Source of the DNA: Blattamonas nauphoetae
Lineage: Eukaryota > Preaxostyla > Oxymonadida
DNA length: 64,000 nucleotides
Assembly: GCA_033064195.1 (NCBI GenBank)
Contig: JARBJD010000006.1
Span: 620,001 to 684,000, forward strand
Direction: 5' to 3'
The notes beneath the pieces were generated by a model, which ran no database searches, was not told where the DNA came from, and worked only from the letters and a program-made list of their open reading frames with translations. A program made the position numbers and the translations under genes. Below are positions 1 to 64,000 of the stretch, one piece after another; the stretch's first letter is position 1; every line of letters starts with the position of its first letter.

Positions 1-2
1 CG

Positions 3-305
3 GAACTGAGGTCTATATCACAGAATTGTTCGTTTGCCGCAATCCTCTGTACAAAGGCGTGCTTGGAAGAAGACGACTATGTTCGATGCGGGGTCGTCCT
101 TCCTTTCATTTCGAAAGGCGACGAGTCTTCGGACTGCGAACCCTTCCTGCACAACCTCTTTTCGTGGCCTTTCACGGTTCTCGAAGCTGAAGGCTATTTT
201 GAGGAGATTGAGCAGCATTCCATCATCGACACAGAAGGCACCGATGCGATGTGGTTACAGACGATGAATAGGAAAATTCTTGGGGTTCGTGGGATGAATG
301 GATGA
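3..305 (+). CDS. 3' end of an unidentified gene entering from the left edge
   Basis: This frame is open from the first bases of the window to a TGA at 303-305, about 100 codons without a stop, so it may be the C-terminal exon of a gene that starts outside. The residues are acidic and aromatic in the middle (for example EAEGYFEEIEQHS), with several cysteines near the front. No domain is recognised. It runs toward gene A, which is on the opposite strand, so the two genes would be convergent. It could instead be a chance open frame, since it is short and has no homologue elsewhere in the window. Confidence 0.35.
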   Translation, partial: ELRSISQNCSFAAILCTKACLEEDDYVRCGVVLPFISKGDESSDCEPFLHNLFSWPFTVLEAEGYFEEIEQHSIIDTEGTDAMWLQTMNRKILGVRGMNG

Positions 306-1153
306 ACGTCATTGTTTTTATGTTGGGATGAGATTGCCCCAGTAGTTCACTATTTTTCGATGTTTTCGACGTTAAATGTTTCCATTTCCCCACTACCTCC
401 AGAATCAATCATATATGTCGAAAACACTGAATGTGTGGAAAAAATAGCAGTGAAATGGGTGCATGAAAAAAGTGAGTGATATGAGAGATATCGAACGAAA
501 TAGAAGACTGAACTGAATATTGAAGAACAACCCACAAGAGATGGAGCAAAACACGATCACGATGGATGGATTTGAAGGACAGCTGTGAGTCAAATGAAGA
601 ATCTGGGATGATGGACGTTCTTTGATGGTGTGGCACCTCAGCGAAAATCAAAAGTGAGTTGGCAAGTTTCGCAATGCTTGATCCAACCGAGAGAATAAAG
701 ATGATGCGCAGAAAGAAAATCGAATGAAGGTGAGGAAAGAAGAAGGAGTGATTTGAAAACTGGAACGGAAATGTGCTCAGAAGAGGCTGTTTGATGTTGA
801 TGCTCAAGAGGAGCCAGTCTGCACTGTGACATGCGAACCAAATGCAGATAAAAATGAACAGAAGGCGAGAGGCCAGACAGAACTCCATGAGAGTGTGCTC
901 GAAGAAGTCCTGCCTTGTGAAGTGTGGGAGGGTGAAGTGAAGCGCCGGAATCGCCTTCTGAGTGAGATGTGTGGTTCACTTCGATGACATGTTGAGTCAA
1001 AGAAGAAGAGTGTGACGTGGATAAACGAGGATTTGACGTGTGGGATTGAATCAAGATCCGCCGCTTGATGCAAATGATGATTCGACATGAAGTGAGTGTT
1101 GTCTGAATGAAATGAGTGGTTGTTGTGTCGATGGATGGATGGAGAGACGGGCA
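306..1153. other. 3' intergenic region of gene A
   Basis: No convincing gene is present. From about 520 onward the sequence is the inverted copy of the region downstream of gene B (about 18109-18915), so the inverted duplication includes roughly 0.6-0.8 kb of 3' flank. Matching stretches can be followed by eye next to each stop codon and again at about 530-615 versus 18830-18915. Divergence is higher than in the coding arms, as expected for non-coding sequence. Confidence 0.7.
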
Positions 1154-4100
1154 TCAATTTGTGAAGTTCATCGTTGGGCGAGAATGCAACACTTCGACCC
1201 CATCCTGTCTCGTCTCTTTCTGCTCCTTCTTTCCATCCTTTCCGCTTTTCGAATAATCTTCCAGTTTCTCTTCAATTTCGAACAGAAGCGGGCGGTCATT
1301 CGCTTCAATCGTCAGACAAGCACGAACAATCGACATGAAGTCCTCGTCCACGTGTTCGTGAGGGGGAAGCAGACCAGCACACAACTGCCGAGACGCATTC
1401 GTCGCGTCGATCTCCCCGAAGGGAATTTGACCAGTCTCCATTTCCAGCAAGACAAGACCAAGCCTAAAAACTGACACTCGCTCGCTGTTCGCTCCCAGTT
1501 GACCATTCGATTGTTCGGGTGCTCGCCATCGTTCTCCATTGTCAACAGCAACAACTTTCCCGTTCTCGTCAATCTGAGCCCCATTCGTCTCCTCCTGAAG
1601 TCGAATGCACACTCGATCCGTTCCGTCCAACACAATCCAGTGAGGCGTCCATTTCGACAGCGACAGTGAGAACATGTCTGCCTTGCTGAGATGACTCAGC
1701 CCTTTCACAATCAGCTTCCCCATTGCTACAGCGTCGACTGGTTGTCTCTTCGGCCCATGCAATCTTTCGAACAGTGTGTCCTTCTTCAACACAATCCCAA
1801 CCTTGCATTCATCGCCGCAAATTAGTGCTTCAATTGTTTCCGTTGCCGTCCGCGAGATGCTGCTCTTTGTGGACGGCGCGCTCGCATCAGAGTCGATGTA
1901 TGCAGACACTCCATCGGTGTTGAGCTGATGGTGTGATGAATTGATGTTGTTGTGGCCAATGTGGTATTGGTAATCAACTACTTCCATTTTCTCGACCATT
2001 TCAACGTCCAGTTCTCGTTTTAGAGGCTCATTCTTGGATTGGGCGTTCTTTCGACGTCTCCAGCACACAACGAAGATCACGATGAAAATGAGAAGAGCGC
2101 AGACGAGAACGATCACCAGAGGAAGCCACCATCCCATGTTCTCTAATACCGTCTGCGAAATACGATCCGACGCTTTTGCTTGGATCACAAAAGATGCGAC
2201 GGTGGGAATTTCATTTCCATATCGCAGTCGTCCTCGCCATTCCAGCGATTTGTCCAGCAACGAGAGAACTGATTGAGCAACAAACAGCGAGATCGAGTCT
2301 TCGCTCAAGGTTTCACAGGAGTCAGCTGTGAGTTCCACTTTTGTCTTCATCCCATCTGCTTCCCCTCTCGTCACTTCGAACACTTCCAGCCACAGATCAC
2401 ACGGAACAAGAACTCCTCCTTTGATCTCAATCGAAAATCCTTCTGTCTTCTTGTTCAGTGTGCATGTTGATGTGTTCGACAGCGTCGGAATGAAGAAGGG
2501 TGAATCTGGCTGTGCATCTTCTCCCAACAGCGTGCAGCCATCTGACTGTATCCAAATGTGTGGGTGTTTGTCTGATCCGCCATCTCCACCATTCAAACCA
2601 TCAATCGTGAGGTTGGTAGAATCCCTGCAGTGAATGTTTCGACGATAAGAAGGATAGTTCTGGAGTGATGGCGAATTGGAGAGGAACGACGATGTCTGGA
2701 GGAGAAGACAGCCGCTTTCCATGTTGATGGCTCCCTGCGAGAGATGCGTCAGTTGTGATGACGTGATCGTTGTCGAACTGTTCACAAGTCGAAGAATTCC
2801 ACTCTCCCAACTGCACAGTTCTTCTGATCCTTCACTGTTCTGCGTCTGCGATGTTCCTGAAATCGTGCTTCCAGTCACATGAATCGTCCCTTCCTTCCCA
2901 AACACAAAAACGAACCATTCCGATTCCGTAGAAATCACAATCACAACTTCATTCACTTCCAATGTTCCACCATCAACAACAATCATCCCTTCTCCCTCCT
3001 CCATCAATCCATCCGACGAAACTGAGAGTGTTGGACCCCCAATCTGATCTTTCGACAGAATCAGAAATCCATCTGAAACAATCCGAAGAGAACTCGATTG
3101 TGTCGTCGATTTCACAATCTTCATATGAACCGAAACAATCGACACATCCAACGCAATCCCCCACGCCACATCAACTGTCGAGCATGGCCGGCTCTCGTCT
3201 CCACAACCCTTGTCAGAGTGTCCTCCCGAGTTCACATACACAACCAGAGGTGTCACCCTGCTTTCCGAGGTGAACGAGACTGTTCCATCCACAAGAACAA
3301 CATCTCCCGATTCTCCAACTTTCGTGATCGAGCCAACGATGTATTGTGTGTTGTATTGAAGAGTGTCTGAGAATCCAATCAACAGCTCCGATGACACTGC
3401 CTCAGTTTCTTTGTTGAATGTCATCGTCAGTGTTCGACCATCAGAGAGGGTCACAGAGTAATCCCCATTCAGGTTCAGACCAGATCCTGTCAGCGTCACT
3501 GTGCATGTTGTGTGAAGGCTGTTCGTGAAGTTGAAGAACGCTCCCGTCACTTTCGGAGGCTTCGGAATCTGAACCACAATCTCAGAATTCACAAGAATTG
3601 ACGTTCCGTTCAGTGTTGCATCGGTGAGTGTGTAGAACTCATCGAAGATCAGACGATCGGCGTCAGTATCCACAACTGTGTGCAGACACTCAAAGACTCC
3701 TTCAGAATTCATTGTTCCTGAAAGCGTTCGTGTTTTCGTCGTTTCGGCGTGTGTCATCGTCAAAGAATAGCTTCCCACTTTCAGAACTCGGCCTGTCATT
3801 CCAACAATCACTTTGTCTCGCCCAGAGTTCAGTCGGCATGTTGCATTCTCAATCCGAGTCGGTTCATCCGGTGTCGAGAACGAGCAGTCGACCGAGTTTT
3901 GCAGAATCGCTTTGTTCGACAATTTTCGTTTCATCCACGACACTTCATAGTCGTGTCCGAACTTCAATTCAGATGTTGGATACAGTTCAAGATTCTTCGT
4001 CATCGATCCTGATCCTTCAACCTCAATCACAATTCTGTGAATCTCGTTCGATCCAGACAACGATGACGATGATGCAGACGATCGTGGCGTTCCAGACAAT

Positions 4101-7100
4101 TCCAATTCATACGTCGCCCCAGAAACAAGTTTCCGAGATGTCAGTGTCAGTGTCGACATGTTCATGCTCGCCGCCACTGCAAGCTTCGCTTTCAGAAGTC
4201 GCTCGGGTTCGTCTTCGATTTCAATTTCAATGTCCTCACAATGAATCGATGAAGAAGGTGATTTCAGTTTCGCTTCAGACACAACGAATGTCTTTCCATA
4301 AATCAGTCCGGTTCGTTCTGTCTCATCCTCTCCTCGAACATCAGCCATTCCGAAGCCCTTCCCATCACTCGACACGGTCATATCAACAACCACAGACACG
4401 TCTCCCAGCTTCATCGTCACTTCATAAACTTCGTTCCCAAGCAGCCCTCTTCCTTCCATCACCAGATTCACCGACTTCTCATCATCCGAATATCCATCAA
4501 TCAACATCGACACAATTCGCTTCGGCTCTTTCATCGTTGAGAAGAACAATCCATCCTCAACGAAAACTCGTTTTCCGTCAGTGTCTTCCATCCAAACAAT
4601 CGATAGTTTCGTGTCGTACGTCATGTTCACTGACGACGGCGACAATTTCGAGAACAGAGTCCCTTTCAAATCTCCCACTGATGATCCCGAGAACGACACT
4701 GGCACTTTCATCTGGGTGGAGCTCGTGTTGCTCGACAGTGTGATCCAATAACTACCCGACAGCTTGATTCCAGAAACAGATATCGACACTTCTCTTTCTT
4801 TCGCATCATAACTCACCGGTTTCGTCACTGACGTCAGACGAGAAGGCTCCGCAGGAACAAAGAACAGCGTTCGAGATGTCACAATCGTGCTCGTCCCAAC
4901 AATCCGAAGTTCAGTGATCTCATACCACGTCTCAAACTTCAGTACTGGATTCTCAGCTCCAAAGATCTCACTCGAGAGCGTGTGCGATGTTGGAGATCCA
5001 TTCAACAAGAACGACGACGACAGAGAGAACGACGATCCTGTTTGAGCATTCGATCCATCCAATTCGAACAAGATCAGCATGAACGCAGTGTTCTGTGGGA
5101 ACGATGATCCAGAAAGAGTAATCTCTGCTGATTTCCCATAATCCAAGTCCAGCTTGCACGACGCCAAAATAATGCGAGGAGGGGCAGACGGTGTCTCAAA
5201 TGCGATCAGCGATGGAATCGAAACACGAACTGACGAGCTCGTCACTCGAGCAACTGAATAAGTCGTCCCATATTTCAATTTCGAGCTCGAATAGATCTCC
5301 ACTTCCGCTGATCCAGCAACGTTCGAGCTGAACGAAAACGGAATCGAGATCTCATCATTCTTCCCATCCTCAACCACTTTCATCACGAGATCAGACACAT
5401 CCGAAGAGATCGGCATCCGACGACCATTCAGTGTCAGGACAACCGAGTTCGCATCTCCATCCTTCAGCGATACAGGATCGATCGTGTCAAGCGTCGGGCC
5501 TTCCGGTGTCAAGAATGTCTTCTTATTCAAAAGAATCACGTCTGTTCCACTCAAAAGCGACTCAAGCGTGTAGCTTGTGTTCAGTGTCATCGATCCGGTC
5601 CCATCAATCATCCATCCTGTCGACCCACCCTCAGACGAGAACGACACACTCATCGAGCCAGTCGGAGAGAGCGTCCCAACGTAACTCCCACTCGACGGAA
5701 GATCCAATCCAGTCAACGAGATCTCGAAGTGCGTGCAATTCGGCGAAAGTCTCGACGAAATCGATGTCACAATCGGAGCAGAGGGCACAAGCAACGACAG
5801 GCCAGTGTTCACAACAAACGACGACGAATCAACCGACGAAACAATCGACACAATGTCATATGTATCACCAAACTCAACTTGCGTCGATGATTCTGATTGG
5901 CCAGCTGAGAACTTCACCGAACAACTCGTCGATGTGATCGAGAACAGATTCGATGACAATTCAACATCTGTGTCAGTGTTCTTGATCGTCATCCTCATCG
6001 CGTTGTCCTCCAATTCCACTCCAGTCATCTCAACAATCACTTCGGTCTTCATTCCATTCAATTCAGCCGACAAGTTTATGATTCGAGCTGGTCGATCGGG
6101 AACAGTGAACATCAGCGGAACAAACAGTACAGAATCTCCATCGTCGTTCGTGATCGATTCAATTGTGTATGTCTGTCCAAATGTCAGAGCAACTGCAGCA
6201 CCTGTCGCCGAATAAACTGTCCCAATCAATCGTCCATTCTGACTCGCAAACACAACCGACAGAACAACTCCAGCAATTCCACTCGAAGGGTTCGTCTCAA
6301 CATAATACTTCCCTTCCTTCATCTCCATCCCATTCAACTCAACCCAAACTGAGTCTTTCTGATCGTTCGTGAAGTCCATCGATCCAATCCCAACAATTCG
6401 AGATGTCGATTCTGGCGTCCTCACTTTGATCGTCATCCCAACCAGATCAACAAAATGAGATGTGAACTTGTTTCGAACTGTCTCCAATGTGTATTCTGTG
6501 TCGAACGACAGCTTGCTCCCATCTCCAAAAAGACGAACTGACGCTTCCGACGATTCTTTCTTTCCATTCGAGTCTCTCGAGCTCCCAAATGTCACTTCAA
6601 ACGAGAAATCCGGCACTTCAGCCAATGTCACAATGAATGTGCCTTCTTCAATCGACATTCCGATCAGACGAATCCATCCGTGATCTGTCCCACTCCCAAT
6701 TCGACTCGACGCTCCCACAATCGGAGGGGCTTCAGGTGTGGTGAACGAGAGGAACGATGCCGATGCCACAAGGTCGAACTCCCACGGCAACTTGGTAGCT
6801 TCAGGAATGGCATTTGATTGGACTGTTGTTGGTGGCACAACTCCCACAATCCTTGTGATGGTGTATGCAGTGGTATATTCAAGAATGGTTGTTTCTGTCG
6901 GCGACACCCAATTTGGGACTGTCATGCCATCCTTCATCCGCACTCGCATCGTCTTCTCTTCGCCTGTCTCATCCTTCTTCACGGTCACATCATAATCTTG
7001 CTCAATCGGCGGCAATATCCCCTTCAGCACAATCAATACCCGTCCGGTCCCAGTGTTTCTGACGCTATTGGCTGACTCGGTCAGTTTTGGTTTGATTGGC

Positions 7101-9496
7101 TGGAAAATGTCATACGTATTACACTCTTGCTTGAGAATACCTTCGTCTGGATCGATCACAAACTTGAAGCTACCAACCAAAGGATTTGGATCATTCGAGA
7201 AACAGTTTTCGAAAGTCGCAACAGAAAAGATGTCATCATCAGAAAGGAGGCTCAGCTCCGAATAAGGTGAAGCAGGTGGATTGATCATCAGATCGAAGAG
7301 AATGTCCGGAAAAGGCTCTGCAATGTTGTTCACGAAGAGTGTGTTTCTGAGAATGAGATCCATATGCTTGCCTTCAGAGTGTTCCGATGTGATGGCTCCT
7401 CCCAATCCTGTGGTTCTGCAGCTTTGGATGACGCATTCGATGATCTTCACAGTTCCCGTTCCAAAAATGGAGATTGCACTGCCACATTCAGCTGAACAGC
7501 GTGTGAAGGAGCACTTGGAAATGGTGTGCGTGTGACCATCCAATGAGAGAAGGTTTATGCCCCCTCCACCCCATGCTCCTTGACAATCAACAAAATGGCA
7601 GTCGTTCATAACAAAAGAAAGGTTTGCTTGGATGTTGTCTCCTTGCAAACAATTTGTGCTCGTGCAATGCTCGATTGATCCATCTTGATAGAAGGTGATT
7701 CTTTTCGCAATGCATGTGTGTGAATTTGAAGTAAACGAAACATGGACGTCAGAGATGGCACAGCTGGAAAGCGAGGTGATGAAGAACGCTCCTTCTTCAC
7801 CTGCAAGCCCATCACAATCAACGAGTGTGCAGTGGGAGACTGTTGTCGGAGCATGAAACCACTTTCCCAGTCCTCCACCGAACGTTCCATGACAATCTTC
7901 AAAAGCACACAAAGTAATCTCGATCTCACCGTATTGGATGATTGGATGTTCTTGGACGATGGTCGAGTATATATTGATCCCTTGCGCAATGCTGTCCTTG
8001 AACTGGCAGTTCGAGAAATGGAAATGTGTTGTGAACGAGTTCTCACTGGCATCGTTCATTGTGGTGATGAAGCCAGATCGACTAACGTCATTTTTCTGTC
8101 CATTCCCGGGTACAGAATTCGAGAAGGAGCATCCGCTGAATGTGACATGTTTGCATTCGTACAGGAGAAAGACCGGTGACTCGTCGAATCCGACGAATGT
8201 CTGACAAGTGCCATCCGTACAATAAAATCCGGGCTCTTCGGCCGAGTTCACCACAGTGACGAGTCCGAGGGTTGTATCCACATCTTTGATGGTGGAGATT
8301 GTGAATCCAGTGATGGAGAGGCGAGTGAGAGTGATGGAGCCAGCGAAGTCGGTGAATGAGATGATCGGCGAGGTGAGCGAGGCGTAATCTGACCCAACGA
8401 ACGAGCAATCGGTGAACACCACTGACGTCAATTCGTTCCCGCTCGACGAATCAAACGAGTACGTCTTTCCCGCAACCAGCTCTTCAGTCGTCCGGTTCGG
8501 ATATTCGATTGTGCCTCCATTCCCATCAGCGTCTCCTCCCTCACTCAAGATGCTTGAGAACGATGTGTTCGAGCACAGCAGACTTCCCCCAAAGTGCACG
8601 TCTCGCACTGTCGACCCCGTCACATGAGAGCTCGTTTCCACAACCGCACAGCCAACCATTCGTTGAGTCAGGCCATTTTGGTGAAGCGGGCGGCCTCGTT
8701 CAGCGCAGCTCATGTTCTGGAATCGGTTCGAGATCAAACTGATCCCAATCTCTCCCGATGATCCCCCTTCCCCTTCCTCTCTTCCAATTGCAAGACCGAC
8801 TCCATCCGAACTTCTCATTTCCGTGTTGGAGAACAGTGTCGAGACAATCGAAATCGAGAGTCCAATGTCACTCTTTTCAATGCCCTTCAGTTCTGTAAGT
8901 CCGCGGAGCATCCCGTCCTTGGTTGTAATTGCGCATTTGTTGATCACAACCGACGTTCCTCTTTCTGTTTCTGACTTCCTTGTCGAGCTCACAACCAATC
9001 CGCTCGTCCACCAATTCAGACACAAAGTACAGTGTTTCAAGCAAATATCACTGGAATCAATCACTGCAATTCTGCTGTCATCCTTTGTGTTCCTGATATC
9101 TCCTCCTTCTGAAGATGACGATGTCTGAACCAATTGCACTTGTTCCATTTCTGTTGTCGAATTCACAATCACAAAGATGCATTCACTTCCTGTAATTGTG
9201 TTATGTCTTCTCCGCTCGGATTTTCCCTTCCATTTTCGTTCTGTCATCGTGATTTCTGTTGCTGGAGATGAGTCTTTGCCGATTCCCTTCAATATGAGTT
9301 CTGAGTTGTGCAATTCAATGTTATTCCCTGCATATACTCCTTCTTGAAGGATAATTTCGAGCGGAAATATCTCGTGTGAGGGTGCATTCTTCAGTTTCGA
9401 ATTGAGAATGGTGTTGAGAGCGGTGGGACGATTCACGTGTCCAAATAGTTCATCGGCCGCAACAACACTCAAAACATGGAGCAAGCCCAAGAGCAT
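1154..9496 (-). CDS. Giant type-I membrane receptor A: beta-helix, 11 Ig-like repeats, TM, pseudokinase
   Basis: A 2780-aa single-exon protein. I chose the ATG at 9494-9496 because it begins a short signal peptide (MLLGLLHVLSVVA) and because homology with gene B starts there; in-frame ATGs at 9562 and 9580 lie in unique DNA. Order: signal peptide; right-handed beta-helix rich in short Cys/Ser/Gly turns (about 30-850); about eleven beta-sandwich repeats of about 105 aa, each opening with a [TV]P[ED]xP-type linker (about 900-2075); a second beta-helix entered by a C-x(6)-PC motif (about 2085-2320); a membrane-proximal domain; one TM helix (about 2453-2482) followed by RRRK; a kinase-like domain (about 2555-2770). 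The kinase-like part keeps RWRAPEQ, SVFRLGLVLLEMETG and the ANDRP helix, but has no glycine loop, HRD or DFG, so it should be catalytically dead. Probable role: cell-surface adhesin or sensor. This is inference. Confidence 0.9.
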   Translation of the reverse strand: MLLGLLHVLSVVAADELFGHVNRPTALNTILNSKLKNAPSHEIFPLEIILQEGVYAGNNIELHNSELILKGIGKDSSPATEITMTERKWKGKSERRRHNTITGSECIFVIVNSTTEMEQVQLVQTSSSSEGGDIRNTKDDSRIAVIDSSDICLKHCTLCLNWWTSGLVVSSTRKSETERGTSVVINKCAITTKDGMLRGLTELKGIEKSDIGLSISIVSTLFSNTEMRSSDGVGLAIGREEGEGGSSGEIGISLISNRFQNMSCAERGRPLHQNGLTQRMVGCAVVETSSHVTGSTVRDVHFGGSLLCSNTSFSSILSEGGDADGNGGTIEYPNRTTEELVAGKTYSFDSSSGNELTSVVFTDCSFVGSDYASLTSPIISFTDFAGSITLTRLSITGFTISTIKDVDTTLGLVTVVNSAEEPGFYCTDGTCQTFVGFDESPVFLLYECKHVTFSGCSFSNSVPGNGQKNDVSRSGFITTMNDASENSFTTHFHFSNCQFKDSIAQGINIYSTIVQEHPIIQYGEIEITLCAFEDCHGTFGGGLGKWFHAPTTVSHCTLVDCDGLAGEEGAFFITSLSSCAISDVHVSFTSNSHTCIAKRITFYQDGSIEHCTSTNCLQGDNIQANLSFVMNDCHFVDCQGAWGGGGINLLSLDGHTHTISKCSFTRCSAECGSAISIFGTGTVKIIECVIQSCRTTGLGGAITSEHSEGKHMDLILRNTLFVNNIAEPFPDILFDLMINPPASPYSELSLLSDDDIFSVATFENCFSNDPNPLVGSFKFVIDPDEGILKQECNTYDIFQPIKPKLTESANSVRNTGTGRVLIVLKGILPPIEQDYDVTVKKDETGEEKTMRVRMKDGMTVPNWVSPTETTILEYTTAYTITRIVGVVPPTTVQSNAIPEATKLPWEFDLVASASFLSFTTPEAPPIVGASSRIGSGTDHGWIRLIGMSIEEGTFIVTLAEVPDFSFEVTFGSSRDSNGKKESSEASVRLFGDGSKLSFDTEYTLETVRNKFTSHFVDLVGMTIKVRTPESTSRIVGIGSMDFTNDQKDSVWVELNGMEMKEGKYYVETNPSSGIAGVVLSVVFASQNGRLIGTVYSATGAAVALTFGQTYTIESITNDDGDSVLFVPLMFTVPDRPARIINLSAELNGMKTEVIVEMTGVELEDNAMRMTIKNTDTDVELSSNLFSITSTSCSVKFSAGQSESSTQVEFGDTYDIVSIVSSVDSSSFVVNTGLSLLVPSAPIVTSISSRLSPNCTHFEISLTGLDLPSSGSYVGTLSPTGSMSVSFSSEGGSTGWMIDGTGSMTLNTSYTLESLLSGTDVILLNKKTFLTPEGPTLDTIDPVSLKDGDANSVVLTLNGRRMPISSDVSDLVMKVVEDGKNDEISIPFSFSSNVAGSAEVEIYSSSKLKYGTTYSVARVTSSSVRVSIPSLIAFETPSAPPRIILASCKLDLDYGKSAEITLSGSSFPQNTAFMLILFELDGSNAQTGSSFSLSSSFLLNGSPTSHTLSSEIFGAENPVLKFETWYEITELRIVGTSTIVTSRTLFFVPAEPSRLTSVTKPVSYDAKEREVSISVSGIKLSGSYWITLSSNTSSTQMKVPVSFSGSSVGDLKGTLFSKLSPSSVNMTYDTKLSIVWMEDTDGKRVFVEDGLFFSTMKEPKRIVSMLIDGYSDDEKSVNLVMEGRGLLGNEVYEVTMKLGDVSVVVDMTVSSDGKGFGMADVRGEDETERTGLIYGKTFVVSEAKLKSPSSSIHCEDIEIEIEDEPERLLKAKLAVAASMNMSTLTLTSRKLVSGATYELELSGTPRSSASSSSLSGSNEIHRIVIEVEGSGSMTKNLELYPTSELKFGHDYEVSWMKRKLSNKAILQNSVDCSFSTPDEPTRIENATCRLNSGRDKVIVGMTGRVLKVGSYSLTMTHAETTKTRTLSGTMNSEGVFECLHTVVDTDADRLIFDEFYTLTDATLNGTSILVNSEIVVQIPKPPKVTGAFFNFTNSLHTTCTVTLTGSGLNLNGDYSVTLSDGRTLTMTFNKETEAVSSELLIGFSDTLQYNTQYIVGSITKVGESGDVVLVDGTVSFTSESRVTPLVVYVNSGGHSDKGCGDESRPCSTVDVAWGIALDVSIVSVHMKIVKSTTQSSSLRIVSDGFLILSKDQIGGPTLSVSSDGLMEEGEGMIVVDGGTLEVNEVVIVISTESEWFVFVFGKEGTIHVTGSTISGTSQTQNSEGSEELCSWESGILRLVNSSTTITSSQLTHLSQGAINMESGCLLLQTSSFLSNSPSLQNYPSYRRNIHCRDSTNLTIDGLNGGDGGSDKHPHIWIQSDGCTLLGEDAQPDSPFFIPTLSNTSTCTLNKKTEGFSIEIKGGVLVPCDLWLEVFEVTRGEADGMKTKVELTADSCETLSEDSISLFVAQSVLSLLDKSLEWRGRLRYGNEIPTVASFVIQAKASDRISQTVLENMGWWLPLVIVLVCALLIFIVIFVVCWRRRKNAQSKNEPLKRELDVEMVEKMEVVDYQYHIGHNNINSSHHQLNTDGVSAYIDSDASAPSTKSSISRTATETIEALICGDECKVGIVLKKDTLFERLHGPKRQPVDAVAMGKLIVKGLSHLSKADMFSLSLSKWTPHWIVLDGTDRVCIRLQEETNGAQIDENGKVVAVDNGERWRAPEQSNGQLGANSERVSVFRLGLVLLEMETGQIPFGEIDATNASRQLCAGLLPPHEHVDEDFMSIVRACLTIEANDRPLLFEIEEKLEDYSKSGKDGKKEQKETRQDGVEVLHSRPTMNFTN
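6985..8301 (-). other. Replaced (variable) cassette in receptor A
   Basis: Outside this block A and B are almost the same; inside it they share only the beta-helix style (recurrent CxF and GGG-type turns). The upstream edge is abrupt: both copies read through the same bases encoding LSITGF and then become unrelated at 8301 (A) and 10918 (B). Similarity returns gradually before the shared DETGEEKT segment. The corresponding block in B is about 10918-12225, nearly the same length, and both stay in frame. Confidence 0.85.
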
Positions 9497-9723
9497 AGCA
9501 AGACAACTTGTGCGTATCGGGATTTGTTTGCTTGGAGATCGAACCCTTAACGTGGTATTCATGTTTTGTCGGATGGACATCTCCTGCCACAAGGAGGTTA
9601 AGCCTCAAAACAGAAGTTGTCCTATCCGTAATTTGTTTTTCAGATCCATGTTTTCGGAAGATAGACCAATTAACGGGCTCGATCTACCACCGAATTAGAC
9701 CAGATCCCACAAATTTAAGTGCT
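9497..9723. promoter_or_regulatory. Unique spacer between head-to-head receptor genes; presumed bidirectional promoter
   Basis: Only 227 bp separate the two chosen start codons, and this is the only single-copy DNA in the palindrome. Both 5' regulatory regions must lie here, or extend into the arms. It is not itself inverted-repeat and shows no TATA-like box I can defend. Because it is asymmetric and flanked by long inverted arms, recombination between the arms would flip it relative to the genes. Confidence 0.6.
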
Positions 9724-12700
9724 ATGCTCTTGGGCTTGCTCCATGTTTTGAATGTTGTTGCGGCCGATGAACTATTTGGACACGTGAATCGTCCCACCGC
9801 TCTCAACACCATTCTCAATTCGAAACTGAAGAATGCACCCTCACACGAGATATTTCCGCTCGAAATTATCCTTCAAGAAGGAGTATATGCAGGGAATAAC
9901 ATTGAATTGCACAACTCAGAACTCATATTGAAGGGAATCGGCAAAGACTCATCTCCAGCAACAGAAATCACGATGACAGAACGAAAATGGAAGGGAAAAT
10001 CCGAGCGGAGAAGACATAACACAATTACAGGAAGTGAATGCATCTTTGTGATTGTGAATTCGACAACAGAAATGGAACAAGTGCAATTGGTTCAGACATC
10101 GTCATCTTCAGAAGGAGGAGATATCAGGAACACAAAGGATGACAGCAGAATTGCAGTGATTGATTCCAGTGATATTTGCTTGAAACACTGTACTTTGTGT
10201 CTGAATTGGTGGACGAGCGGATTGGTTGTGAGCTCGACAAGGAAGTCAGAAACAGAAAGAGGAACGTCGGTTGTGATCAACAAATGCGCAATTACAACCA
10301 AGGACGGGATGCTCCGCGGACTTACAGAACTGAAGGGCATTGAAAAGAGTGACATTGGACTCTCGATTTCGATTGTCTCGACACTGTTCTCCAACACGGA
10401 AATGAGAAGTTCGGATGGAGTCGGTCTTGCAATTGGAAGAGAGGAAGGGGAAGGGGGATCATCGGGAGAGATTGGGATCAGTTTGATCTCGAACCGATTC
10501 CAGAACATGAGCTGCGCTGAACGAGGCCGCCCGCTTCACCAAAATGGCCTGACTCAACGAATGGTTGGCTGTGCGGTTGTGGAAACGAGCTCTCATGTGA
10601 CGGGGTCGACAGTGCGAGACGTGCACTTTGGGGGAAGTCTGCTGTGCTCGAACACATCGTTCTCAAGCATCTTGAGTGAGGGAGGAGACGCTGATGGGAA
10701 TGGAGGCACAATCGAATATCCGAACCGGACGACTGAAGAGCTGGTTGCGGGAAAGACGTACTCGTTTGATTCGTCGAGCGGGAACGAATTGACGTCAGTG
10801 GTGTTCACCGATTGCTCGTTCGTTGGGTCAGATTACGCCTCGCTCACCTCGCCGATCATCTCATTCACCGACTTCGCTGGCTCCATCACTCTCACTCGCC
10901 TCTCCATCACTGGATTCGTCGCCGATTCCAACTTTCCGTCCACGTCTCTTATCTTTGTTTCACTCTCTGCAAATGGAGTTGGGTTCACATGTTCAGAAAC
11001 TACCTTTGATGATCCAACAGGAAATGTCAAACTATCGCTCTTCAGGCTCGAGGCGTGTGTTGATATTACATTCACAGGATGCACATTCACTGGTGGCGCC
11101 GAGGATTTTGATCTTTATCTCACAAATAGGAAAATTGCCTTTGTTGACATTCGGAATGACCCAGAATCTGAATCACCAGACCACAATATCGTCATCTCTG
11201 ACAGCTCATTCTCACACAGCTTCGGAAGAGGGATCACCTTCGACACTGTCACAGAAAAAGACCCATCATTGTTCAGCCAAAATGGACAGATCACCATCTC
11301 AGATTGCCTTTTCGATTCATGTTTCGGGGTGATGGGATCGTGCATCGGTTGGAGATTCTTCGCTCCTGTTGACATCTCTCAATGCACATTCTCAAACAGT
11401 TACGATGACAGAGAATCGGGTGCAGTTTATCTCATTGCTTACAATAATTTCACACTCTCTGACCTGACCATCACGAATTGCTCTTCTTCGTATGGAGCTG
11501 GAGGGCTAATCGTCCTCTGTTACCAAACTGGGACTGTACAACACTGCATCATCCAAGATTGTTGGACTGATTCCGGGACAGGGGGAGGGTTTTATGCACA
11601 TTCGAAGGGCGAACTGCTATTTGACGATGTTCAAATCATCAGATGTGTGACACATGGGATTCGTTGTGGTGGAGGACACATTCTGTGCGAAGGATTGATC
11701 ACATTGGAGAAATGTGTTTTCTTTGGTTGTGAGGCGATGGAGTCCAGTTCTCTGTACGTAGAAGGAAACGGTGAAATCATCATTGACTCTTGTCTCTTTC
11801 ATGGGAACGTCGCGTCAGACTTTTTCGGAACGATTGTAGTTTCTACTTATCAACACCAAAATCTCAGATTTCGAGACACTATTTTTGCCAACAATCACAT
11901 CGAACCAATCCCACCCTTCTTATTCGACGAGAATCAGGTCGAACCCGACGCTCATCCGTTCTCTGATGTCTGTGTGATACTGGTAGAAGGAGGGACAATC
12001 GATGTGTCTTTCGAGAACTGTCTCTCAGCCGATGCCGAACCATTCGCTGGCTGTGTGACGTTAGCTGAATTCGACGATCAGGCCATGTTGTGTTTCACGG
12101 CCGTCCCATTTGAATCAGCGAATCCGAGGCTCACGGAAAGTGCAGCCAGTTCCATCAATCAGAACACTGGACAGCCCCAACTTGTTCTGCGAGGAAAGGT
12201 TCCGATCGTCGAACAGGAATACGACGTGACAGTGAAGAATGATGAGACAGGCGAAGAGAAGACGATACGAGTGCGGATGAAGGATGGCATGACAGTCCCA
12301 AATTGGGTATCACCGACAGAAACAACTATTCTTGAATATTCCACTGCATACACCATCACAAGGATTGTGGGAGTTGTGCCACAAACAACAGTCCAATCAA
12401 ATGCCTTCTTCACCGAGCCGTATGTGGCGTGGGAGTTCGACCTTGTGGCATCGGCGTCGTTCCTCTCGTTCACAACACCGGAAGCACCTCCGATTGTGGG
12501 AGCGTCGTGTCGAATTGGGAGTGGGACAGACCACGGATGGATTCGTCTGATCGGAATGTCGATTGAAGAAGGCACATTCGTTGTGACGTTGGCTGAAGTG
12601 CCGGACTTCTTGTTTGAAGTGACGTTTGGGAGCTCGAGAGACTCGAATGGCAAGAAAGAATCGTCGGAAGCGTCAGTTCGTCTTTTTGGAGATGGGAGCA

Positions 12701-15700
12701 AGCTGTCGTTCGACACAGAATACACATTGGAGACAGTTCGAAACAAGTTCACATCTCATCCTGTGGATCTGGTTGGGATGACGATCAAAGTGAGGACGCC
12801 AGAATCGACATTTCGAATTGTTGGGATTGGATCGATGGACTTCACGAACGATCAGAAAGACTCAGTTTGGGTTGAGTTGAATGGGATGGAGATGAAGGAA
12901 GGGAAGTATTATGTTGGGACGAACCCTCCGAGTGGGATTGCTGGAGTTGTTCTGTCAGTTGTGTTTGCGAGTCAGAATGGACGATTGATTGGGTCAGTTT
13001 ATTCGGCGACAGATGCTGCAGTTGCTCTGACATTTGGACTGCAATACACAATTGAATCGATCACGAACGACGATGGAGATTCTGTACTGTTTGTTCCGCT
13101 GATGTTCACTGTTCCCGATCGACCAGCTCGAATCACAAACTTGTCGGCTGAATTGAATGGAATGAAGACCGAAGTGATTGTTGAGATGACTGGAGTGGAA
13201 TTGGAAGACAATGCGATGAGGATGACGATCAAGAACGCTGACACAGGTGTTGAATTGTCATCGAATCTGTTCTCGATCACATCGACGAGTTGTTCGGTGA
13301 AGTTCTCAGCTGGCCAATCAGAATCATCGACGCAAGTTGAGTTTGGTGAGACATATGACATTGTGTCGATTGTTTCGTCGGTTGATTCGTCGTCGTTTGT
13401 AGTGAACACTGGCCTGTCGTTGCTTGTGCCCTCTGCTCCGATTGTGACATCGATTTCGTCGAGACTTTCGCCGAATTGCACGCACTTCGAGATCTCGTTG
13501 ACTGGATTGGATCTTCCGTCGAGTGGGATTTATGTTGGGACGCTCTCTCCGACTGGCTCGATGAGTGTGTCGTTCTCGTCTGAGGGTGGGTCGACAGGAT
13601 GGATGATTGATGGGACCGGATCGATGACGCTGAATACGAGCTACACGCTTGAGTCGCTTCTGAGTGGAACCGACGTGATTCTTTTGAATCAGAAGACATT
13701 CAAGACACCGGAAGGCCCGACACTTGACACGATTGATCCCGTTTCGCTGAAGGATGGAGATGCGAACTCGATTGTTCTGACACTGAATGGTCGTCGGATG
13801 CCGATCTTGGCGGATGTGTCTGATTTTGTTGTGAAAGTGGTTGAGGATGGGAAGAATGATGAGATCTCGATTCCGTTTTCGTTCAGCTCGAATGTTGCTG
13901 GATCAGCGGAAGTGGAGATCTATTCGAGCTCGAAATTGAAATATGGGACGACTTATTCAGTTGCTCGAGTGACGAGCTCGTCTGTTCGTGTTTCGATTCC
14001 ATCGCTGATCGCATTTGAGACACCGTCTGCCCCTCCTCGCATTCTTTCGGCATCGTGCAAGCTGGACGCGGATTATGGGAAATCAGCAGAGATTTCTCTT
14101 TCTGGATCGTCGTTCCCACAAAACACTGTGTTCACGCTGATCTTGTTCGAATTGGATGAATCGAATGCTCAAACAGGATCGTCGTTCTCTCTGTCGTCGT
14201 CGTTCTTGTTGGATGGATCTCCGACATCGCACACGCTCTCCAATAAGATCTATGGAGCTGAGAATCCAGATCTGAAGTTTGAGACGTGGTATGAGATCAC
14301 TGAACTTCGGATTGTTGGGATGAGCACGATTGTGACATCTCGAACGCTGTTCTTTGTTCCTGCTGAGCCTTCTCGTCTGACATCAGTGACGAAACCGGTG
14401 AGTTATGATGCGAAAGAAAGAGAAGTGTCGATCTCTGTTTCTGGAATCAAGCTGTCGGGTAGTTATTGGATCACACTGTCGAGCAACACGAGCACGACTC
14501 AGATGAAAGTGCCCGTGCCGTTCTCGGGATCATCAGTGGGAGATCTGAAAGGGATTCTGTTCTCGAAACTGTCGCCATCGTCAGTGAACATGACGTACGA
14601 CACGAAACTGTCGATTGTTTGGATGGAAGACGCTGACGGAAAACGCATTTTCGTTGAGGATGGATTGTTTTTCGAAACGATGAAAGAGCCGAAGCGAATT
14701 GTGTCGATGTTGATTGATGGATATTCGGATGATGAGAAGTCTGTGAATCTGGTGATGGAAGGAAGAGGGCTGTTGGAGAACGAAGTTTATGAAGTGACGA
14801 TGAATCTGGGAGAAGTGTCTATGGTTGTTGACATGACCGTGTCGAGTGATTTGAAGGGCTTCGGAATGGCTGATGTTCGAGGAGAGGACGAGACAGACAA
14901 AACCGGACTGATTTATGGAAAGACATTCGTTGTGTCTGAGGTGAAACTGAAATCACCTTCTTCATCGATTCATTGTGAAGACATTGAAATTTCATTGGAA
15001 GACGAACCCGAGCGACTTCTGAAAGCGAAGCTTGCTGTGGCGTCGAGCATGAACATGTCGACACTGACTCTGACATCTCGGAAACTTGTTTCTGGGGCGA
15101 CGTATGAATTGGAATTGTCTGGCACACCAAGATCGTCATCGTTGTCGTCATTGTCATCGTTGTCGTCATTGTCATCGTTGTCGTCATTGTCATCGTCTGG
15201 ATCGAACGAGATTCACACAGTTGTGATTGAGGTTGAAGGATCAGGATCGATGACGAAGAATCTGGAACTGTATCCAACATCGGAATTGAAGTTCGGGCAC
15301 GACTACGAAGTGTCGTGGATGAGACGAAAATTGTCGAGCAAAGCGATTCTGCAAAACTCGGTGGACTGCACGTTCTCGACACCGGATGAACCGACTCGGA
15401 TTGAGAACGGGACATGCCGACTGAACTCTGGGCGAGACAAAGTGATTGTTGAAGTGACAGGTCGAGTTCTGAAAGTGGGAAGCTATTCTTTGACGATGAC
15501 TCACACAGACTCGACGAACACACGAACGCTTTCGGGAACAATGAACTCTGAAGGAGTCTTTGAATGTCTGCACTCAGTTGTGGATACTGACTCCGATCGT
15601 CTGATCTTCGATGAGTTCTACACACTCACCGACGCGACACTGAACGGAACGTCAATTCTTGTGAATTCTGAGATTGTGGTTCAGATTCCGAAGCCTCCGA

Positions 15701-18108
15701 AAGTGACGGGAGCGTTCTTCAACTTCACGAACAGCCTTCACACAACATGCAGAGTGACGCTGACAGGATCTGGTCTGAACCTGAATGGGGATTACTCTGT
15801 GACACTCTCTGATGGTCGCACGCTGACGATGACATTCAACAAAGAAACTGAGGCAGTATCATCAGAACTGCTGATTGGATTCTCAGACACTCTTCAATAC
15901 AACACACAATACATCGTTGGTCCGATCACGAAAGTTGGAGAATCGGGAGATGTTGTTCTTGTGGATGGAACAGTCTCGTTCACCACGGAAAGCAGGGTGA
16001 CACCTCTGGTTGTGTATGTGAACTCGGGAGGACACTCAGACAAGAGTTGTGGAGACGAGAGTCGGCCATGCTCGACAGTTGATGTGGCGTGGGGGATTGC
16101 GTTGGATGTGTCGATTGTTTCGGTTCATATGAAGATTGTGAAATCGACGACACAATCGAGTTCTCTTCGGATAGTTTCAGATGGATTTCTGATTCTGTCG
16201 AAAGATCAGATTGGGGGTCCAACACTCTCAGTTTCGTCGGATGGATTGATGGAGGAGGGAGAAGGGATGATTGTTGTTGATGGTGGAACATTGGAAGTGA
16301 TTGAAATTGTGATTGTGATTTCTACGGAATCGGAATGGTTCGTTTTTGTGTTTGGGAAGGAAGGGACGATTCATGTGACTGGAAGCACGATTTCAGGAAC
16401 ATCGCAGACGCAGAACAGTGAAGGATCAGAAAAACTGTGCAGTTGGGAGAGTGGGATTCTTCGACTTGTGAACAGTTCGACAACGATCACGTCATCACAA
16501 CTGACGCATCTCTCACAGGGAGCCATCAACATGGAAGGAGGACATCTCTCCATCGAAGCGGCCTCGTTTCACGACAACTCTCCATCACTCCTGAAATATC
16601 CTTCTTATCGTCGAAACATTCACTGTTCAGGGGAGGGAACTGTCAATGTTGGGACTCTGAATGGTGGAGATGGTGGATCGGACAAACACCCACACATTTG
16701 GATACAGTCGGATGGCTGCACGCTGTTGGGAGAAGATGCTCAGCCTGATTCGCCCTTTTTCATTCCAACTCTGTCGAACACATCAACCTGCACGCTGAAC
16801 AAGAAAACAGAAGGGTTTTCGATTGAGATCAAAGGAGGAGTTCTTGTTCCGTGTGATCTGTGGCTGGAAGTGTTCGAAGTGACGAGAGGGGAAGCAGATG
16901 GGATAAAGACAAAAGTGAAACTCACAGCTGACTCCTGTGAAACCTTACGCGAAGACTCGATCTCGCTGTTTGTTGCGCAGTCCGTTCTCTCGTTGCTGGA
17001 CAAATCGCTGGAATGGCGAGGACGACTGCGATATGGAAATGACATTCCCACCGTCGCATCATTTGTGATTCAAACGAAAGCATCAGAACGTTTGGCTCAA
17101 GCAGTATTAGAGAACATGGGATGGTGGCTTCCTCTGGTCATCGTTCTTGCCAGTGCTCTTCTCATTTTCATCGTGATCTTCGTTGTGTGCTGGCGACGAC
17201 GAAAAAACGCCCGAGCTCAGAAACAAGGAAACCCAGCCCAATCAGAGCTCGACCTCGAAGTCCTGGAAAAGATGGAAGACCCCGAAGATCGCCTCACCAT
17301 TTCCAGAAACGACATCCACACATCTCACCACCAACTCAACACCGAAGGCGTCAATGCTGAGCCAGATTCATTCGGTCAGTCCACTCGCGCACATGACTAC
17401 GGCAATCCTTCGACTGGAAAAGAGGCCATGGAAGTGCTGGTGTGTGGGGACACGTGTAAGGTTGATTGTGTGTTGAAGAAGGACACACTGTACGAGAGAT
17501 TGCATGGACCGAAGAGACAGCCAGTCGACGCTGTTGCGATTGGGAAGCTGATTGTGAAGGGGCTGAGTCATCTCAGCAAGACTGACATGTTCTCTCTGTC
17601 GCTGTCGAAATGGACGCCTCACTGGATTGTGTTGGACGGAACGGATCGAGTGTGCATTCGGCTTCAGGAGGAGACGAATGGGGCTCAGATTGACGAGAAT
17701 GGGAAAGTTGTTGCTGTTGACAATGGAGAACGATGGCGAGCACCTGAACAATCGAATGGTCAACTGGGAGCGAACAGCGAGCGAGTGTCAGTTTTTAGGC
17801 TTGGCCTCGTCTTGCTGGAAATGGAGACTGGTCAAATTCCCTTCGGGGAGATCGACGCGACGAATGCGTCTCGGCAGTTGTGTGCTGGTCTGCTTCCTCC
17901 TCACGAACACGTGGACGAGGACTTCATGTCGATTGTTCGTGCTTGTCTGACGATTGAAGCGAATGACCGTCCGCTTCTGTTCGAAATTGAAGAGAAACTT
18001 GAACATTATTCGAAAAGCGGAAAGGATGGAAAGAAGGATCAGAAAGAGACGAGACAGGATGGGGCTGAAGTGTTGTATTCTCGCCCAACGATGAACTTCA
18101 CAAATTGA
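9724..18108 (+). CDS. Giant type-I membrane receptor B: inverted paralogue of A
   Basis: A 2794-aa single-exon protein. The frame is open upstream to 9508 but has no ATG before 9724, where the signal peptide MLLGLLHVLNVVA begins, as in A. Domain order is the same: beta-helix, about eleven beta-sandwich repeats, second beta-helix with the Cys/PC entry motif, membrane-proximal domain, TM helix near 17110-17200 followed by RRRK, and a pseudokinase tail. The tail retains RWRAPEQ, a LGLVLLEMETG helix and ANDRP, but lacks the HRD, DFG and glycine-loop motifs. B differs from A by the replaced beta-helix block, a longer Ser/Leu run coded by an 18-bp repeat, and a divergent cytoplasmic linker. Substitutions elsewhere are sparse and mostly conservative, and both copies keep full open frames of over 8 kb, so both are probably functional. 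Confidence 0.9.
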   Translation: MLLGLLHVLNVVAADELFGHVNRPTALNTILNSKLKNAPSHEIFPLEIILQEGVYAGNNIELHNSELILKGIGKDSSPATEITMTERKWKGKSERRRHNTITGSECIFVIVNSTTEMEQVQLVQTSSSSEGGDIRNTKDDSRIAVIDSSDICLKHCTLCLNWWTSGLVVSSTRKSETERGTSVVINKCAITTKDGMLRGLTELKGIEKSDIGLSISIVSTLFSNTEMRSSDGVGLAIGREEGEGGSSGEIGISLISNRFQNMSCAERGRPLHQNGLTQRMVGCAVVETSSHVTGSTVRDVHFGGSLLCSNTSFSSILSEGGDADGNGGTIEYPNRTTEELVAGKTYSFDSSSGNELTSVVFTDCSFVGSDYASLTSPIISFTDFAGSITLTRLSITGFVADSNFPSTSLIFVSLSANGVGFTCSETTFDDPTGNVKLSLFRLEACVDITFTGCTFTGGAEDFDLYLTNRKIAFVDIRNDPESESPDHNIVISDSSFSHSFGRGITFDTVTEKDPSLFSQNGQITISDCLFDSCFGVMGSCIGWRFFAPVDISQCTFSNSYDDRESGAVYLIAYNNFTLSDLTITNCSSSYGAGGLIVLCYQTGTVQHCIIQDCWTDSGTGGGFYAHSKGELLFDDVQIIRCVTHGIRCGGGHILCEGLITLEKCVFFGCEAMESSSLYVEGNGEIIIDSCLFHGNVASDFFGTIVVSTYQHQNLRFRDTIFANNHIEPIPPFLFDENQVEPDAHPFSDVCVILVEGGTIDVSFENCLSADAEPFAGCVTLAEFDDQAMLCFTAVPFESANPRLTESAASSINQNTGQPQLVLRGKVPIVEQEYDVTVKNDETGEEKTIRVRMKDGMTVPNWVSPTETTILEYSTAYTITRIVGVVPQTTVQSNAFFTEPYVAWEFDLVASASFLSFTTPEAPPIVGASCRIGSGTDHGWIRLIGMSIEEGTFVVTLAEVPDFLFEVTFGSSRDSNGKKESSEASVRLFGDGSKLSFDTEYTLETVRNKFTSHPVDLVGMTIKVRTPESTFRIVGIGSMDFTNDQKDSVWVELNGMEMKEGKYYVGTNPPSGIAGVVLSVVFASQNGRLIGSVYSATDAAVALTFGLQYTIESITNDDGDSVLFVPLMFTVPDRPARITNLSAELNGMKTEVIVEMTGVELEDNAMRMTIKNADTGVELSSNLFSITSTSCSVKFSAGQSESSTQVEFGETYDIVSIVSSVDSSSFVVNTGLSLLVPSAPIVTSISSRLSPNCTHFEISLTGLDLPSSGIYVGTLSPTGSMSVSFSSEGGSTGWMIDGTGSMTLNTSYTLESLLSGTDVILLNQKTFKTPEGPTLDTIDPVSLKDGDANSIVLTLNGRRMPILADVSDFVVKVVEDGKNDEISIPFSFSSNVAGSAEVEIYSSSKLKYGTTYSVARVTSSSVRVSIPSLIAFETPSAPPRILSASCKLDADYGKSAEISLSGSSFPQNTVFTLILFELDESNAQTGSSFSLSSSFLLDGSPTSHTLSNKIYGAENPDLKFETWYEITELRIVGMSTIVTSRTLFFVPAEPSRLTSVTKPVSYDAKEREVSISVSGIKLSGSYWITLSSNTSTTQMKVPVPFSGSSVGDLKGILFSKLSPSSVNMTYDTKLSIVWMEDADGKRIFVEDGLFFETMKEPKRIVSMLIDGYSDDEKSVNLVMEGRGLLENEVYEVTMNLGEVSMVVDMTVSSDLKGFGMADVRGEDETDKTGLIYGKTFVVSEVKLKSPSSSIHCEDIEISLEDEPERLLKAKLAVASSMNMSTLTLTSRKLVSGATYELELSGTPRSSSLSSLSSLSSLSSLSSLSSSGSNEIHTVVIEVEGSGSMTKNLELYPTSELKFGHDYEVSWMRRKLSSKAILQNSVDCTFSTPDEPTRIENGTCRLNSGRDKVIVEVTGRVLKVGSYSLTMTHTDSTNTRTLSGTMNSEGVFECLHSVVDTDSDRLIFDEFYTLTDATLNGTSILVNSEIVVQIPKPPKVTGAFFNFTNSLHTTCRVTLTGSGLNLNGDYSVTLSDGRTLTMTFNKETEAVSSELLIGFSDTLQYNTQYIVGPITKVGESGDVVLVDGTVSFTTESRVTPLVVYVNSGGHSDKSCGDESRPCSTVDVAWGIALDVSIVSVHMKIVKSTTQSSSLRIVSDGFLILSKDQIGGPTLSVSSDGLMEEGEGMIVVDGGTLEVIEIVIVISTESEWFVFVFGKEGTIHVTGSTISGTSQTQNSEGSEKLCSWESGILRLVNSSTTITSSQLTHLSQGAINMEGGHLSIEAASFHDNSPSLLKYPSYRRNIHCSGEGTVNVGTLNGGDGGSDKHPHIWIQSDGCTLLGEDAQPDSPFFIPTLSNTSTCTLNKKTEGFSIEIKGGVLVPCDLWLEVFEVTRGEADGIKTKVKLTADSCETLREDSISLFVAQSVLSLLDKSLEWRGRLRYGNDIPTVASFVIQTKASERLAQAVLENMGWWLPLVIVLASALLIFIVIFVVCWRRRKNARAQKQGNPAQSELDLEVLEKMEDPEDRLTISRNDIHTSHHQLNTEGVNAEPDSFGQSTRAHDYGNPSTGKEAMEVLVCGDTCKVDCVLKKDTLYERLHGPKRQPVDAVAIGKLIVKGLSHLSKTDMFSLSLSKWTPHWIVLDGTDRVCIRLQEETNGAQIDENGKVVAVDNGERWRAPEQSNGQLGANSERVSVFRLGLVLLEMETGQIPFGEIDATNASRQLCAGLLPPHEHVDEDFMSIVRACLTIEANDRPLLFEIEEKLEHYSKSGKDGKKDQKETRQDGAEVLYSRPTMNFTN
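10918..12225 (+). other. Replaced (variable) cassette in receptor B
   Basis: Counterpart of 6985-8301. The 5' edge is exact to within a base or two after the shared LSITGF codons. The encoded segment is again beta-helical, with motifs such as DITFTGCTF and GGGFYAHS, but it does not align with A residue by residue. The substitution is length-matched (about 1.31 kb) and in frame, as expected if one paralogue received this block by conversion from another family member. Confidence 0.85.
15136..15195 (+). repeat. 18-bp coding minisatellite, 3.3 copies
   Basis: The unit tcatcgttgtcgtcattg is repeated three times plus six bases. It codes for an SSLSSL tract in B at the end of one beta-sandwich repeat. 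Gene A has only a short Ser-rich stretch at the same place. The unit length is a multiple of three, so copy-number change stays in frame. Confidence 0.9.
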
Positions 18109-19733
18109 TGTCCGTCTCTCCATCCATCCACCAACACAACCAACCATTCATTTCATTCAGACAACCCTCACTTCATGCCGAATCATCATTTGCATCAAAT
18201 GGCGAATCTTCATTCAATCCCACACGTCAAATCCTCGTTTATCCACGTCACTCTCCTTCCTTGAATCAACATGTCATCGAAGTGAACCATACATCTCACG
18301 CAGAAGGCGATTCCGGCGCTTCACGTCACCCTCCCACACTTCACAAGGCAGGACTTCTTCGAGTACACTCTCATGGAGTTCTGTCTGGCCTTGCCTTCTG
18401 TTCATTGTTGTCTGCACTCGGTTCGTATGTCACCATGCAGACTCACTCCAGGTGAGTCTCCATTTCAACATGACTCGATTGTCTGTGACTAGCTTTGTCG
18501 TTTACATCACTTTTTGTTCTCTGTATTTTCTCTTTCACACTGTTCTTCACATTTCTTCATTTCCGCATCACGCTGACGGTGATATTTTGTTTATCCGACA
18601 AGCAGATCATTTTTTCTGCATTCTATCATCTCTCTCTTCATTGCTGAATCTTCCTTCTTTCAATTATCATCTCATCTTCGTTTTTGGTTCAGTCTTTCTT
18701 TGCAGGATTCACTTTTTCTCTGCTGTATTCTCCATATATTCAGATTTTGGGCGAATTCCGCTCAAACCGACATACCCATCACATTTTCTCTATTTCTGTA
18801 CCTCTCCATACGATCTGGAAGTGGATATCACACCAGATTCTTCATTTGACTCACAGCTGTCCTTCAACTCCATCCAACGTGATCGTGTTTTGCTCCATCT
18901 ATTGTGGGTTGTTCATCTCAGACATCACAACTTCACATGTCTCTTTCCTGGTTTTGTTTCCTATACCATTTTCCTGAAAGAATGACGCTCCATCCGGAAG
19001 AATCATTAAAGTATTCATGTCTCGAAAAGTGACTTTAGTAATGAGATGACCACTGTTGGTGGATCTTTGAATGGTCCGGGATTTTCTCAAGTGTTCAAAA
19101 CAATGCCTCCGGTATGGAAACAGAAAGAATTGGAAATCATATTCGAACAGTGAGTGTATGCATAGCCCGCTGAAGCCTCTAAAAAACCTCAAGAAAAGAA
19201 GAATGATTGGAGACAGAAAAATGAGATGAGAAAAGTTGCGACGAAACGTCGACATGAGAGAATATGAAGTCGGAGAAGGACAGAATCAATCAATCGTGGT
19301 TGGCTATTTGAAAAGATGAACACGACTGGTCGAAGTTGAAGAAGTTGAGAAAGGAACTGATGAAAGAGAATGAAGATGAAAGAAGAGCTTTGAGGTGGAG
19401 AAGTGAGAGAGCAGATACTTTTAAAAACGAATGAAGATGAATGAAATGAGGAATGAATGGAGAGGTGAGACTGATCCTGAAGACAGGTGTGGTTGAATGT
19501 CGAGAAAGAGTTCGAGTGCCATGTGATATTGAATCGAGTTAAACGAAGAAGAGTGAGGTTGGGAGAAGAAGTTGAAGTGAAACATGAATGACACAGCAAA
19601 ATGGGATTGATTCTTGTGATACACAATACCAGTCCGTCAGGAAGTCAAACAAGAAAATAAAAGCACATCTATAAATGAAGAAAGTGTTTGTGATTGAGAA
19701 GTGAAGGGTGATGAATGAAGGATCAAATTGCGA
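18109..19733. other. Convergent 3' intergenic region between receptors B and C
   Basis: Genes B (plus) and C (minus) end tail to tail here. The first 0.8 kb belongs to the inverted repeat. About 19000-19720 is related to the 3' flanks of D and of the third copy (see 27533-28317 and 35717-36533), including a recognisable stretch near 19215-19310 that matches 36025-36117. The DNA is purine-rich on one strand and low in complexity. Open frames in it are of poor composition and I do not call them as genes. Confidence 0.6.
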
Positions 19734-22700
19734 TCAGTGTGTCTCCAAATGCTCGTTGTTCTCAGCTGCTTCGCCAGAGTCTGACAGAGTGCACAGAACA
19801 GACCACACTGTGGACAACGTCGGTCGGTCGTCGGGATCCAGCTGAAGACACGACGAGATCACATCAACCATGTTCTCATGAATCCCATCCATCTTCGGAA
19901 GCACTCCGGTTCCAATCTGACGCTGAGCGTTGATCCCATCCAGCTCCCCGAACGGCACAAGACCAGTCTCAATTTCCCACAAGACGAGGCCAAGACTAAA
20001 AACTGACGCTTTCGATCCATCAACCACTCTCCCAAAGTCCTTCTCTTCTTCCGCCTTCGCCACTTCAGGTGCTCTCCATCGCTGACCATCTTTCGATGCT
20101 GATACTTCCACTTCTCCATTTCCCTCAACTGCCGCCTGAGTGACCACCTGTTTCGGCTCTTCCGTCTTCAGACACACATTCCCATGACCATCGAACATCA
20201 CCCAATGCGACGACAGCTTCCGAAGAATGTCTGTCGAGCGGTTCGCACTCGCCACTTTCATCAGTCCAAGTGCCAGCTGACTCCGAACAACACACTTCGG
20301 TGCCATCAGCGATTTCTTCACATGAAGTGCGTTGTACAGCGTGTCCTGCTCTCGCACAATCGACAGCTCCAACTTGTGTCCACACACCAACGCTTCCACA
20401 AGCGACACCTGACTCGGCGCGGACGACATCAGCGCATCGTCCATGTGTGTGGCGTGATTGATCGATGAAGCTGTCACGGAGTCGATGTGGCTTCGAGCTT
20501 GGACATTTTGGTTCGTTGGATCCAGAATCTCCAGTTTCTCGTCTTCCACTGGAAGAGGGTCTTGGTCTTGCATTTCCGCTTTCTCTTCGAGTTGTGCTGC
20601 ATTTCGGCGTCGGCAGCAGATCCACAGAAGCAGAATCAGCAGGAGGATAGCGACGAGAGATACAATCAGCGGAATCAGCCAGGGAAGCGTCTTCTGCATC
20701 GCCAACGACTGAGCTTGTTTCGAACTCAGTTTCAACGAGAATCCTTCTGTCCGACCAGTCTCTCCGAATTCCACATGTCCCACCCACTCCCTCTTCTCCC
20801 CCAATCCCAGAAACTCACTCAACTTCACTTCCATTCTCATTGAAGTTTCGGTCCATTCTGTTGTTCGTTCAGATGAGAGAGCTATTCGCACGGGTTCAGT
20901 GTTCGACGAGGATGTGTTCTCAGAAACAACCAAAGTCAGGCCACACGGAATCAGAAGAGTTCCGTTCAGTTCAAGTCTGAATGTCTCCGTTTTCTTGTCA
21001 AACAACGATGAGCACGATTTCACTGTCAATGTGGGGATGAAGAACGCATTCGACACAACCGAGCCGTTGTTCCTCGTAACAACACATTTTGAGTCGGTCG
21101 AGATCCAAAGTGACGACGACTCCAGCGGATCTGTGCCCAGCTCAATCAAACTCTCTTTCTCGCAAACAATATTCCGCTGCAAGCTTGGGAAGGCTGGCGA
21201 AAGCGCGTTGTTCCCAACTGATTCTCCTCCAATCATCTTTACTGTCGACGACACAACATGCATTCCTCCCTGCGACAGATGAGAATATGTCGACAACGAT
21301 GACTCGAACGAACATGACACAATCTCAATCAGCGACGATGTCCAGAAACACAGCGAGTCGTCGTTCTGAGAAGTCTTTTCATTCTTTCCACTGAATGCAC
21401 AATTCTGCAATTCCACACGAGATTCAGTCTTCCCCTTCCCTTCGAATGACATCAGAGTTCCAGCTGAGCATTCCCGATGAGCAAGACTGCTCACATTCAC
21501 ATTCGAAAAATGAGAGAACGAGAGAAGAGTGTCAGAGAAGGCGACTGAGGAGATGTCAACATCGGACATCTTGACTGATCCTCCAGTCACTTCGAGAAGC
21601 TTTGAATGGAGAGGAGACGACGACGAGAACGAGCAGCTCGTCACTGTCAGCATCCCACTTCGAGATTCGAGCAGAGCCACGGATCGACCTGACAAAAGCA
21701 AGAAAGCGAGAGAGTCGAGGTGGAGAGAATGAGCGAGAATCGCTGCTTCGTTCACCAGCTTTCCAGATCCCAACACGTCCACTCTGCTCTTGTCTCCTCC
21801 CTTCGACACAATTTCTGTTTTGTCCTGCCGAAGATCCACTTCTCCCTTCAGTTGAGCAACATCCACAACTGCGATCGTGCAGAGAACACTGTCAGCCAAA
21901 TGAAGATCTGCCTCGTCCAGACTCGTACACGGGAACGTCGCCTCTCCACACCACACTCCATCTCGTCCGATCGAATCAACGAGAATGGTTTGAGCGCGGA
22001 AGAATGTTAAATAGAGAAGAAGTGTGGGCGAATGGAAAGGAGAGCCAACGATCTCGTTCTCGTCGAGTGACTCGTACAAATCATCCTCATCGCCTCCTCG
22101 TTCAGGGAACTCCGAGTTGGGCACACATTCAATCACATTCGCCAAGTTCCGGCCATGCACAACAATTCGTGTTCCATTCTTCCCTTCCTCGTTCATCACA
22201 TTCACAAAACCAACACGGTCCAATCGAATTCTGTCGGCGTTGTCAATAACAACAACACCAGCTGCGCCTGGCTGCACAGTCATATTGTGAAATGACACTT
22301 CTGACATCTCGATTTCGATTCCGCTCTTTCCATTGGAAGCCAGAGAAACTGACGAGGAAGAACACACAATTGGTTGGAAGATGTCTGTTGGAGGAGCTTG
22401 CATGTTGAAGGAAGAAGAAGTGATGATCAGAGTGCCAGATTCACATTCCACAAGAGGAACGCTCATCGAAAGCTGAATCGTGAATTCGCAGCCAGTGATC
22501 GATGAGTGTGCAGAGCGCGAAACGAGGCGGCAGAGATGGTTGTCGATCGTCCACACAAACTTCGTCGTCGAGAATTCAATCGATCCTTCGTCAGCCACTT
22601 CCACAAACGGGATTCCGGTCTCAATCGATCCCTGGCCAGGTCTAACTTCAACTTTCTCCACTGGATCCCATTCAATCTTCGACATCACCAGAACGATGGC

Positions 22701-25700
22701 CTGCCTTGTCACGGTGCCTGTTTCGAAGAAGTACAGGGTTGACATGAGATTGATCGGAATCGGCAGGTATTCGCCTGTGTCTGTTTGTGTGTGGATGTAC
22801 GGAAGATAGTACGACAACGAATTGAAATATAGAATTGGCCCAGGCACAGTCGGCGGTTCAGACAGAGAATCGGATTCATACACTTCCATCGTTGGCGGGA
22901 GGAGATTGCGAGAGAGTTGGGGATAGCCTTCCACTTCGACGTGTCGATACTGACCATCTTCATCGAATGACCGACCGCTCAACGAATAGCGGGAGGCACA
23001 CAAAGAGGAGATAAGCTCCGTTATATCTGGGTGAGTGTCGGCGAATGTTTTGGAGAAGAAGAAATCAGATCCCTCAGCAAACGAATTGTTGAAGTATTTC
23101 TCTGCATAGAAAGAAAAATAGCTAGTCGTGACATTTCCATCGAAATATGCTCCAGATCCTTGCCTCGCCTTGCACCCGGAAATAGATGTATAAGAAAAAT
23201 CTTTCATAAAGATCATCCAAGGACCCATCCCAATCGTGATATAAGAGGTTCCTTCGTTGCAGATGTAAAGACCACCGCCCAAGTCAGCTGAGCAGTCGAT
23301 GATATGCTGCAAAGACAGATAAAGAGCTCCATCTCCACAGTTCGTATTCTCAATGCACACTGCTCCTCCTTTGTGGGTGGCCGAACATCGAAAGAATGGG
23401 GCTGAAGAGGCTGTGAATGAACAGTTCTGGACAAAGATGGCACCACCGTTCGCTGCGTGGCAGTCCACAATCGGGATGTGGTTCACAGTGATAGATGTAT
23501 CCTTTGCGTTGAGAAGTGCCCCGTTTTCAGATGTGGAGAGGTTGGTCACGCAGCAGACAGGGATAGAACCCATTACTATCAATGAAAAAGAGCCTCCTCT
23601 CGTTTCGAAGCAGGAGTGAGTTGAAAAAGCTATTGAGACGACTGATGTATTTAGAAGCGTGATTGATCCTTCAGACTGGCAGAATGCTCTGTTTGAAAGA
23701 CCACCGTCGGAGGAAAGGATCGACTGGCTCACATACAGAGTTGAGGAGGTGTCGATGGTGATCATTGGGTCCGTCTGATTCGTGCTGAGAATGAGAATGC
23801 ATGATGAGATGGAGATGGTCGAGGATGATTTCATTGTGAAGAGTGTTCCATCTGTCTGTGACGACTGAGTCAGTGCAGAGATTGGTGAAGTGATAGTCGA
23901 TGCGATGGAGACAGACCCTCCATTGAACTCGATCGGTCGAAGAGACGTCATTTCCTTTCGAGTGGTGCAGAGAGTGAAATCGAAATTGGTGTTTTCACCG
24001 AAAATGATGGAGAGATCCAGTGCCTCCACATCACTCTGCGTGAGAGAGTCATAACAGTATGCGATTTGGCGATAAAGGTTAGAGTTATCATACACGTATA
24101 AAGAAGACGGAGGTTGGATGGAGTCCGACCCAGCACTGTCATCGACAATGTGAGGCACCAAACTGGCCGATGACAAGGATAATGGGAATGCGGAGGAAAA
24201 AGCGTCGACAGTGATTGTTGAAAGGTGGATATCATGAGCGACGGATTCGTCTCGGCCACGATTGAGATAGAAGAGGGTTTTGGTAAGAGTCACATCGGAT
24301 AGATCTGTGACATTCAAATGGATGGCTCCACACAATCCAGTTTTCGAGTGACAAGACGAGAATTGGGCACTGATGTCGAGAGAAGCAGCGTTTTCACAAT
24401 CGAGTGCTGCTCCTCCCAAACCACTCGTTCGTGTCAGATGACGGAAGACGACTTCTCTCAGTTTCAGACTTCCATCAACAACTGAGACCACACTTGATGA
24501 GCTTTCGATTTGGTGGAAGAGAGACATTTGAATTTGGACGACAGCAGCGCCGGAAATCGAGGTCAGCGAGCATTTCATCGACGAGAGAGTGTCGAAGTGG
24601 CAGAATGAGAAGGAGATTGTTCCGGCGGAGAACACGAAAGGAGGCGACGAAATGCCATCCACTCCAGTCATCCTCAGATTGTTCAAGAATAGCGACGCGT
24701 CCACAGTACACTCCACAATGGGAGCACCAGTCAGAGGAACCAGATTGAGATTGGTCAGCTTGATAGTACCGGGATTGTCCAAAAGCAGAGAGAACGATGA
24801 TGACGGTTCGGTTGAGTCCCAATCTTCCTTTCGATAGTATCCACAGATGGTGGGAGAGCTGGATGAAATAATTCGAACTTCTCCGAAAGTGCCGGTTCCG
24901 AGTTTGATTTCTTTCGACTCGTTCGGTCCCACTGTCTGAAGAGCGGCGGAGAGAGAACCACACGGCGACGAGAACGAACAGTCCTCCCCTTCTTCACCAC
25001 TCGCCACAAACAGCACATCATCTGTCACTTTTGAATCTCTCGATTGTGTGCACCCAAATGCTGCTGAGACAGAATTGAGTGGAAAGGCGATGGCCCAATC
25101 CGGATCTTGTTCTGCCGTGTTTCCTTCGAAGTGGCAGAACAAAAGCGATGCAGCAGACATGGCATACAGTCCACCAGACATACTCAATGCCGTGTTCGAC
25201 ACAAACTCGGAATAAGAGACAGCGCAGTGAGAGACATAGGCACCTCCTCCCCAGCTATCCGCCTGGCACAAAATGAAGGACGAGCGAGTGATGAAATGCA
25301 AGCCAGAAGTGTAGATGCAGATGGCACCGCCGTTGGAGACAGACGTGCATCCGATGAATTTGCTTCCTTCGATTGTGAGTGTTGTGGAGGCTTCGGAAGT
25401 CGTCGATGAGATAAGGATGGCACCACCAGCTCCGTGTTCGCTCTGGCATTCGACGAACGTGCTGTTGGTGATGGAGAGAGGCGCTTGTGAGTAATGTCGA
25501 ATGGCTGTGCCTCCAGTTGAAAAGGCACCTTCCGGATCAGTCGGTTCTTCCGTCATCTTTGTGAACGAGCAGTCGATGTATGTGACGGGGTTGGCTGTTG
25601 TGGCATATTTGAAGCGGGGTGGAATTGCCAGAGTGTCAAGAGTGGAGACGGACCAATACGAGTGCGATGGATCTCGCATGAATTCCCCTCCCTTGAAAGT

Positions 25701-26756
25701 GTAGGGGGGAGTGAAGAACTCAAGTTCCTTTGTGATGACGTCAGGAAAGGATGATGTGAGAAATACGTCTTTACTGGTCCAGGGCTTCGAGATCGACGAG
25801 CTGATCGAGTTGTTCTGGAAATGAAACGATCCGCCAATGTTGGGGTCCTGAACAATCGTGTTTTGGAGTGCCCCAACACAGTCAGACACACTCACGCCAA
25901 GGCAGGTCTGCGAGAGTCGTCGAGCCGGAATCAGAGGGCGAGATTTCGACGACGTCAAGTTCACAACATTCCATGATTCTATGCATGTTGAAATCTCACT
26001 GTTCTCCACAAATGATGACTGTGACGGAGTAATGTCGAGGAGCACGCTGTTTCCAGATGTCAGTTGGTGAGATGACAGTTCGATTGATTTCACCACAACA
26101 GAAACACAGAAACTTGCATCCGATGACAATAACTTCGTCAACGGTGCAATGTGACCATTTGGAGATTCGAATCGGGTGCGAGAAACCACGACCATGGATG
26201 GCGATGCCAAAGACGAATCGGATGTCACAATCAGAGGTGACGTCCATCCACAAGACACAATCGTACAGTCCCTGATCGACAGTGATGATGAGACAACAGT
26301 CGACAACGAAAATGATGTTCGGGAGGACTCGTCATGTCGGTTCGACGAAAGAGGAGATGTCTCTTTTGAAGTCAATTCGAGTTGAAACGATGAAAGACAA
26401 AGAGTGGAGTTCAACATATCAAGAATACTCCCCGACATGTGTGTGCTGTTCTGGCCATGTTTCGAAGACGATTCAGGTCCATTCAACCCAAAATCGACAT
26501 TCGATGAATGTGTCAGTTTCGTTGACACGGTTCCAACGAAATCGGTGCAACAGGAGTGCAATGCGAGTGAATCAGCAAAATAAAGATTTGACTCAAGTTC
26601 GTAGCGTTTTTCATGATGTGGACCAACAGAATTCTTCCATTCATTGTTGAGAAGTGAATGCAGCGAGATCGGTTGGGAAGTGAGGGAGCGGAAATCGGTT
26701 CCGATTGCCACAGATATGACTTGAATGACGATCAGGGCTAATCGTCCGCTGAACAT
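19734..26756 (-). CDS. Giant membrane receptor C: beta-helix ectodomain, TM, pseudokinase
   Basis: A 2340-aa single-exon protein. The frame extends a little upstream but without an ATG; the ATG at 26754-26756 opens a good signal peptide (MFSGRLALIVIQVISVAIG). The ectodomain is a long run of beta-helix turns with GGAI/GGAV steps and short Cys/Ser strands, reminiscent of bacterial polymorphic membrane proteins. Two internal entry motifs of the type V-x-S-G-x(4)-C...PC-x-S occur. Unlike A/B it has no beta-sandwich array. A membrane-proximal domain (LLIPCGLTLVV, REWVGHVEFG) precedes the TM helix (about residues 2022-2050, then CCRRR). The tail is kinase-like with RWRAPEV, ASVFSLGLVLWEIETG and DPDDRP, but has SSHWVMFD where HRD should be and no DFG, so it is a pseudokinase. 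First of three tandem copies. Confidence 0.9.
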   Translation of the reverse strand: MFSGRLALIVIQVISVAIGTDFRSLTSQPISLHSLLNNEWKNSVGPHHEKRYELESNLYFADSLALHSCCTDFVGTVSTKLTHSSNVDFGLNGPESSSKHGQNSTHMSGSILDMLNSTLCLSSFQLELTSKETSPLSSNRHDESSRTSFSLSTVVSSSLSIRDCTIVSCGWTSPLIVTSDSSLASPSMVVVSRTRFESPNGHIAPLTKLLSSDASFCVSVVVKSIELSSHQLTSGNSVLLDITPSQSSFVENSEISTCIESWNVVNLTSSKSRPLIPARRLSQTCLGVSVSDCVGALQNTIVQDPNIGGSFHFQNNSISSSISKPWTSKDVFLTSSFPDVITKELEFFTPPYTFKGGEFMRDPSHSYWSVSTLDTLAIPPRFKYATTANPVTYIDCSFTKMTEEPTDPEGAFSTGGTAIRHYSQAPLSITNSTFVECQSEHGAGGAILISSTTSEASTTLTIEGSKFIGCTSVSNGGAICIYTSGLHFITRSSFILCQADSWGGGAYVSHCAVSYSEFVSNTALSMSGGLYAMSAASLLFCHFEGNTAEQDPDWAIAFPLNSVSAAFGCTQSRDSKVTDDVLFVASGEEGEDCSFSSPCGSLSAALQTVGPNESKEIKLGTGTFGEVRIISSSSPTICGYYRKEDWDSTEPSSSFSLLLDNPGTIKLTNLNLVPLTGAPIVECTVDASLFLNNLRMTGVDGISSPPFVFSAGTISFSFCHFDTLSSMKCSLTSISGAAVVQIQMSLFHQIESSSSVVSVVDGSLKLREVVFRHLTRTSGLGGAALDCENAASLDISAQFSSCHSKTGLCGAIHLNVTDLSDVTLTKTLFYLNRGRDESVAHDIHLSTITVDAFSSAFPLSLSSASLVPHIVDDSAGSDSIQPPSSLYVYDNSNLYRQIAYCYDSLTQSDVEALDLSIIFGENTNFDFTLCTTRKEMTSLRPIEFNGGSVSIASTITSPISALTQSSQTDGTLFTMKSSSTISISSCILILSTNQTDPMITIDTSSTLYVSQSILSSDGGLSNRAFCQSEGSITLLNTSVVSIAFSTHSCFETRGGSFSLIVMGSIPVCCVTNLSTSENGALLNAKDTSITVNHIPIVDCHAANGGAIFVQNCSFTASSAPFFRCSATHKGGAVCIENTNCGDGALYLSLQHIIDCSADLGGGLYICNEGTSYITIGMGPWMIFMKDFSYTSISGCKARQGSGAYFDGNVTTSYFSFYAEKYFNNSFAEGSDFFFSKTFADTHPDITELISSLCASRYSLSGRSFDEDGQYRHVEVEGYPQLSRNLLPPTMEVYESDSLSEPPTVPGPILYFNSLSYYLPYIHTQTDTGEYLPIPINLMSTLYFFETGTVTRQAIVLVMSKIEWDPVEKVEVRPGQGSIETGIPFVEVADEGSIEFSTTKFVWTIDNHLCRLVSRSAHSSITGCEFTIQLSMSVPLVECESGTLIITSSSFNMQAPPTDIFQPIVCSSSSVSLASNGKSGIEIEMSEVSFHNMTVQPGAAGVVVIDNADRIRLDRVGFVNVMNEEGKNGTRIVVHGRNLANVIECVPNSEFPERGGDEDDLYESLDENEIVGSPFHSPTLLLYLTFFRAQTILVDSIGRDGVWCGEATFPCTSLDEADLHLADSVLCTIAVVDVAQLKGEVDLRQDKTEIVSKGGDKSRVDVLGSGKLVNEAAILAHSLHLDSLAFLLLSGRSVALLESRSGMLTVTSCSFSSSSPLHSKLLEVTGGSVKMSDVDISSVAFSDTLLSFSHFSNVNVSSLAHRECSAGTLMSFEGKGKTESRVELQNCAFSGKNEKTSQNDDSLCFWTSSLIEIVSCSFESSLSTYSHLSQGGMHVVSSTVKMIGGESVGNNALSPAFPSLQRNIVCEKESLIELGTDPLESSSLWISTDSKCVVTRNNGSVVSNAFFIPTLTVKSCSSLFDKKTETFRLELNGTLLIPCGLTLVVSENTSSSNTEPVRIALSSERTTEWTETSMRMEVKLSEFLGLGEKREWVGHVEFGETGRTEGFSLKLSSKQAQSLAMQKTLPWLIPLIVSLVAILLLILLLWICCRRRNAAQLEEKAEMQDQDPLPVEDEKLEILDPTNQNVQARSHIDSVTASSINHATHMDDALMSSAPSQVSLVEALVCGHKLELSIVREQDTLYNALHVKKSLMAPKCVVRSQLALGLMKVASANRSTDILRKLSSHWVMFDGHGNVCLKTEEPKQVVTQAAVEGNGEVEVSASKDGQRWRAPEVAKAEEEKDFGRVVDGSKASVFSLGLVLWEIETGLVPFGELDGINAQRQIGTGVLPKMDGIHENMVDVISSCLQLDPDDRPTLSTVWSVLCTLSDSGEAAENNEHLETH

Positions 26757-27079
26757 CACTGGAATCTCGGAAGTGATGATCTTAAAGTATGGTTTGATCG
26801 ATGTATCTCGAGAATCACTAAGAAAAAACAATATTATACAAGAATAGCAGGTTGTTCTGATTGACTAATCTAATCTTCATCGCTGTGCCGACGCAGACAT
26901 GGCAGTGCATCCTCTTTCGGAAGCAGTGGCTCGTTTTGTCGGAGAGGACTTTGTTCAATCTCTGATCACTTTCCTCCAACTGGCTCTTGACTGTTTTCCT
27001 CTGTCGGCTGAAGCTCTTCACTTGAAAGAAGAGGGAAACGATCTTTCTCGGTTGCTGAGGACACTTCAGTCAGAAATGA
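22880..27079. repeat. Near-identical block shared with 31470-35670
   Basis: From about 22880, inside gene C, through its 5' end and about 320 bp of upstream DNA, the sequence matches the D copy with only a handful of differences that I can see by eye. On the other side of about 22880 the two genes differ much more often. The abrupt change in divergence marks a recombination or conversion boundary. Confidence 0.8.
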
Positions 27080-27093
27080 GCGATTCTCAATGA
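26899..27093 (+). CDS. Small divergent ORF upstream of receptor C (probable relic)
   Basis: A 64-aa frame starting with ATG 143 bp from the start of gene C and reading away from it (MAVHPLSEAV, then a hydrophobic helix LITFLQLALDCFPL). The same ORF precedes gene D at 35486, but it is absent from the third copy. All five base differences in the first hundred bases change an amino acid, so I see no sign of purifying selection. It may be the 5' fragment of a helical-repeat gene carried along in the duplication. Function unknown. Confidence 0.25.
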   Translation: MAVHPLSEAVARFVGEDFVQSLITFLQLALDCFPLSAEALHLKEEGNDLSRLLRTLQSEMSDSQ

Positions 27094-27532
27094 AAAAGGG
27101 GATGCGTGGGTTCGTTGTATCCACGAAGACTATTCTCCTCACAATCATGATTCTTCATCTATAATCCCGAAACTCTTCATTTGTGAAATGTTTTCATTTT
27201 CAAAAAAACATTAAAGATGTCTCGATCAACACAGAAATTTCATGTTTTTTCCATTTTTCTCTTTAATGGATGATTTATTTCCATGGTCTCACATAGAGAC
27301 CTCTTTTTTTGTCGTTTTCCATCCTTTCACTGTTTTTGAACTTGTTTTGAAAAAAAAAGTGTGTAAAAATGTGCTGATCTTAAAAAGGTCATTTCAAGCG
27401 TGATCAGGCTTGAAATCCAAAAATTCACCTTTCTCGTGTGTAATGAACAACTAAATCTTAATTCGGTTAAATTTGATTTTTTTCCACGCTCTTATATTAT
27501 TTTCCACAATTGTCCAATCTTCAAACAAATGA
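27080..27532. other. 453-bp AT-rich segment present before D but missing from the next spacer
   Basis: The C-D spacer has this segment between two copies of AAATGA (27074-27079 and 27527-27532). The D-third-copy spacer has one AAATGA and no segment (around 35664-35670). It is AT-rich, with A and T runs and no terminal inverted repeats. Deletion between the six-base repeats in the D copy is the simplest reading. Insertion with a six-base target duplication is the alternative. Confidence 0.75.
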
Positions 27533-28317
27533 AAGATCCACGAAAGTCAGGGATAGTCGCTGCACTCCTCACCAGACAATAAGAATCGATGATGGTGACT
27601 GTTTGTTCATCCTTCTTTGATGTAGGGAAGAATTTGACATGAGAAAACCATACCGAATCACTGTGTCTTTCCGTACTATCGTTCTTCGTTCTCATTTCAT
27701 TGACTCCTTTATGATCACACGATAGCCAGACGATTTGAATCAGATAATCAATCGAGAAAGTGATGAAGAAAGGAACGAAATGAAGGGCAGAGATGAAGAA
27801 AGAAAGAAGTGGAATGATTTCCCGAACAGAGAGAGTACGGATAGTAACGCTAATACTAAAACAAGTCTCAAGGGAAGAAAAGTGAATGGAAACAGAAAAA
27901 TGAGTTGAAAAGATGATCACGACTGAGTAAAGATAGCGTTGTTATGAAAGGTAATGAGGAAAGAGACTGAAGATGAAGAAGAAAGAAGAGCATTGAGATC
28001 GAGAAACGAAAGAGAAAATACGCGACATGGAATGAGGATGAATGAACGAAGAGGTGAGAAAAAGGTTCTGATGACAGGTGTGGCTGAATGTCGAGAATAA
28101 ACTCGAGGGCAATGTGATATTGAATCGAGACCAATAAAGAAGTGTGAAAATGGGAGAAGAAGATGAAGTGAGACATGAATGACACGGCACGATGAGATTG
28201 GTTCTGGCGATATGGAACAACTGATGTCAGAGAATCAAAAAAACCAATCATATCAGAAATGGAGAGAACGTTTGTGAATCAGAAACGAAGTGTGTTGAAT
28301 GAAGTGTCAAATTGCAG
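27533..28317. repeat. 3' flank of D, duplicated at 35671-36533
   Basis: Non-coding purine-rich DNA nearly identical to the 3' flank of the third copy, apart from a roughly 83-bp gap near 27910 relative to 36030-36120. It marks an approximately 8.2-kb tandem unit (3' flank + receptor gene + short 5' region). Confidence 0.8.
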
Positions 28318-31300
28318 TCAGTGTGTCCCTATCTGCACGTTTTCCTCAACTGTATCACCCGAATCAGTCAGAGTGCACAGAACAGACCACACTGTCGACA
28401 AGGTTGGTCGGTCGTCGGGATCCAGCTGAAGGCACGACGAGATCACATCAACCATGTTCTCATGAATCCCATCCATCTTCGGAAGCACTCCGGTTCCAAT
28501 CTGACGCTGAGCGTTGATCCCATCCAGCTCCCCGAACGGCACAAGACCAGTCTCAATTTCCCACAAGATCAGGCCAAGACTAAAAACTGACGCTTTCGAT
28601 CCATCAACCACTCTCCCAAAGTCCTTCTCTTCTTCCGCCTTCGCAACTTCTGGTGCTCTCCATCGCTGACCATCTTTCGATGCAGACACTTCCACTTCTC
28701 CGCCAGTTCCCTCAACTGCCGCCTGAGCAATCGTCTGTTTCGGCTCTTCTGTCTTCAGACACACATTCCCATGACCATCGAACATCACCCAATGCGACGA
28801 CAGCTTCCGAAGAATGTCTGTCGATCGATTCGCACTCGCCACTTTCATCAGTCCAAGTGCCAGCTGACGACGAACAACACACTTCGGCACCATCAGCGAT
28901 TTCTTCACATGAAGAGCGTTGTACAGCGTGTCCTGTTCTCGCACAATCGACAGCTCCAACTTGTGCCCACACACCAACGCTTCCACAAGCGACTCATGAC
29001 TCGGCGCGGACGACATCGACCCATCGTTCTCGTGGGTAGAGTTCTTCATCGAGGAAGCTGTCATGGAGTCAATGAGGCTTCGAGCTTGGACATTCTGGTT
29101 CGTTGGATCCAGAATCTCCAGTTTCTCGTCTTCAATTGGCAGAGCGTCTTGTTCTTGCATCTCTGCCTTCACTTCGCTTTGTGTTGCTTTTCGGCGTCGG
29201 CAGCAGATCCACAGAAGCAGAACGAGCAGGACGAGTGCGACGAGAGACACAATCAGCGGAATCAGCCAGGGAAGCGTCTTCTGCATCGCCAACGACTGCG
29301 CTTGTTTCGAACTCAGTTTCAACGAGAACGCTTCAGTCCGACCAGTCTCTCCGAATTCCACATGTCCCACCCACTCCCTCTTCTCCCCCAATCCCTCAAA
29401 CTCGCTCGACTTCACTTCCATTCTCATTGAAGTTTCGGTCCATTCCGTTGTTCGTTCAGTGGAGAGAGAAATTCGCACCGGTTCAGTGTTCGACGACGAT
29501 GTGTTCTCAGAAACAACCAAAGTCAGCCCACACGGAATCAGAAGAGTTCCGTTCAGTTCAAGTCTGAATGTCTCCGTTTTCTTGTCAAACAACGATGAGC
29601 ACGATTTCACTGTCAATGTGGGGATGAAGAACGCATTCGACACAACCGAGCCGTTGTTCCTCGTAACAACACATTTTGAGTCGGTCGAGATCCAAAGTGA
29701 CGACGACTCCAGCGGATCTGTGCCCAGCTCAATCAAACTCTCTTTCTCGCAAACAATATTCCGCTGCAAGCTTGGGAAGGCTGGCGAAAGCGCGTTGTTC
29801 CCAACTGATTCTCCTCCAATCATCTTTACTGTCGACGACACAACATGCATTCCTCCCTGCGACAGATGAGAATATGTCGACAACGATGACTCGAACGAAC
29901 ATGACACAATCTCAATCAGCGACGATGTCCAGAAACACAGCGAATCGTCGTTTGGAGATATCTTTTCTTTCGTTCCGTTGAACACACAATTCTGCAGTTC
30001 CACACGAGATTCGGTCTTCCCATTCCCTTCAAATGACATCAGAGTTCCAGCTGAGCATTCTCGATGCGCAAGACTGCTCACATTCACACTCGAAAAATGA
30101 GAGAACGAGAGAAGCGTGTCGGAGAAGGAAGTCGATGACAGATCAATCTTTCCCAATTCAACTGATCCGCCAGTCACTTCGAGAAGCTTCGAGTGGAGTG
30201 GAGATGACGACGAGAACGAGCAGCTCGTCACTGTCAGCATCCCACTTCGAGATTCGAGCAGTACCACTGAGCGACCAGACGAGAGCGAGAAAGCGAGAGA
30301 GTCGAGGTGGAGAGAATGAGCGAGAATCGCTGCTTCGTTCACCAGCTTTCCAGATCCCAACACGTCCACTCTGCTCTTGTCTCCTCCCTTCGACACAATT
30401 TCTGTTTTGTCCTGCCGAAGATCCACCTCTCCCTTCAGCTGAGCTACATCCACAACTGCGATCGTGCAGAGAACACTGTCAGCCAAATGAAGATCTGCCT
30501 CGTCCAGACTCGCACATGGGAACGTCACGTCTCCACACCACACACCATCTCGACCGATGGAATGGACCAGAACGGTTTGAGCGCGGAAGAATGTTAAATA
30601 GAGAAGAAGTGTGGGCGAACGGAAAGGAGAGCCAACGATCTCGTTCTCGTCGAGTGACTCGTACAAATCATCCTCGTCTCCTCCTCGCGAAGGGAACTCC
30701 GAGTTCGGCACACATTCAATCACATTCGCCAAGTTCCGGCCATGCACAACAATTCGTGTTCCATTCTTCCCTTCAGCGTTCAACACATTCACAAAACGAA
30801 CACGGTCCAGTCGAATTCTGTCGGCGCCATGAAGCACAACAACACCAGCCGAGCCTGCCTGCACTGTCATATCCTGGAACAACACTTCGAACATCTCAAT
30901 TTCGATTCCACTCTTTCCATTGGAAGCGAGAGAAGTTGACGAGGAAGAAGACACGATTGGATGGAAGATGTCAGTTGGAGACGCTTGCACGGTGAAGGAA
31001 GAAGAAGTGATCACCAGAGTCCCAGATTCACATTCCACAAGAGGAACACTCATCGAAAGCTGAATCGTGAATTCGCAGCCAGTGATCGATGAGTGTGCAG
31101 AGCGCGAAACAAGGCGGCAGAGATGGTTGTCGATCGTCCACACAAACTTCGTCGTCGAGAATTCAATCGATCCTTCGTCAGCCACTTCCACAAACGGGAT
31201 TCCGGTCTCAATCGATCCCTCACCATGTTTCACTTCAACTTTCTCCACAGGACTCCCTCCATTCTTCGACATCATCAGAACGATGGCCTGCCTCGTCACT

Positions 31301-34300
31301 GTGCCCGTCTCGAAGAAGAACAGGGTTGACATGAGATTGATCGGAATCGGCAGGTACTCGCCTGTGTCTGTTTGTGTGTGGATGTACGGAAGATAGTACG
31401 ACAACGAATTGAAATACAATCGAGACCCAGACATGGCTGGTGGTGGATAATGACTGTTGTCCTCGTTCACTTCCATCGTTGGCGGGAGGAGATTGCGAGA
31501 GAGTTGGGGATAGCCTTCCACTTCGACGTGTCGATACTGACCATCTTCATCGAATGACCGACCGCTCAACGAATAGCGGGAGGCACACAAAGAGGAGATA
31601 AGCTCCGTTATATCTGGGTGAGTGTCGGCGAATGTTTTGGAGAAGAAGAAATCAGATCCCTCAGCAAACGAATTGTTGAAGTATTTCTCTGCATAGAAAG
31701 AAAAATAGCTAGTCGTGACATTTCCATCGAAATATGCTCCAGATCCTTGCCTCGCCTTGCACCCGGAAATAGATGTATAAGAAAAATCTTTCATAAAGAT
31801 CATCCAAGGACCCATCCCAATCGTGATATAAGAGGTTCCTTCGTTGCAGATGTAAAGACCACCGCCCAAGTCAGCTGAGCAGTCGATGATATGCTGCAAA
31901 GACAGATAAAGAGCTCCATCTCCACAGTTCGTATTCTCAATGCACACTGCTCCTCCTTTGTGGGTGGCCGAACATCGAAAGAATGGGGCTGAAGAGGCTG
32001 TGAATGAACAGTTCTGGACAAAGATGGCACCACCGTTCGCTGCGTGGCAGTCCACAATCGGGATGTGGTTCACAGTGATAGATGTATCCTTTGCGTTGAG
32101 AAGTGCCCCGTTTTCAGATGTGGAGAGGTTGGTCACGCAGCAGACAGGGATAGAACCCATTACTATCAATGAAAAAGAGCCTCCTCTCGTTTCGAAGCAG
32201 GAGTGAGTTGAAAAAGCTATTGAGACGACTGATGTATTTAGAAGCGTGATTGATCCTTCAGACTGGCAGAATGCTCTGTTTGAAAGACCACCGTCGGAGG
32301 AAAGGATCGACTGGCTCACATACAGAGTTGAGGAGGTGTCGATGGTGATCATTGGGTCCGTCTGATTCGTGCTGAGAATGAGAATGCATGATGAGATGGA
32401 GATGGTCGAGGATGATTTCATTGTGAAGAGTGTTCCATCTGTCTGTGACGACTGAGTCAGTGCAGAGATTGGTGAAGTGATAGTCGATGCGATGGAGACA
32501 GACCCTCCATTGAACTCGATCGGTCGAAGAGACGTCATTTCCTTTCGAGTGGTGCAGAGAGTGAAATCGAAATTGGTGTTTTCACCGAAAATGATGGAGA
32601 GATCCAGTGCCTCCACATCACTCTGCGTGAGAGAGTCATAACAGTATGCGATTTGGCGATAAAGGTTAGAGTTATCATACACGTATAAAGAAGACGGAGG
32701 TTGGATGGAGTCCGACCCAGCACTGTCATCGACAATGTGAGGCACCAAACTGGCCGATGACAAGGATAATGGGAATGCGGAGGAAAAAGCGTCGACAGTG
32801 ATTGTTGAAAGGTGGATATCATGAGCGACGGATTCGTCTCGGCCACGATTGAGATAGAAGAGGGTTTTGGTAAGAGTCACATCGGATAGATCTGTGACAT
32901 TCAAATGGATGGCTCCACACAATCCAGTTTTCGAGTGACAAGACGAGAATTGGGCACTGATGTCGAGAGAAGCAGCGTTTTCACAATCGAGTGCTGCTCC
33001 TCCCAAACCACTCGTTCGTGTCAGATGACGGAAGACGACTTCTCTCAGTTTCAGACTTCCATCAACAACTGAGACCACACTTGATGAGCTTTCGATTTGG
33101 TGGAAGAGAGACATTTGAATTTGGACGACAGCAGCGCCGGAAATCGAGGTCAGCGAGCATTTCATCGACGAGAGAGTGTCGAAGTGGCAGAATGAGAAGG
33201 AGATTGTTCCGGCGGAGAACACGAAAGGAGGCGACGAAATGCCATCCACTCCAGTCATCCTCAGATTGTTCAAGAATAGCGACGCGTCCACAGTACACTC
33301 CACAATGGGAGCACCAGTCAGAGGAACCAGATTGAGATTGGTCAGCTTGATAGTACCGGGATTGTCCAAAAGCAGAGAGAACGATGATGACGGTTCGGTT
33401 GAGTCCCAATCTTCCTTTCGATAGTATCCACAGATGGTGGGAGAGCTGGATGAAATAATTCGAACTTCTCCGAAAGTGCCGGTTCCGAGTTTGATTTCTT
33501 TCGACTCGTTCGGTCCCACTGTCTGAAGAGCGGCGGAGAGAGAACCACACGGCGACGAGAACGAACAGTCCTCCCCTTCTTCACCACTCGCCACAAACAG
33601 CACATCATCTGTCACTTTTGAATCTCTCGATTGTGTGCACCCAAATGCTGCTGAGACAGAATTGAGTGGAAAGGCGATGGCCCAATCCGGATCTTGTTCT
33701 GCCGTGTTTCCTTCGAAGTGGCAGAACAAAAGCGATGCAGCAGACATGGCATACAGTCCACCAGACATACTCAATGCCGTGTTCGACACAAACTCGGAAT
33801 AAGAGACAGCGCAGTGAGAGACATAGGCACCTCCTCCCCAGCTATCCGCCTGGCACAAAATGAAGGACGAGCGAGTGATGAAATGCAAGCCAGAAGTGTA
33901 GATGCAGATGGCACCGCCGTTGGAGACAGACGTGCATCCGATGAATTTGCTTCCTTCGATTGTGAGTGTTGTGGAGGCTTCGGAAGTCGTCGATGAGATA
34001 AGGATGGCACCACCAGCTCCGTGTTCGCTCTGGCATTCGACGAACGTGCTGTTGGTGATGGAGAGAGGCGCTTGTGAGTAATGTCTAATGGCTGTGCCTC
34101 CAGTTGAAAAGGCACCTTCCGGATCAGTCGGTTCTTCCGTCATCTTTGTGAACGAGCAGTCGATGTATGTGACGGGGTTGGCTGTTGTGGCATATTTGAA
34201 GCGGGGTGGAATTGCCAGAGTGTCAAGAGTGGAGACGGACCAATACGAGTGCGATGGATCTCGCATGAATTCCCCTCCCTTGAAAGTGTAGGGGGGAGTG

Positions 34301-35343
34301 AAGAACTCAAGTTCCTTTGTGATGACGTCAGGAAAGGATGATGTGAGAAATACGTCTTTACTGGTCCAGGGCTTCGAGATCGACGAGCTGATCGAGTTGT
34401 TCTGGATATGGAACGATCCGCCAATGTTGGGGTCCTGAACAATCGTGTTTTGGAGTGCCCCAACAGAGTCAGACACACTCACGCCAACGCAGGTCTGCGA
34501 GAGTCGTCGAGCCGGAATCAGAGGGCGAGATTTCGACGAGGTCAAGTTCACAACATTCCATGATTCTATGCATGTTGAAATCTCACTGTTCTCCACAAAT
34601 GATGACTGTGACGGAGTAATGTCGAGGAGCACGCTGTTTCCGGATGTCAGTTGGTGAGATGACAGTTCGATTGATTTCACCACAACAGAAACACAGAAAC
34701 TTGCATCCGATGACATTAACTTCGTCAACGGTGCAATGTGACCATTTGGAGATTCGAATCGGGTCCGAGAAACCACGATCATGGATGGCGATGCCAAAGA
34801 CGAATCGGATGTCACAATCAGAGGTGACGTCCATCCACAAGACACAATCGTACAGTCCCTGATCGACAGTGATGATGAGACAACAGTCGACAACGAAAAT
34901 GATGTTCGGGAGGACTCGTCATGTCGGTTCGACGAAAGAGGAGATGTCTCTTTTGAAGTCAATTCGAGTTGAAACGATGAAAGACAAAGAGTGGAGTTCA
35001 ACATATCAAGAATACTCCCCGACATGTGTGTGCTGTTCTGGCCATGTTTCGAAGACGATTCAGGTCCATTCAACCCAAAATCGACATTCGATGAATGTGT
35101 CAGTTTCGTTGACACGGTTCCAACGAAATCGGTGCAACAGGAGTGCAATGCGAGTGAATCAGCAAAATAAAGATTTGACTCAAGTTCGTAGCGTTTTTCA
35201 TGATGTGGACCAACAGAATTCTTCCATTCATTGTTGAGAAGTGAATGCAGCGAGATCGGTTGGGAAGTGAGGGAGCGGAAATCGGTTCCGATTGCAACAG
35301 ATATGACTTGAATGACGATCAGGGCTAATCGTCCGCTGAACAT
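28318..35343 (-). CDS. Giant membrane receptor D: tandem paralogue of C, mosaic
   Basis: A 2341-aa single-exon protein with the start ATG at 35341-35343 and the same signal peptide as C. Architecture as for C: signal peptide, GGAI-type beta-helix, Cys/PC entry motifs, membrane-proximal domain, TM helix (IPLIVSLVALVLLVLLLWI), CCRRR and a pseudokinase tail with RWRAPEV, LGLILWEIETG and DPDDRP. The first about 1290 residues are almost identical to C. The remainder, including the segment NEDNSHYPPPAMSGS, instead resembles the third copy (compare NEDSSHYPPPAMYGS there, versus YESDSLSEPPTVPGP in C). D therefore appears to be a recombinant of its neighbours. The frame is intact and I see no reason to doubt that it is expressed. 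Confidence 0.9.
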   Translation of the reverse strand: MFSGRLALIVIQVISVAIGTDFRSLTSQPISLHSLLNNEWKNSVGPHHEKRYELESNLYFADSLALHSCCTDFVGTVSTKLTHSSNVDFGLNGPESSSKHGQNSTHMSGSILDMLNSTLCLSSFQLELTSKETSPLSSNRHDESSRTSFSLSTVVSSSLSIRDCTIVSCGWTSPLIVTSDSSLASPSMIVVSRTRFESPNGHIAPLTKLMSSDASFCVSVVVKSIELSSHQLTSGNSVLLDITPSQSSFVENSEISTCIESWNVVNLTSSKSRPLIPARRLSQTCVGVSVSDSVGALQNTIVQDPNIGGSFHIQNNSISSSISKPWTSKDVFLTSSFPDVITKELEFFTPPYTFKGGEFMRDPSHSYWSVSTLDTLAIPPRFKYATTANPVTYIDCSFTKMTEEPTDPEGAFSTGGTAIRHYSQAPLSITNSTFVECQSEHGAGGAILISSTTSEASTTLTIEGSKFIGCTSVSNGGAICIYTSGLHFITRSSFILCQADSWGGGAYVSHCAVSYSEFVSNTALSMSGGLYAMSAASLLFCHFEGNTAEQDPDWAIAFPLNSVSAAFGCTQSRDSKVTDDVLFVASGEEGEDCSFSSPCGSLSAALQTVGPNESKEIKLGTGTFGEVRIISSSSPTICGYYRKEDWDSTEPSSSFSLLLDNPGTIKLTNLNLVPLTGAPIVECTVDASLFLNNLRMTGVDGISSPPFVFSAGTISFSFCHFDTLSSMKCSLTSISGAAVVQIQMSLFHQIESSSSVVSVVDGSLKLREVVFRHLTRTSGLGGAALDCENAASLDISAQFSSCHSKTGLCGAIHLNVTDLSDVTLTKTLFYLNRGRDESVAHDIHLSTITVDAFSSAFPLSLSSASLVPHIVDDSAGSDSIQPPSSLYVYDNSNLYRQIAYCYDSLTQSDVEALDLSIIFGENTNFDFTLCTTRKEMTSLRPIEFNGGSVSIASTITSPISALTQSSQTDGTLFTMKSSSTISISSCILILSTNQTDPMITIDTSSTLYVSQSILSSDGGLSNRAFCQSEGSITLLNTSVVSIAFSTHSCFETRGGSFSLIVMGSIPVCCVTNLSTSENGALLNAKDTSITVNHIPIVDCHAANGGAIFVQNCSFTASSAPFFRCSATHKGGAVCIENTNCGDGALYLSLQHIIDCSADLGGGLYICNEGTSYITIGMGPWMIFMKDFSYTSISGCKARQGSGAYFDGNVTTSYFSFYAEKYFNNSFAEGSDFFFSKTFADTHPDITELISSLCASRYSLSGRSFDEDGQYRHVEVEGYPQLSRNLLPPTMEVNEDNSHYPPPAMSGSRLYFNSLSYYLPYIHTQTDTGEYLPIPINLMSTLFFFETGTVTRQAIVLMMSKNGGSPVEKVEVKHGEGSIETGIPFVEVADEGSIEFSTTKFVWTIDNHLCRLVSRSAHSSITGCEFTIQLSMSVPLVECESGTLVITSSSFTVQASPTDIFHPIVSSSSSTSLASNGKSGIEIEMFEVLFQDMTVQAGSAGVVVLHGADRIRLDRVRFVNVLNAEGKNGTRIVVHGRNLANVIECVPNSEFPSRGGDEDDLYESLDENEIVGSPFRSPTLLLYLTFFRAQTVLVHSIGRDGVWCGDVTFPCASLDEADLHLADSVLCTIAVVDVAQLKGEVDLRQDKTEIVSKGGDKSRVDVLGSGKLVNEAAILAHSLHLDSLAFSLSSGRSVVLLESRSGMLTVTSCSFSSSSPLHSKLLEVTGGSVELGKIDLSSTSFSDTLLSFSHFSSVNVSSLAHRECSAGTLMSFEGNGKTESRVELQNCVFNGTKEKISPNDDSLCFWTSSLIEIVSCSFESSLSTYSHLSQGGMHVVSSTVKMIGGESVGNNALSPAFPSLQRNIVCEKESLIELGTDPLESSSLWISTDSKCVVTRNNGSVVSNAFFIPTLTVKSCSSLFDKKTETFRLELNGTLLIPCGLTLVVSENTSSSNTEPVRISLSTERTTEWTETSMRMEVKSSEFEGLGEKREWVGHVEFGETGRTEAFSLKLSSKQAQSLAMQKTLPWLIPLIVSLVALVLLVLLLWICCRRRKATQSEVKAEMQEQDALPIEDEKLEILDPTNQNVQARSLIDSMTASSMKNSTHENDGSMSSAPSHESLVEALVCGHKLELSIVREQDTLYNALHVKKSLMVPKCVVRRQLALGLMKVASANRSTDILRKLSSHWVMFDGHGNVCLKTEEPKQTIAQAAVEGTGGEVEVSASKDGQRWRAPEVAKAEEEKDFGRVVDGSKASVFSLGLILWEIETGLVPFGELDGINAQRQIGTGVLPKMDGIHENMVDVISSCLQLDPDDRPTLSTVWSVLCTLTDSGDTVEENVQIGTH

Positions 35344-35670
35344 CACTGGAATCTCGGAAGTGATGATCTTAAAGTATGGTTTGATCGATGTATCTCGAGA
35401 ATCACTAAGAAAAAACAATATTATACAAGAATAGCAGGTTGTTCTGATTGACTAATCTAATCTTCATCGCTGTGCCGACGCAGACATGGGAGTGCATCCT
35501 CTTCCGGAAGCAGTGGCTCGTTTTGTCGGAAAGGACTTTGTTCGATCTCTGATCACTTTCCTCCAACTGGCTCTTGACTGGTTTCCTCTGTCGGCTGAAG
35601 CTCTTCACTTGAAAGAAGAGGGAAACGATCTTTCTCGGTTGCTGAGGACACTTCAGTCAGAAATGAAAGA
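31470..35670. repeat. Near-identical block shared with 22880-27079
   Basis: Partner of 22880-27079. Differences are few, for example at about 34084, 34405-34500 and in the small upstream ORF. The boundary at about 31470 coincides with the short variable segment before YFNSLSYYLPYIHTQ. Confidence 0.8.
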
Positions 35671-35716
35671 TCCACGAAAGTCAGGGATATTCGCTGCACT
35701 CCTCACCAGACAGTAG
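35486..35716 (+). CDS. Small divergent ORF upstream of receptor D (probable relic)
   Basis: A 76-aa frame, the second copy of the ORF at 26899. It is longer because the 453-bp segment is missing here, which joins the frame to a short tail (MKDPRKSGIFAALLTRQ). Divergence from the first copy is all at amino-acid-changing positions. Probably not a functional gene. Confidence 0.25.
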   Translation: MGVHPLPEAVARFVGKDFVRSLITFLQLALDWFPLSAEALHLKEEGNDLSRLLRTLQSEMKDPRKSGIFAALLTRQ

Positions 35717-36533
35717 AAATCGATGATGGGGACTGTTTGTTCATCCTTCCTTAATGTGGGGAAGAATTTGACATGAGAGAACCATACCGAATCACTGTGT
35801 CTTGGCGTTCTACCACTCTTCGTTCTCATTTCATTGACTCCTTTATGATCACACGATAGCCAGACGATTTGAATCAGATAATCAATCGAGAAAGTGATGA
35901 AGAAAGGAACGAAATGAAGGGCAGAGATGAAGAAAGAAAGAAGTGGAATGATTTCCCGAACAGAGAGAGTACGGATAGTAACGCTAATACTAAAACAAGT
36001 CTCAAGGGAAGAAAAGTGAATGGAAACAGAAAAATGAGATGGAAAAAGTTGCGACGAAACGTCGACAGGAGAGAATATGAAACCGGAGATGAACAGAATC
36101 AATCAGTCGTGATTGGATAGTTGAAAAGATGATCACGACTGAGTAAAGATAGCGTTGTTATGAAAGGTAATGAGGAAAGAGACTGAAGATGAAGAAGAAA
36201 GAAGAGCATTGAGATCGAGAAACGAAAAAGAAAATACGCGACATGGAATGAGGATGAATGAACGAAGAGGTGAGAAAAAGGTTCTGATGACAGGTGTGGC
36301 TGAATGTCGAGAATAAACTCGAGGGCAATGTGATATTGAATCGAGACCAATAAAGAAGTGTGAAAATGGGAGAAGAAGATGAAGTGAGACATGAATGACA
36401 CGGCACGATGAGATTGGTTCTGGCGATATGGAACAACTGATGTCAGAGAATCAAAAAAACCAATCATATCAGAAATGGAGAGAACGTTTGTGAATCAGAA
36501 ACGAAGTGTGTTGAATGAAGTGTCAAATTGCAG
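35717..36533. repeat. 3' flank of third receptor copy
   Basis: Non-coding, the partner of 27533-28317, and also related to about 19000-19720 downstream of C. It contains the roughly 83-bp stretch (about 36030-36117) that is also present downstream of C but missing downstream of D. Confidence 0.75.
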
Positions 36534-39500
36534 TCAGCGTGTCCCTATCTGCACGTTTTCCTCAACTGTATCACCCGAATCAGTCAGAGTGCACAGAACA
36601 GACCACACTGTCGACAAGGTTGGTCGGTCGTCGGGATCCAGCTGAAGGCACGACGAGATCACATCAACCATGTTCTCATGAATCCCATCCATCTTCGGAA
36701 GCACTCCGGTTCCAATCTGACGCTGAGCGTTGATCCCATCCAGCTCCCCGAACGGCACAAGACCAGTCTCAATTTCCCACAAGACGAGGCCAAGACTAAA
36801 AACTGACGCTTTCGATCCATCAACCACTCTCCCAAAGTCCTTCTCTTCTTCCGCCTTCGCAACTTCTGGTGCTCTCCATCGCTGACCATCTTTCGATGCA
36901 GACACTTCCACTTCTCCGCCAGTTCCCTCAACTGCCGCCTGAGCAATCGTCTGTTTCGGCTCATCTGTCTTCAGACACACATTCCCATGACCATCGAACA
37001 TCACCCAATGCGACGACAGCTTCCGAAGAATGTCTGTCGATCGATTCGCACTCGCCACTTTCATCAGTCCAAGTGCCAGCTGACTCCGAACAACACACTT
37101 CGGCACCATCAGCGATTTCTTCACATGAAGTGCGTTGTACAGCGTGTCCTGTTCTCGCACAATCGACAGCTCCAACTTGTGCCCACACACCAACGCTTCC
37201 ACAAGCGACTCATGACTCGGCGCGGACGACATCGACCCATCGTTCTCGTGGGTAGAGTTCTTCATCGAGGAAGCTGTCATGGAGTCAATGAGGCTTCGAG
37301 CTTGGACATTCTGGTTCGTTGGATCCAGAATCTCCAGTTTCTCGTCTTCAATTGGCAGAGCGTCTTGTTCGTTCATCTCCGCTTTCTCTTCAAGTTGCGC
37401 TGCTTTTCGGCGTCGGCAGCAGATCCACACAAGCAGAACGAGCAGGACGAGTGCGACGAGAGACACAATCAGCGGAATCAGCCAGGGAAGCGTCTTCTGC
37501 ATCGCCAACGACTGCGCTTGTTTCGAACTCAGTTTCAATGAGAACGATTCAGTCCGACCAGTCTCTCCGAATTCCACATGTCCCACCCACTCCCTCTTCT
37601 CCCCCAATCCCTCAAACTCACTCGACTTCACTTCCAATGTCAACCGCGTTTCCGTCCATTCTGTTGTTCGATCAGAGGAGAGAGCAATTCGCACTGGTTC
37701 AGTGTTCGACGACGATGTGTTCTCAGAAACAACCAAAGTCAGCCCACACGGAATCAGCAGCGTTCCATTCAGTTCAACTCTGAATGTCTCTGTCTTCTTG
37801 TCAAACAACGATGAACACGATTTCACAGTCAATGTGGGGATGAAGAACGGGTTCGACACAACCGAGCCGTTGTTCCTCGTAACAACACATTTTGAGTCGG
37901 TCGAGATCCAAAGTGACGACGACTCCAGCGGATCTGTGCCCAGCTCAATCAAACTCTCTTTCTCGCAAACAATATTCCGCTGCAAGCTCGGGAACGCTGA
38001 CAAAAGGGCGCTGTTCTCGATTGTGTCACCTTTTGACAATTTGGCGATCGACGACACAACATGCAGTCCTCCCTGCGACAGATGAGAATATGTCGACAAC
38101 GATGACTCGAACGAACATGACACAATCTCAATCAGCGACGATGTCCAGAAACACAGCGAGTCGTCGTTTGGAGATATCTTTTCTTTCGTTCCGTTGAACA
38201 CACAATTCTGCAGTTCCACACGAGATTCGGTCTTCCCATTCCCTTCAAATGACATCAGAGTTCCAGCTGAGCATTCCCGATGAGCAAGACTGCTCACATT
38301 CACACTCGAAAAATGAGAGAACGAGAGAAGCGTGTCGGAGAAGGAAGTCGATGACAGATCAATCTTTCCCAATTCAACTGATCCGCCAGTCACTTCGAGA
38401 AGCTTCGAGTGGAGTGGAGATGACGACGAGAACGAGCAGCTCGTCACTGTCAGCATCCCACTTCGAGATTCCAGCAGTACCACTGAGCGACCAGACGAGA
38501 GCGAGAAAGCGAGAGAGTCGAGGTGGAGAGAATGAGCGATGTTAGCTGCTTCGTTCACCAGCTTTCCAGATCCCAACACGTCCACTCTGCTCTTGTCTCC
38601 TCCCTTCGACACAATTTCTGTTTTGTCCTGCCGAAGATCCACCTCTCCCTTCAGCTGAGCAACATCCACAACTGCAATCGTGGAGAGAACACTGTCAGCC
38701 AAATGAAGATCGGCCTCGTCCAGACTCGTACACGGGAACGTCACGTCTCCACACCACACACCATCTCGACCGATGGAATGGACCAGAACGGTTTGAGCGC
38801 GGAAGAATGTTAAATAGAGAAGAAGTGTGGGCGAACGGAAAGGAGAGCTTATCGCCTCGTCCTCGTCGAGTGACTCGTACAAATCATCCTCGTCTCCTCC
38901 TCGCGAAGGGAACTCCGAGTTCGGCACACATTCAATCACATTCGCCAAGTTCCGGCCATGCACAACAATTCGTGTTCCATTCTTCCCTTCCACGTTCAAC
39001 ACATTCACAAAACGAACACGGTCCAGTCGAATTCTGTCGGCGCCATGAAGCACAACAACACCAGCCGAGCCTGCCTGCACTGTCATATCCTGGAACAACA
39101 CTTCGAACATCTCAATTTCGATTCCACTCTTTCCATTGGAAGCGAGAGAAGTTGACGAGGAAGAAGACACGATTGGATGGAAGATGTCAGTTGGAGACGC
39201 TTGCACGGTGAAGGAAGAAGAAGTGATCACCAGAGTCCCAGATTCACATTCCACAAGAGGAACGCTCATCGAAAGCTGAATCGTGAATTCGCAGCCAGTG
39301 ATCGATGAGTGTGCAGAGCGCGAAACAAGGCGGCAGAGATGGTTGTCGATCGTCCACACAAACTTCGTCGTCGAGAATTCAATCGATCCTTCGTCAGCCA
39401 CTTCCACAAACGGGATTCCGGTCTCAATCGATCCCTCACCATGCTTCACTTCAACTTTCTCCACAGGACTCCCTCCATTCTTCGACATCATCAGAACGAT

Positions 39501-39599
39501 GGCCTGCCTCGTCACTGTGCCCGTCTCGAAGAAGAACAGGGTTGACATGAGATTGATCGGAATCGGCAGGTATTCGCCTGTGTCTGTTTGTGTGTGGAT
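36534..39599 (-). pseudogene. 3' half of third tandem receptor gene, severed by an insertion
   Basis: Encodes the back part of a C/D-type receptor: end of the beta-helix, membrane-proximal domain, TM helix (LVALVLLVLLVWI), CCRRR and a pseudokinase with RWRAPEV, LGLVLWEIETG and DPDDRP. It matches D very closely. The frame runs out into the inserted element at 39600 and has no ATG at its new 5' end. Its missing front is at 42736-46692. The host coding lengths of the two parts (3066 and 3957 nt) sum to 7023 nt, exactly the coding length of gene C, and both parts are open throughout. The insertion is thus the only visible lesion and is probably recent. Confidence 0.85.
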
Positions 39600-39686
39600 C
39601 ACTCTGCAGTGATCTGATTCAGCCGAGCTACGAAGAGTGAGTGAGATCAATCTCTGAAGTGAGTCGAACACAACAATGGGTTAGAT
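39600..39686 (+). repeat. Left terminal inverted repeat of DIRS-like element
   Basis: The outer tip (about 39600-39632) forms a small hairpin (GATCACT / AGTGATC around CTGC, using the host GAT). The inner part (about 39633-39686, ending in gggttaga) is repeated inverted at 42660-42712. The tip itself is repeated inverted only in the internal complementary region. Confidence 0.85.
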
Positions 39687-39724
39687 CTCTGAATTTTAAT
39701 TTGCATTTTAATTTGAACACAACA

Positions 39725-40693
39725 ATGACTCAAGAAGAGCAGTTTGGTGAAATCTTTAAGGCGAGATTGCAGGAGCTTCGCAATTTGGCTGTCCAGGTGT
39801 TTACAAGCGGGCTTTCACCCAACTCCGAAGACGCTCAAAAATTTCAACAGATGGCGTTGCCACCCTACCTCTATCCCATTGCCGGTGCAATTTTCCATCT
39901 TTTACGACTATTTCTGGCGACAATTGATTGTGACTTCGGACTGGATAGCCAGGACTGGGAGGGACCGATCGGAGGTGCCCTGGTCCCAAATGTAGTCCAG
40001 CAGCGAATTTTGACCCCTCAACCGTTTCGTCAAAGGCAGAGTGATGATGTACATACGCCGAATATCGATAATGACGGATCGATGACACCCTGGATCGTCC
40101 GGACAACACCGCCTCCAGAACAAGTCGTCTTCCAGCCTGCACCACTTCAACCGCAGATGGGCATCGCTCCAACTCAAGCTGGACTTGGAGCAGACCTCGA
40201 ATATATGCAAGCCAGGGTAGAAGATGTTGCAAGGGAGCTCCCGATCTTCAACTGGGTTGCTCAGGCTCTTGCGACTCTGAAGGAGGTCCTGAAATTGGCC
40301 GAAGGGCTTCAGCTGAATATGGATATCCTTAGCAAATATGTTACAGAACATACACGGGATAGTGATGGTTTATTGGTAGGCCTTAAACATGAGGCCTTCC
40401 ACGCGGTCAGGTTAAGTATTGGCCTGTTCATAGCTGTCCGACAAGGCATGCCCTCTGTGCAAGCATTGGCGTTGATGGGGCTGAAAGCAGCGGAGCTGGT
40501 ACAACAGGTGGAACTGGCTCGCAAGGTCAATCTCGGTCTTGTCGAGCCGTCAATTGGGGAGGATGAGCTGGAACAGGAGAACGTTCGACGGCAGGAAGAG
40601 CTCCTCCAACAGGAGATGGAGCAAACGATTCGGGCAAGGGAGACTGCAGAGGCAGTCAGAGATGGACCACAATTTCGGTCTTTTCAATGGTGA
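39725..40693 (+). CDS. Gag-position ORF of the DIRS-like element
   Basis: A 322-aa protein from the ATG at 39725, about 40 bp inside the left repeat. The frame is open further upstream into the repeat without an ATG. It is predicted mostly helical: a helical N-terminal part (LQELRNLAVQVF, IAGAIFHLLRLFLATI), a Pro/Gln-rich middle (about residues 120-170), further amphipathic helices, and a C-terminal Glu/Gln/Arg coiled-coil-like tail. There is no zinc knuckle, protease or polymerase motif. By position it corresponds to the first ORF (Gag) of DIRS elements; the sequence itself is not one I recognise, so the assignment rests on architecture alone. Confidence 0.55.
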   Translation: MTQEEQFGEIFKARLQELRNLAVQVFTSGLSPNSEDAQKFQQMALPPYLYPIAGAIFHLLRLFLATIDCDFGLDSQDWEGPIGGALVPNVVQQRILTPQPFRQRQSDDVHTPNIDNDGSMTPWIVRTTPPPEQVVFQPAPLQPQMGIAPTQAGLGADLEYMQARVEDVARELPIFNWVAQALATLKEVLKLAEGLQLNMDILSKYVTEHTRDSDGLLVGLKHEAFHAVRLSIGLFIAVRQGMPSVQALALMGLKAAELVQQVELARKVNLGLVEPSIGEDELEQENVRRQEELLQQEMEQTIRARETAEAVRDGPQFRSFQW

Positions 40694-40854
40694 ATATGTT
40701 TTCAGACAGGAGGATGAAGGGCGGAGCCAGCAGTAATACACAGGAAAGCAGATCAAACACCTCAATTGCTTCTTAAGTTGGCGTCATCGCCCCAACGATC
40801 ACATCACAAACCACATCAGACTATCACCAGTCACACATCATAACACAACCATCA

Positions 40855-41550
40855 TCTTTTGGCATCAACGCCACAACATCATCTCAACAGTCAATGCTGG
40901 GATGCACTTCACAACATACTGCCCTCTGGCCTCCGAATGGCATCAACGCCGTGGATGGCAGAGGAGGAAGGTGCGGCCCTCGTTGGAGAGGGATATTGGC
41001 CGATGCAATTCAGAATGCCCGTGTTGTAGTAGATATCAGGGGAGAGAGATAGAAAAGAGGAGTCATCGGACATCTCTAGGATGTCGTCAACCACAATAGA
41101 CACAACAAAGTCAAACCTCATATCACAAACCACAATTTATGGCATCAACGCCACATCTACCATTCAAAACAAGTGGTTGGATACATTTCATATCATCCTG
41201 CCCTCTGACCTTCAAAGGCATCAACGCCGCAGATGGCAGAGGAGAATGTCGCTTCCCTCGTCATAGAGGGATAATGGTCAACGCAATTGGTACAGAGTAT
41301 ATTGAAGGAGATATCAGGGAATGGAGTTCAGTCTCCATCTTCATTCATTGCGAAAGGCTGTGTCAGCCACATCATACAAAGTTTTTTGCTATGAGTCGAC
41401 GATGTTGGAGGAACATGGGTCAGCAGGGTTCTTCTCGATCACCCTCCGCCAACTGAAAGGACAGTTTTTTTCCGACATTTCACAACATTGCGTCCTCTCG
41501 CCTCCGATTGGCATCGACGTCACAGGTGGCAGAGGAGGATGACAGGAATG
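40855..41550 (+). repeat. Three degenerate ~285-bp tandem repeats inside the element
   Basis: A recurring core (tgccctctggcctccg..tggcatcaacgcc..gatggcagaggagga) is found near 40918-40972, 41200-41255 and 41488-41545, spaced about 285 bp apart. Other phrases recur between cores, for example tcacaaaccac and tggcatcaacgccac at about 40860 and 41138, and a shared tail (gatatcaggg). Short open frames here have poor composition, so it is probably non-coding. Confidence 0.65.
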
Positions 41551-42450
41551 GAACTAGTGACAGGTGAAACTAACGATGTTTCGCTGTCAGTTGGTTCGTC
41601 AGTGAAGCACATTGTTTCGATGAAGTTCAGAGTTTTAGACGATGCGTGGATGGGGTCAGCATTGCTGTATCCTTGGTCAGATGCTGAACTGTCGTATGGA
41701 GTGGAATACAATGCGACTGAGTTCTCTCAAACAGTCTCGTCGACGACAGCCACTCACTTCTCCGAAGCCAATCTCGAAAAGATCATGGCAGAACCGCCTC
41801 GTCTGACCACTCCGAATCCGTTTGTTGAATATTCGGATCAGGACAAGAAAGGAGTTGTGTCGCTGTCTGGGATTGGTCTCTCTGAGGAGTACACAGTGAG
41901 GATGACTCAGTCGAAAGGATTGTCTGGGACTGAGACGATGAGTGTGTCATTCGATTCGTCTGGGAATGGAAGAATCAATGGAGTTCTTTATGGCACAGCT
42001 GGAGTTGGTGAACTTGGACTGAAATATGTCACGATTTATGAAGTGAGTGGGATGATGAATTCTTCATCGAAACCAGTTCATTTTGAGTCTGACCTTGTGT
42101 TTGAAACGATTGCTGAACTATCGCGTCTAACCAAGGTGAATCAACCCACTGTTGGATTTGTTGGACATCGCATGGTTACTGGAGAGTATTCTGTGTCACT
42201 GGAGAATATGGCAGACGATGACATCATCGACGGGAACGGACTGGAGACTATCCTTCGTGGATGCAGCATGATCCTCGGAATATGGAGTGCCGATATTGGT
42301 TTCGGCGTAGAGCAAAGTTGCTCTTGGACTTTCGGGTTTATTTTGACGGAGACGAAGAGGGCAGTGCACGATCCAGTTGGAGAACAGGAAAACGGCGAAG
42401 AGTCCATCCTCATCAACGAGGTGATGACTCCCAAGACTCACTCTTCGTAG
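41539..42450 (+). CDS. Receptor-ectodomain fragment carried by the DIRS-like element
   Basis: A 303-aa open frame from the ATG at 41539. Residues from about 15 to 230 show the same beta-sandwich repeat grammar as receptors A/B: a linker, a strand pattern like VVSLSGIGLSEEYTVRMTQ, a GRINGVLYG turn, a YVTIYEVSGM strand and a FETIAELSRLT linker (compare FVPAEPSRLTSV in A). It covers roughly two repeats and is a diverged relative rather than a copy of A or B. It has no signal peptide, TM or kinase tail. The last codons overlap the internal complementary region. Whether it is translated is unknown. It lies on the same strand as the gag-position ORF. Confidence 0.6.
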   Translation: MTGMELVTGETNDVSLSVGSSVKHIVSMKFRVLDDAWMGSALLYPWSDAELSYGVEYNATEFSQTVSSTTATHFSEANLEKIMAEPPRLTTPNPFVEYSDQDKKGVVSLSGIGLSEEYTVRMTQSKGLSGTETMSVSFDSSGNGRINGVLYGTAGVGELGLKYVTIYEVSGMMNSSSKPVHFESDLVFETIAELSRLTKVNQPTVGFVGHRMVTGEYSVSLENMADDDIIDGNGLETILRGCSMILGIWSADIGFGVEQSCSWTFGFILTETKRAVHDPVGEQENGEESILINEVMTPKTHSS

Positions 42451-42509
42451 CTCGGCTGAATCAGATCACTGCAGAGTGATCGAAGATTTAGCAGAGCGAA
42501 GAAGAGTGA
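42436..42509 (+). repeat. Internal complementary region (ICR) of DIRS-like element
   Basis: 42436-42481 is the reverse complement of the left end (39597-39642). 42481-42509 is the reverse complement of the right end (about 42707-42735). The two abut and share the three bases atc. On the minus strand this reads as right end joined to left end. Both halves run a few bases into the inner repeat common to the two termini. This overlap is what the DIRS replication model uses to join the ends. Confidence 0.85.
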
Positions 42510-42659
42510 CCACCCTCCCACCCGACAAGGAATGGTTTCAGTTGATGTGGAGTGTCTTCGCTCTGCCCTTTGGTTTTTGGTTTTGTTATTCTTTTCGACG
42601 TGATTAGACCTTGATTCGGCATGTACTCTTCTCCCTTTTCTATATGAGTCTCCCAAGGG

Positions 42660-42735
42660 TCTAACCCATTGTTGTGTTCGACTCACTTCAGAGATTGATC
42701 TCACTCACTCTTCTTCGCTCTGCTAAATCTTCGAT
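42660..42735 (-). repeat. Right terminal inverted repeat of DIRS-like element
   Basis: Inner section 42660-42712 is the inverted copy of 39633-39686. The outer tip 42713-42735 (ttcgctctgctaaatcttc + GAT) differs from the left tip, although a 24-base part aligns loosely with four mismatches. The tip is restated, inverted, at 42481-42509. Confidence 0.85.
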
Positions 42736-45700
42736 GAACGGAAGATAGTACGACAACGAATTGAAATACAGTCGAGACCCATACATGGCTGGTGGTGGAT
42801 AATGACTGCTGTCCTCGTTCACTTCCATCGTTGGCGGGAGGAGATTGCGAGAGAGTTGGGGATAGCCTTCCACTTCGACGTGTCGATACTGACCATCTTC
42901 ATCGAATGACCGACCGCTCAACGAAAAGAGGTTGCCACACAGATTGGAGAGATACTGCTCCAAATCTGGATGAGTGTCGGCGAATCTTTTGGAGAAGAAG
43001 AGATCAGATCCTTCAGCAAACGAATTGTTGAAGTATTTCTCGGCTTCGAAAGAGAACTGACCAGTTGTGGCATCTCCATCAATATATGCTCCAGATCCTT
43101 TCCTCGCCTTGCATCCAGAAAAAGCTGCAAAATAGAAGTCACTCTGAAACATATTCCAATCACTAGCCCCAATTGTGACGGAAGTGGATACTTCGCTGCA
43201 GACGTAAAGGCCACCGCCCAAGTCAGCCGAGCAGTCGACAATATGAGTCAATGAGATGGAAACATGCAGATCTTGGATATTCTGATTCTCAACACACACT
43301 GCTCCTCCTTTGGAAGTGGCCGAACATCGAAAGAATTGGGTCGAAGAGGCTGAAAATGAACAGTTCTGGACAAAGATGGCACCACCGTTCGCAGCGTGGC
43401 AGTCTGTCATCGGGACTGCGTCGAAAGAGACGATTGTATCCTTTGCGTTGAGAAGTGCCCCGTTTCCAGATGTGGTAAGGTTTGTCACACAGCAGATAGG
43501 GCAATCATAGACTGTTGTAAATTTGAAAGACCCTCCTCTCGTTTCGAAGCAGGAGTGAGTGGCGAAAACCATTGAGACGACTGATGTATTTTGAAGCGAG
43601 ATTGATCCTTCGGATCGACAGAATGCTCTGTTTGAAAGGCCACCGTCGGAGGAAAGGATCGACTGACTCACATACAGAGTGGAAGAGCTGTCGAGAGTGA
43701 TCATTGGATCTGTCTGTTTCGTGCTGAGAATGAGAATGCAGGACGTGATGGTGAAAGTGGAAGATGATTGCATTGAGAAAAGCGTTCCATCTGTCTGTGA
43801 CGACTGAGTCAGTGGAGAGCAGTGAGAGTACTCCTCCGATCGGATGGTTAAATCCCCTCCACTCTTCTCGATTGGTCTGAATGATGTCATTTCCTCTCGC
43901 GTGTTGTAGAGAGTGAAATCGAAACTGGTGTTTTCAACAATAACGGCTGAGAGATCCAGAGCTTCCACATCACTCGTGGTGAGAGAGATATTGCAGAATT
44001 GGACTTGGCGATAAAGTTGAGAGTCATCATACACATCGAATTGTGATGGAAGACGGAAGGAACCTGACTTACCAGTACCATCGACAACGTGAGGCGAATG
44101 ACTGAGCGATGACAAAGACTTTTCGAATTTGGAAAAATCATCAACAGTGATTGTTGAAAGGTGGATATCATGAGCGACAGATTCGTCTCTGCCACGATTG
44201 AGATAGAAGAGTGTTTTGGAAAAGGTAACATCTGACAGATCGGTGACATTCAGATGGATGGCTCCACACAATCCAGTTTTCGAGTGACAAGACGAGAATT
44301 GGGCACTGATGTTGAGAGCAGCAGCGCCCTCGCAATCGAGTGCGGCTCCTCCCAAACCACTCGTTCGCGTCAGATGTCGGAAGACAACAGAGCTCAGCGT
44401 CAGACTCCCATCCACAACTGAGACCACACTTGATGAACTCTCAATTTGGTGGAAGAGTGACATACGTATTACAACGACAGCTGTGTCTGAAATCGAGATC
44501 AGCGAGCATTTCATCGACGAGAGAGAGTCGAAGTGGCAGCGTTCGAAAGAGGCTGTGCCAGCGGAGAACACGAATGGAGCTGAAGAAATGCCATCCACTT
44601 CAACCATCTTCAGATTGTTCAACGACACTGACACGTCTACCGTGCTCTTCACAATGGCAGCACCAGACAGAGGAACCAGATCGAGATATGTCAACGTGAC
44701 AGTCCCCGAATTGTCCAAAATCAGAGAGAACGATGACGAGGTTTCAGTTGAGTCCCACTCGTCTCTTGGATAGTATCCATATATTGTGGGAGAGCTGGAC
44801 GCCACAATGTGAACTTCTCCAAACGAGCCAGTTCCGAGTTTGATTTCCTTCGACTCACTCGGTCCCACTTTCTGAAGAGCGGTAGAGAGAGAGCTACAGG
44901 GCGAGGAGAACGAGCAGTCTTCCCCTTCCGCACCACTCGCCACAAACAACACATCATCTGTCACTTTAAAATCACTCGATTGTGTGCATCCAAATGCTAC
45001 TGAGACAGAATTGAGTGGAACGTTGATTTTCCAATCCGGATATTGTACAGCAGTGTTTCCTTCGAAGTGGCAGAACAGCAGCGACACGGAGGTTCCGGTG
45101 TCCACCCCACCACCCATAATCAAAGCCGTGTTTGACACAAACTCGCAAAAAGAGACGACACAGGGAGTGATAGAGGCAGCTCCTCCAAATCGGTCTGCCT
45201 GACACGACGTGAAGGAGGAGCGAGTGATGGAGTGCGAACCGAACGAGCTGGTGGATAAAGCACCACCGCTGTTGACACATGTGCATCCGACGAACTTGCT
45301 TCCTTCGATTGCGAGTGTCGTGAAGGCTTCGTAATCCCTCGTCATGACGAGGATCGCGCCACCATCTCCGAACTGAGTCTTGCATTCGGTGAATGTGCAG
45401 TTTGTGATGGAGAGAGGCGCTTGTGAGTGATGACGAATAGCACTGCCGCCATACTTAAAGTTAGTATACGGGTCATACTCTTCCTCCGTCATCTGTGTGA
45501 ACGAACAGTCGATGTATGTGACGGGGTTGGCTGCCGTGGCATAGTTGAAGTGGGTTGGTGTGACCAATTCGTGGAGAGTGGAAAGTGACCAATACGAATG
45601 TGATTGAGCTTGAATGAAGTCCTCTCCCTTGAAAGTGTAGGGGGGAGTGAAGAATTGCAGCTCCTTTGTGATGATGTCAGGAAAGGCTGACGTGATATAC

Positions 45701-46692
45701 ACGTCTTTGCTGGTCCAGGGTTTCGAGATCGACGAGCTGATCGAGTTGTTCTGGAAATGAAACGATCCGCCAATGTTGTGGTCCTGGACAATCGTGTTTT
45801 GGAGTGCCCCAACAGAGTCAGACACACTCACGCCAAGGCAGGTCTGCGAGAGTCGTCGAGCCGGAATCAGAGGGCGAGATTTCGACGACGTCAAGTTCAC
45901 AACATTCCATGATTCTATGCACGTTGAAATCTCACTGCTCTCCACAAATGATGGCTGTGATGGAGAAAAGTCGAGTAGCACGCTGTTTCCAGACGTCAGT
46001 TGGTGAGATGACAGTTCAATTGATTTCACCACAACAGAAACACAGAAACTTGGATCTGATGACATTAACTTCGTTAACGGTGCAATGTGACCATTTGGAG
46101 ATTCGAATCGGGTCCGAGACACCACGATCATGGATGGAGATGCCAAGGACGAATCGGATGTCAAAATCAGAGGCGACGTCCATCCACAAGACACAATCGA
46201 GCAGTTTTGGATCGACAGTGATGATGAGACAACTGTCGACAACGAAAATGATGTTCGGGGGGATTGGTCTTGTCGGTTCGACGAAAGATGAGATGTCTGT
46301 TTTGAAGTCAATTCCATCTGAAACGATGAAAGACAAAGAGAGGAGTTCAACACAAGAAGAATACTTCCCGGCATGTGTTTGTTGGTCTGGCGATGTTTCC
46401 AAGACGATTTCGGCACATTCAACCCAAAATCGACATTCGATGAATGTGTCAGTTTCGTTGACACACTTCCAACTAAATCGGTGCAAGAGGAGTGCAATGG
46501 GAGTGAATCAGCAAAATAAAGATTCGACTCAAGTTCGTAGTGTTGTTCATGACGTGGATCAACAGAATTCTTCCATTCACTGTTGAGAAGTGAATGTAGC
46601 GAGATTGGTTGGGAAGTGAGGGAGCGGAAATCGGATCCGAGTGCAACAGAAACGATTTGAATGACGATCAGGGCTAATCGGGTGATGAACAT
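42736..46692 (-). pseudogene. 5' half of third tandem receptor gene
   Basis: Encodes the signal peptide (MFITRLALIVIQIVSVALG, ATG at 46690-46692; an earlier in-frame ATG at 46812 lies in DNA not shared with C/D) and the first about 1320 residues of a C/D-type beta-helix ectodomain. It is clearly more diverged from C and D than they are from each other, with different strands in many turns, but it keeps the GGAI/CSF pattern and the LFVASG...C...PC entry motif. The frame ends by reading into the inserted element. With the other half at 36534-39599 it makes one formerly intact gene. A truncated secreted ectodomain could still be made from this half if it is transcribed. Confidence 0.85.
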
Positions 46693-46705
46693 TAAATCCG
46701 TCGTG

Positions 46706-47645
46706 ATGGGTGTGATCACTAATCCTCGGCGATTTTCTGGTTGGATGACTTCGCTAGTTCCAAGGAGAAACGTCCTCCACGCTATACTGATCCGACAATC
46801 CCTCAAAAACATCTGGCCTTTCTCAGCTTTAAGGAAACGGAGACAATCGAGAATGCAGACTGTTCAGCAGTATTCCAGTCCCTCACTGAAGTGCTGAAGG
46901 ATGATATCAAATTCAATTACGGGATACATAATGGTTCCATATTCTTCTTTGGACAATTAATTGACTTTAGCCCATTCGGAGTGTGTCGTGTGTCAATTGA
47001 AATCCTCCACGATCTCGTCCCAACGCCAGATAACCCATGCCAAGGTTTCATTGAAGGAATGGGTGTCATTATCTCCTCGAAATATCCCAATCTTGTGGAC
47101 AAAGCGCTGGGAGCCGTCATCAAATTCTTCACTAGCGTCTTATTCCAACACTGTCTGGAAATGATTCAAGGTGGGCTTGTTCCAACTATCATCTCCGCCC
47201 TCCAACCACATCTTATGGAACCTGTTCATAAGCCACTTTATCACGATGAAGTTCTCTCGATCATCGACGTTGCACTCGCCCTGACCTCCCCCGCTCCTTG
47301 CGACGTTACAGAGGAGGTTAAACAACTCCCAAAGGACTTGTTCTTGATTCAGTTTATTTCAACGTTATTCATCCGATGCAAGGCTATCTCCGGCATCTGT
47401 GCGACAATCTCGAAAACGTCATGAAACACTATCCACTGGATTGGAAATTCTCATCAATTCTCAGTGGACTTCTTCGAATCTGTGGGCTTCATTCTGCAAC
47501 GATGAATGAACTCGACATCTCTCAAATCTCTCATTCCATCAGTTTGCTTCTCTCATCTCCACTCGCGATAGATACTTGGGATCCTGTTGCTCAGAACGTT
47601 CTTAGATATCTCCCTCGGTGGCTACTCAGCCCATGCTCACAATGA
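46706..47645 (+). pseudogene. Broken helical-repeat (ARM/HEAT-like) gene 1
   Basis: The main frame, 46723-47424, encodes a helical protein like those at 47824, 49615 and 51587 (for example LGAVIKFFTSVLFQHCLEMIQGG, split here as LGAVIKFFTSVL and CLEMIQGG; then LVPTIISALQPHL). It has no usable ATG at its front; an ATG at 46706 opens MGVITNPRRFSG in another frame. The C-terminal part continues in a third frame at 47376-47645 (LRHLCDNLENVMKHY ... LLSPCSQ). At least two frame breaks are therefore needed to read it. An unrecognised short intron could explain one, but I found no good GT-AG pair. It lies head to head with the third receptor gene, start to start, only 14 bp from that gene's ATG. Confidence 0.6.
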
Positions 47646-47823
47646 CAGAAACTTTCGACGAAAGTCCAATATGCCAGATAGTGACATATTCGTTGTCAAT
47701 GATAACTAATTTCATTCTTCTATTGATCCTGATTGTTTTTCATCACACAATTAGTGGATTGTGTAAACGATTCGATGTCAAACAGAATATGACCGACAAT
47801 GGGATGATCCTCCTCCCTTTTCA

Positions 47824-48897
47824 ATGGAAGAAGAATTAGTTGCTTTGAACACGCCCAATGATGCATGTTTGAATCCTTCACCGGAATCACATTCAACTGT
47901 CAACACATTGCATGAGCCATTCCTGAATTTCGATCCGGACTCAGTTTTATCGTTTAATGACAAATCAACGATTTACTGTTCGCTTGTTGCCCTTGTGAAA
48001 GATAACTATCACTTTGATGATGCCCTTCAGGACAAAGCTACCCAGTTTTTGAAGAGCCTTGAGCCGACGTGGGATGAAGTCGAGCTGGCGAACAAACTCG
48101 TCACAGACCTCGTTCCCTCTTCAACTCGATCACCATCTGGCTTTATTTCGAGTATACTCACTCTGTTGTCATCTCCCCATTCGACAGTGGTTACAGCAGC
48201 GTTGTCATTCCTCCGCGAATCAACAATCATTTCGTCAACAGGATTTCGATATCAACTGATGGAGTCAGATCTCATCTCGAAGCTCATTGCGACTGTTCAA
48301 CCTCACACACTGCCAATTTCAGGAAATGAAACGATGATTGACAGTTTAAACTCAATCATCACCAGTCACCTCACCCTCACACTCCCATCTAATCTCAGAG
48401 AGCTTGGCATCACTAATACTGCCATCACGTTGCATTATCGTGAAGTGTTCTTCCAGAAGGTTATGGTTCCATCGTCTCAATTTGTGTTGTTTCTGATCTC
48501 AAATCGGCACATCCTCAACGAAGACTTGATCGGCTCATCTATGACTCTATTGCTCACACTCCTTGAAATATCTCCATACCATCAGTCAACATTAGAATTT
48601 GTTCTCGCATCTCCCATTGTGATGTTTTTCTCAAGTTGTCTCTCCCTCGTCCAACAAAATAGTCTTCTCTGCGCTCTTTCCATCATCATCGAATTTACAC
48701 TGAATGAATGGAAGACAGAAGGTGCAGAAGTTGTCCAATCTGGGAAACGGATGATGCAAGCTCTGTTTTCGGAAGGTTTCGAAGATACACTCGAACAGAA
48801 GTCGATACACCACAGTCATGATTTTTATGGCCCACAATTTGTCGAATGTTATCGCTCCGTCTTGCAATTGCTAGGATCGAATGTGAAAAGGCGGTGA
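47824..48897 (+). CDS. Helical-repeat (ARM/HEAT-like) protein 2
   Basis: A 357-aa intact single-exon frame from the ATG at 47824. It is almost entirely amphipathic helices (SLVALVKD, ALQDKATQFLKSLEP, GFISSILTLLSS, LTLLEISP, LEFVLASPIVMFFSS), fitting an ARM/HEAT-type solenoid, and ends in LLGSNVKRR. It has clear relatives at 49615 and 51587, sharing in order PFL, YCSLVALVKD, a KSLEP helix, SPSGF.SSILTLLSSP, SNRH, LEFVLASPIVM and SGKRM. The start MEEELVA differs from the MGN starts of the others, so the first exon could have been missed. Substrate and partner unknown. A scaffold or adaptor role is only inference from the fold. Confidence 0.75.
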   Translation: MEEELVALNTPNDACLNPSPESHSTVNTLHEPFLNFDPDSVLSFNDKSTIYCSLVALVKDNYHFDDALQDKATQFLKSLEPTWDEVELANKLVTDLVPSSTRSPSGFISSILTLLSSPHSTVVTAALSFLRESTIISSTGFRYQLMESDLISKLIATVQPHTLPISGNETMIDSLNSIITSHLTLTLPSNLRELGITNTAITLHYREVFFQKVMVPSSQFVLFLISNRHILNEDLIGSSMTLLLTLLEISPYHQSTLEFVLASPIVMFFSSCLSLVQQNSLLCALSIIIEFTLNEWKTEGAEVVQSGKRMMQALFSEGFEDTLEQKSIHHSHDFYGPQFVECYRSVLQLLGSNVKRR

Positions 48898-48939
48898 AAT
48901 GCTGCATATAAAAGGACACATCGAAGCCGCCCCTCTCGA

Positions 48940-49377
48940 ATGACTCCACACTCATCTCTACGGACTCTCCTCGGATGTCGTAAATGCACTGATTGCTGGT
49001 GCCGACGAATATATTCTGTGATAGCCTTCAATCGTCCAGAAATGGTTACTCCATTAGGCTTCGCCGTTCTCAACGCGACTGTCTTTCTCTGTCACATTGT
49101 CAACCGTTTTCTCTCCAATTTATTCCTCTTGTCACAGAACGATACATTGCAACCAGATCATCTTTCCCAATCTCGACTTTTCGACCAGCTCAGAACACTT
49201 CTCGTTTTTCTCGTCGAAATGGGATCTCCCCCACATTTCCACACTTCCAAAGCCATCCACCATTTTTTGAGGTATGTTTTGCTTTTTGGGATTCTAAATT
49301 GGGACCATTTGCAGATTCTTCGTATTGTCATTTTTCCACCTTCACCAGGCTTTGGATCTCCCTTTCACCAGTCTTAA
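48940..49377 (+). CDS. Unidentified ORF, possibly an exon remnant
   Basis: An open frame of 145 codons with an ATG start and gene-like composition in its middle (NRFLSNLFLLSQ, LFDQLRTLLVFLVEMG). A gtatgt...ttgcag pair at about 49272-49315 could be an intron near its end. No relative in the window and no known domain. It sits between two genes of the helical-repeat cluster and may be a decayed member or an independent small gene. Confidence 0.3.
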   Translation: MTPHSSLRTLLGCRKCTDCWCRRIYSVIAFNRPEMVTPLGFAVLNATVFLCHIVNRFLSNLFLLSQNDTLQPDHLSQSRLFDQLRTLLVFLVEMGSPPHFHTSKAIHHFLRYVLLFGILNWDHLQILRIVIFPPSPGFGSPFHQS

Positions 49378-49614
49378 ATCTCCACAAACATTTCGTCACA
49401 GACGAGAATCCACTTGATAAGAAACAGAAAGTCGTATTTAGTTGTCATTTCAACTTTTTCATTTGTCTCGTGATAAGATCATTTATCTCCCGTTCTTTGT
49501 GTGACTCTGCCCAAGAGTCTGCCAAATATCTTCCGAACCAATACATTCTGACACGTTTCAATCGTTAGATCCTGAGGCCCTATCTTTAAGTCCCTCGCTT
49601 TTCGGATCGTGGAG

Positions 49615-50690
49615 ATGGGGAATCTATCCGCAATACCAATGTCTTTTTCGAAACCTAATCCCTCTGGTATTTCTCATCATTGTTCTTCATGCTTCTTCCC
49701 TCTTCAGCATTCATGAACTGGGATGGACGTCCAATCCTAACAAATTCTAAACGATTGGCGATCTTTCGTTCACTAGTTCAAAGTCTTCAAGACCCACAAT
49801 CATTCAGTTCTTCATTAGAAAACAAAGCAGTGTCATTTCTCTCCCAGATCGAGCCTGATTCTGCGAAGGATGTCGATTCGTTCGTCTTCGGCATTGTTCC
49901 CTTATCACAACGTGCATCATTAAGGACTTTTGTTGAATCAATGAGAGAATTGATTTCTTGGCCCAATCAGCAGATTGTGGGAGCTTCATTGGCGTTAGTT
50001 TGGAACATCGCTTTGTTCTCGTCAGACAACACTCTTTTCAAGCTCGTCACGAATGGTCTTGTCCCACAAATCATCTCCTCTCTCAATCCACTCATTCTTT
50101 CGTTCGCAGACGCTGAAGATATTCACTCTCAACTCATGAACATCGTCAACTGCACTCTCTTCATCTTGTCTCCAGCTGGCTTGACAACACTCAAAATATC
50201 ACATCCATCTGAACAACAAGCACTTTGTGAGGCAGTCCTCACTCAAATTCTGATCCCATCGAACGATTATATTGCACATCTGTGTGCACACCGTTATTCG
50301 ATTGTGGATGGCCTCCAATCGTCTCGTACCATGCTATTCCTTGCGAAAATCATCAAAGTCTGCCCAAGTCATGAACAAATAATGGACTACGTCCTCAAAC
50401 TACCCATATTTCTCACAATCCCAAGTTTAATGACGTTTTTCGAATCTGACGGCATGAATCTCGACACTCTGCGCTCAATGATCCTCACTGAGCGAGGATG
50501 GGCGAATGTCGGCGGAGAGCTTCTTGAAAAACGGAAGATGGTTCTTCGATTGCTGAGAAACGAGGGTTTTGAGGCCATTGTCGAACAACGACTAAAAAAC
50601 GACATCAATGGAGGAGAAGGACAAAATCTCGTCAAAAGAACCGTCGAATGGAACAATTTGCTGGGAATGAACGCGAAATCGTTTGAATAG
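49615..50690 (+). CDS. Helical-repeat (ARM/HEAT-like) protein 3, with one 41-nt intron
   Basis: I place the start at the ATG at 49615 (MGNLSAIP) and a 41-nt intron at 49667-49707 (gtattt ... ctcttcag). Splicing joins codons to give PSAFMNWDG and leads into the long downstream frame. The exons sum to 1035 nt, 344 aa plus stop. The start matches the MGN start of the paralogue at 51587, and both fit an N-myristoylation signal (Gly2). The rest is a helical solenoid (LISWPNQQIVGASLALVWN, TNGLVPQIISSLNPLI) aligned with genes 2 and 4. The alternative is an ATG in the second exon (49689 or 49713), which would lose the shared N-terminus. Function unknown; membrane-linked adaptor is a guess. Confidence 0.7.
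49667..49707 (+). other. 41-nt GT-AG intron
   Basis: Starts gtattt and ends tcttcag with a pyrimidine-rich 3' half. It restores the MGN reading frame to the body of the protein and leaves a total exon length divisible by three. Confidence 0.75.
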
Positions 50691-50719
50691 CAACGGAAGT
50701 GATCCATCGCGCTTGGTGA

Positions 50720-51079
50720 TCATGACGGCACTCCTTCCGGAAGGCCAAACAGGGATATATTGAATGTTGGGCAAATTTTGGAGGACACAGGAGGAGTGCC
50801 CACTGTGACAGGAAAGAATAGTTCACTGCACGATTCTGAAAATGGATTTTGTTGCGGATGCTCCGACGAGGCGATGACGGACAGCTGATTGTTTGGAGAG
50901 GGTCCACAAAGAACAACTGTGTGCGTGCACAAATTTTCGGTCCATTCGAATTTGTAAGTGTCCAGTTCTGTACAACGAAGGATGGTGCCTAATGATCCTT
51001 GACCAATGCAACACGAAGAATGGATGCGCAAACAATTGTCAAGAATAGATGGCAGAACAGAACACACAAATATGCTCAT
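50720..51079 (-). CDS. Unidentified beta-rich ORF
   Basis: A 119-aa frame from an ATG at 51077-51079, convergent with the preceding gene. It looks beta-rich (GQGSLGTILRCTE, FEWTENLCTHTVVLCG) with several cysteines and a Ser/Pro-rich C-terminus. It may be a fragment of a larger ligand-binding domain or the last exon of a gene starting upstream of 51080. No family recognised. Confidence 0.35.
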   Translation of the reverse strand: MSIFVCSVLPSILDNCLRIHSSCCIGQGSLGTILRCTELDTYKFEWTENLCTHTVVLCGPSPNNQLSVIASSEHPQQNPFSESCSELFFPVTVGTPPVSSKICPTFNISLFGLPEGVPS

Positions 51080-51272
51080 CAGGCAAGAATGAAGAGGGGA
51101 CCGAGCCTAGCGGAACGGCACCAGTTTCGATCGGAGGAAAGCTGGATCGATCAATGACTCTACCATGGCGTCCTGTTTCAACAGATTGTATTCTCATCCC
51201 CAACTTTCATTGACGATGTAATTCACTCACCTGGACCCGATCAGGAAGATCGAAATGTGGTAACTTCACCAC

Positions 51273-51586
51273 ATGTCCTTGACCAAAACAGAACCAATAA
51301 CCCACTTCCAGATTATAAATTGGAGAATCTTGTTACAGGTGTGGAGTCACTTCTTTCCATGGATTGTACACATACATAGAAGTTTTTGGATAGACTACGA
51401 TGGCCACCATCCTTCAATTTCAATGATTTGGGGCGATTTGATTGATTTTGAACTTCAGAACAGTATTGATAATCATTTATCTCTTCATTTTCATGACATT
51501 CAAACAGAGAATTCGTACATTGTGCAGGTATTGAGTCGGTCTGCCACAAAGAACGAACAATGGAATGATCAATATTCCTTCTCGCA
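51273..51586 (+). CDS. Possible exon or gene fragment with a W-x-DL motif
   Basis: An open frame with gene-like composition (IDYDGHHPSISMIWGDLIDF). The middle resembles a piece of the frame at 55043-55390 (DSYSPSSISLSWEDLSPE): both have SIS-x(2)-W-x-DL preceded by an aspartate-tyrosine stretch. It overlaps the start of the next gene in another frame if read to its stop at 51635, so it is either a relic or is spliced. Confidence 0.22.
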
Positions 51587-52528
51587 ATGGGAAACAACCC
51601 ATCTCGTCCGAGAACGGTTTATGATACCTCTTTGACTCCTTCACGAAAACCACGTTTGTCTGTCAACAAAATGTATCAACCATTCCTAAAGTTCCGTGAG
51701 TGTTCAGAATTGAAGTTTCGGGACCAATCGACACTTTACTGCTCGCTCGTTGCACTTGTCAAAGATGAATACCCATTTGACGAAGCCCTTGAAGACAAAG
51801 CTGTCCAATTTTTGAAGAGTCTCGAACCAAACAGCCTCGAACAAAAACTTGCAGCGAAGCTCATCACAGATCTCGTTTCCTCTTCCACAGACTCGCCTTC
51901 TGGTTTTGTTGGAAGTATTCTCACTCTGTTGTCATCTCCGTACTCGACTGTGGTTGCAGCAACGTTGTCGTTACTTTTGGAAACAACACGATTTTTATAT
52001 CCTGCTGATCTGTATCGTCTTGTGAAGTCGGATCTCATTCACAATGTTCTAGCGGCTGTCCAACCTCACTCACTTCAAATTTTAGGAAATGAAAAGATAA
52101 TTCATTGTCTCATCAAAATCATTGACTGCGCTCTCCTCCTCGCTTTTCCTGTACATCTCTCGGCACTCGCTCTCACGACTCCAATCAACACATGGAACTA
52201 TCATGAAATGATCTTTCAGAAAGTTGTGCTCTCATCGTCTCAATTTCTCACGTTTCTGATCACAAATCGGCACACCCTCTTTGGACTCTTGGCTGATTCC
52301 TTCACATATCTTTTGGGCACATTCATTCGCATAAGTCCATTTCATCGTCGGACATTGGAGTTTGTTCTCGCATCTCCGATTGTGATGGCATTCTCAAGTT
52401 GTCTCTCGCTCGTCGGCCACTATTTCCAAAATTGGAGGATTCTCTGCGATCTGAACACTTCGCTGACAGAATGGGGATATGAAGGCCCACAAGTTGTCAA
52501 ATCTGGAAAACGGATGATCAAAGCTCTA

Positions 52529-52808
52529 TCGGGGTGGCGGGAAAAACTTGGGCGGGCTCTTAGTCGATTCTGGCACTATTTAGCTTAATTTTCACTTCAT
52601 ACAGTGCCTCTACATGTTTCCTATTTTCAAAAAACACCAAGTAAAAAAATCATAGTGTCCTGACCAGAGAGAACAGCGAGGTGAAAGATCAGATCTGAAC
52701 GACTATGACTCTTTTTCTCAACAAAATGGAAAATTTCAGACATTTAGACTAATTTACACTCATTTCAGAAGAAGATGTAGCAATTGAATCAATACATGAC
52801 AGGGAAAT
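52529..52808 (+). repeat. Left 280-bp TIR of the MITE
   Basis: Matches the reverse complement of 53239-53518 end to end. The identity stops after gggaaat. Confidence 0.9.
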
Positions 52809-53238
52809 GTCATCTGTTTTTTTTCCAGAATCGTGATGATCATCCTTCCTTTGTCGTCAATTCGTAGTTTGATCTCCCAGCCAGTCATTGAACTGGCTGT
52901 AGCTTCTGTCCAGCACGGTGATTAAACATATCCTGATGAATAATGACCAAGATCCTGAAAACAACGTCGATGATCGAAAAAAAGTGCAATTCAGTGTTTA
53001 TATTCAGATTCCTTTGAATACGGGAGGAGTAATGAGAAAACGGCAAGAAATACAAACCAGTCTGGTTTTATCCCTGAATCAACGATGTCGTGTTTCACCG
53101 CTTGATCATGACGTCAGATGTGATGATTAGCACTTTCCACGATGCCCCGTGCATTCATGAAGGGGGTCGATTCGTTTCATCCTGAAAAAGATGACGTGAC
53201 AACGGCGATTCTCAAACAGAGTTAAAAATCTCGATGAT

Positions 53239-53518
53239 ATTTCCCTGTCATGTATTGATTCAATTGCTACATCTTCTTCTGAAATGAGTGTAAATTAGTC
53301 TAAATGTCTGAAATTTTCCATTTTGTTGAGAAAAAGAGTCATAGTCGTTCAGATCTGATCTTTCACCTCGCTGTTCTCTCTGGTCAGGACACTATGATTT
53401 TTTTACTTGGTGTTTTTTGAAAATAGGAAACATGTAGAGGCACTGTATGAAGTGAAAATTAAGCTAAATAGTGCCAGAATCGACTAAGAGCCCGCCCAAG
53501 TTTTTCCCGCCACCCCGA
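53239..53518 (-). repeat. Right 280-bp TIR of the MITE
   Basis: Inverted partner of 52529-52808. Confidence 0.9.
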
Positions 53519-53646
53519 TATTTTCGGAAGGTTTCGAATCTTCACTCGAACAACTATTGATTCAGAAAAACGGACTTGAACAGGAAGGTGATTTAAACTG
53601 TGTCTCAATCATGCAATTTCTGGGATCGAATGTAAGCAGATTCTAA

Positions 53647-53992
53647 AGCATCCGATCTCCAATCCGGAGTCGAGCTTGTCTCTCTCTTTCCCTCTTCATC
53701 CATCTTGTCTAATTCGATATTCACAATTAATTGTTTATGATTGCTCACTCACGACCCAGTTTATCAGATTGGTCCTCCACTTCTTGACGATGAATGGGTT
53801 GATACGCCCAATTTCATTTATTCGAGTGAAATTTCCACATTGTCACTGAAGATCAGGACGAAGGAACTCTTAAGACTGATGCCGAATGAGAGCAGACTAA
53901 GAGAATGAGGTAGAGATTCTTGTGGATGATAAAAAATAGATGCGGGTTGATCAATTTTCTTGTTTCTCCATCTTGATATCTCCTTATCTGCA
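53647..53992. other. Intergenic, no feature seen
   Basis: AT-rich spacer between the interrupted helical-repeat gene and the next gene. I see no conserved ORF, repeat or RNA. Confidence 0.5.
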
Positions 53993-54829
53993 ATGACGAG
54001 GGAATCATTTGGAAGGTTATATCGTGCATATTGTGACGAAATTCCTGATAGTGAGTCAGCATATCTGCTCAATCGCTTCAACACTCGCGCTCGCAATATC
54101 CCCGTCTTATGGTTCGGATATGTTGAGGACAGATTCGAAGACTATGCAATCATGGTCATACCGTTAGTTTCTCGCGAAGACCAGCTTACATTAGTTCCTC
54201 GCGACAATCAACCAAGAGTTCTTCTCACCTTCCATCCGGGTTCGAAGGGCACTGAAGAAATCGTCCTTGGGAGGCATAGCTATTTCAAAGGGATACTAAC
54301 AGACTTTTCGAGCAAAATGTGTCAATATCACCCAGAATATACTGCGAAAGTCGAATTAGAGACTGCCATAGCTTACACATCCAATCCCTTCGCCTTGGAT
54401 TTAGACTTTATGCATTTTGTGGAAGATTTTGGAACATTGGATTACTCTCCGTTTCAAGACAAGTATGAGAAATATTGGAAAGAAACTCCAATCGACGTTA
54501 TCGGCCACTTTAAAGAAGGCTTCAGTCCCGAGGAACGATTTCACAGATATCAGTTTGTTATCGACCGTCCAAACAACCCCATCAATTATGATGGCACTAG
54601 ACGTCATACGATTACTGTTCGTGTACCCATTAGTCAATCAGGAGAGATCCAGCGATTTATCACAGAAAACAGACGTCTGGAAATTGTGATCTTGCCTTAT
54701 TCTCGAGATGAATCCCCTCACGTGTTCAGTCTCATCCAAATTGTCGGACCTCGACTTCAGGCTCCGACTTCTATGCGTGGATCATCTCGACTGAATGACG
54801 GGAATGGAATACCGGGGATGATTTTCTGA
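53993..54829 (+). CDS. Unidentified 278-aa soluble protein
   Basis: Starts at the ATG at 53993 (MTRESFGRLYRAYCDE); the frame extends upstream only through a TTG. It looks like a globular mixed alpha/beta protein: FEDYAIMVIPLVSRE, RVLLTFHPGSKGTEE, a YHPEYTAKVELETAIAY helix, HTITVRVPISQSGEI and a polar C-terminus. There is no signal peptide or membrane segment. It contains no domain I recognise and has no paralogue in the window. It shows no visible introns and good codon texture, so it is probably a real gene. Confidence 0.65.
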   Translation: MTRESFGRLYRAYCDEIPDSESAYLLNRFNTRARNIPVLWFGYVEDRFEDYAIMVIPLVSREDQLTLVPRDNQPRVLLTFHPGSKGTEEIVLGRHSYFKGILTDFSSKMCQYHPEYTAKVELETAIAYTSNPFALDLDFMHFVEDFGTLDYSPFQDKYEKYWKETPIDVIGHFKEGFSPEERFHRYQFVIDRPNNPINYDGTRRHTITVRVPISQSGEIQRFITENRRLEIVILPYSRDESPHVFSLIQIVGPRLQAPTSMRGSSRLNDGNGIPGMIF

Positions 54830-55042
54830 TTTCGGCAAAATCGACTTTTTTCTACCCTTTAACGACACATACACACTCGCTTTCATCATTTTATTTCCAA
54901 TGTATCCCTCCATGAATTAAGAAGAGAGCGAAAGTCATTGTTCAAGTCTATCTGTCGAAGTTGTGGATGCCAGCTCATTCTGGAATGGATCAACTGCTTT
55001 CTTTCGTGAGATCACGTTGTTTAAGTCTCCTTTATCGACAAT

Positions 55043-55390
55043 TTGATTGAACCTGCCCGAATCGATTTGATCAAGCCAGTATTTTTTCTCGAACTCACAC
55101 AACTCCAACATTCAGTGGAAACTAGCATTTTGGACTCGTATTCTCCGTCATCAATATCGCTCAGTTGGGAGGATCTGTCACCAGAAACTGAAGTTAAAAA
55201 CACTCGCCTGAACAACCAGCAAAACGTCCTGAATCCATCTTGCCTCCTTTTTGTTGGACCAAAACATCCAGATTTACCTAAAAAGCGAACACTCTCCTAT
55301 AGATACAAAGCCTCCAACCAATCTCTTCGCTTGACGATATTCCGAGCATCATCAGAAAAAAATCATTTCTCAATTACTCAGGATGTTTGA
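55043..55390 (+). CDS. Possible exon upstream of the five-exon gene
   Basis: A gene-like open frame without an ATG (IEPARIDLIKPVFFLELTQ, SISLSWEDLSPETEV). The frame is preceded by an in-frame TAA at 55022 and a possible acceptor site (tttaag). It may be an upstream exon of the gene at 55383, but I found no donor that would link them. It resembles the fragment at 51273 around SIS-x(2)-W-x-DL. Confidence 0.25.
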   Translation: MIEPARIDLIKPVFFLELTQLQHSVETSILDSYSPSSISLSWEDLSPETEVKNTRLNNQQNVLNPSCLLFVGPKHPDLPKKRTLSYRYKASNQSLRLTIFRASSEKNHFSITQDV

Positions 55391-57225
55391 TGATTTATCC
55401 TTCACTTTCCATCAGGATTTTCTTATGATGTTTGTGTCCTCTGTGATTGGAGCACATTCACTGTATTTCTACCTCAATCCAGAAACACCACTATCGTTGT
55501 CCGATCTTTTTGTCGATCTGGAGACAAAGGCTGTTCATTTCGGTACGATTCATTCGCAGTCATTCTTCTTTTAGATCCATTGTCAACATCGTACCCACAA
55601 TTGGGGTCTCGGCATGCTACGTTTTGCACAATTATCTCTGACCACTTTTCAGGACTTATTCGTTCTCAAATGATGTCGCAGCCATCTCCGCTTTCTTCCA
55701 CTCCTGGATTACGTCCTTGATGGATCTTGGTTTATTTGAACGGCCTCAACCAACCCCTCCCATCGCCCAGCTCTTCACTGACTTTCTTTCAGATTCTATG
55801 AGGAAGTTGGTCGAAAGCAAGATTTTTAAATTCCCTTCATCAAACAACTACGACATTGAATCTCAGATTATTCGAATTATTAATCCAGGTTCAACTCAAT
55901 CGATCATCGAGAAGATGTTTGGAGGATCAATTGGGCTCGAGATGATGAAATTGATGATCACACTCATCGCAGAAGGTCATCTTATTCCACTCACTTCTGA
56001 CATTCATGCAATTCAAACAGGAATGATGCCATTCGCTGTCGGATTTGCCGAACTTCTTCACACTATCATTACCTACTTCGAAAATGGGGTAATTCAGAAA
56101 TTTTTGGATGTTCTTTCTGATCTCTCCAGTGAATCTTCTGATTCGGTTTGTTTTATTGTTTTCTGAGTTCGTCTTTTTGTAGAATCGTGATCTCACGTTT
56201 CTGAGCAAGCCGTGTTTCTCATCAACTCTGAACAAAATTACAAAAAGATGTCAAAGAGTTCTGAACGAGCCAGACACTCCACCAACCCTGCCGCTTACGT
56301 CAACTGAGCAGCATCGTCCTTCATCACTCGTCTTCCGTGAAGTGAGTCATCTGTCAACAACCCTCCACGACGAGTCCACTTTCTGCTCACTTCAGAATCC
56401 TGCACCATCCTCATTTGGAAACCTCACCATCACAACACTCGAATCTGGAGACACCCACCTCTCCACACAAATGCCCTCACCTCCATCACTCGACAGTGAC
56501 GACGATTTGGAAAAACATTCGGAATCAACCCTCTCTCCATCAGAGGACAGAAAGAAGACATGTCTTCATCTTTTGGAGATGATGGAAGATCTCAGAAGCA
56601 GGCGAACAGATGAACACGAGGAAGAGTGGGATTTTCACCAAATTAAACGAATCATGGCAGATCAGATGCAAATGTTACCATCTCCCTTCAACAGGCTTCT
56701 TTTGGACACGGACGATCCAGATGTGGATCTGGAGTCGGTTTTCGAAGAATTGGAAGATCATGAGCTCTTGGCTGATGCTCTCGAGTTCGACAGTTCTTTT
56801 GAGGACAGTGAGGATTTCTCTCAAAACCTGGAACAATCACTCTCTGCGCAAGGGTCAATTCAAATGATGATGAAAATACTGTCGGAAGAACTGGATGGTT
56901 CAGATAGAGAAACGTTCAAGCATAAGCTCGAACAAGTCTTCCCTGGCACCGAGACTTCCGATCAGCAATTGACTCTGCCGCCATCGCTGGAACGGTTCTC
57001 TCGGAAGTATGTGAAAATGGCGCTGGAAGACAGGAAGACTCGGATTGATGAAGACCAAGCGCGGAGATCTCATCCACAGGGCAGACTGGATGAGACAGTT
57101 TATGAGTATGTTCTTTCCCTCTCATTATTGTTTGTAGTCTGATCGACGACAATTGTGTCAATATTTTTGAAAGGTTTCACTGGTTTCCATTCTCTTCTTT
57201 CAAATTACCATCTCTTTTTCTTTAA
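55383..57225 (+). CDS. Unidentified five-exon gene with acidic C-terminal half
   Basis: Proposed exons: 55383-55542, 55575-55605, 55653-56145, 56183-57105 and 57138-57225. The introns are 32, 47, 37 and 32 nt, all GT-AG. The sum is 1695 nt, 564 aa plus stop, in one frame. The intron 56146-56182 is the most secure because it joins two long frames; the first and last are less certain. The N-terminal half is hydrophobic and helical (DFLMMFVSSVIGAHSLYF, GLEMMKLMITLIAEGHLIP). The second half is Ser/Asp/Glu-rich (DSDDDLEKHSEST, VFEELEDHELLADALEF) and looks like a disordered acidic region with short helices. No known family. The true start may lie further upstream. Confidence 0.5.
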
Positions 57226-58400
57226 GGAACAACCTTCTACTAACATTCTCCAAGGTTTATTAACGTGAAAACTGTGTTTGTTCTTTCTTTCCTCTCATTC
57301 GAAGACAGACAACTATCGAAATGAACTTCACCCCTCCTGTTTCCGGAATCTCTTCTAGTATCAGACTAATTTCCATTAATTCAACTGTGTGACTGTTGTT
57401 TATCAGTTTTTCATCTTCTTATAGATACATATCTCTCGAAAAAGTGACAATCTCTGACGACCAACTGCTCTCTCAGACATGCTGCTGTACTGCCAACAAA
57501 TCTCATAAAACTGAATCAAAAACATGGTGTAAGCCAACGTATCATCCTGTATAGATTAATGATTCAGATGGACGACAAAAATCACATCGAAAGACAAGAT
57601 CAACGTCTAGCCATTTTTCCAATCAATTTATGATCATTTCCTTCAACATATTGGACTCTTTACCCAATCTTCTTTAATCTTTGTGTCTTCATCTGACTTC
57701 TAATGCTGTACTTATCATTTTTGATGGATTTGAATCTTTTGTCATTTTCACACGATACTACCACTTTTCACAACTCCCAATGACAGAAACAACTTTTTTC
57801 ACCTCATCTCACTGATCACTTCTCGTTTATCTTTCTTTGTATCAAAAAGTGTGTCAAAATCATGTTCAGAAAAAACCTCCATTCTCATCGCGATCGAACC
57901 TCGATGATGAAACGAACAACTTTTATCTCGTGTTGACTCGATGTTGAACCGATAGAGAAATATTAAAAAAAGGGAACCAGCTATAGTGTTTTGACACCTT
58001 TCAAAAATAACTTCACAATTCTCTCCTCACTCATGTTCTTCAAAGTGAACAGATGTTTGCTGAAAGGAAGAATCTAGACCATCTCCATGTCACTCCGAGA
58101 TATGTTGAAAATCTGACTTGGCCTGTTAAGCTGTGTCCAGTCGAGGTGGGATTGTCCAGTCCAATGTCCAGTCTCCTATTTGGGCGATGAGAGATCTGAC
58201 CCATGATATTGGTTATTTGGCTCCGAACATATTTTCTCCGCAGGGATTGTTAAATGAACGATTTGTCGATGTGTACATGAAATGCACCCCAAATAAAACC
58301 AATTGAAAGAAAAAGATATTTCAGTTTACAACTTTGCGAGGATCTGTACTGTTGATGTGAGATCTCGTATTCTTGCTGATATCTTGTTAGTTGGGCCGAT
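57226..58400. other. AT-rich intergenic region
   Basis: About 1.2 kb of low-complexity AT-rich DNA with no credible ORF. The only structured feature is a cluster of GTCCA motifs at 58135-58173. Confidence 0.6.
58135..58173. repeat. GTCCA motif cluster 1
   Basis: Contains gtccagtc, gtccagtcca and gtccagtc within 39 bp. The same motif recurs at 59740-59776, 59854-59882 and 60029-60080. Confidence 0.6.
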
Positions 58401-59679
58401 ATGTTCCTTTCCTCCCATGAATATAAAAACGCCGCTGCAGTTTATTCATTCTTATCTTTGTTGTGAACGACGTGCTGGGCAGCCACAATCGTAACATGTG
58501 CAATGAGGAGTGATGCAGATAACCAACACGGGGAAAGAACTGGAATGAGAGAGAAGAAAATGAATGAGGCATGCGGAATGACAAACAAGAGAAATGTGGA
58601 CATCCGGAGGTGTCAACAACAATCTCGTTCAAAAGACATACTGACCCGACCATCAACCACAGAGGTGAAGAGAATCATCATCGACACTGAGTTTCCCGAA
58701 GTTAGAAGAGTTGTGCCGCAGTAACCCAACTCCTTGGAGAAATAGTTCGATGAGTCACAGACAGCCTTTTTGATTCCGCCAAGACAGTTACGCGGTACTT
58801 CTCTGATGAATTGGTTCGAGCACACACAGCGTTGATACTTGTGGAGATGAGGGCTTGGGTGTGGTTGAGAGTGGACCTAAACATGATACCAAGAATCATC
58901 ACAATTGCTGTGAATATCCGTCAAGGTATCCAGAATACAAATTCTTGCATTTGACTGCAATTCTTTGGAAATATGCGGATGATTCCAAACAGGAGCAGAG
59001 GCGTGTCCAGAACACAATCAATGGTGATCGAGCAGGTCAGCGCTCACCAATGCGTTTGGACAAATATATCTGGAAGATGAGGAAAAACATGAAAGAGAAC
59101 ATACTGTAGAGGATGAATCTGTGTATACGAGCAGTAGAGATTCATATTCCAATGAAAAGAACTCATTCCCCCACATTGTGAGGAGTCATCATGCAATGAA
59201 TCTCAGTTGCTATGAGAAGAGAAGAATTGAAAGAATGAGCAGAAGAAGCAAACAAACATTGATTAAGACAACAGGGAAGATATAAATGATCACACAGATC
59301 ATCCCAACGATTGACATAGCCGCAGAAGCGACCTGAATACAGAGAATATCGGATTCCACATCATAAATTGAAGAAACTCAAGTAAGTTGATCTCACCAGT
59401 GAAAAGTCACGTATCATCGAGGCAGAACTTTGAGGAAAGGATGCGAAACGAAGGCTGGAACAGAAAGGAATAAAAGAAGAATTTAGAATGAGAAATTCAC
59501 ACATTTGAGTTCAAGCATAGAGATTCGATGGTGATATCAATCGTGGGGTGAGAGATGTTGTGTCTGGGGAAGAATGAATGAATTCTAGATCTGTTGACTT
59601 TGCGTCGCGATTTATGACCCCACGGTATTTCAAAACCGAGACGAAGTCGCCTAGTATTCAAAAAAAGTGAGAGAGACAT
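58400..59679 (-). CDS. Possible intron-rich small membrane-protein gene
   Basis: On the minus strand several short exon-like frames have membrane-helix composition and are bordered by GT/AG pairs: VASAAMSIVGMICVIIYIF at about 59270-59330, NCSQMQEFVFWIP near 58935-58970, IVMILGIMF near 58885-58910, and a cysteine-containing loop (VPRNCLGGIKKAVCD ... ELGYCG) at about 58730-58810. Helices plus a Cys-rich loop suggest a tetraspanin-like protein, but I could not assemble a consistent exon chain and the CCG signature is not present. An ATG near 59679 (MSLSLFLNTRRL) could be its start. Confidence 0.25.
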
Positions 59680-59736
59680 GTGAACATCAAACCGTAATTG
59701 AGATGAGGATGTAACTCAATCCCTTAATAGGTGTCG

Positions 59737-59778
59737 ATTGGACAGTCCAGGACTGGACAGTCCATTGGACTGTCCAAT
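59737..59778. repeat. GTCCA motif cluster 2 with 13-bp inverted repeat
   Basis: attggacagtcca (59737-59749) is the exact inverse of tggactgtccaat (59766-59778), and a second direct copy ggacagtcca lies between at 59755-59764. It lies about 0.4 kb before the gene at 60137. Confidence 0.8.
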
Positions 59779-59853
59779 TTTGCCGACTCGTCAAAACCTC
59801 AATAAACGGGATGCACTAATTGTGTAGACTTCAGAAAAAAAATTTCAGCGAAA

Positions 59854-60080
59854 TGTCCAGTCACGTCCAATGACGTCCAATGGTGGGTGGATCAAGTCGA
59901 GATTCACACTTGGCTAAATATGATCAAATTATCTCCATTTCGCTATTTCTTAAGTGATTATTGTCATTTCTTTGTGAAAATGATTGAATGAGTGAATTGA
60001 GGATGAGAGAAGCAAGTCTAAAAATGAATGTCCAATAGAGGTCGATTGTCCAGTCCAACATTGGCAACGTCCAATCCAAT
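59854..60080. repeat. GTCCA motif clusters 3 and 4
   Basis: gtccagtcacgtccaatgacgtccaa at about 59854-59882 and gtccaa..ttgtccagtccaac..acgtccaatcc at about 60029-60080, separated by AT-rich DNA. The last cluster ends 57 bp before the ATG at 60137, so a promoter role for that gene is possible. Confidence 0.6.
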
Positions 60081-60136
60081 TAACATGCCAAAATCTGACT
60101 CAATTTCTCCTCTCCGACCGCGTTCTTGCCAGGCAG

Positions 60137-61926
60137 ATGAGCAAAACGCAATTGTGTCGCCTGCTAGAATCCGGCTCCGAACAGAACCTCGTCTGTCGAT
60201 CTCTCTTCCCACTCCTCCGCAGATCATTCGTCGAGTCGAATGAAGAAGCTTGTTTTGTACTCACACAGGTTCTCGCTCATGCGTTGATTTTGGAGCTATT
60301 TGACACACTGATCAAGCCAGTTTGGACAGATGCTGATTGGATTGCTCTCTTCTCGCATCGCTGGACTCTTCTTCAAGATCTCGTCAATGTGTCGACACAT
60401 CTATTTTGTATTCTGGTGTTCTTGATGATGTCTCAACACAATGTGTCTGTGTCGATGGATTCTCTGCTCAAATTGTTCAATCGAGCAAACAATTTGGTAG
60501 ACAGGTTTTCGTCATTGAGAAATGGGTGTCATATGCTCAATCTACCACTCGCTGCTATTCCCTCGCTCGCAACCCTGTCCTTGGCCTGTTGTGGAGCAGA
60601 GAACAGAAAGATCCCAGCAACAGTCAATGCTGCTCTTGTCGCAAACGAACCGCGAATAAACTTGGATGTCGTGATCCTCCGCTTGCTGTCACATTTCAAC
60701 AACTTGGAACACGATAAGGCCAGCTTTCATGCATCCTTCCCTGTCGAATTCTTTCTCGAAAGAAGCTTCGTCGAAATCCTCCCGCAACAACTTGATGTGG
60801 AACAGACAGCAAACTTACTGAATTTCATTCTCGTCCTCCCAAACTCTGTCCCATTCCTCGTCTCACTCCATCCATTCGTCATTCGTGGATTGGGATCCAC
60901 ACTTCTTCGTTACTCACTCAACGACCTCTCTCTCCACGATCCGAATCCCACAAGTGAGGTCGACGAAACGAATGTATTCAGCTCTTTGTTATGGAAGAAG
61001 TTGTTCACATTCGATAAATCACCACCTGCACGCGACATTCACTTATATCTTTTCTGTCCATCGACTCAGATCGTAAACTTGGCAGCAGCTTTCTTCAACA
61101 GCATCATGGTGACCACTTTCGACGAGCTGCTTTATGAGATAACACTTCCATCCCTGTGCGGAGAAGTCAATGCATCCATCAACATCGCTTCTCTCTCCTC
61201 CCTTCTTCATCTTCTGAACTCTCTCCGTCGTCTCACCAAACGGATCAACCATCTCGACAGCGACTCGAGACTCGCAGTGTGGAAGACTTTCAGAATATGT
61301 CTCACACAACTCAGATTCCATCTCCCTCCATTCATCTTCATCGCTCTCTTCGAAGCCGACGAGACTGAGTGCTTATCCCATCTTCTCGACGATCAACCGC
61401 CAAAGAAGATCATTCGGATGAATACTGTCTTTGAGGTTAGTCAGTTAACTCGATCGTTGTATCTCCACGGTGTGCTTCATCTTCCTTCTCCTTCATTTCA
61501 ACAGACTCAAGTGTTGCTTTCTCCGGAAATGAAGAGATTTTGCGGATTATTCGTCGTCGTCTCTTGTCTGTCCCTTTCCATCTGCTTCATTCTCCGTTTG
61601 TTCAGATCGTCAATTCCAGCATTCCGAAGCACAGCTTTTGTGATTCTGTCGAAGCTGTGCACACCAGACAATGTTGACATGGTTCTTGTCCTGTGCCGAT
61701 TGGGAGTGGTGGAGTGTGTGATGAAAGCAGTCGAGAGAAGTCGGAGTTTGGACGAGTGCGAAATGGGAGTGTCGATTTTGGGATCACTTTTACGAACACT
61801 CGCATTCTCTCAATTGATGCACACGATGGTCGACTTTGATTTCTCAACACCGTTCGACAGCTTTCCGAGTGAGTGATGATGTCGGAAGTGATTGATGTGA
61901 ACATTGCAGGCACAAAAAGCATATGA
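60137..61926 (+). CDS. Unidentified helical protein of ~580 aa
   Basis: A frame of 579 codons from the ATG at 60137, rich in leucine helices (FVLTQVLAHALILELFDTL, SLATLSLACCGAE, IASLSSLLHLLNSLRRL, VVECVMKAVERSRS) with spacing like an ARM/HEAT solenoid, but not visibly a member of the family at 47-53 kb. It stops at 61876 if unspliced. A 41-nt GT-AG pair at 61869-61909 (gtgagt ... ttgcag) would instead give the end DSFPSTKSI and a stop at 61926; another donor six bases later gives a third ending, so the C-terminus is uncertain. A 69-nt in-frame GT-AG segment at about 61436-61504 may also be removed. Cluster 4 of GTCCA motifs precedes it. Function unknown. Confidence 0.65.
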
Positions 61927-62099
61927 CTGCGTTTTGTTTTCGGATCTTCAAGACCGGTTGAATCGAACACAGACAAACTCCGTCCAACGTGAGAACAGAC
62001 GACACCAACCAAAACACTGGGACTTCATCGTCGCAACAAGAGATCGATAGACAACTGCTCATTCGGGTTCCGATCCAACACCCACGCGTCTTCTTCTGA

Positions 62100-62297
62100 A
62101 TGTGGGCATATTCGCGAGCATCCAACGAGTTTGTTGTCGGAGTCAGTGATGAGACATTGATGAGAGCGGGTGCCGATGTCGTCGAATGTGTTGGGATTGG
62201 AGAGTCGCTACTCGTCCAGAAAGACAATCCTGCGGAGTTCGAACTGTTCTGCGTTCTGTTGCGGTTGGGGACACGACACCTGGTGTTGTCCATTTGA
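62100..62297 (+). CDS. Short ORF after the helical gene, possible decayed extension
   Basis: 65 codons (MWAYSRASNEFVVGVSDE, then VECVGIGESLLVQKDN). The frame upstream (61910-62095, QKAYDCVLFSDLQDRLN) also looks coding but is separated by a stop. The two could be 3' exons of the gene at 60137 with an intron I cannot place, or a degenerating copy of something else. Confidence 0.25.
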   Translation: MWAYSRASNEFVVGVSDETLMRAGADVVECVGIGESLLVQKDNPAEFELFCVLLRLGTRHLVLSI

Positions 62298-62533
62298 TGT
62301 CCAATCCTTCCATGAGAGTCGATTCCTCTTCAGACCGATCTTTGGGTCGCACGACTTCACGAACGCTGTTCCTGACCAAAAACAGAATGTGATTCGATCC
62401 ATTCTTCGACCAGTTCTCCCTCTCTTCCATTTCACATTTCAGAACAAGAGTAGTATTCGACTGTTTTTGTGTATGTGAAAGAAATTACGAAGAGGGAACA
62501 GAATGATGAAAATGTGAAGTGGTGTGTTCTGCC

Positions 62534-63106
62534 TTATTCATCCATCGAAACAGGAATCGTTCCTCCAACCATCTGCGGCTCGTCCACAACTTCAACTGAC
62601 TCAATCTCAACTGCATCGTGTTCGGTGGAGATGAACACAGCGAATCGGAAGGGCACTGGGATGTTCGTGAAGAAGACTTTCCGCGTTGCTCCATGTTGCG
62701 ACAGTTTCAGTGTTCGCTTTCCTTCTCTTCCATCTGCCTCCAACACCACTTGCTGTCCTTCTCTTCCTCCCAAACATGCTGATCCTCTTTTTGTAGTCTT
62801 GTTGTTCTGAATGGCACATCGATAATCTGGATGCACGTGCCATGCTGCTGCTCCCTTCAGATAGGGAAAGAATCTTGTGAGAGCCTGGTGGCTCAGACGG
62901 GACGAGATGATCCCCACTGCGAAATTATTGCTCGGTCCTTTTCTGATTGTGAGTGACAGACGAGCCACATCTTCCCCAAACTCGAACGAGACAAGCGAGG
63001 CAAAAATAAGTAGACATGTTTTGGGTGGGATGGGACGGAAAAAAGTGGGATTTTTCGTGGGATTTTTCCCCATATAATTTTTTTTCAGCCTCGTGGCTTG
63101 TTTCAT
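62534..63106 (-). CDS. Solo SPRY-like beta-sandwich protein or C-terminal gene fragment
   Basis: A 190-aa frame from the ATG at 63104-63106. Residues from about 42 form a beta-sandwich with a pattern I associate with SPRY/B30.2-like tails of oxymonad kinase proteins: DVARLSLTIRKGP, FAVGIISSRLSHQ, VVLEADGREGKRTLKLSQ, RKVFFTNIPVPFRFAV, VDEPQMVGGTIPVSMDE. No kinase domain is present upstream, only AT-rich non-coding DNA to 63440. The first about 40 residues (Lys/Pro-rich, MKQATRLKKNYMG) look non-coding, so a short intron or a later start is likely. It may be a complete small protein or the severed tail of a receptor-type kinase. The SPRY assignment is from memory. Confidence 0.5.
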   Translation of the reverse strand: MKQATRLKKNYMGKNPTKNPTFFRPIPPKTCLLIFASLVSFEFGEDVARLSLTIRKGPSNNFAVGIISSRLSHQALTRFFPYLKGAAAWHVHPDYRCAIQNNKTTKRGSACLGGREGQQVVLEADGREGKRTLKLSQHGATRKVFFTNIPVPFRFAVFISTEHDAVEIESVEVVDEPQMVGGTIPVSMDE

Positions 63107-63557
63107 CTTTCACATTGTCCGCCAAACAACTGTTCCGACATTCTTTCATTTATTTTTAACCTCAATTTCTGGATAATGTTCCGATTTGAGCTGATAAGGT
63201 GATCAGACCATTTATCAATCAATTATGAAATGAAAACAGAAGTTTTCAAAGAAAAACGGAGATGAATTCCCAAACAGAGTGAAATGATAATGAAGATCCA
63301 AAGATCCTGAACAAACGATGTGGAGGAAGAGATTGATCGTGTGTGAACGAAGTAGAATTGAAACCAATGCTATTCATCTTCTCTTTCAAGACTATCGTGA
63401 TGATGTTGTGAAATTCATATCTGCACGAGTGGATTCGCTCTATCCATTGTGTTTTTCTTTGTCTCCTTCTCTGCTAAACGAACTTTGAACATGGCCAATC
63501 CAAACTCCAACCAGACGACCTGTGCTCTCTTCAAACACTCGTCGACGCTCCTCGCTC
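63107..63557. other. AT-rich intergenic region
   Basis: Divergent spacer between the SPRY-like gene and the F-box-like gene. No ORF, RNA or repeat that I can support. Confidence 0.55.
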
Positions 63558-63946
63558 ATGGTTCTCTCTTTGCACGACATCCTTCTTCGCATCCTCCCCT
63601 TGATGAGTGTTGATCTTCTCTCACTCGCTCCTTGTGCCTCTAGATTTGAATTGTGTCTCCATTTGTGATGAGATTTGAACTGATTACATGACACACAGTG
63701 TTCAGCGTGGAGAATCGTGTTTTACTTGCTCCATCGTCTCCTCGCTGTCATTCTGATCGTGAATTGTGGCTCCACGCTTCTCAACTGCGTCGAACTCAGT
63801 TCATCCCAACCAGCTCCTTTCCCAAACTCCCCAGACACTCGTCTATCGTTCTCAGTGCACAAAACAGAACGATGTGTGGATCTGTGTTCCCATCAGAATG
63901 CAGAATGTGTGTTGGATTGTGTGAAGAGCGATTTGACGGGATGTGA
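63558..63946 (+). CDS. F-box-like protein with one 41-nt intron
   Basis: Starts at the ATG at 63558. The first exon encodes MVLSLHDILLRILPLMSV followed by DLLSLAPCASRFELCLH, which fits the F-box pattern (L-x(2)-I-L-x-I-L ... D-L-L-x-L-A-x-C-x-R-F). A 41-nt intron at 63665-63705 (gtgatg ... ttcag) leads to FVENRVLLAP and then CHSDRELWLHASQLRR, similar to the LW step after an F-box. The spliced frame has 348 nt, 115 aa plus stop, ending 63946. F-box proteins link substrates to SCF ubiquitin ligases; this one is very short and may continue beyond another intron outside the window. Confidence 0.4.
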
Positions 63947-64000
63947 ACGAACGGCATGGGTTCGGAATGTAGGTTGAAGTTCGGCATGTAGGTCAAAGGT

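Follow-up and report, generated by a model that had tools for sequence, protein, structure and literature searches.

The window, a 64,000-nucleotide stretch of DNA, carries a 3.1-kb element with inverted termini and an internal sequence complementary to both of its ends. Is this short element, with no visible polymerase or recombinase, a member of the DIRS group, and how might it have moved? The original prediction was a non-autonomous DIRS derivative, and as a whole that interpretation is supported by our analysis. On the best reading, the element derives from a DIRS1-like tyrosine-recombinase retrotransposon, is non-autonomous, and was moved by autonomous DIRS enzymes of the same genome. We assign this reading a probability of about 0.9.

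The terminal anatomy was as predicted (Table 1). The inverted repeats share an inner part, while the tips outside them are unlike (19 nt at the left, 6 nt at the right). The internal complementary region (42436-42509, 74 bp) is an exact reverse complement of both tips, and its halves overlap by 3 bp (ATC/GAT), so that GAT stands at the internal join as well as at both junctions. Of the predicted coordinates, only the start needed correction, as 39600 falls directly after the left GAT. The two long ORFs matched no Pfam families, and hence neither a polymerase nor a recombinase is seen in them, again as predicted. Chance was not a serious explanation for the internal region, since the exact 46- and 31-nt matches end at the very tips, and it was set aside because other families with other tip sequences have the same design. 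The ORF at 39725-40693, the ~280-bp repeat, the captured host fragment and the interrupted host gene were all absent from the original prediction.

Table 1. Features of the element and its surroundings (window coordinates)
Feature	Position	Strand	Remarks
Empty site in tandem paralogue	31221..31543		98% identity over 323 bases across junction
Host receptor-like kinase gene interrupted by element	36534..46863	-	Kinase match; joined flanks give one frame
Whole element, both GAT included	39597..42735	+	3,139 bp; ends common to other copies
Left GAT, crossover triplet	39597..39599		Left triplet GAT in 14/15 elements, GTT in 1
Left-tip palindrome GATCACT-CTGC-AGTGATC	39597..39614		Pattern GATCACTNNNCAGTGATC
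Left inverted terminal repeat	39616..39685		70 nt, 94% complementary to 42660-42729
ORF1, gag position, 322 aa	39725..40693	+	C-terminal tail shorter than in autonomous relatives
Threefold ~280-bp repeat, third copy partial	40829..41540		Repeat families D1-D4
ORF2, chimeric, 320 aa from TTG	41488..42450	+	Encloses captured fragment; frame open in 9/9 copies
Captured host receptor-like kinase fragment, part before kinase match	41536..42218	+	683 bp, in frame
Segment from captured fragment to internal complementary region	42219..42435		217 bp; matches just the 9 copies of this family
Internal complementary region, left half	42436..42481		46/46 reverse complement of 39597-39642
Internal complementary region, right half	42479..42509		31/31 reverse complement of 42705-42735
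Right inverted terminal repeat	42660..42729		70 nt, pairs with 39616-39685
Right GAT, crossover triplet	42733..42735		Right triplet GAT in 11/15 elements, GAC in 3, GAA in 1

If the internal region serves as template for the ends, tips and internal region should vary together, and the comparison of families is consistent with this prediction. Right tips CTTCGAT, CATCGAT, CAGCGAT, CGTCGAT and CAACGA(G) pair with the joins GAAG, GATG, GCTG, GACG and GTTG, respectively (five groups). A sixth, divergent group (C691), whose recombinase is 43% identical to that of the relative on C701, has the same design, with GAT; in its left tip, GATCATT/AATGATC, both stem arms are changed. Ungapped comparison over 45 nt gave 0.96-1.0 identity between left tip and internal region within an element, versus 0.56-0.71 between the groups window element/C113, C701/C46 and C33. 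The right tip discriminates groups less: that of C33 scored 0.94 against the internal region of the window element and 0.97 against its own, and that of C113 scored 0.97 against both. The left-tip pattern occurs at 153 genome sites, and its reversed control at none. Among the first 100 of the 153 listed sites, 41 opposite-strand pairs lie less than 9 kb apart, and the loop letters are identical in all 41. Internal regions were also sought in 30 RT (reverse transcriptase) loci without a match; those stretches, at 3.2-3.7 kb, were too short.

Other copies with the same ends were found, as the original prediction had proposed to check. Nine copies, the window element among them, have the GAAG join and unlike flanks. 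Of the 12 insertions searched, 7 had uninterrupted paralogous sites that could be read, and these showed one triplet and no longer duplication; at the window insertion, one GAT stands in all four paralogous sites read. Element-free paralogues close up precisely at the element ends for the window element, C778, C90, C167 and C832, and also for C46 and C33, while C179, C125, C96 and C822 had no element-free paralogue among the matches listed. The window element was thus integrated at a short crossover without target-site duplication, in agreement with the prediction, but a strict need for a shared GAT did not hold. The target of C778 was GAA and that of C33 most likely GTT, although ATT stands in one of the three paralogues of C33. 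For C46, two paralogous sites read GGT and both filled ends read GAT, so GGT apparently also serves as a target. The first and last triplets differ in 5 of the 15 elements examined.

Longer relatives, likewise anticipated, are present in the same genome. These 4.3- to 4.7-kb elements encode RT, RNase H and a tyrosine recombinase and show a weak methyltransferase match; the gag-position, RT-RNase H, methyltransferase-match and recombinase frames overlap. By its profile matches the C701 relative is predicted to carry RT (RVT_1, PF00078; 84.2 bits, E 1.3e-23, above the cut-off) and RNase H (best E 5.9e-5; PF17917 at 23.6 versus 24.8 and PF17919 at 25.2 versus 29.8, both under the cut-off). Its Dam match (E 0.0013) and its Pfam recombinase match (E 0.041) were below the cut-off as well. 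A tyrosine recombinase is nevertheless indicated by a full-length 23% alignment (72/313, E 3e-9) to the recombinase part of the ant RT-Dam-integrase protein P0071. In addition, all 17 PDB matches (E up to 1; best E 0.001) were Cre or Cre-derived, and XerA was the best NCBIfam match (E 2.2e-4, far below the cut-off); no database homologue was found among 4,176 candidates at E 0.001. A Dam search of the genome gave 24 matches, 3 above the cut-off, counted wherever they lie, and several weaker ones adjoin recombinase matches (e.g., C29, C280 and C141). Among the 120 RT homologues listed, 15 carry PF05869; the RT homologues include proteins with RT and Dam and one with RT, Dam and integrase.

The window family and its nearest autonomous relatives are 75-77% identical at their 3′ ends and ~70% in the left part. 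The shared 3′ part begins at C701 position 4332, in the last codons of the recombinase frame. The ~280-bp repeat resembles the beginning of the autonomous relatives' RT ORF (68-71% match to C701 positions 1284-1452), and beyond that start the window element gave no alignment to the RT-RNase H-methyltransferase part of C701. From its two long ORFs and the C701 alignment, the window element has no RT-RNase H-methyltransferase and no tyrosine recombinase of its own. Since the relatives carry RT, RNase H and recombinase, it is assigned as a derivative of DIRS1-like elements; since its own enzymes are missing, it is called non-autonomous and not a full DIRS1-like member. The GAAG join was not seen in any autonomous element: among 17 join sites, those with GAAG are just the 9 short copies. 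A search of the genome for the source of 42219-42435 (E up to 1) returned nine matches, all of them the 9 copies of the window family.

From these sequences we infer a route through an RNA intermediate and a circle, with enzymes supplied in trans. The RNA would start and end within the inverted repeats, and reverse transcriptase from elsewhere would copy it into cDNA. The internal complementary region, in which the two tips are joined, would act as a template or splint that restores the missing tips and turns the cDNA into a circle, with a single GAT separating the right tip from the left. A tyrosine recombinase, for which the inverted arms and the left-tip palindrome are the probable binding sites, would then recombine the circle junction with a genomic triplet. 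The inserted element would thereby have an element-derived triplet on one side and a target-derived triplet on the other.

Movement as DNA must be weighed against this route. A Crypton-like or other circular DNA transposon would be excised by the recombinase and reinserted as circular DNA, with no reverse transcription step, leaving the internal region as a by-product. The analysis here covers DNA sequence, and a tyrosine recombinase needs just a 3-bp crossover without target duplication; however, the relatives encode RT and RNase H, and the internal region, superfluous for DNA excision, matches the tips in every family examined. We consider this very improbable. More improbable still is a relative of the PAT or Ngaro kind, which would have split direct repeats. 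Tyrosine recombinases are used there too (excerpts of PMC3266345 and PMC6681497), but the repeats here are inverted, and both ends have their complement in the internal region. Split direct repeats of the PAT, Ngaro and VIPER kind are absent, the direct repeats seen being internal or following from the internal complementary region. C701 also has its weak Dam match, whereas Ngaro and VIPER are described without that domain in the excerpted PMC3266345.

Decayed autonomous copies spread by segmental duplication, without transposition, would account for the loss of much coding region relative to the 4.7-kb relatives and for the disturbed ORF1 of C125, C832 and C822. The copies have unlike flanks, however, and this explanation, the least credible of the three, is refuted for the window element, C778, C90, C167 and C832 by element-free paralogues joining exactly at the ends; C46 and C33 likewise have such paralogues. 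A non-autonomous derivative of a DIRS1-like element remains the preferred reading.

TOC1 of Chlamydomonas is a non-autonomous member of the order, unlike the window element in its PAT-type split direct repeats. The TR-GAG elements are gag-only non-autonomous LTR elements that kept gag and lost their enzymes, as the window element did, but they involve LTRs and a DDE integrase. Within the order, excerpts of PMC3266345 place TOC elements in PAT, and those of PMC6681497 describe the Trypanosoma cruzi element SIRE as a short, non-autonomous version of VIPER and leave its mobility open. SIRE differs from the window element in its split direct repeats, its length of ~0.4 kb, which is too short for a gag ORF, and its ~30 bp of own internal sequence. 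Because non-autonomous tyrosine-recombinase retroelements such as SIRE are already described, the window element is a variant and not, as originally suggested, an undescribed class.

The 28 DIRS1-like elements of PMC3266345 resemble the window element in their inverted ends, in a pair of internal complementary regions with a 3-bp overlap, and in a 3-bp circular junction without target duplication; our autonomous relatives resemble them in a gag-position ORF, RT-RNase H and recombinase in overlapping frames, with a weak methyltransferase match. They are larger (3,793-6,283 bp in Table 3 of that source, versus 3,139 bp without RT and recombinase), their terminal triplet is NTT in 23 of 28 cases (common, not universal) versus GAT, and they differ from the window element in its host coding sequence. 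The left tip, reaching ~13 nt beyond the right, looks like a left extension, which those excerpts report only in fungi and amoebozoa. AcasDIRS1 of Acanthamoeba (Table 3, same excerpts) also has a left and no right extension; its internal complementary regions are 52-36 versus 46-31, and its terminal triplets differ (GTT/CTT), as in the 5 elements here. At 3,974 bp it is classed with elements having their own genes, unlike the window element.

The open-access titles and abstract openings covered yielded no DIRS1-type non-autonomous element that carries both host sequence and a gag-position ORF, and no report of DIRS in oxymonads. The word "dirs" occurs 0 times in PMC10703272 and PMC8767320, and none of six phrases for non-autonomous DIRS elements retrieved an open-access paper. 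A probable oxymonad joins the hosts of DIRS elements. The excerpt of PMC5633606 treats the DIRS replication model, with the internal region as template for the ends, as experimentally not fully proven. Several families with different tips and matching internal regions allow the template step to be tested from sequence, and insertions into nonmatching triplets, readable in filled and paralogous empty states, do the same for the recombinase's need for homology.

ORF1 has ~70% DNA identity to the first ORF region of the 4.3- to 4.7-kb relatives. It gave no Pfam match and no database homologue among 5,225 candidates (E 0.001), so the label "gag" rests on its position. Selection on the kept ORFs was considered and dropped, as subgroup comparisons look close to neutral, with few changes. 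The ratio dN/dS for ORF1 was 1.28-1.52 between the 3.1-kb copies and C96/C822 (three comparisons; window-C96 dN 0.027, dS 0.018), and that for the captured fragment 0.81-1.86 in three comparisons including C832. Between C96 and C822 the values were 0.45 and 0.86, respectively. Further values for the captured fragment (window-C90, 0.32; C90-C832, 0.16) came from 1 and 5 changed codons, and that for the 75-codon tail of ORF2 (0.36 between subgroups) from 6; with so few changed codons, these ratios decide little. On a fair reading, ORF1 and the captured fragment appear to evolve near neutrally between subgroups. Against the autonomous C55, ORF1 gave 0.09-0.11, with dS above 2; against C33, dS was beyond computation.

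The captured fragment places host coding sequence inside a DIRS derivative. It is 85-89% identical to genes on C601 and C634, in the same sense and frame, and the C601 ORF (2,328 aa) has its kinase match at its end. An intron was rejected as the source of a 27-bp gap between donor and captured fragment, which is in frame and by eye has no GT-AG borders. Template switching in the course of reverse transcription may have joined the fragment to the element; its borders carry no deciding sign. A bolder proposal, which we regard as unlikely, is a transducing DIRS: an enzyme-less family that kept the gag-position ORF, acquired a receptor-kinase segment bordered by an ATG, expresses it within a chimeric ORF, and carries pieces of receptors from place to place within a gene family that is among the largest in an oxymonad genome, while itself inserting into such receptor genes. 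The gene interrupted here, with its flanks joined, forms a 2,397-aa open frame 84.6% identical to a 2,377-aa tandem paralogue (2,342 columns, 1 gap).

The window element is very probably (roughly 0.9) a non-autonomous derivative of a DIRS1-like retrotransposon, as the original prediction had proposed. Its anatomy, the agreement between its tips and its internal region, its insertion at a single triplet and the presence of autonomous relatives were established from the sequence. The terminal inverted repeats (70 nt, 94% complementary) differ at their tips, and the internal region joins the exact complements of both tips (46 nt and 31 nt), which overlap by 3 bp, GAT on the other strand. If it replicates as in the DIRS-1 model (PMC3266345; PMC5633606, citing Cappello 1985 and Poulter and Goodwin 2005), the element would pass through an RNA stage and a circular intermediate, with enzymes supplied in trans. 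The palindrome in the left tip may be the recombinase site, and the host gene fragment may have been captured by a template switch.

Features of the element and of the tandem host genes (window coordinates)
Feature	Position	Strand	Remark
Tandem receptor-like paralogue, ~2,380 aa	19737-26864	minus	uninterrupted
Tandem receptor-like paralogue, ~2,380 aa	28321-35451	minus	uninterrupted
Tandem receptor-like paralogue, ~2,380 aa	36534-46863	minus	holds element
Element	39597-42735		ends and internal region
ORF1, 322 aa	39725-40693		first between the ends
Threefold ~280-bp repeat			after ORF1, before host gene fragment
ORF2, chimeric	41488-42450		holds host gene fragment
Host gene fragment	41536-42218		within ORF2
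217-bp stretch			between host gene fragment and internal region; in this genome matched only in the nine copies of this family (E up to 1)
Internal region	42436-42509		last of the internal parts

Left tips agreed with the internal region of their own element (0.96 to 1.0 over 45 nt, ungapped) far better than with those of other groups (0.56 to 0.71, values depressed by small-indel shifts). Right tips matched their joins in five groups and discriminated less (element C33, 0.97 for its own versus 0.94 for the window's; C113, 0.97 for both). The sequence-distant C691 group has the same design, with exact matches of 49 nt and 33 nt and the overlap TGAT; in its left palindrome, GATCATT-CTTC-AATGATC, both stem arms are changed. 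The 18-nt left-tip palindrome (pattern GATCACTNNNCAGTGATC) occurred at 153 genome sites, versus 0 for the reversed control, and is a cheap finder of such elements in this genome. The first 100 sites formed 41 plus/minus pairs less than 9 kb apart and left 18 single. Loop letters were identical in all 41 pairs (chance per pair, 0.34), an agreement reached by 0 of 20,000 shuffles; members of one family do not count as independent, so the number of independent cases is below 41. Many of these pairs were spaced 4.15 to 4.41 kb apart, and the six below 4 kb were five of the window family and C113. Opposite-strand pairs often enclosed a recombinase match.

A genome search with the window element found full-length or nearly full-length copies, named by contig, on C778, C90, C179, C167 and C125 (99 to 100% identity). 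Shorter copies on C832, C96 and C822 (95 to 98%; C832 and C822 aligned) lack one repeat unit, and C822 also lacks stretches near both ends. C33 was matched by its truncated left end. The join pattern GAGTGATCGNNGATTTAG occurred at 17 sites, versus 0 for the reversed control; nine have the GAAG form of the window family, namely the window element and the eight copies on C778 through C822. C125 carries an insertion of ~520 bp of other sequence just inside the left tip, after position 45 (L013, about 1083-1602). C113 (3,539 bp), which shares its ends with the window element, is a further non-autonomous relative; its interior holds a DDE_3 transposase-type ORF (PF13358, E 2e-12; L017, 1777-2286), which may be a nested insertion or a capture.

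Autonomous relatives were found on C701, C88, C46 and C55 (4.5 to 4.7 kb) and C33 (4.3 kb), and none at the 17 join sites in the assembly has the GAAG join. Aligned with the window element, C701, C55 and C33 were about 70% identical over the first ~1.06 to 1.09 kb and 75 to 77% over the last ~340 bp; identity to C701 is 98.7% for C46 and 99.7% for C88. C701 codes for reverse transcriptase (RT), RNase H and recombinase, with a weak methyltransferase (Dam) match, and frames are broken in several autonomous copies, including C701 (ORF1) and C33. Genome searches gave 126 recombinase matches, fragments counted, and 392 RT candidates, 150 of which were scored. Among 120 RT homologues listed from elsewhere, 15 combined RT with Dam, one of them carrying an integrase domain as well; the list also has two named proteins of the oxymonad Streblomastix strix. 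Searches of open-access literature turned up no description of a DIRS1-type non-autonomous element or of DIRS in oxymonads; SIRE is a precedent for short derivatives in the tyrosine-recombinase retroelement order. A further DIRS-like element (C269:15812-23950, L025) has a recombinase with stops, and its tip lies 8.1 kb from its internal motif, so a larger insertion inside it is likely.

Genes on contigs C601 and C634 match the captured fragment at 85 to 89% identity, with sense and reading frame shared. The C601 ORF (2,328 aa, kinase match at the C-terminus) is a gene of the same kind as that split by the window element; kinase genes are reported among the largest families in the oxymonad Monocercomonoides exilis (PMC8767320). 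Because the segment recurs several times within long genes on both contigs, transfer from host to element is likely. Border-matching bases (ATGACAGG with C634; GACGA) are indistinguishable from the fragment's own ends. Its dN/dS against host genes, 0.38 to 0.52 (host gene versus host gene, 0.34 to 0.36), mixes the history of the host with that of the element. The ORF2 frame is uninterrupted in 9/9 copies. ORF1 is open from its ATG in the window, C778, C90, C179, C167 and C96, with an earlier stop in the window, C778 and C167. In C125 and C832 the frame is disturbed close to the start, and in C822 it is truncated. Open frames alone prove nothing, because divergence is so small. The differences that separate the subgroups appear close to neutral, apart from some exceptions.

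Joining the flanks of the window element restored an open frame of 2,397 aa that matched the paralogue at 28321-35451 at 84.6% over 2,342 columns, with one gap. Terminal triplets were read at both ends of 15 elements (nine window-family copies, C113, four C701-group elements and C33). On the left, 14 have GAT and only C33 differs (GTT); on the right, 11 have GAT, three have GAC (C96, C822 and C55) and C778 has GAA. Empty sites were sought with the joined flanks of 12 insertions (sets of eight and seven, three common; C701, C88 and C113 left out), and an uninterrupted paralogue was read for seven. Every empty site was GAT for the window (n = 4), C90 (n = 2), C167 (n = 3) and C832 (n = 2). C778 gave GAA in 2/2 paralogues, C33 gave GTT in two of three and ATT in the third, and C46 gave GGT in 2/2; C179, C125, C96, C822 and C55 had no uninterrupted paralogue among the matches listed (best 40 candidates). 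C778 has an element-derived triplet on the left and a target-derived one on the right, and C33 the reverse. From these sites, the crossover looks like a 3-bp exchange that tolerates mismatches and leaves no further duplication, which published DIRS elements with unlike first and last triplets (PMC3266345, Table 3) fit; GGT at C46 could alternatively reflect later change in the paralogues. The C33 element lies in a repeat with dozens of matches listed (L071 to L073 among them), mostly 79 to 86% identical.
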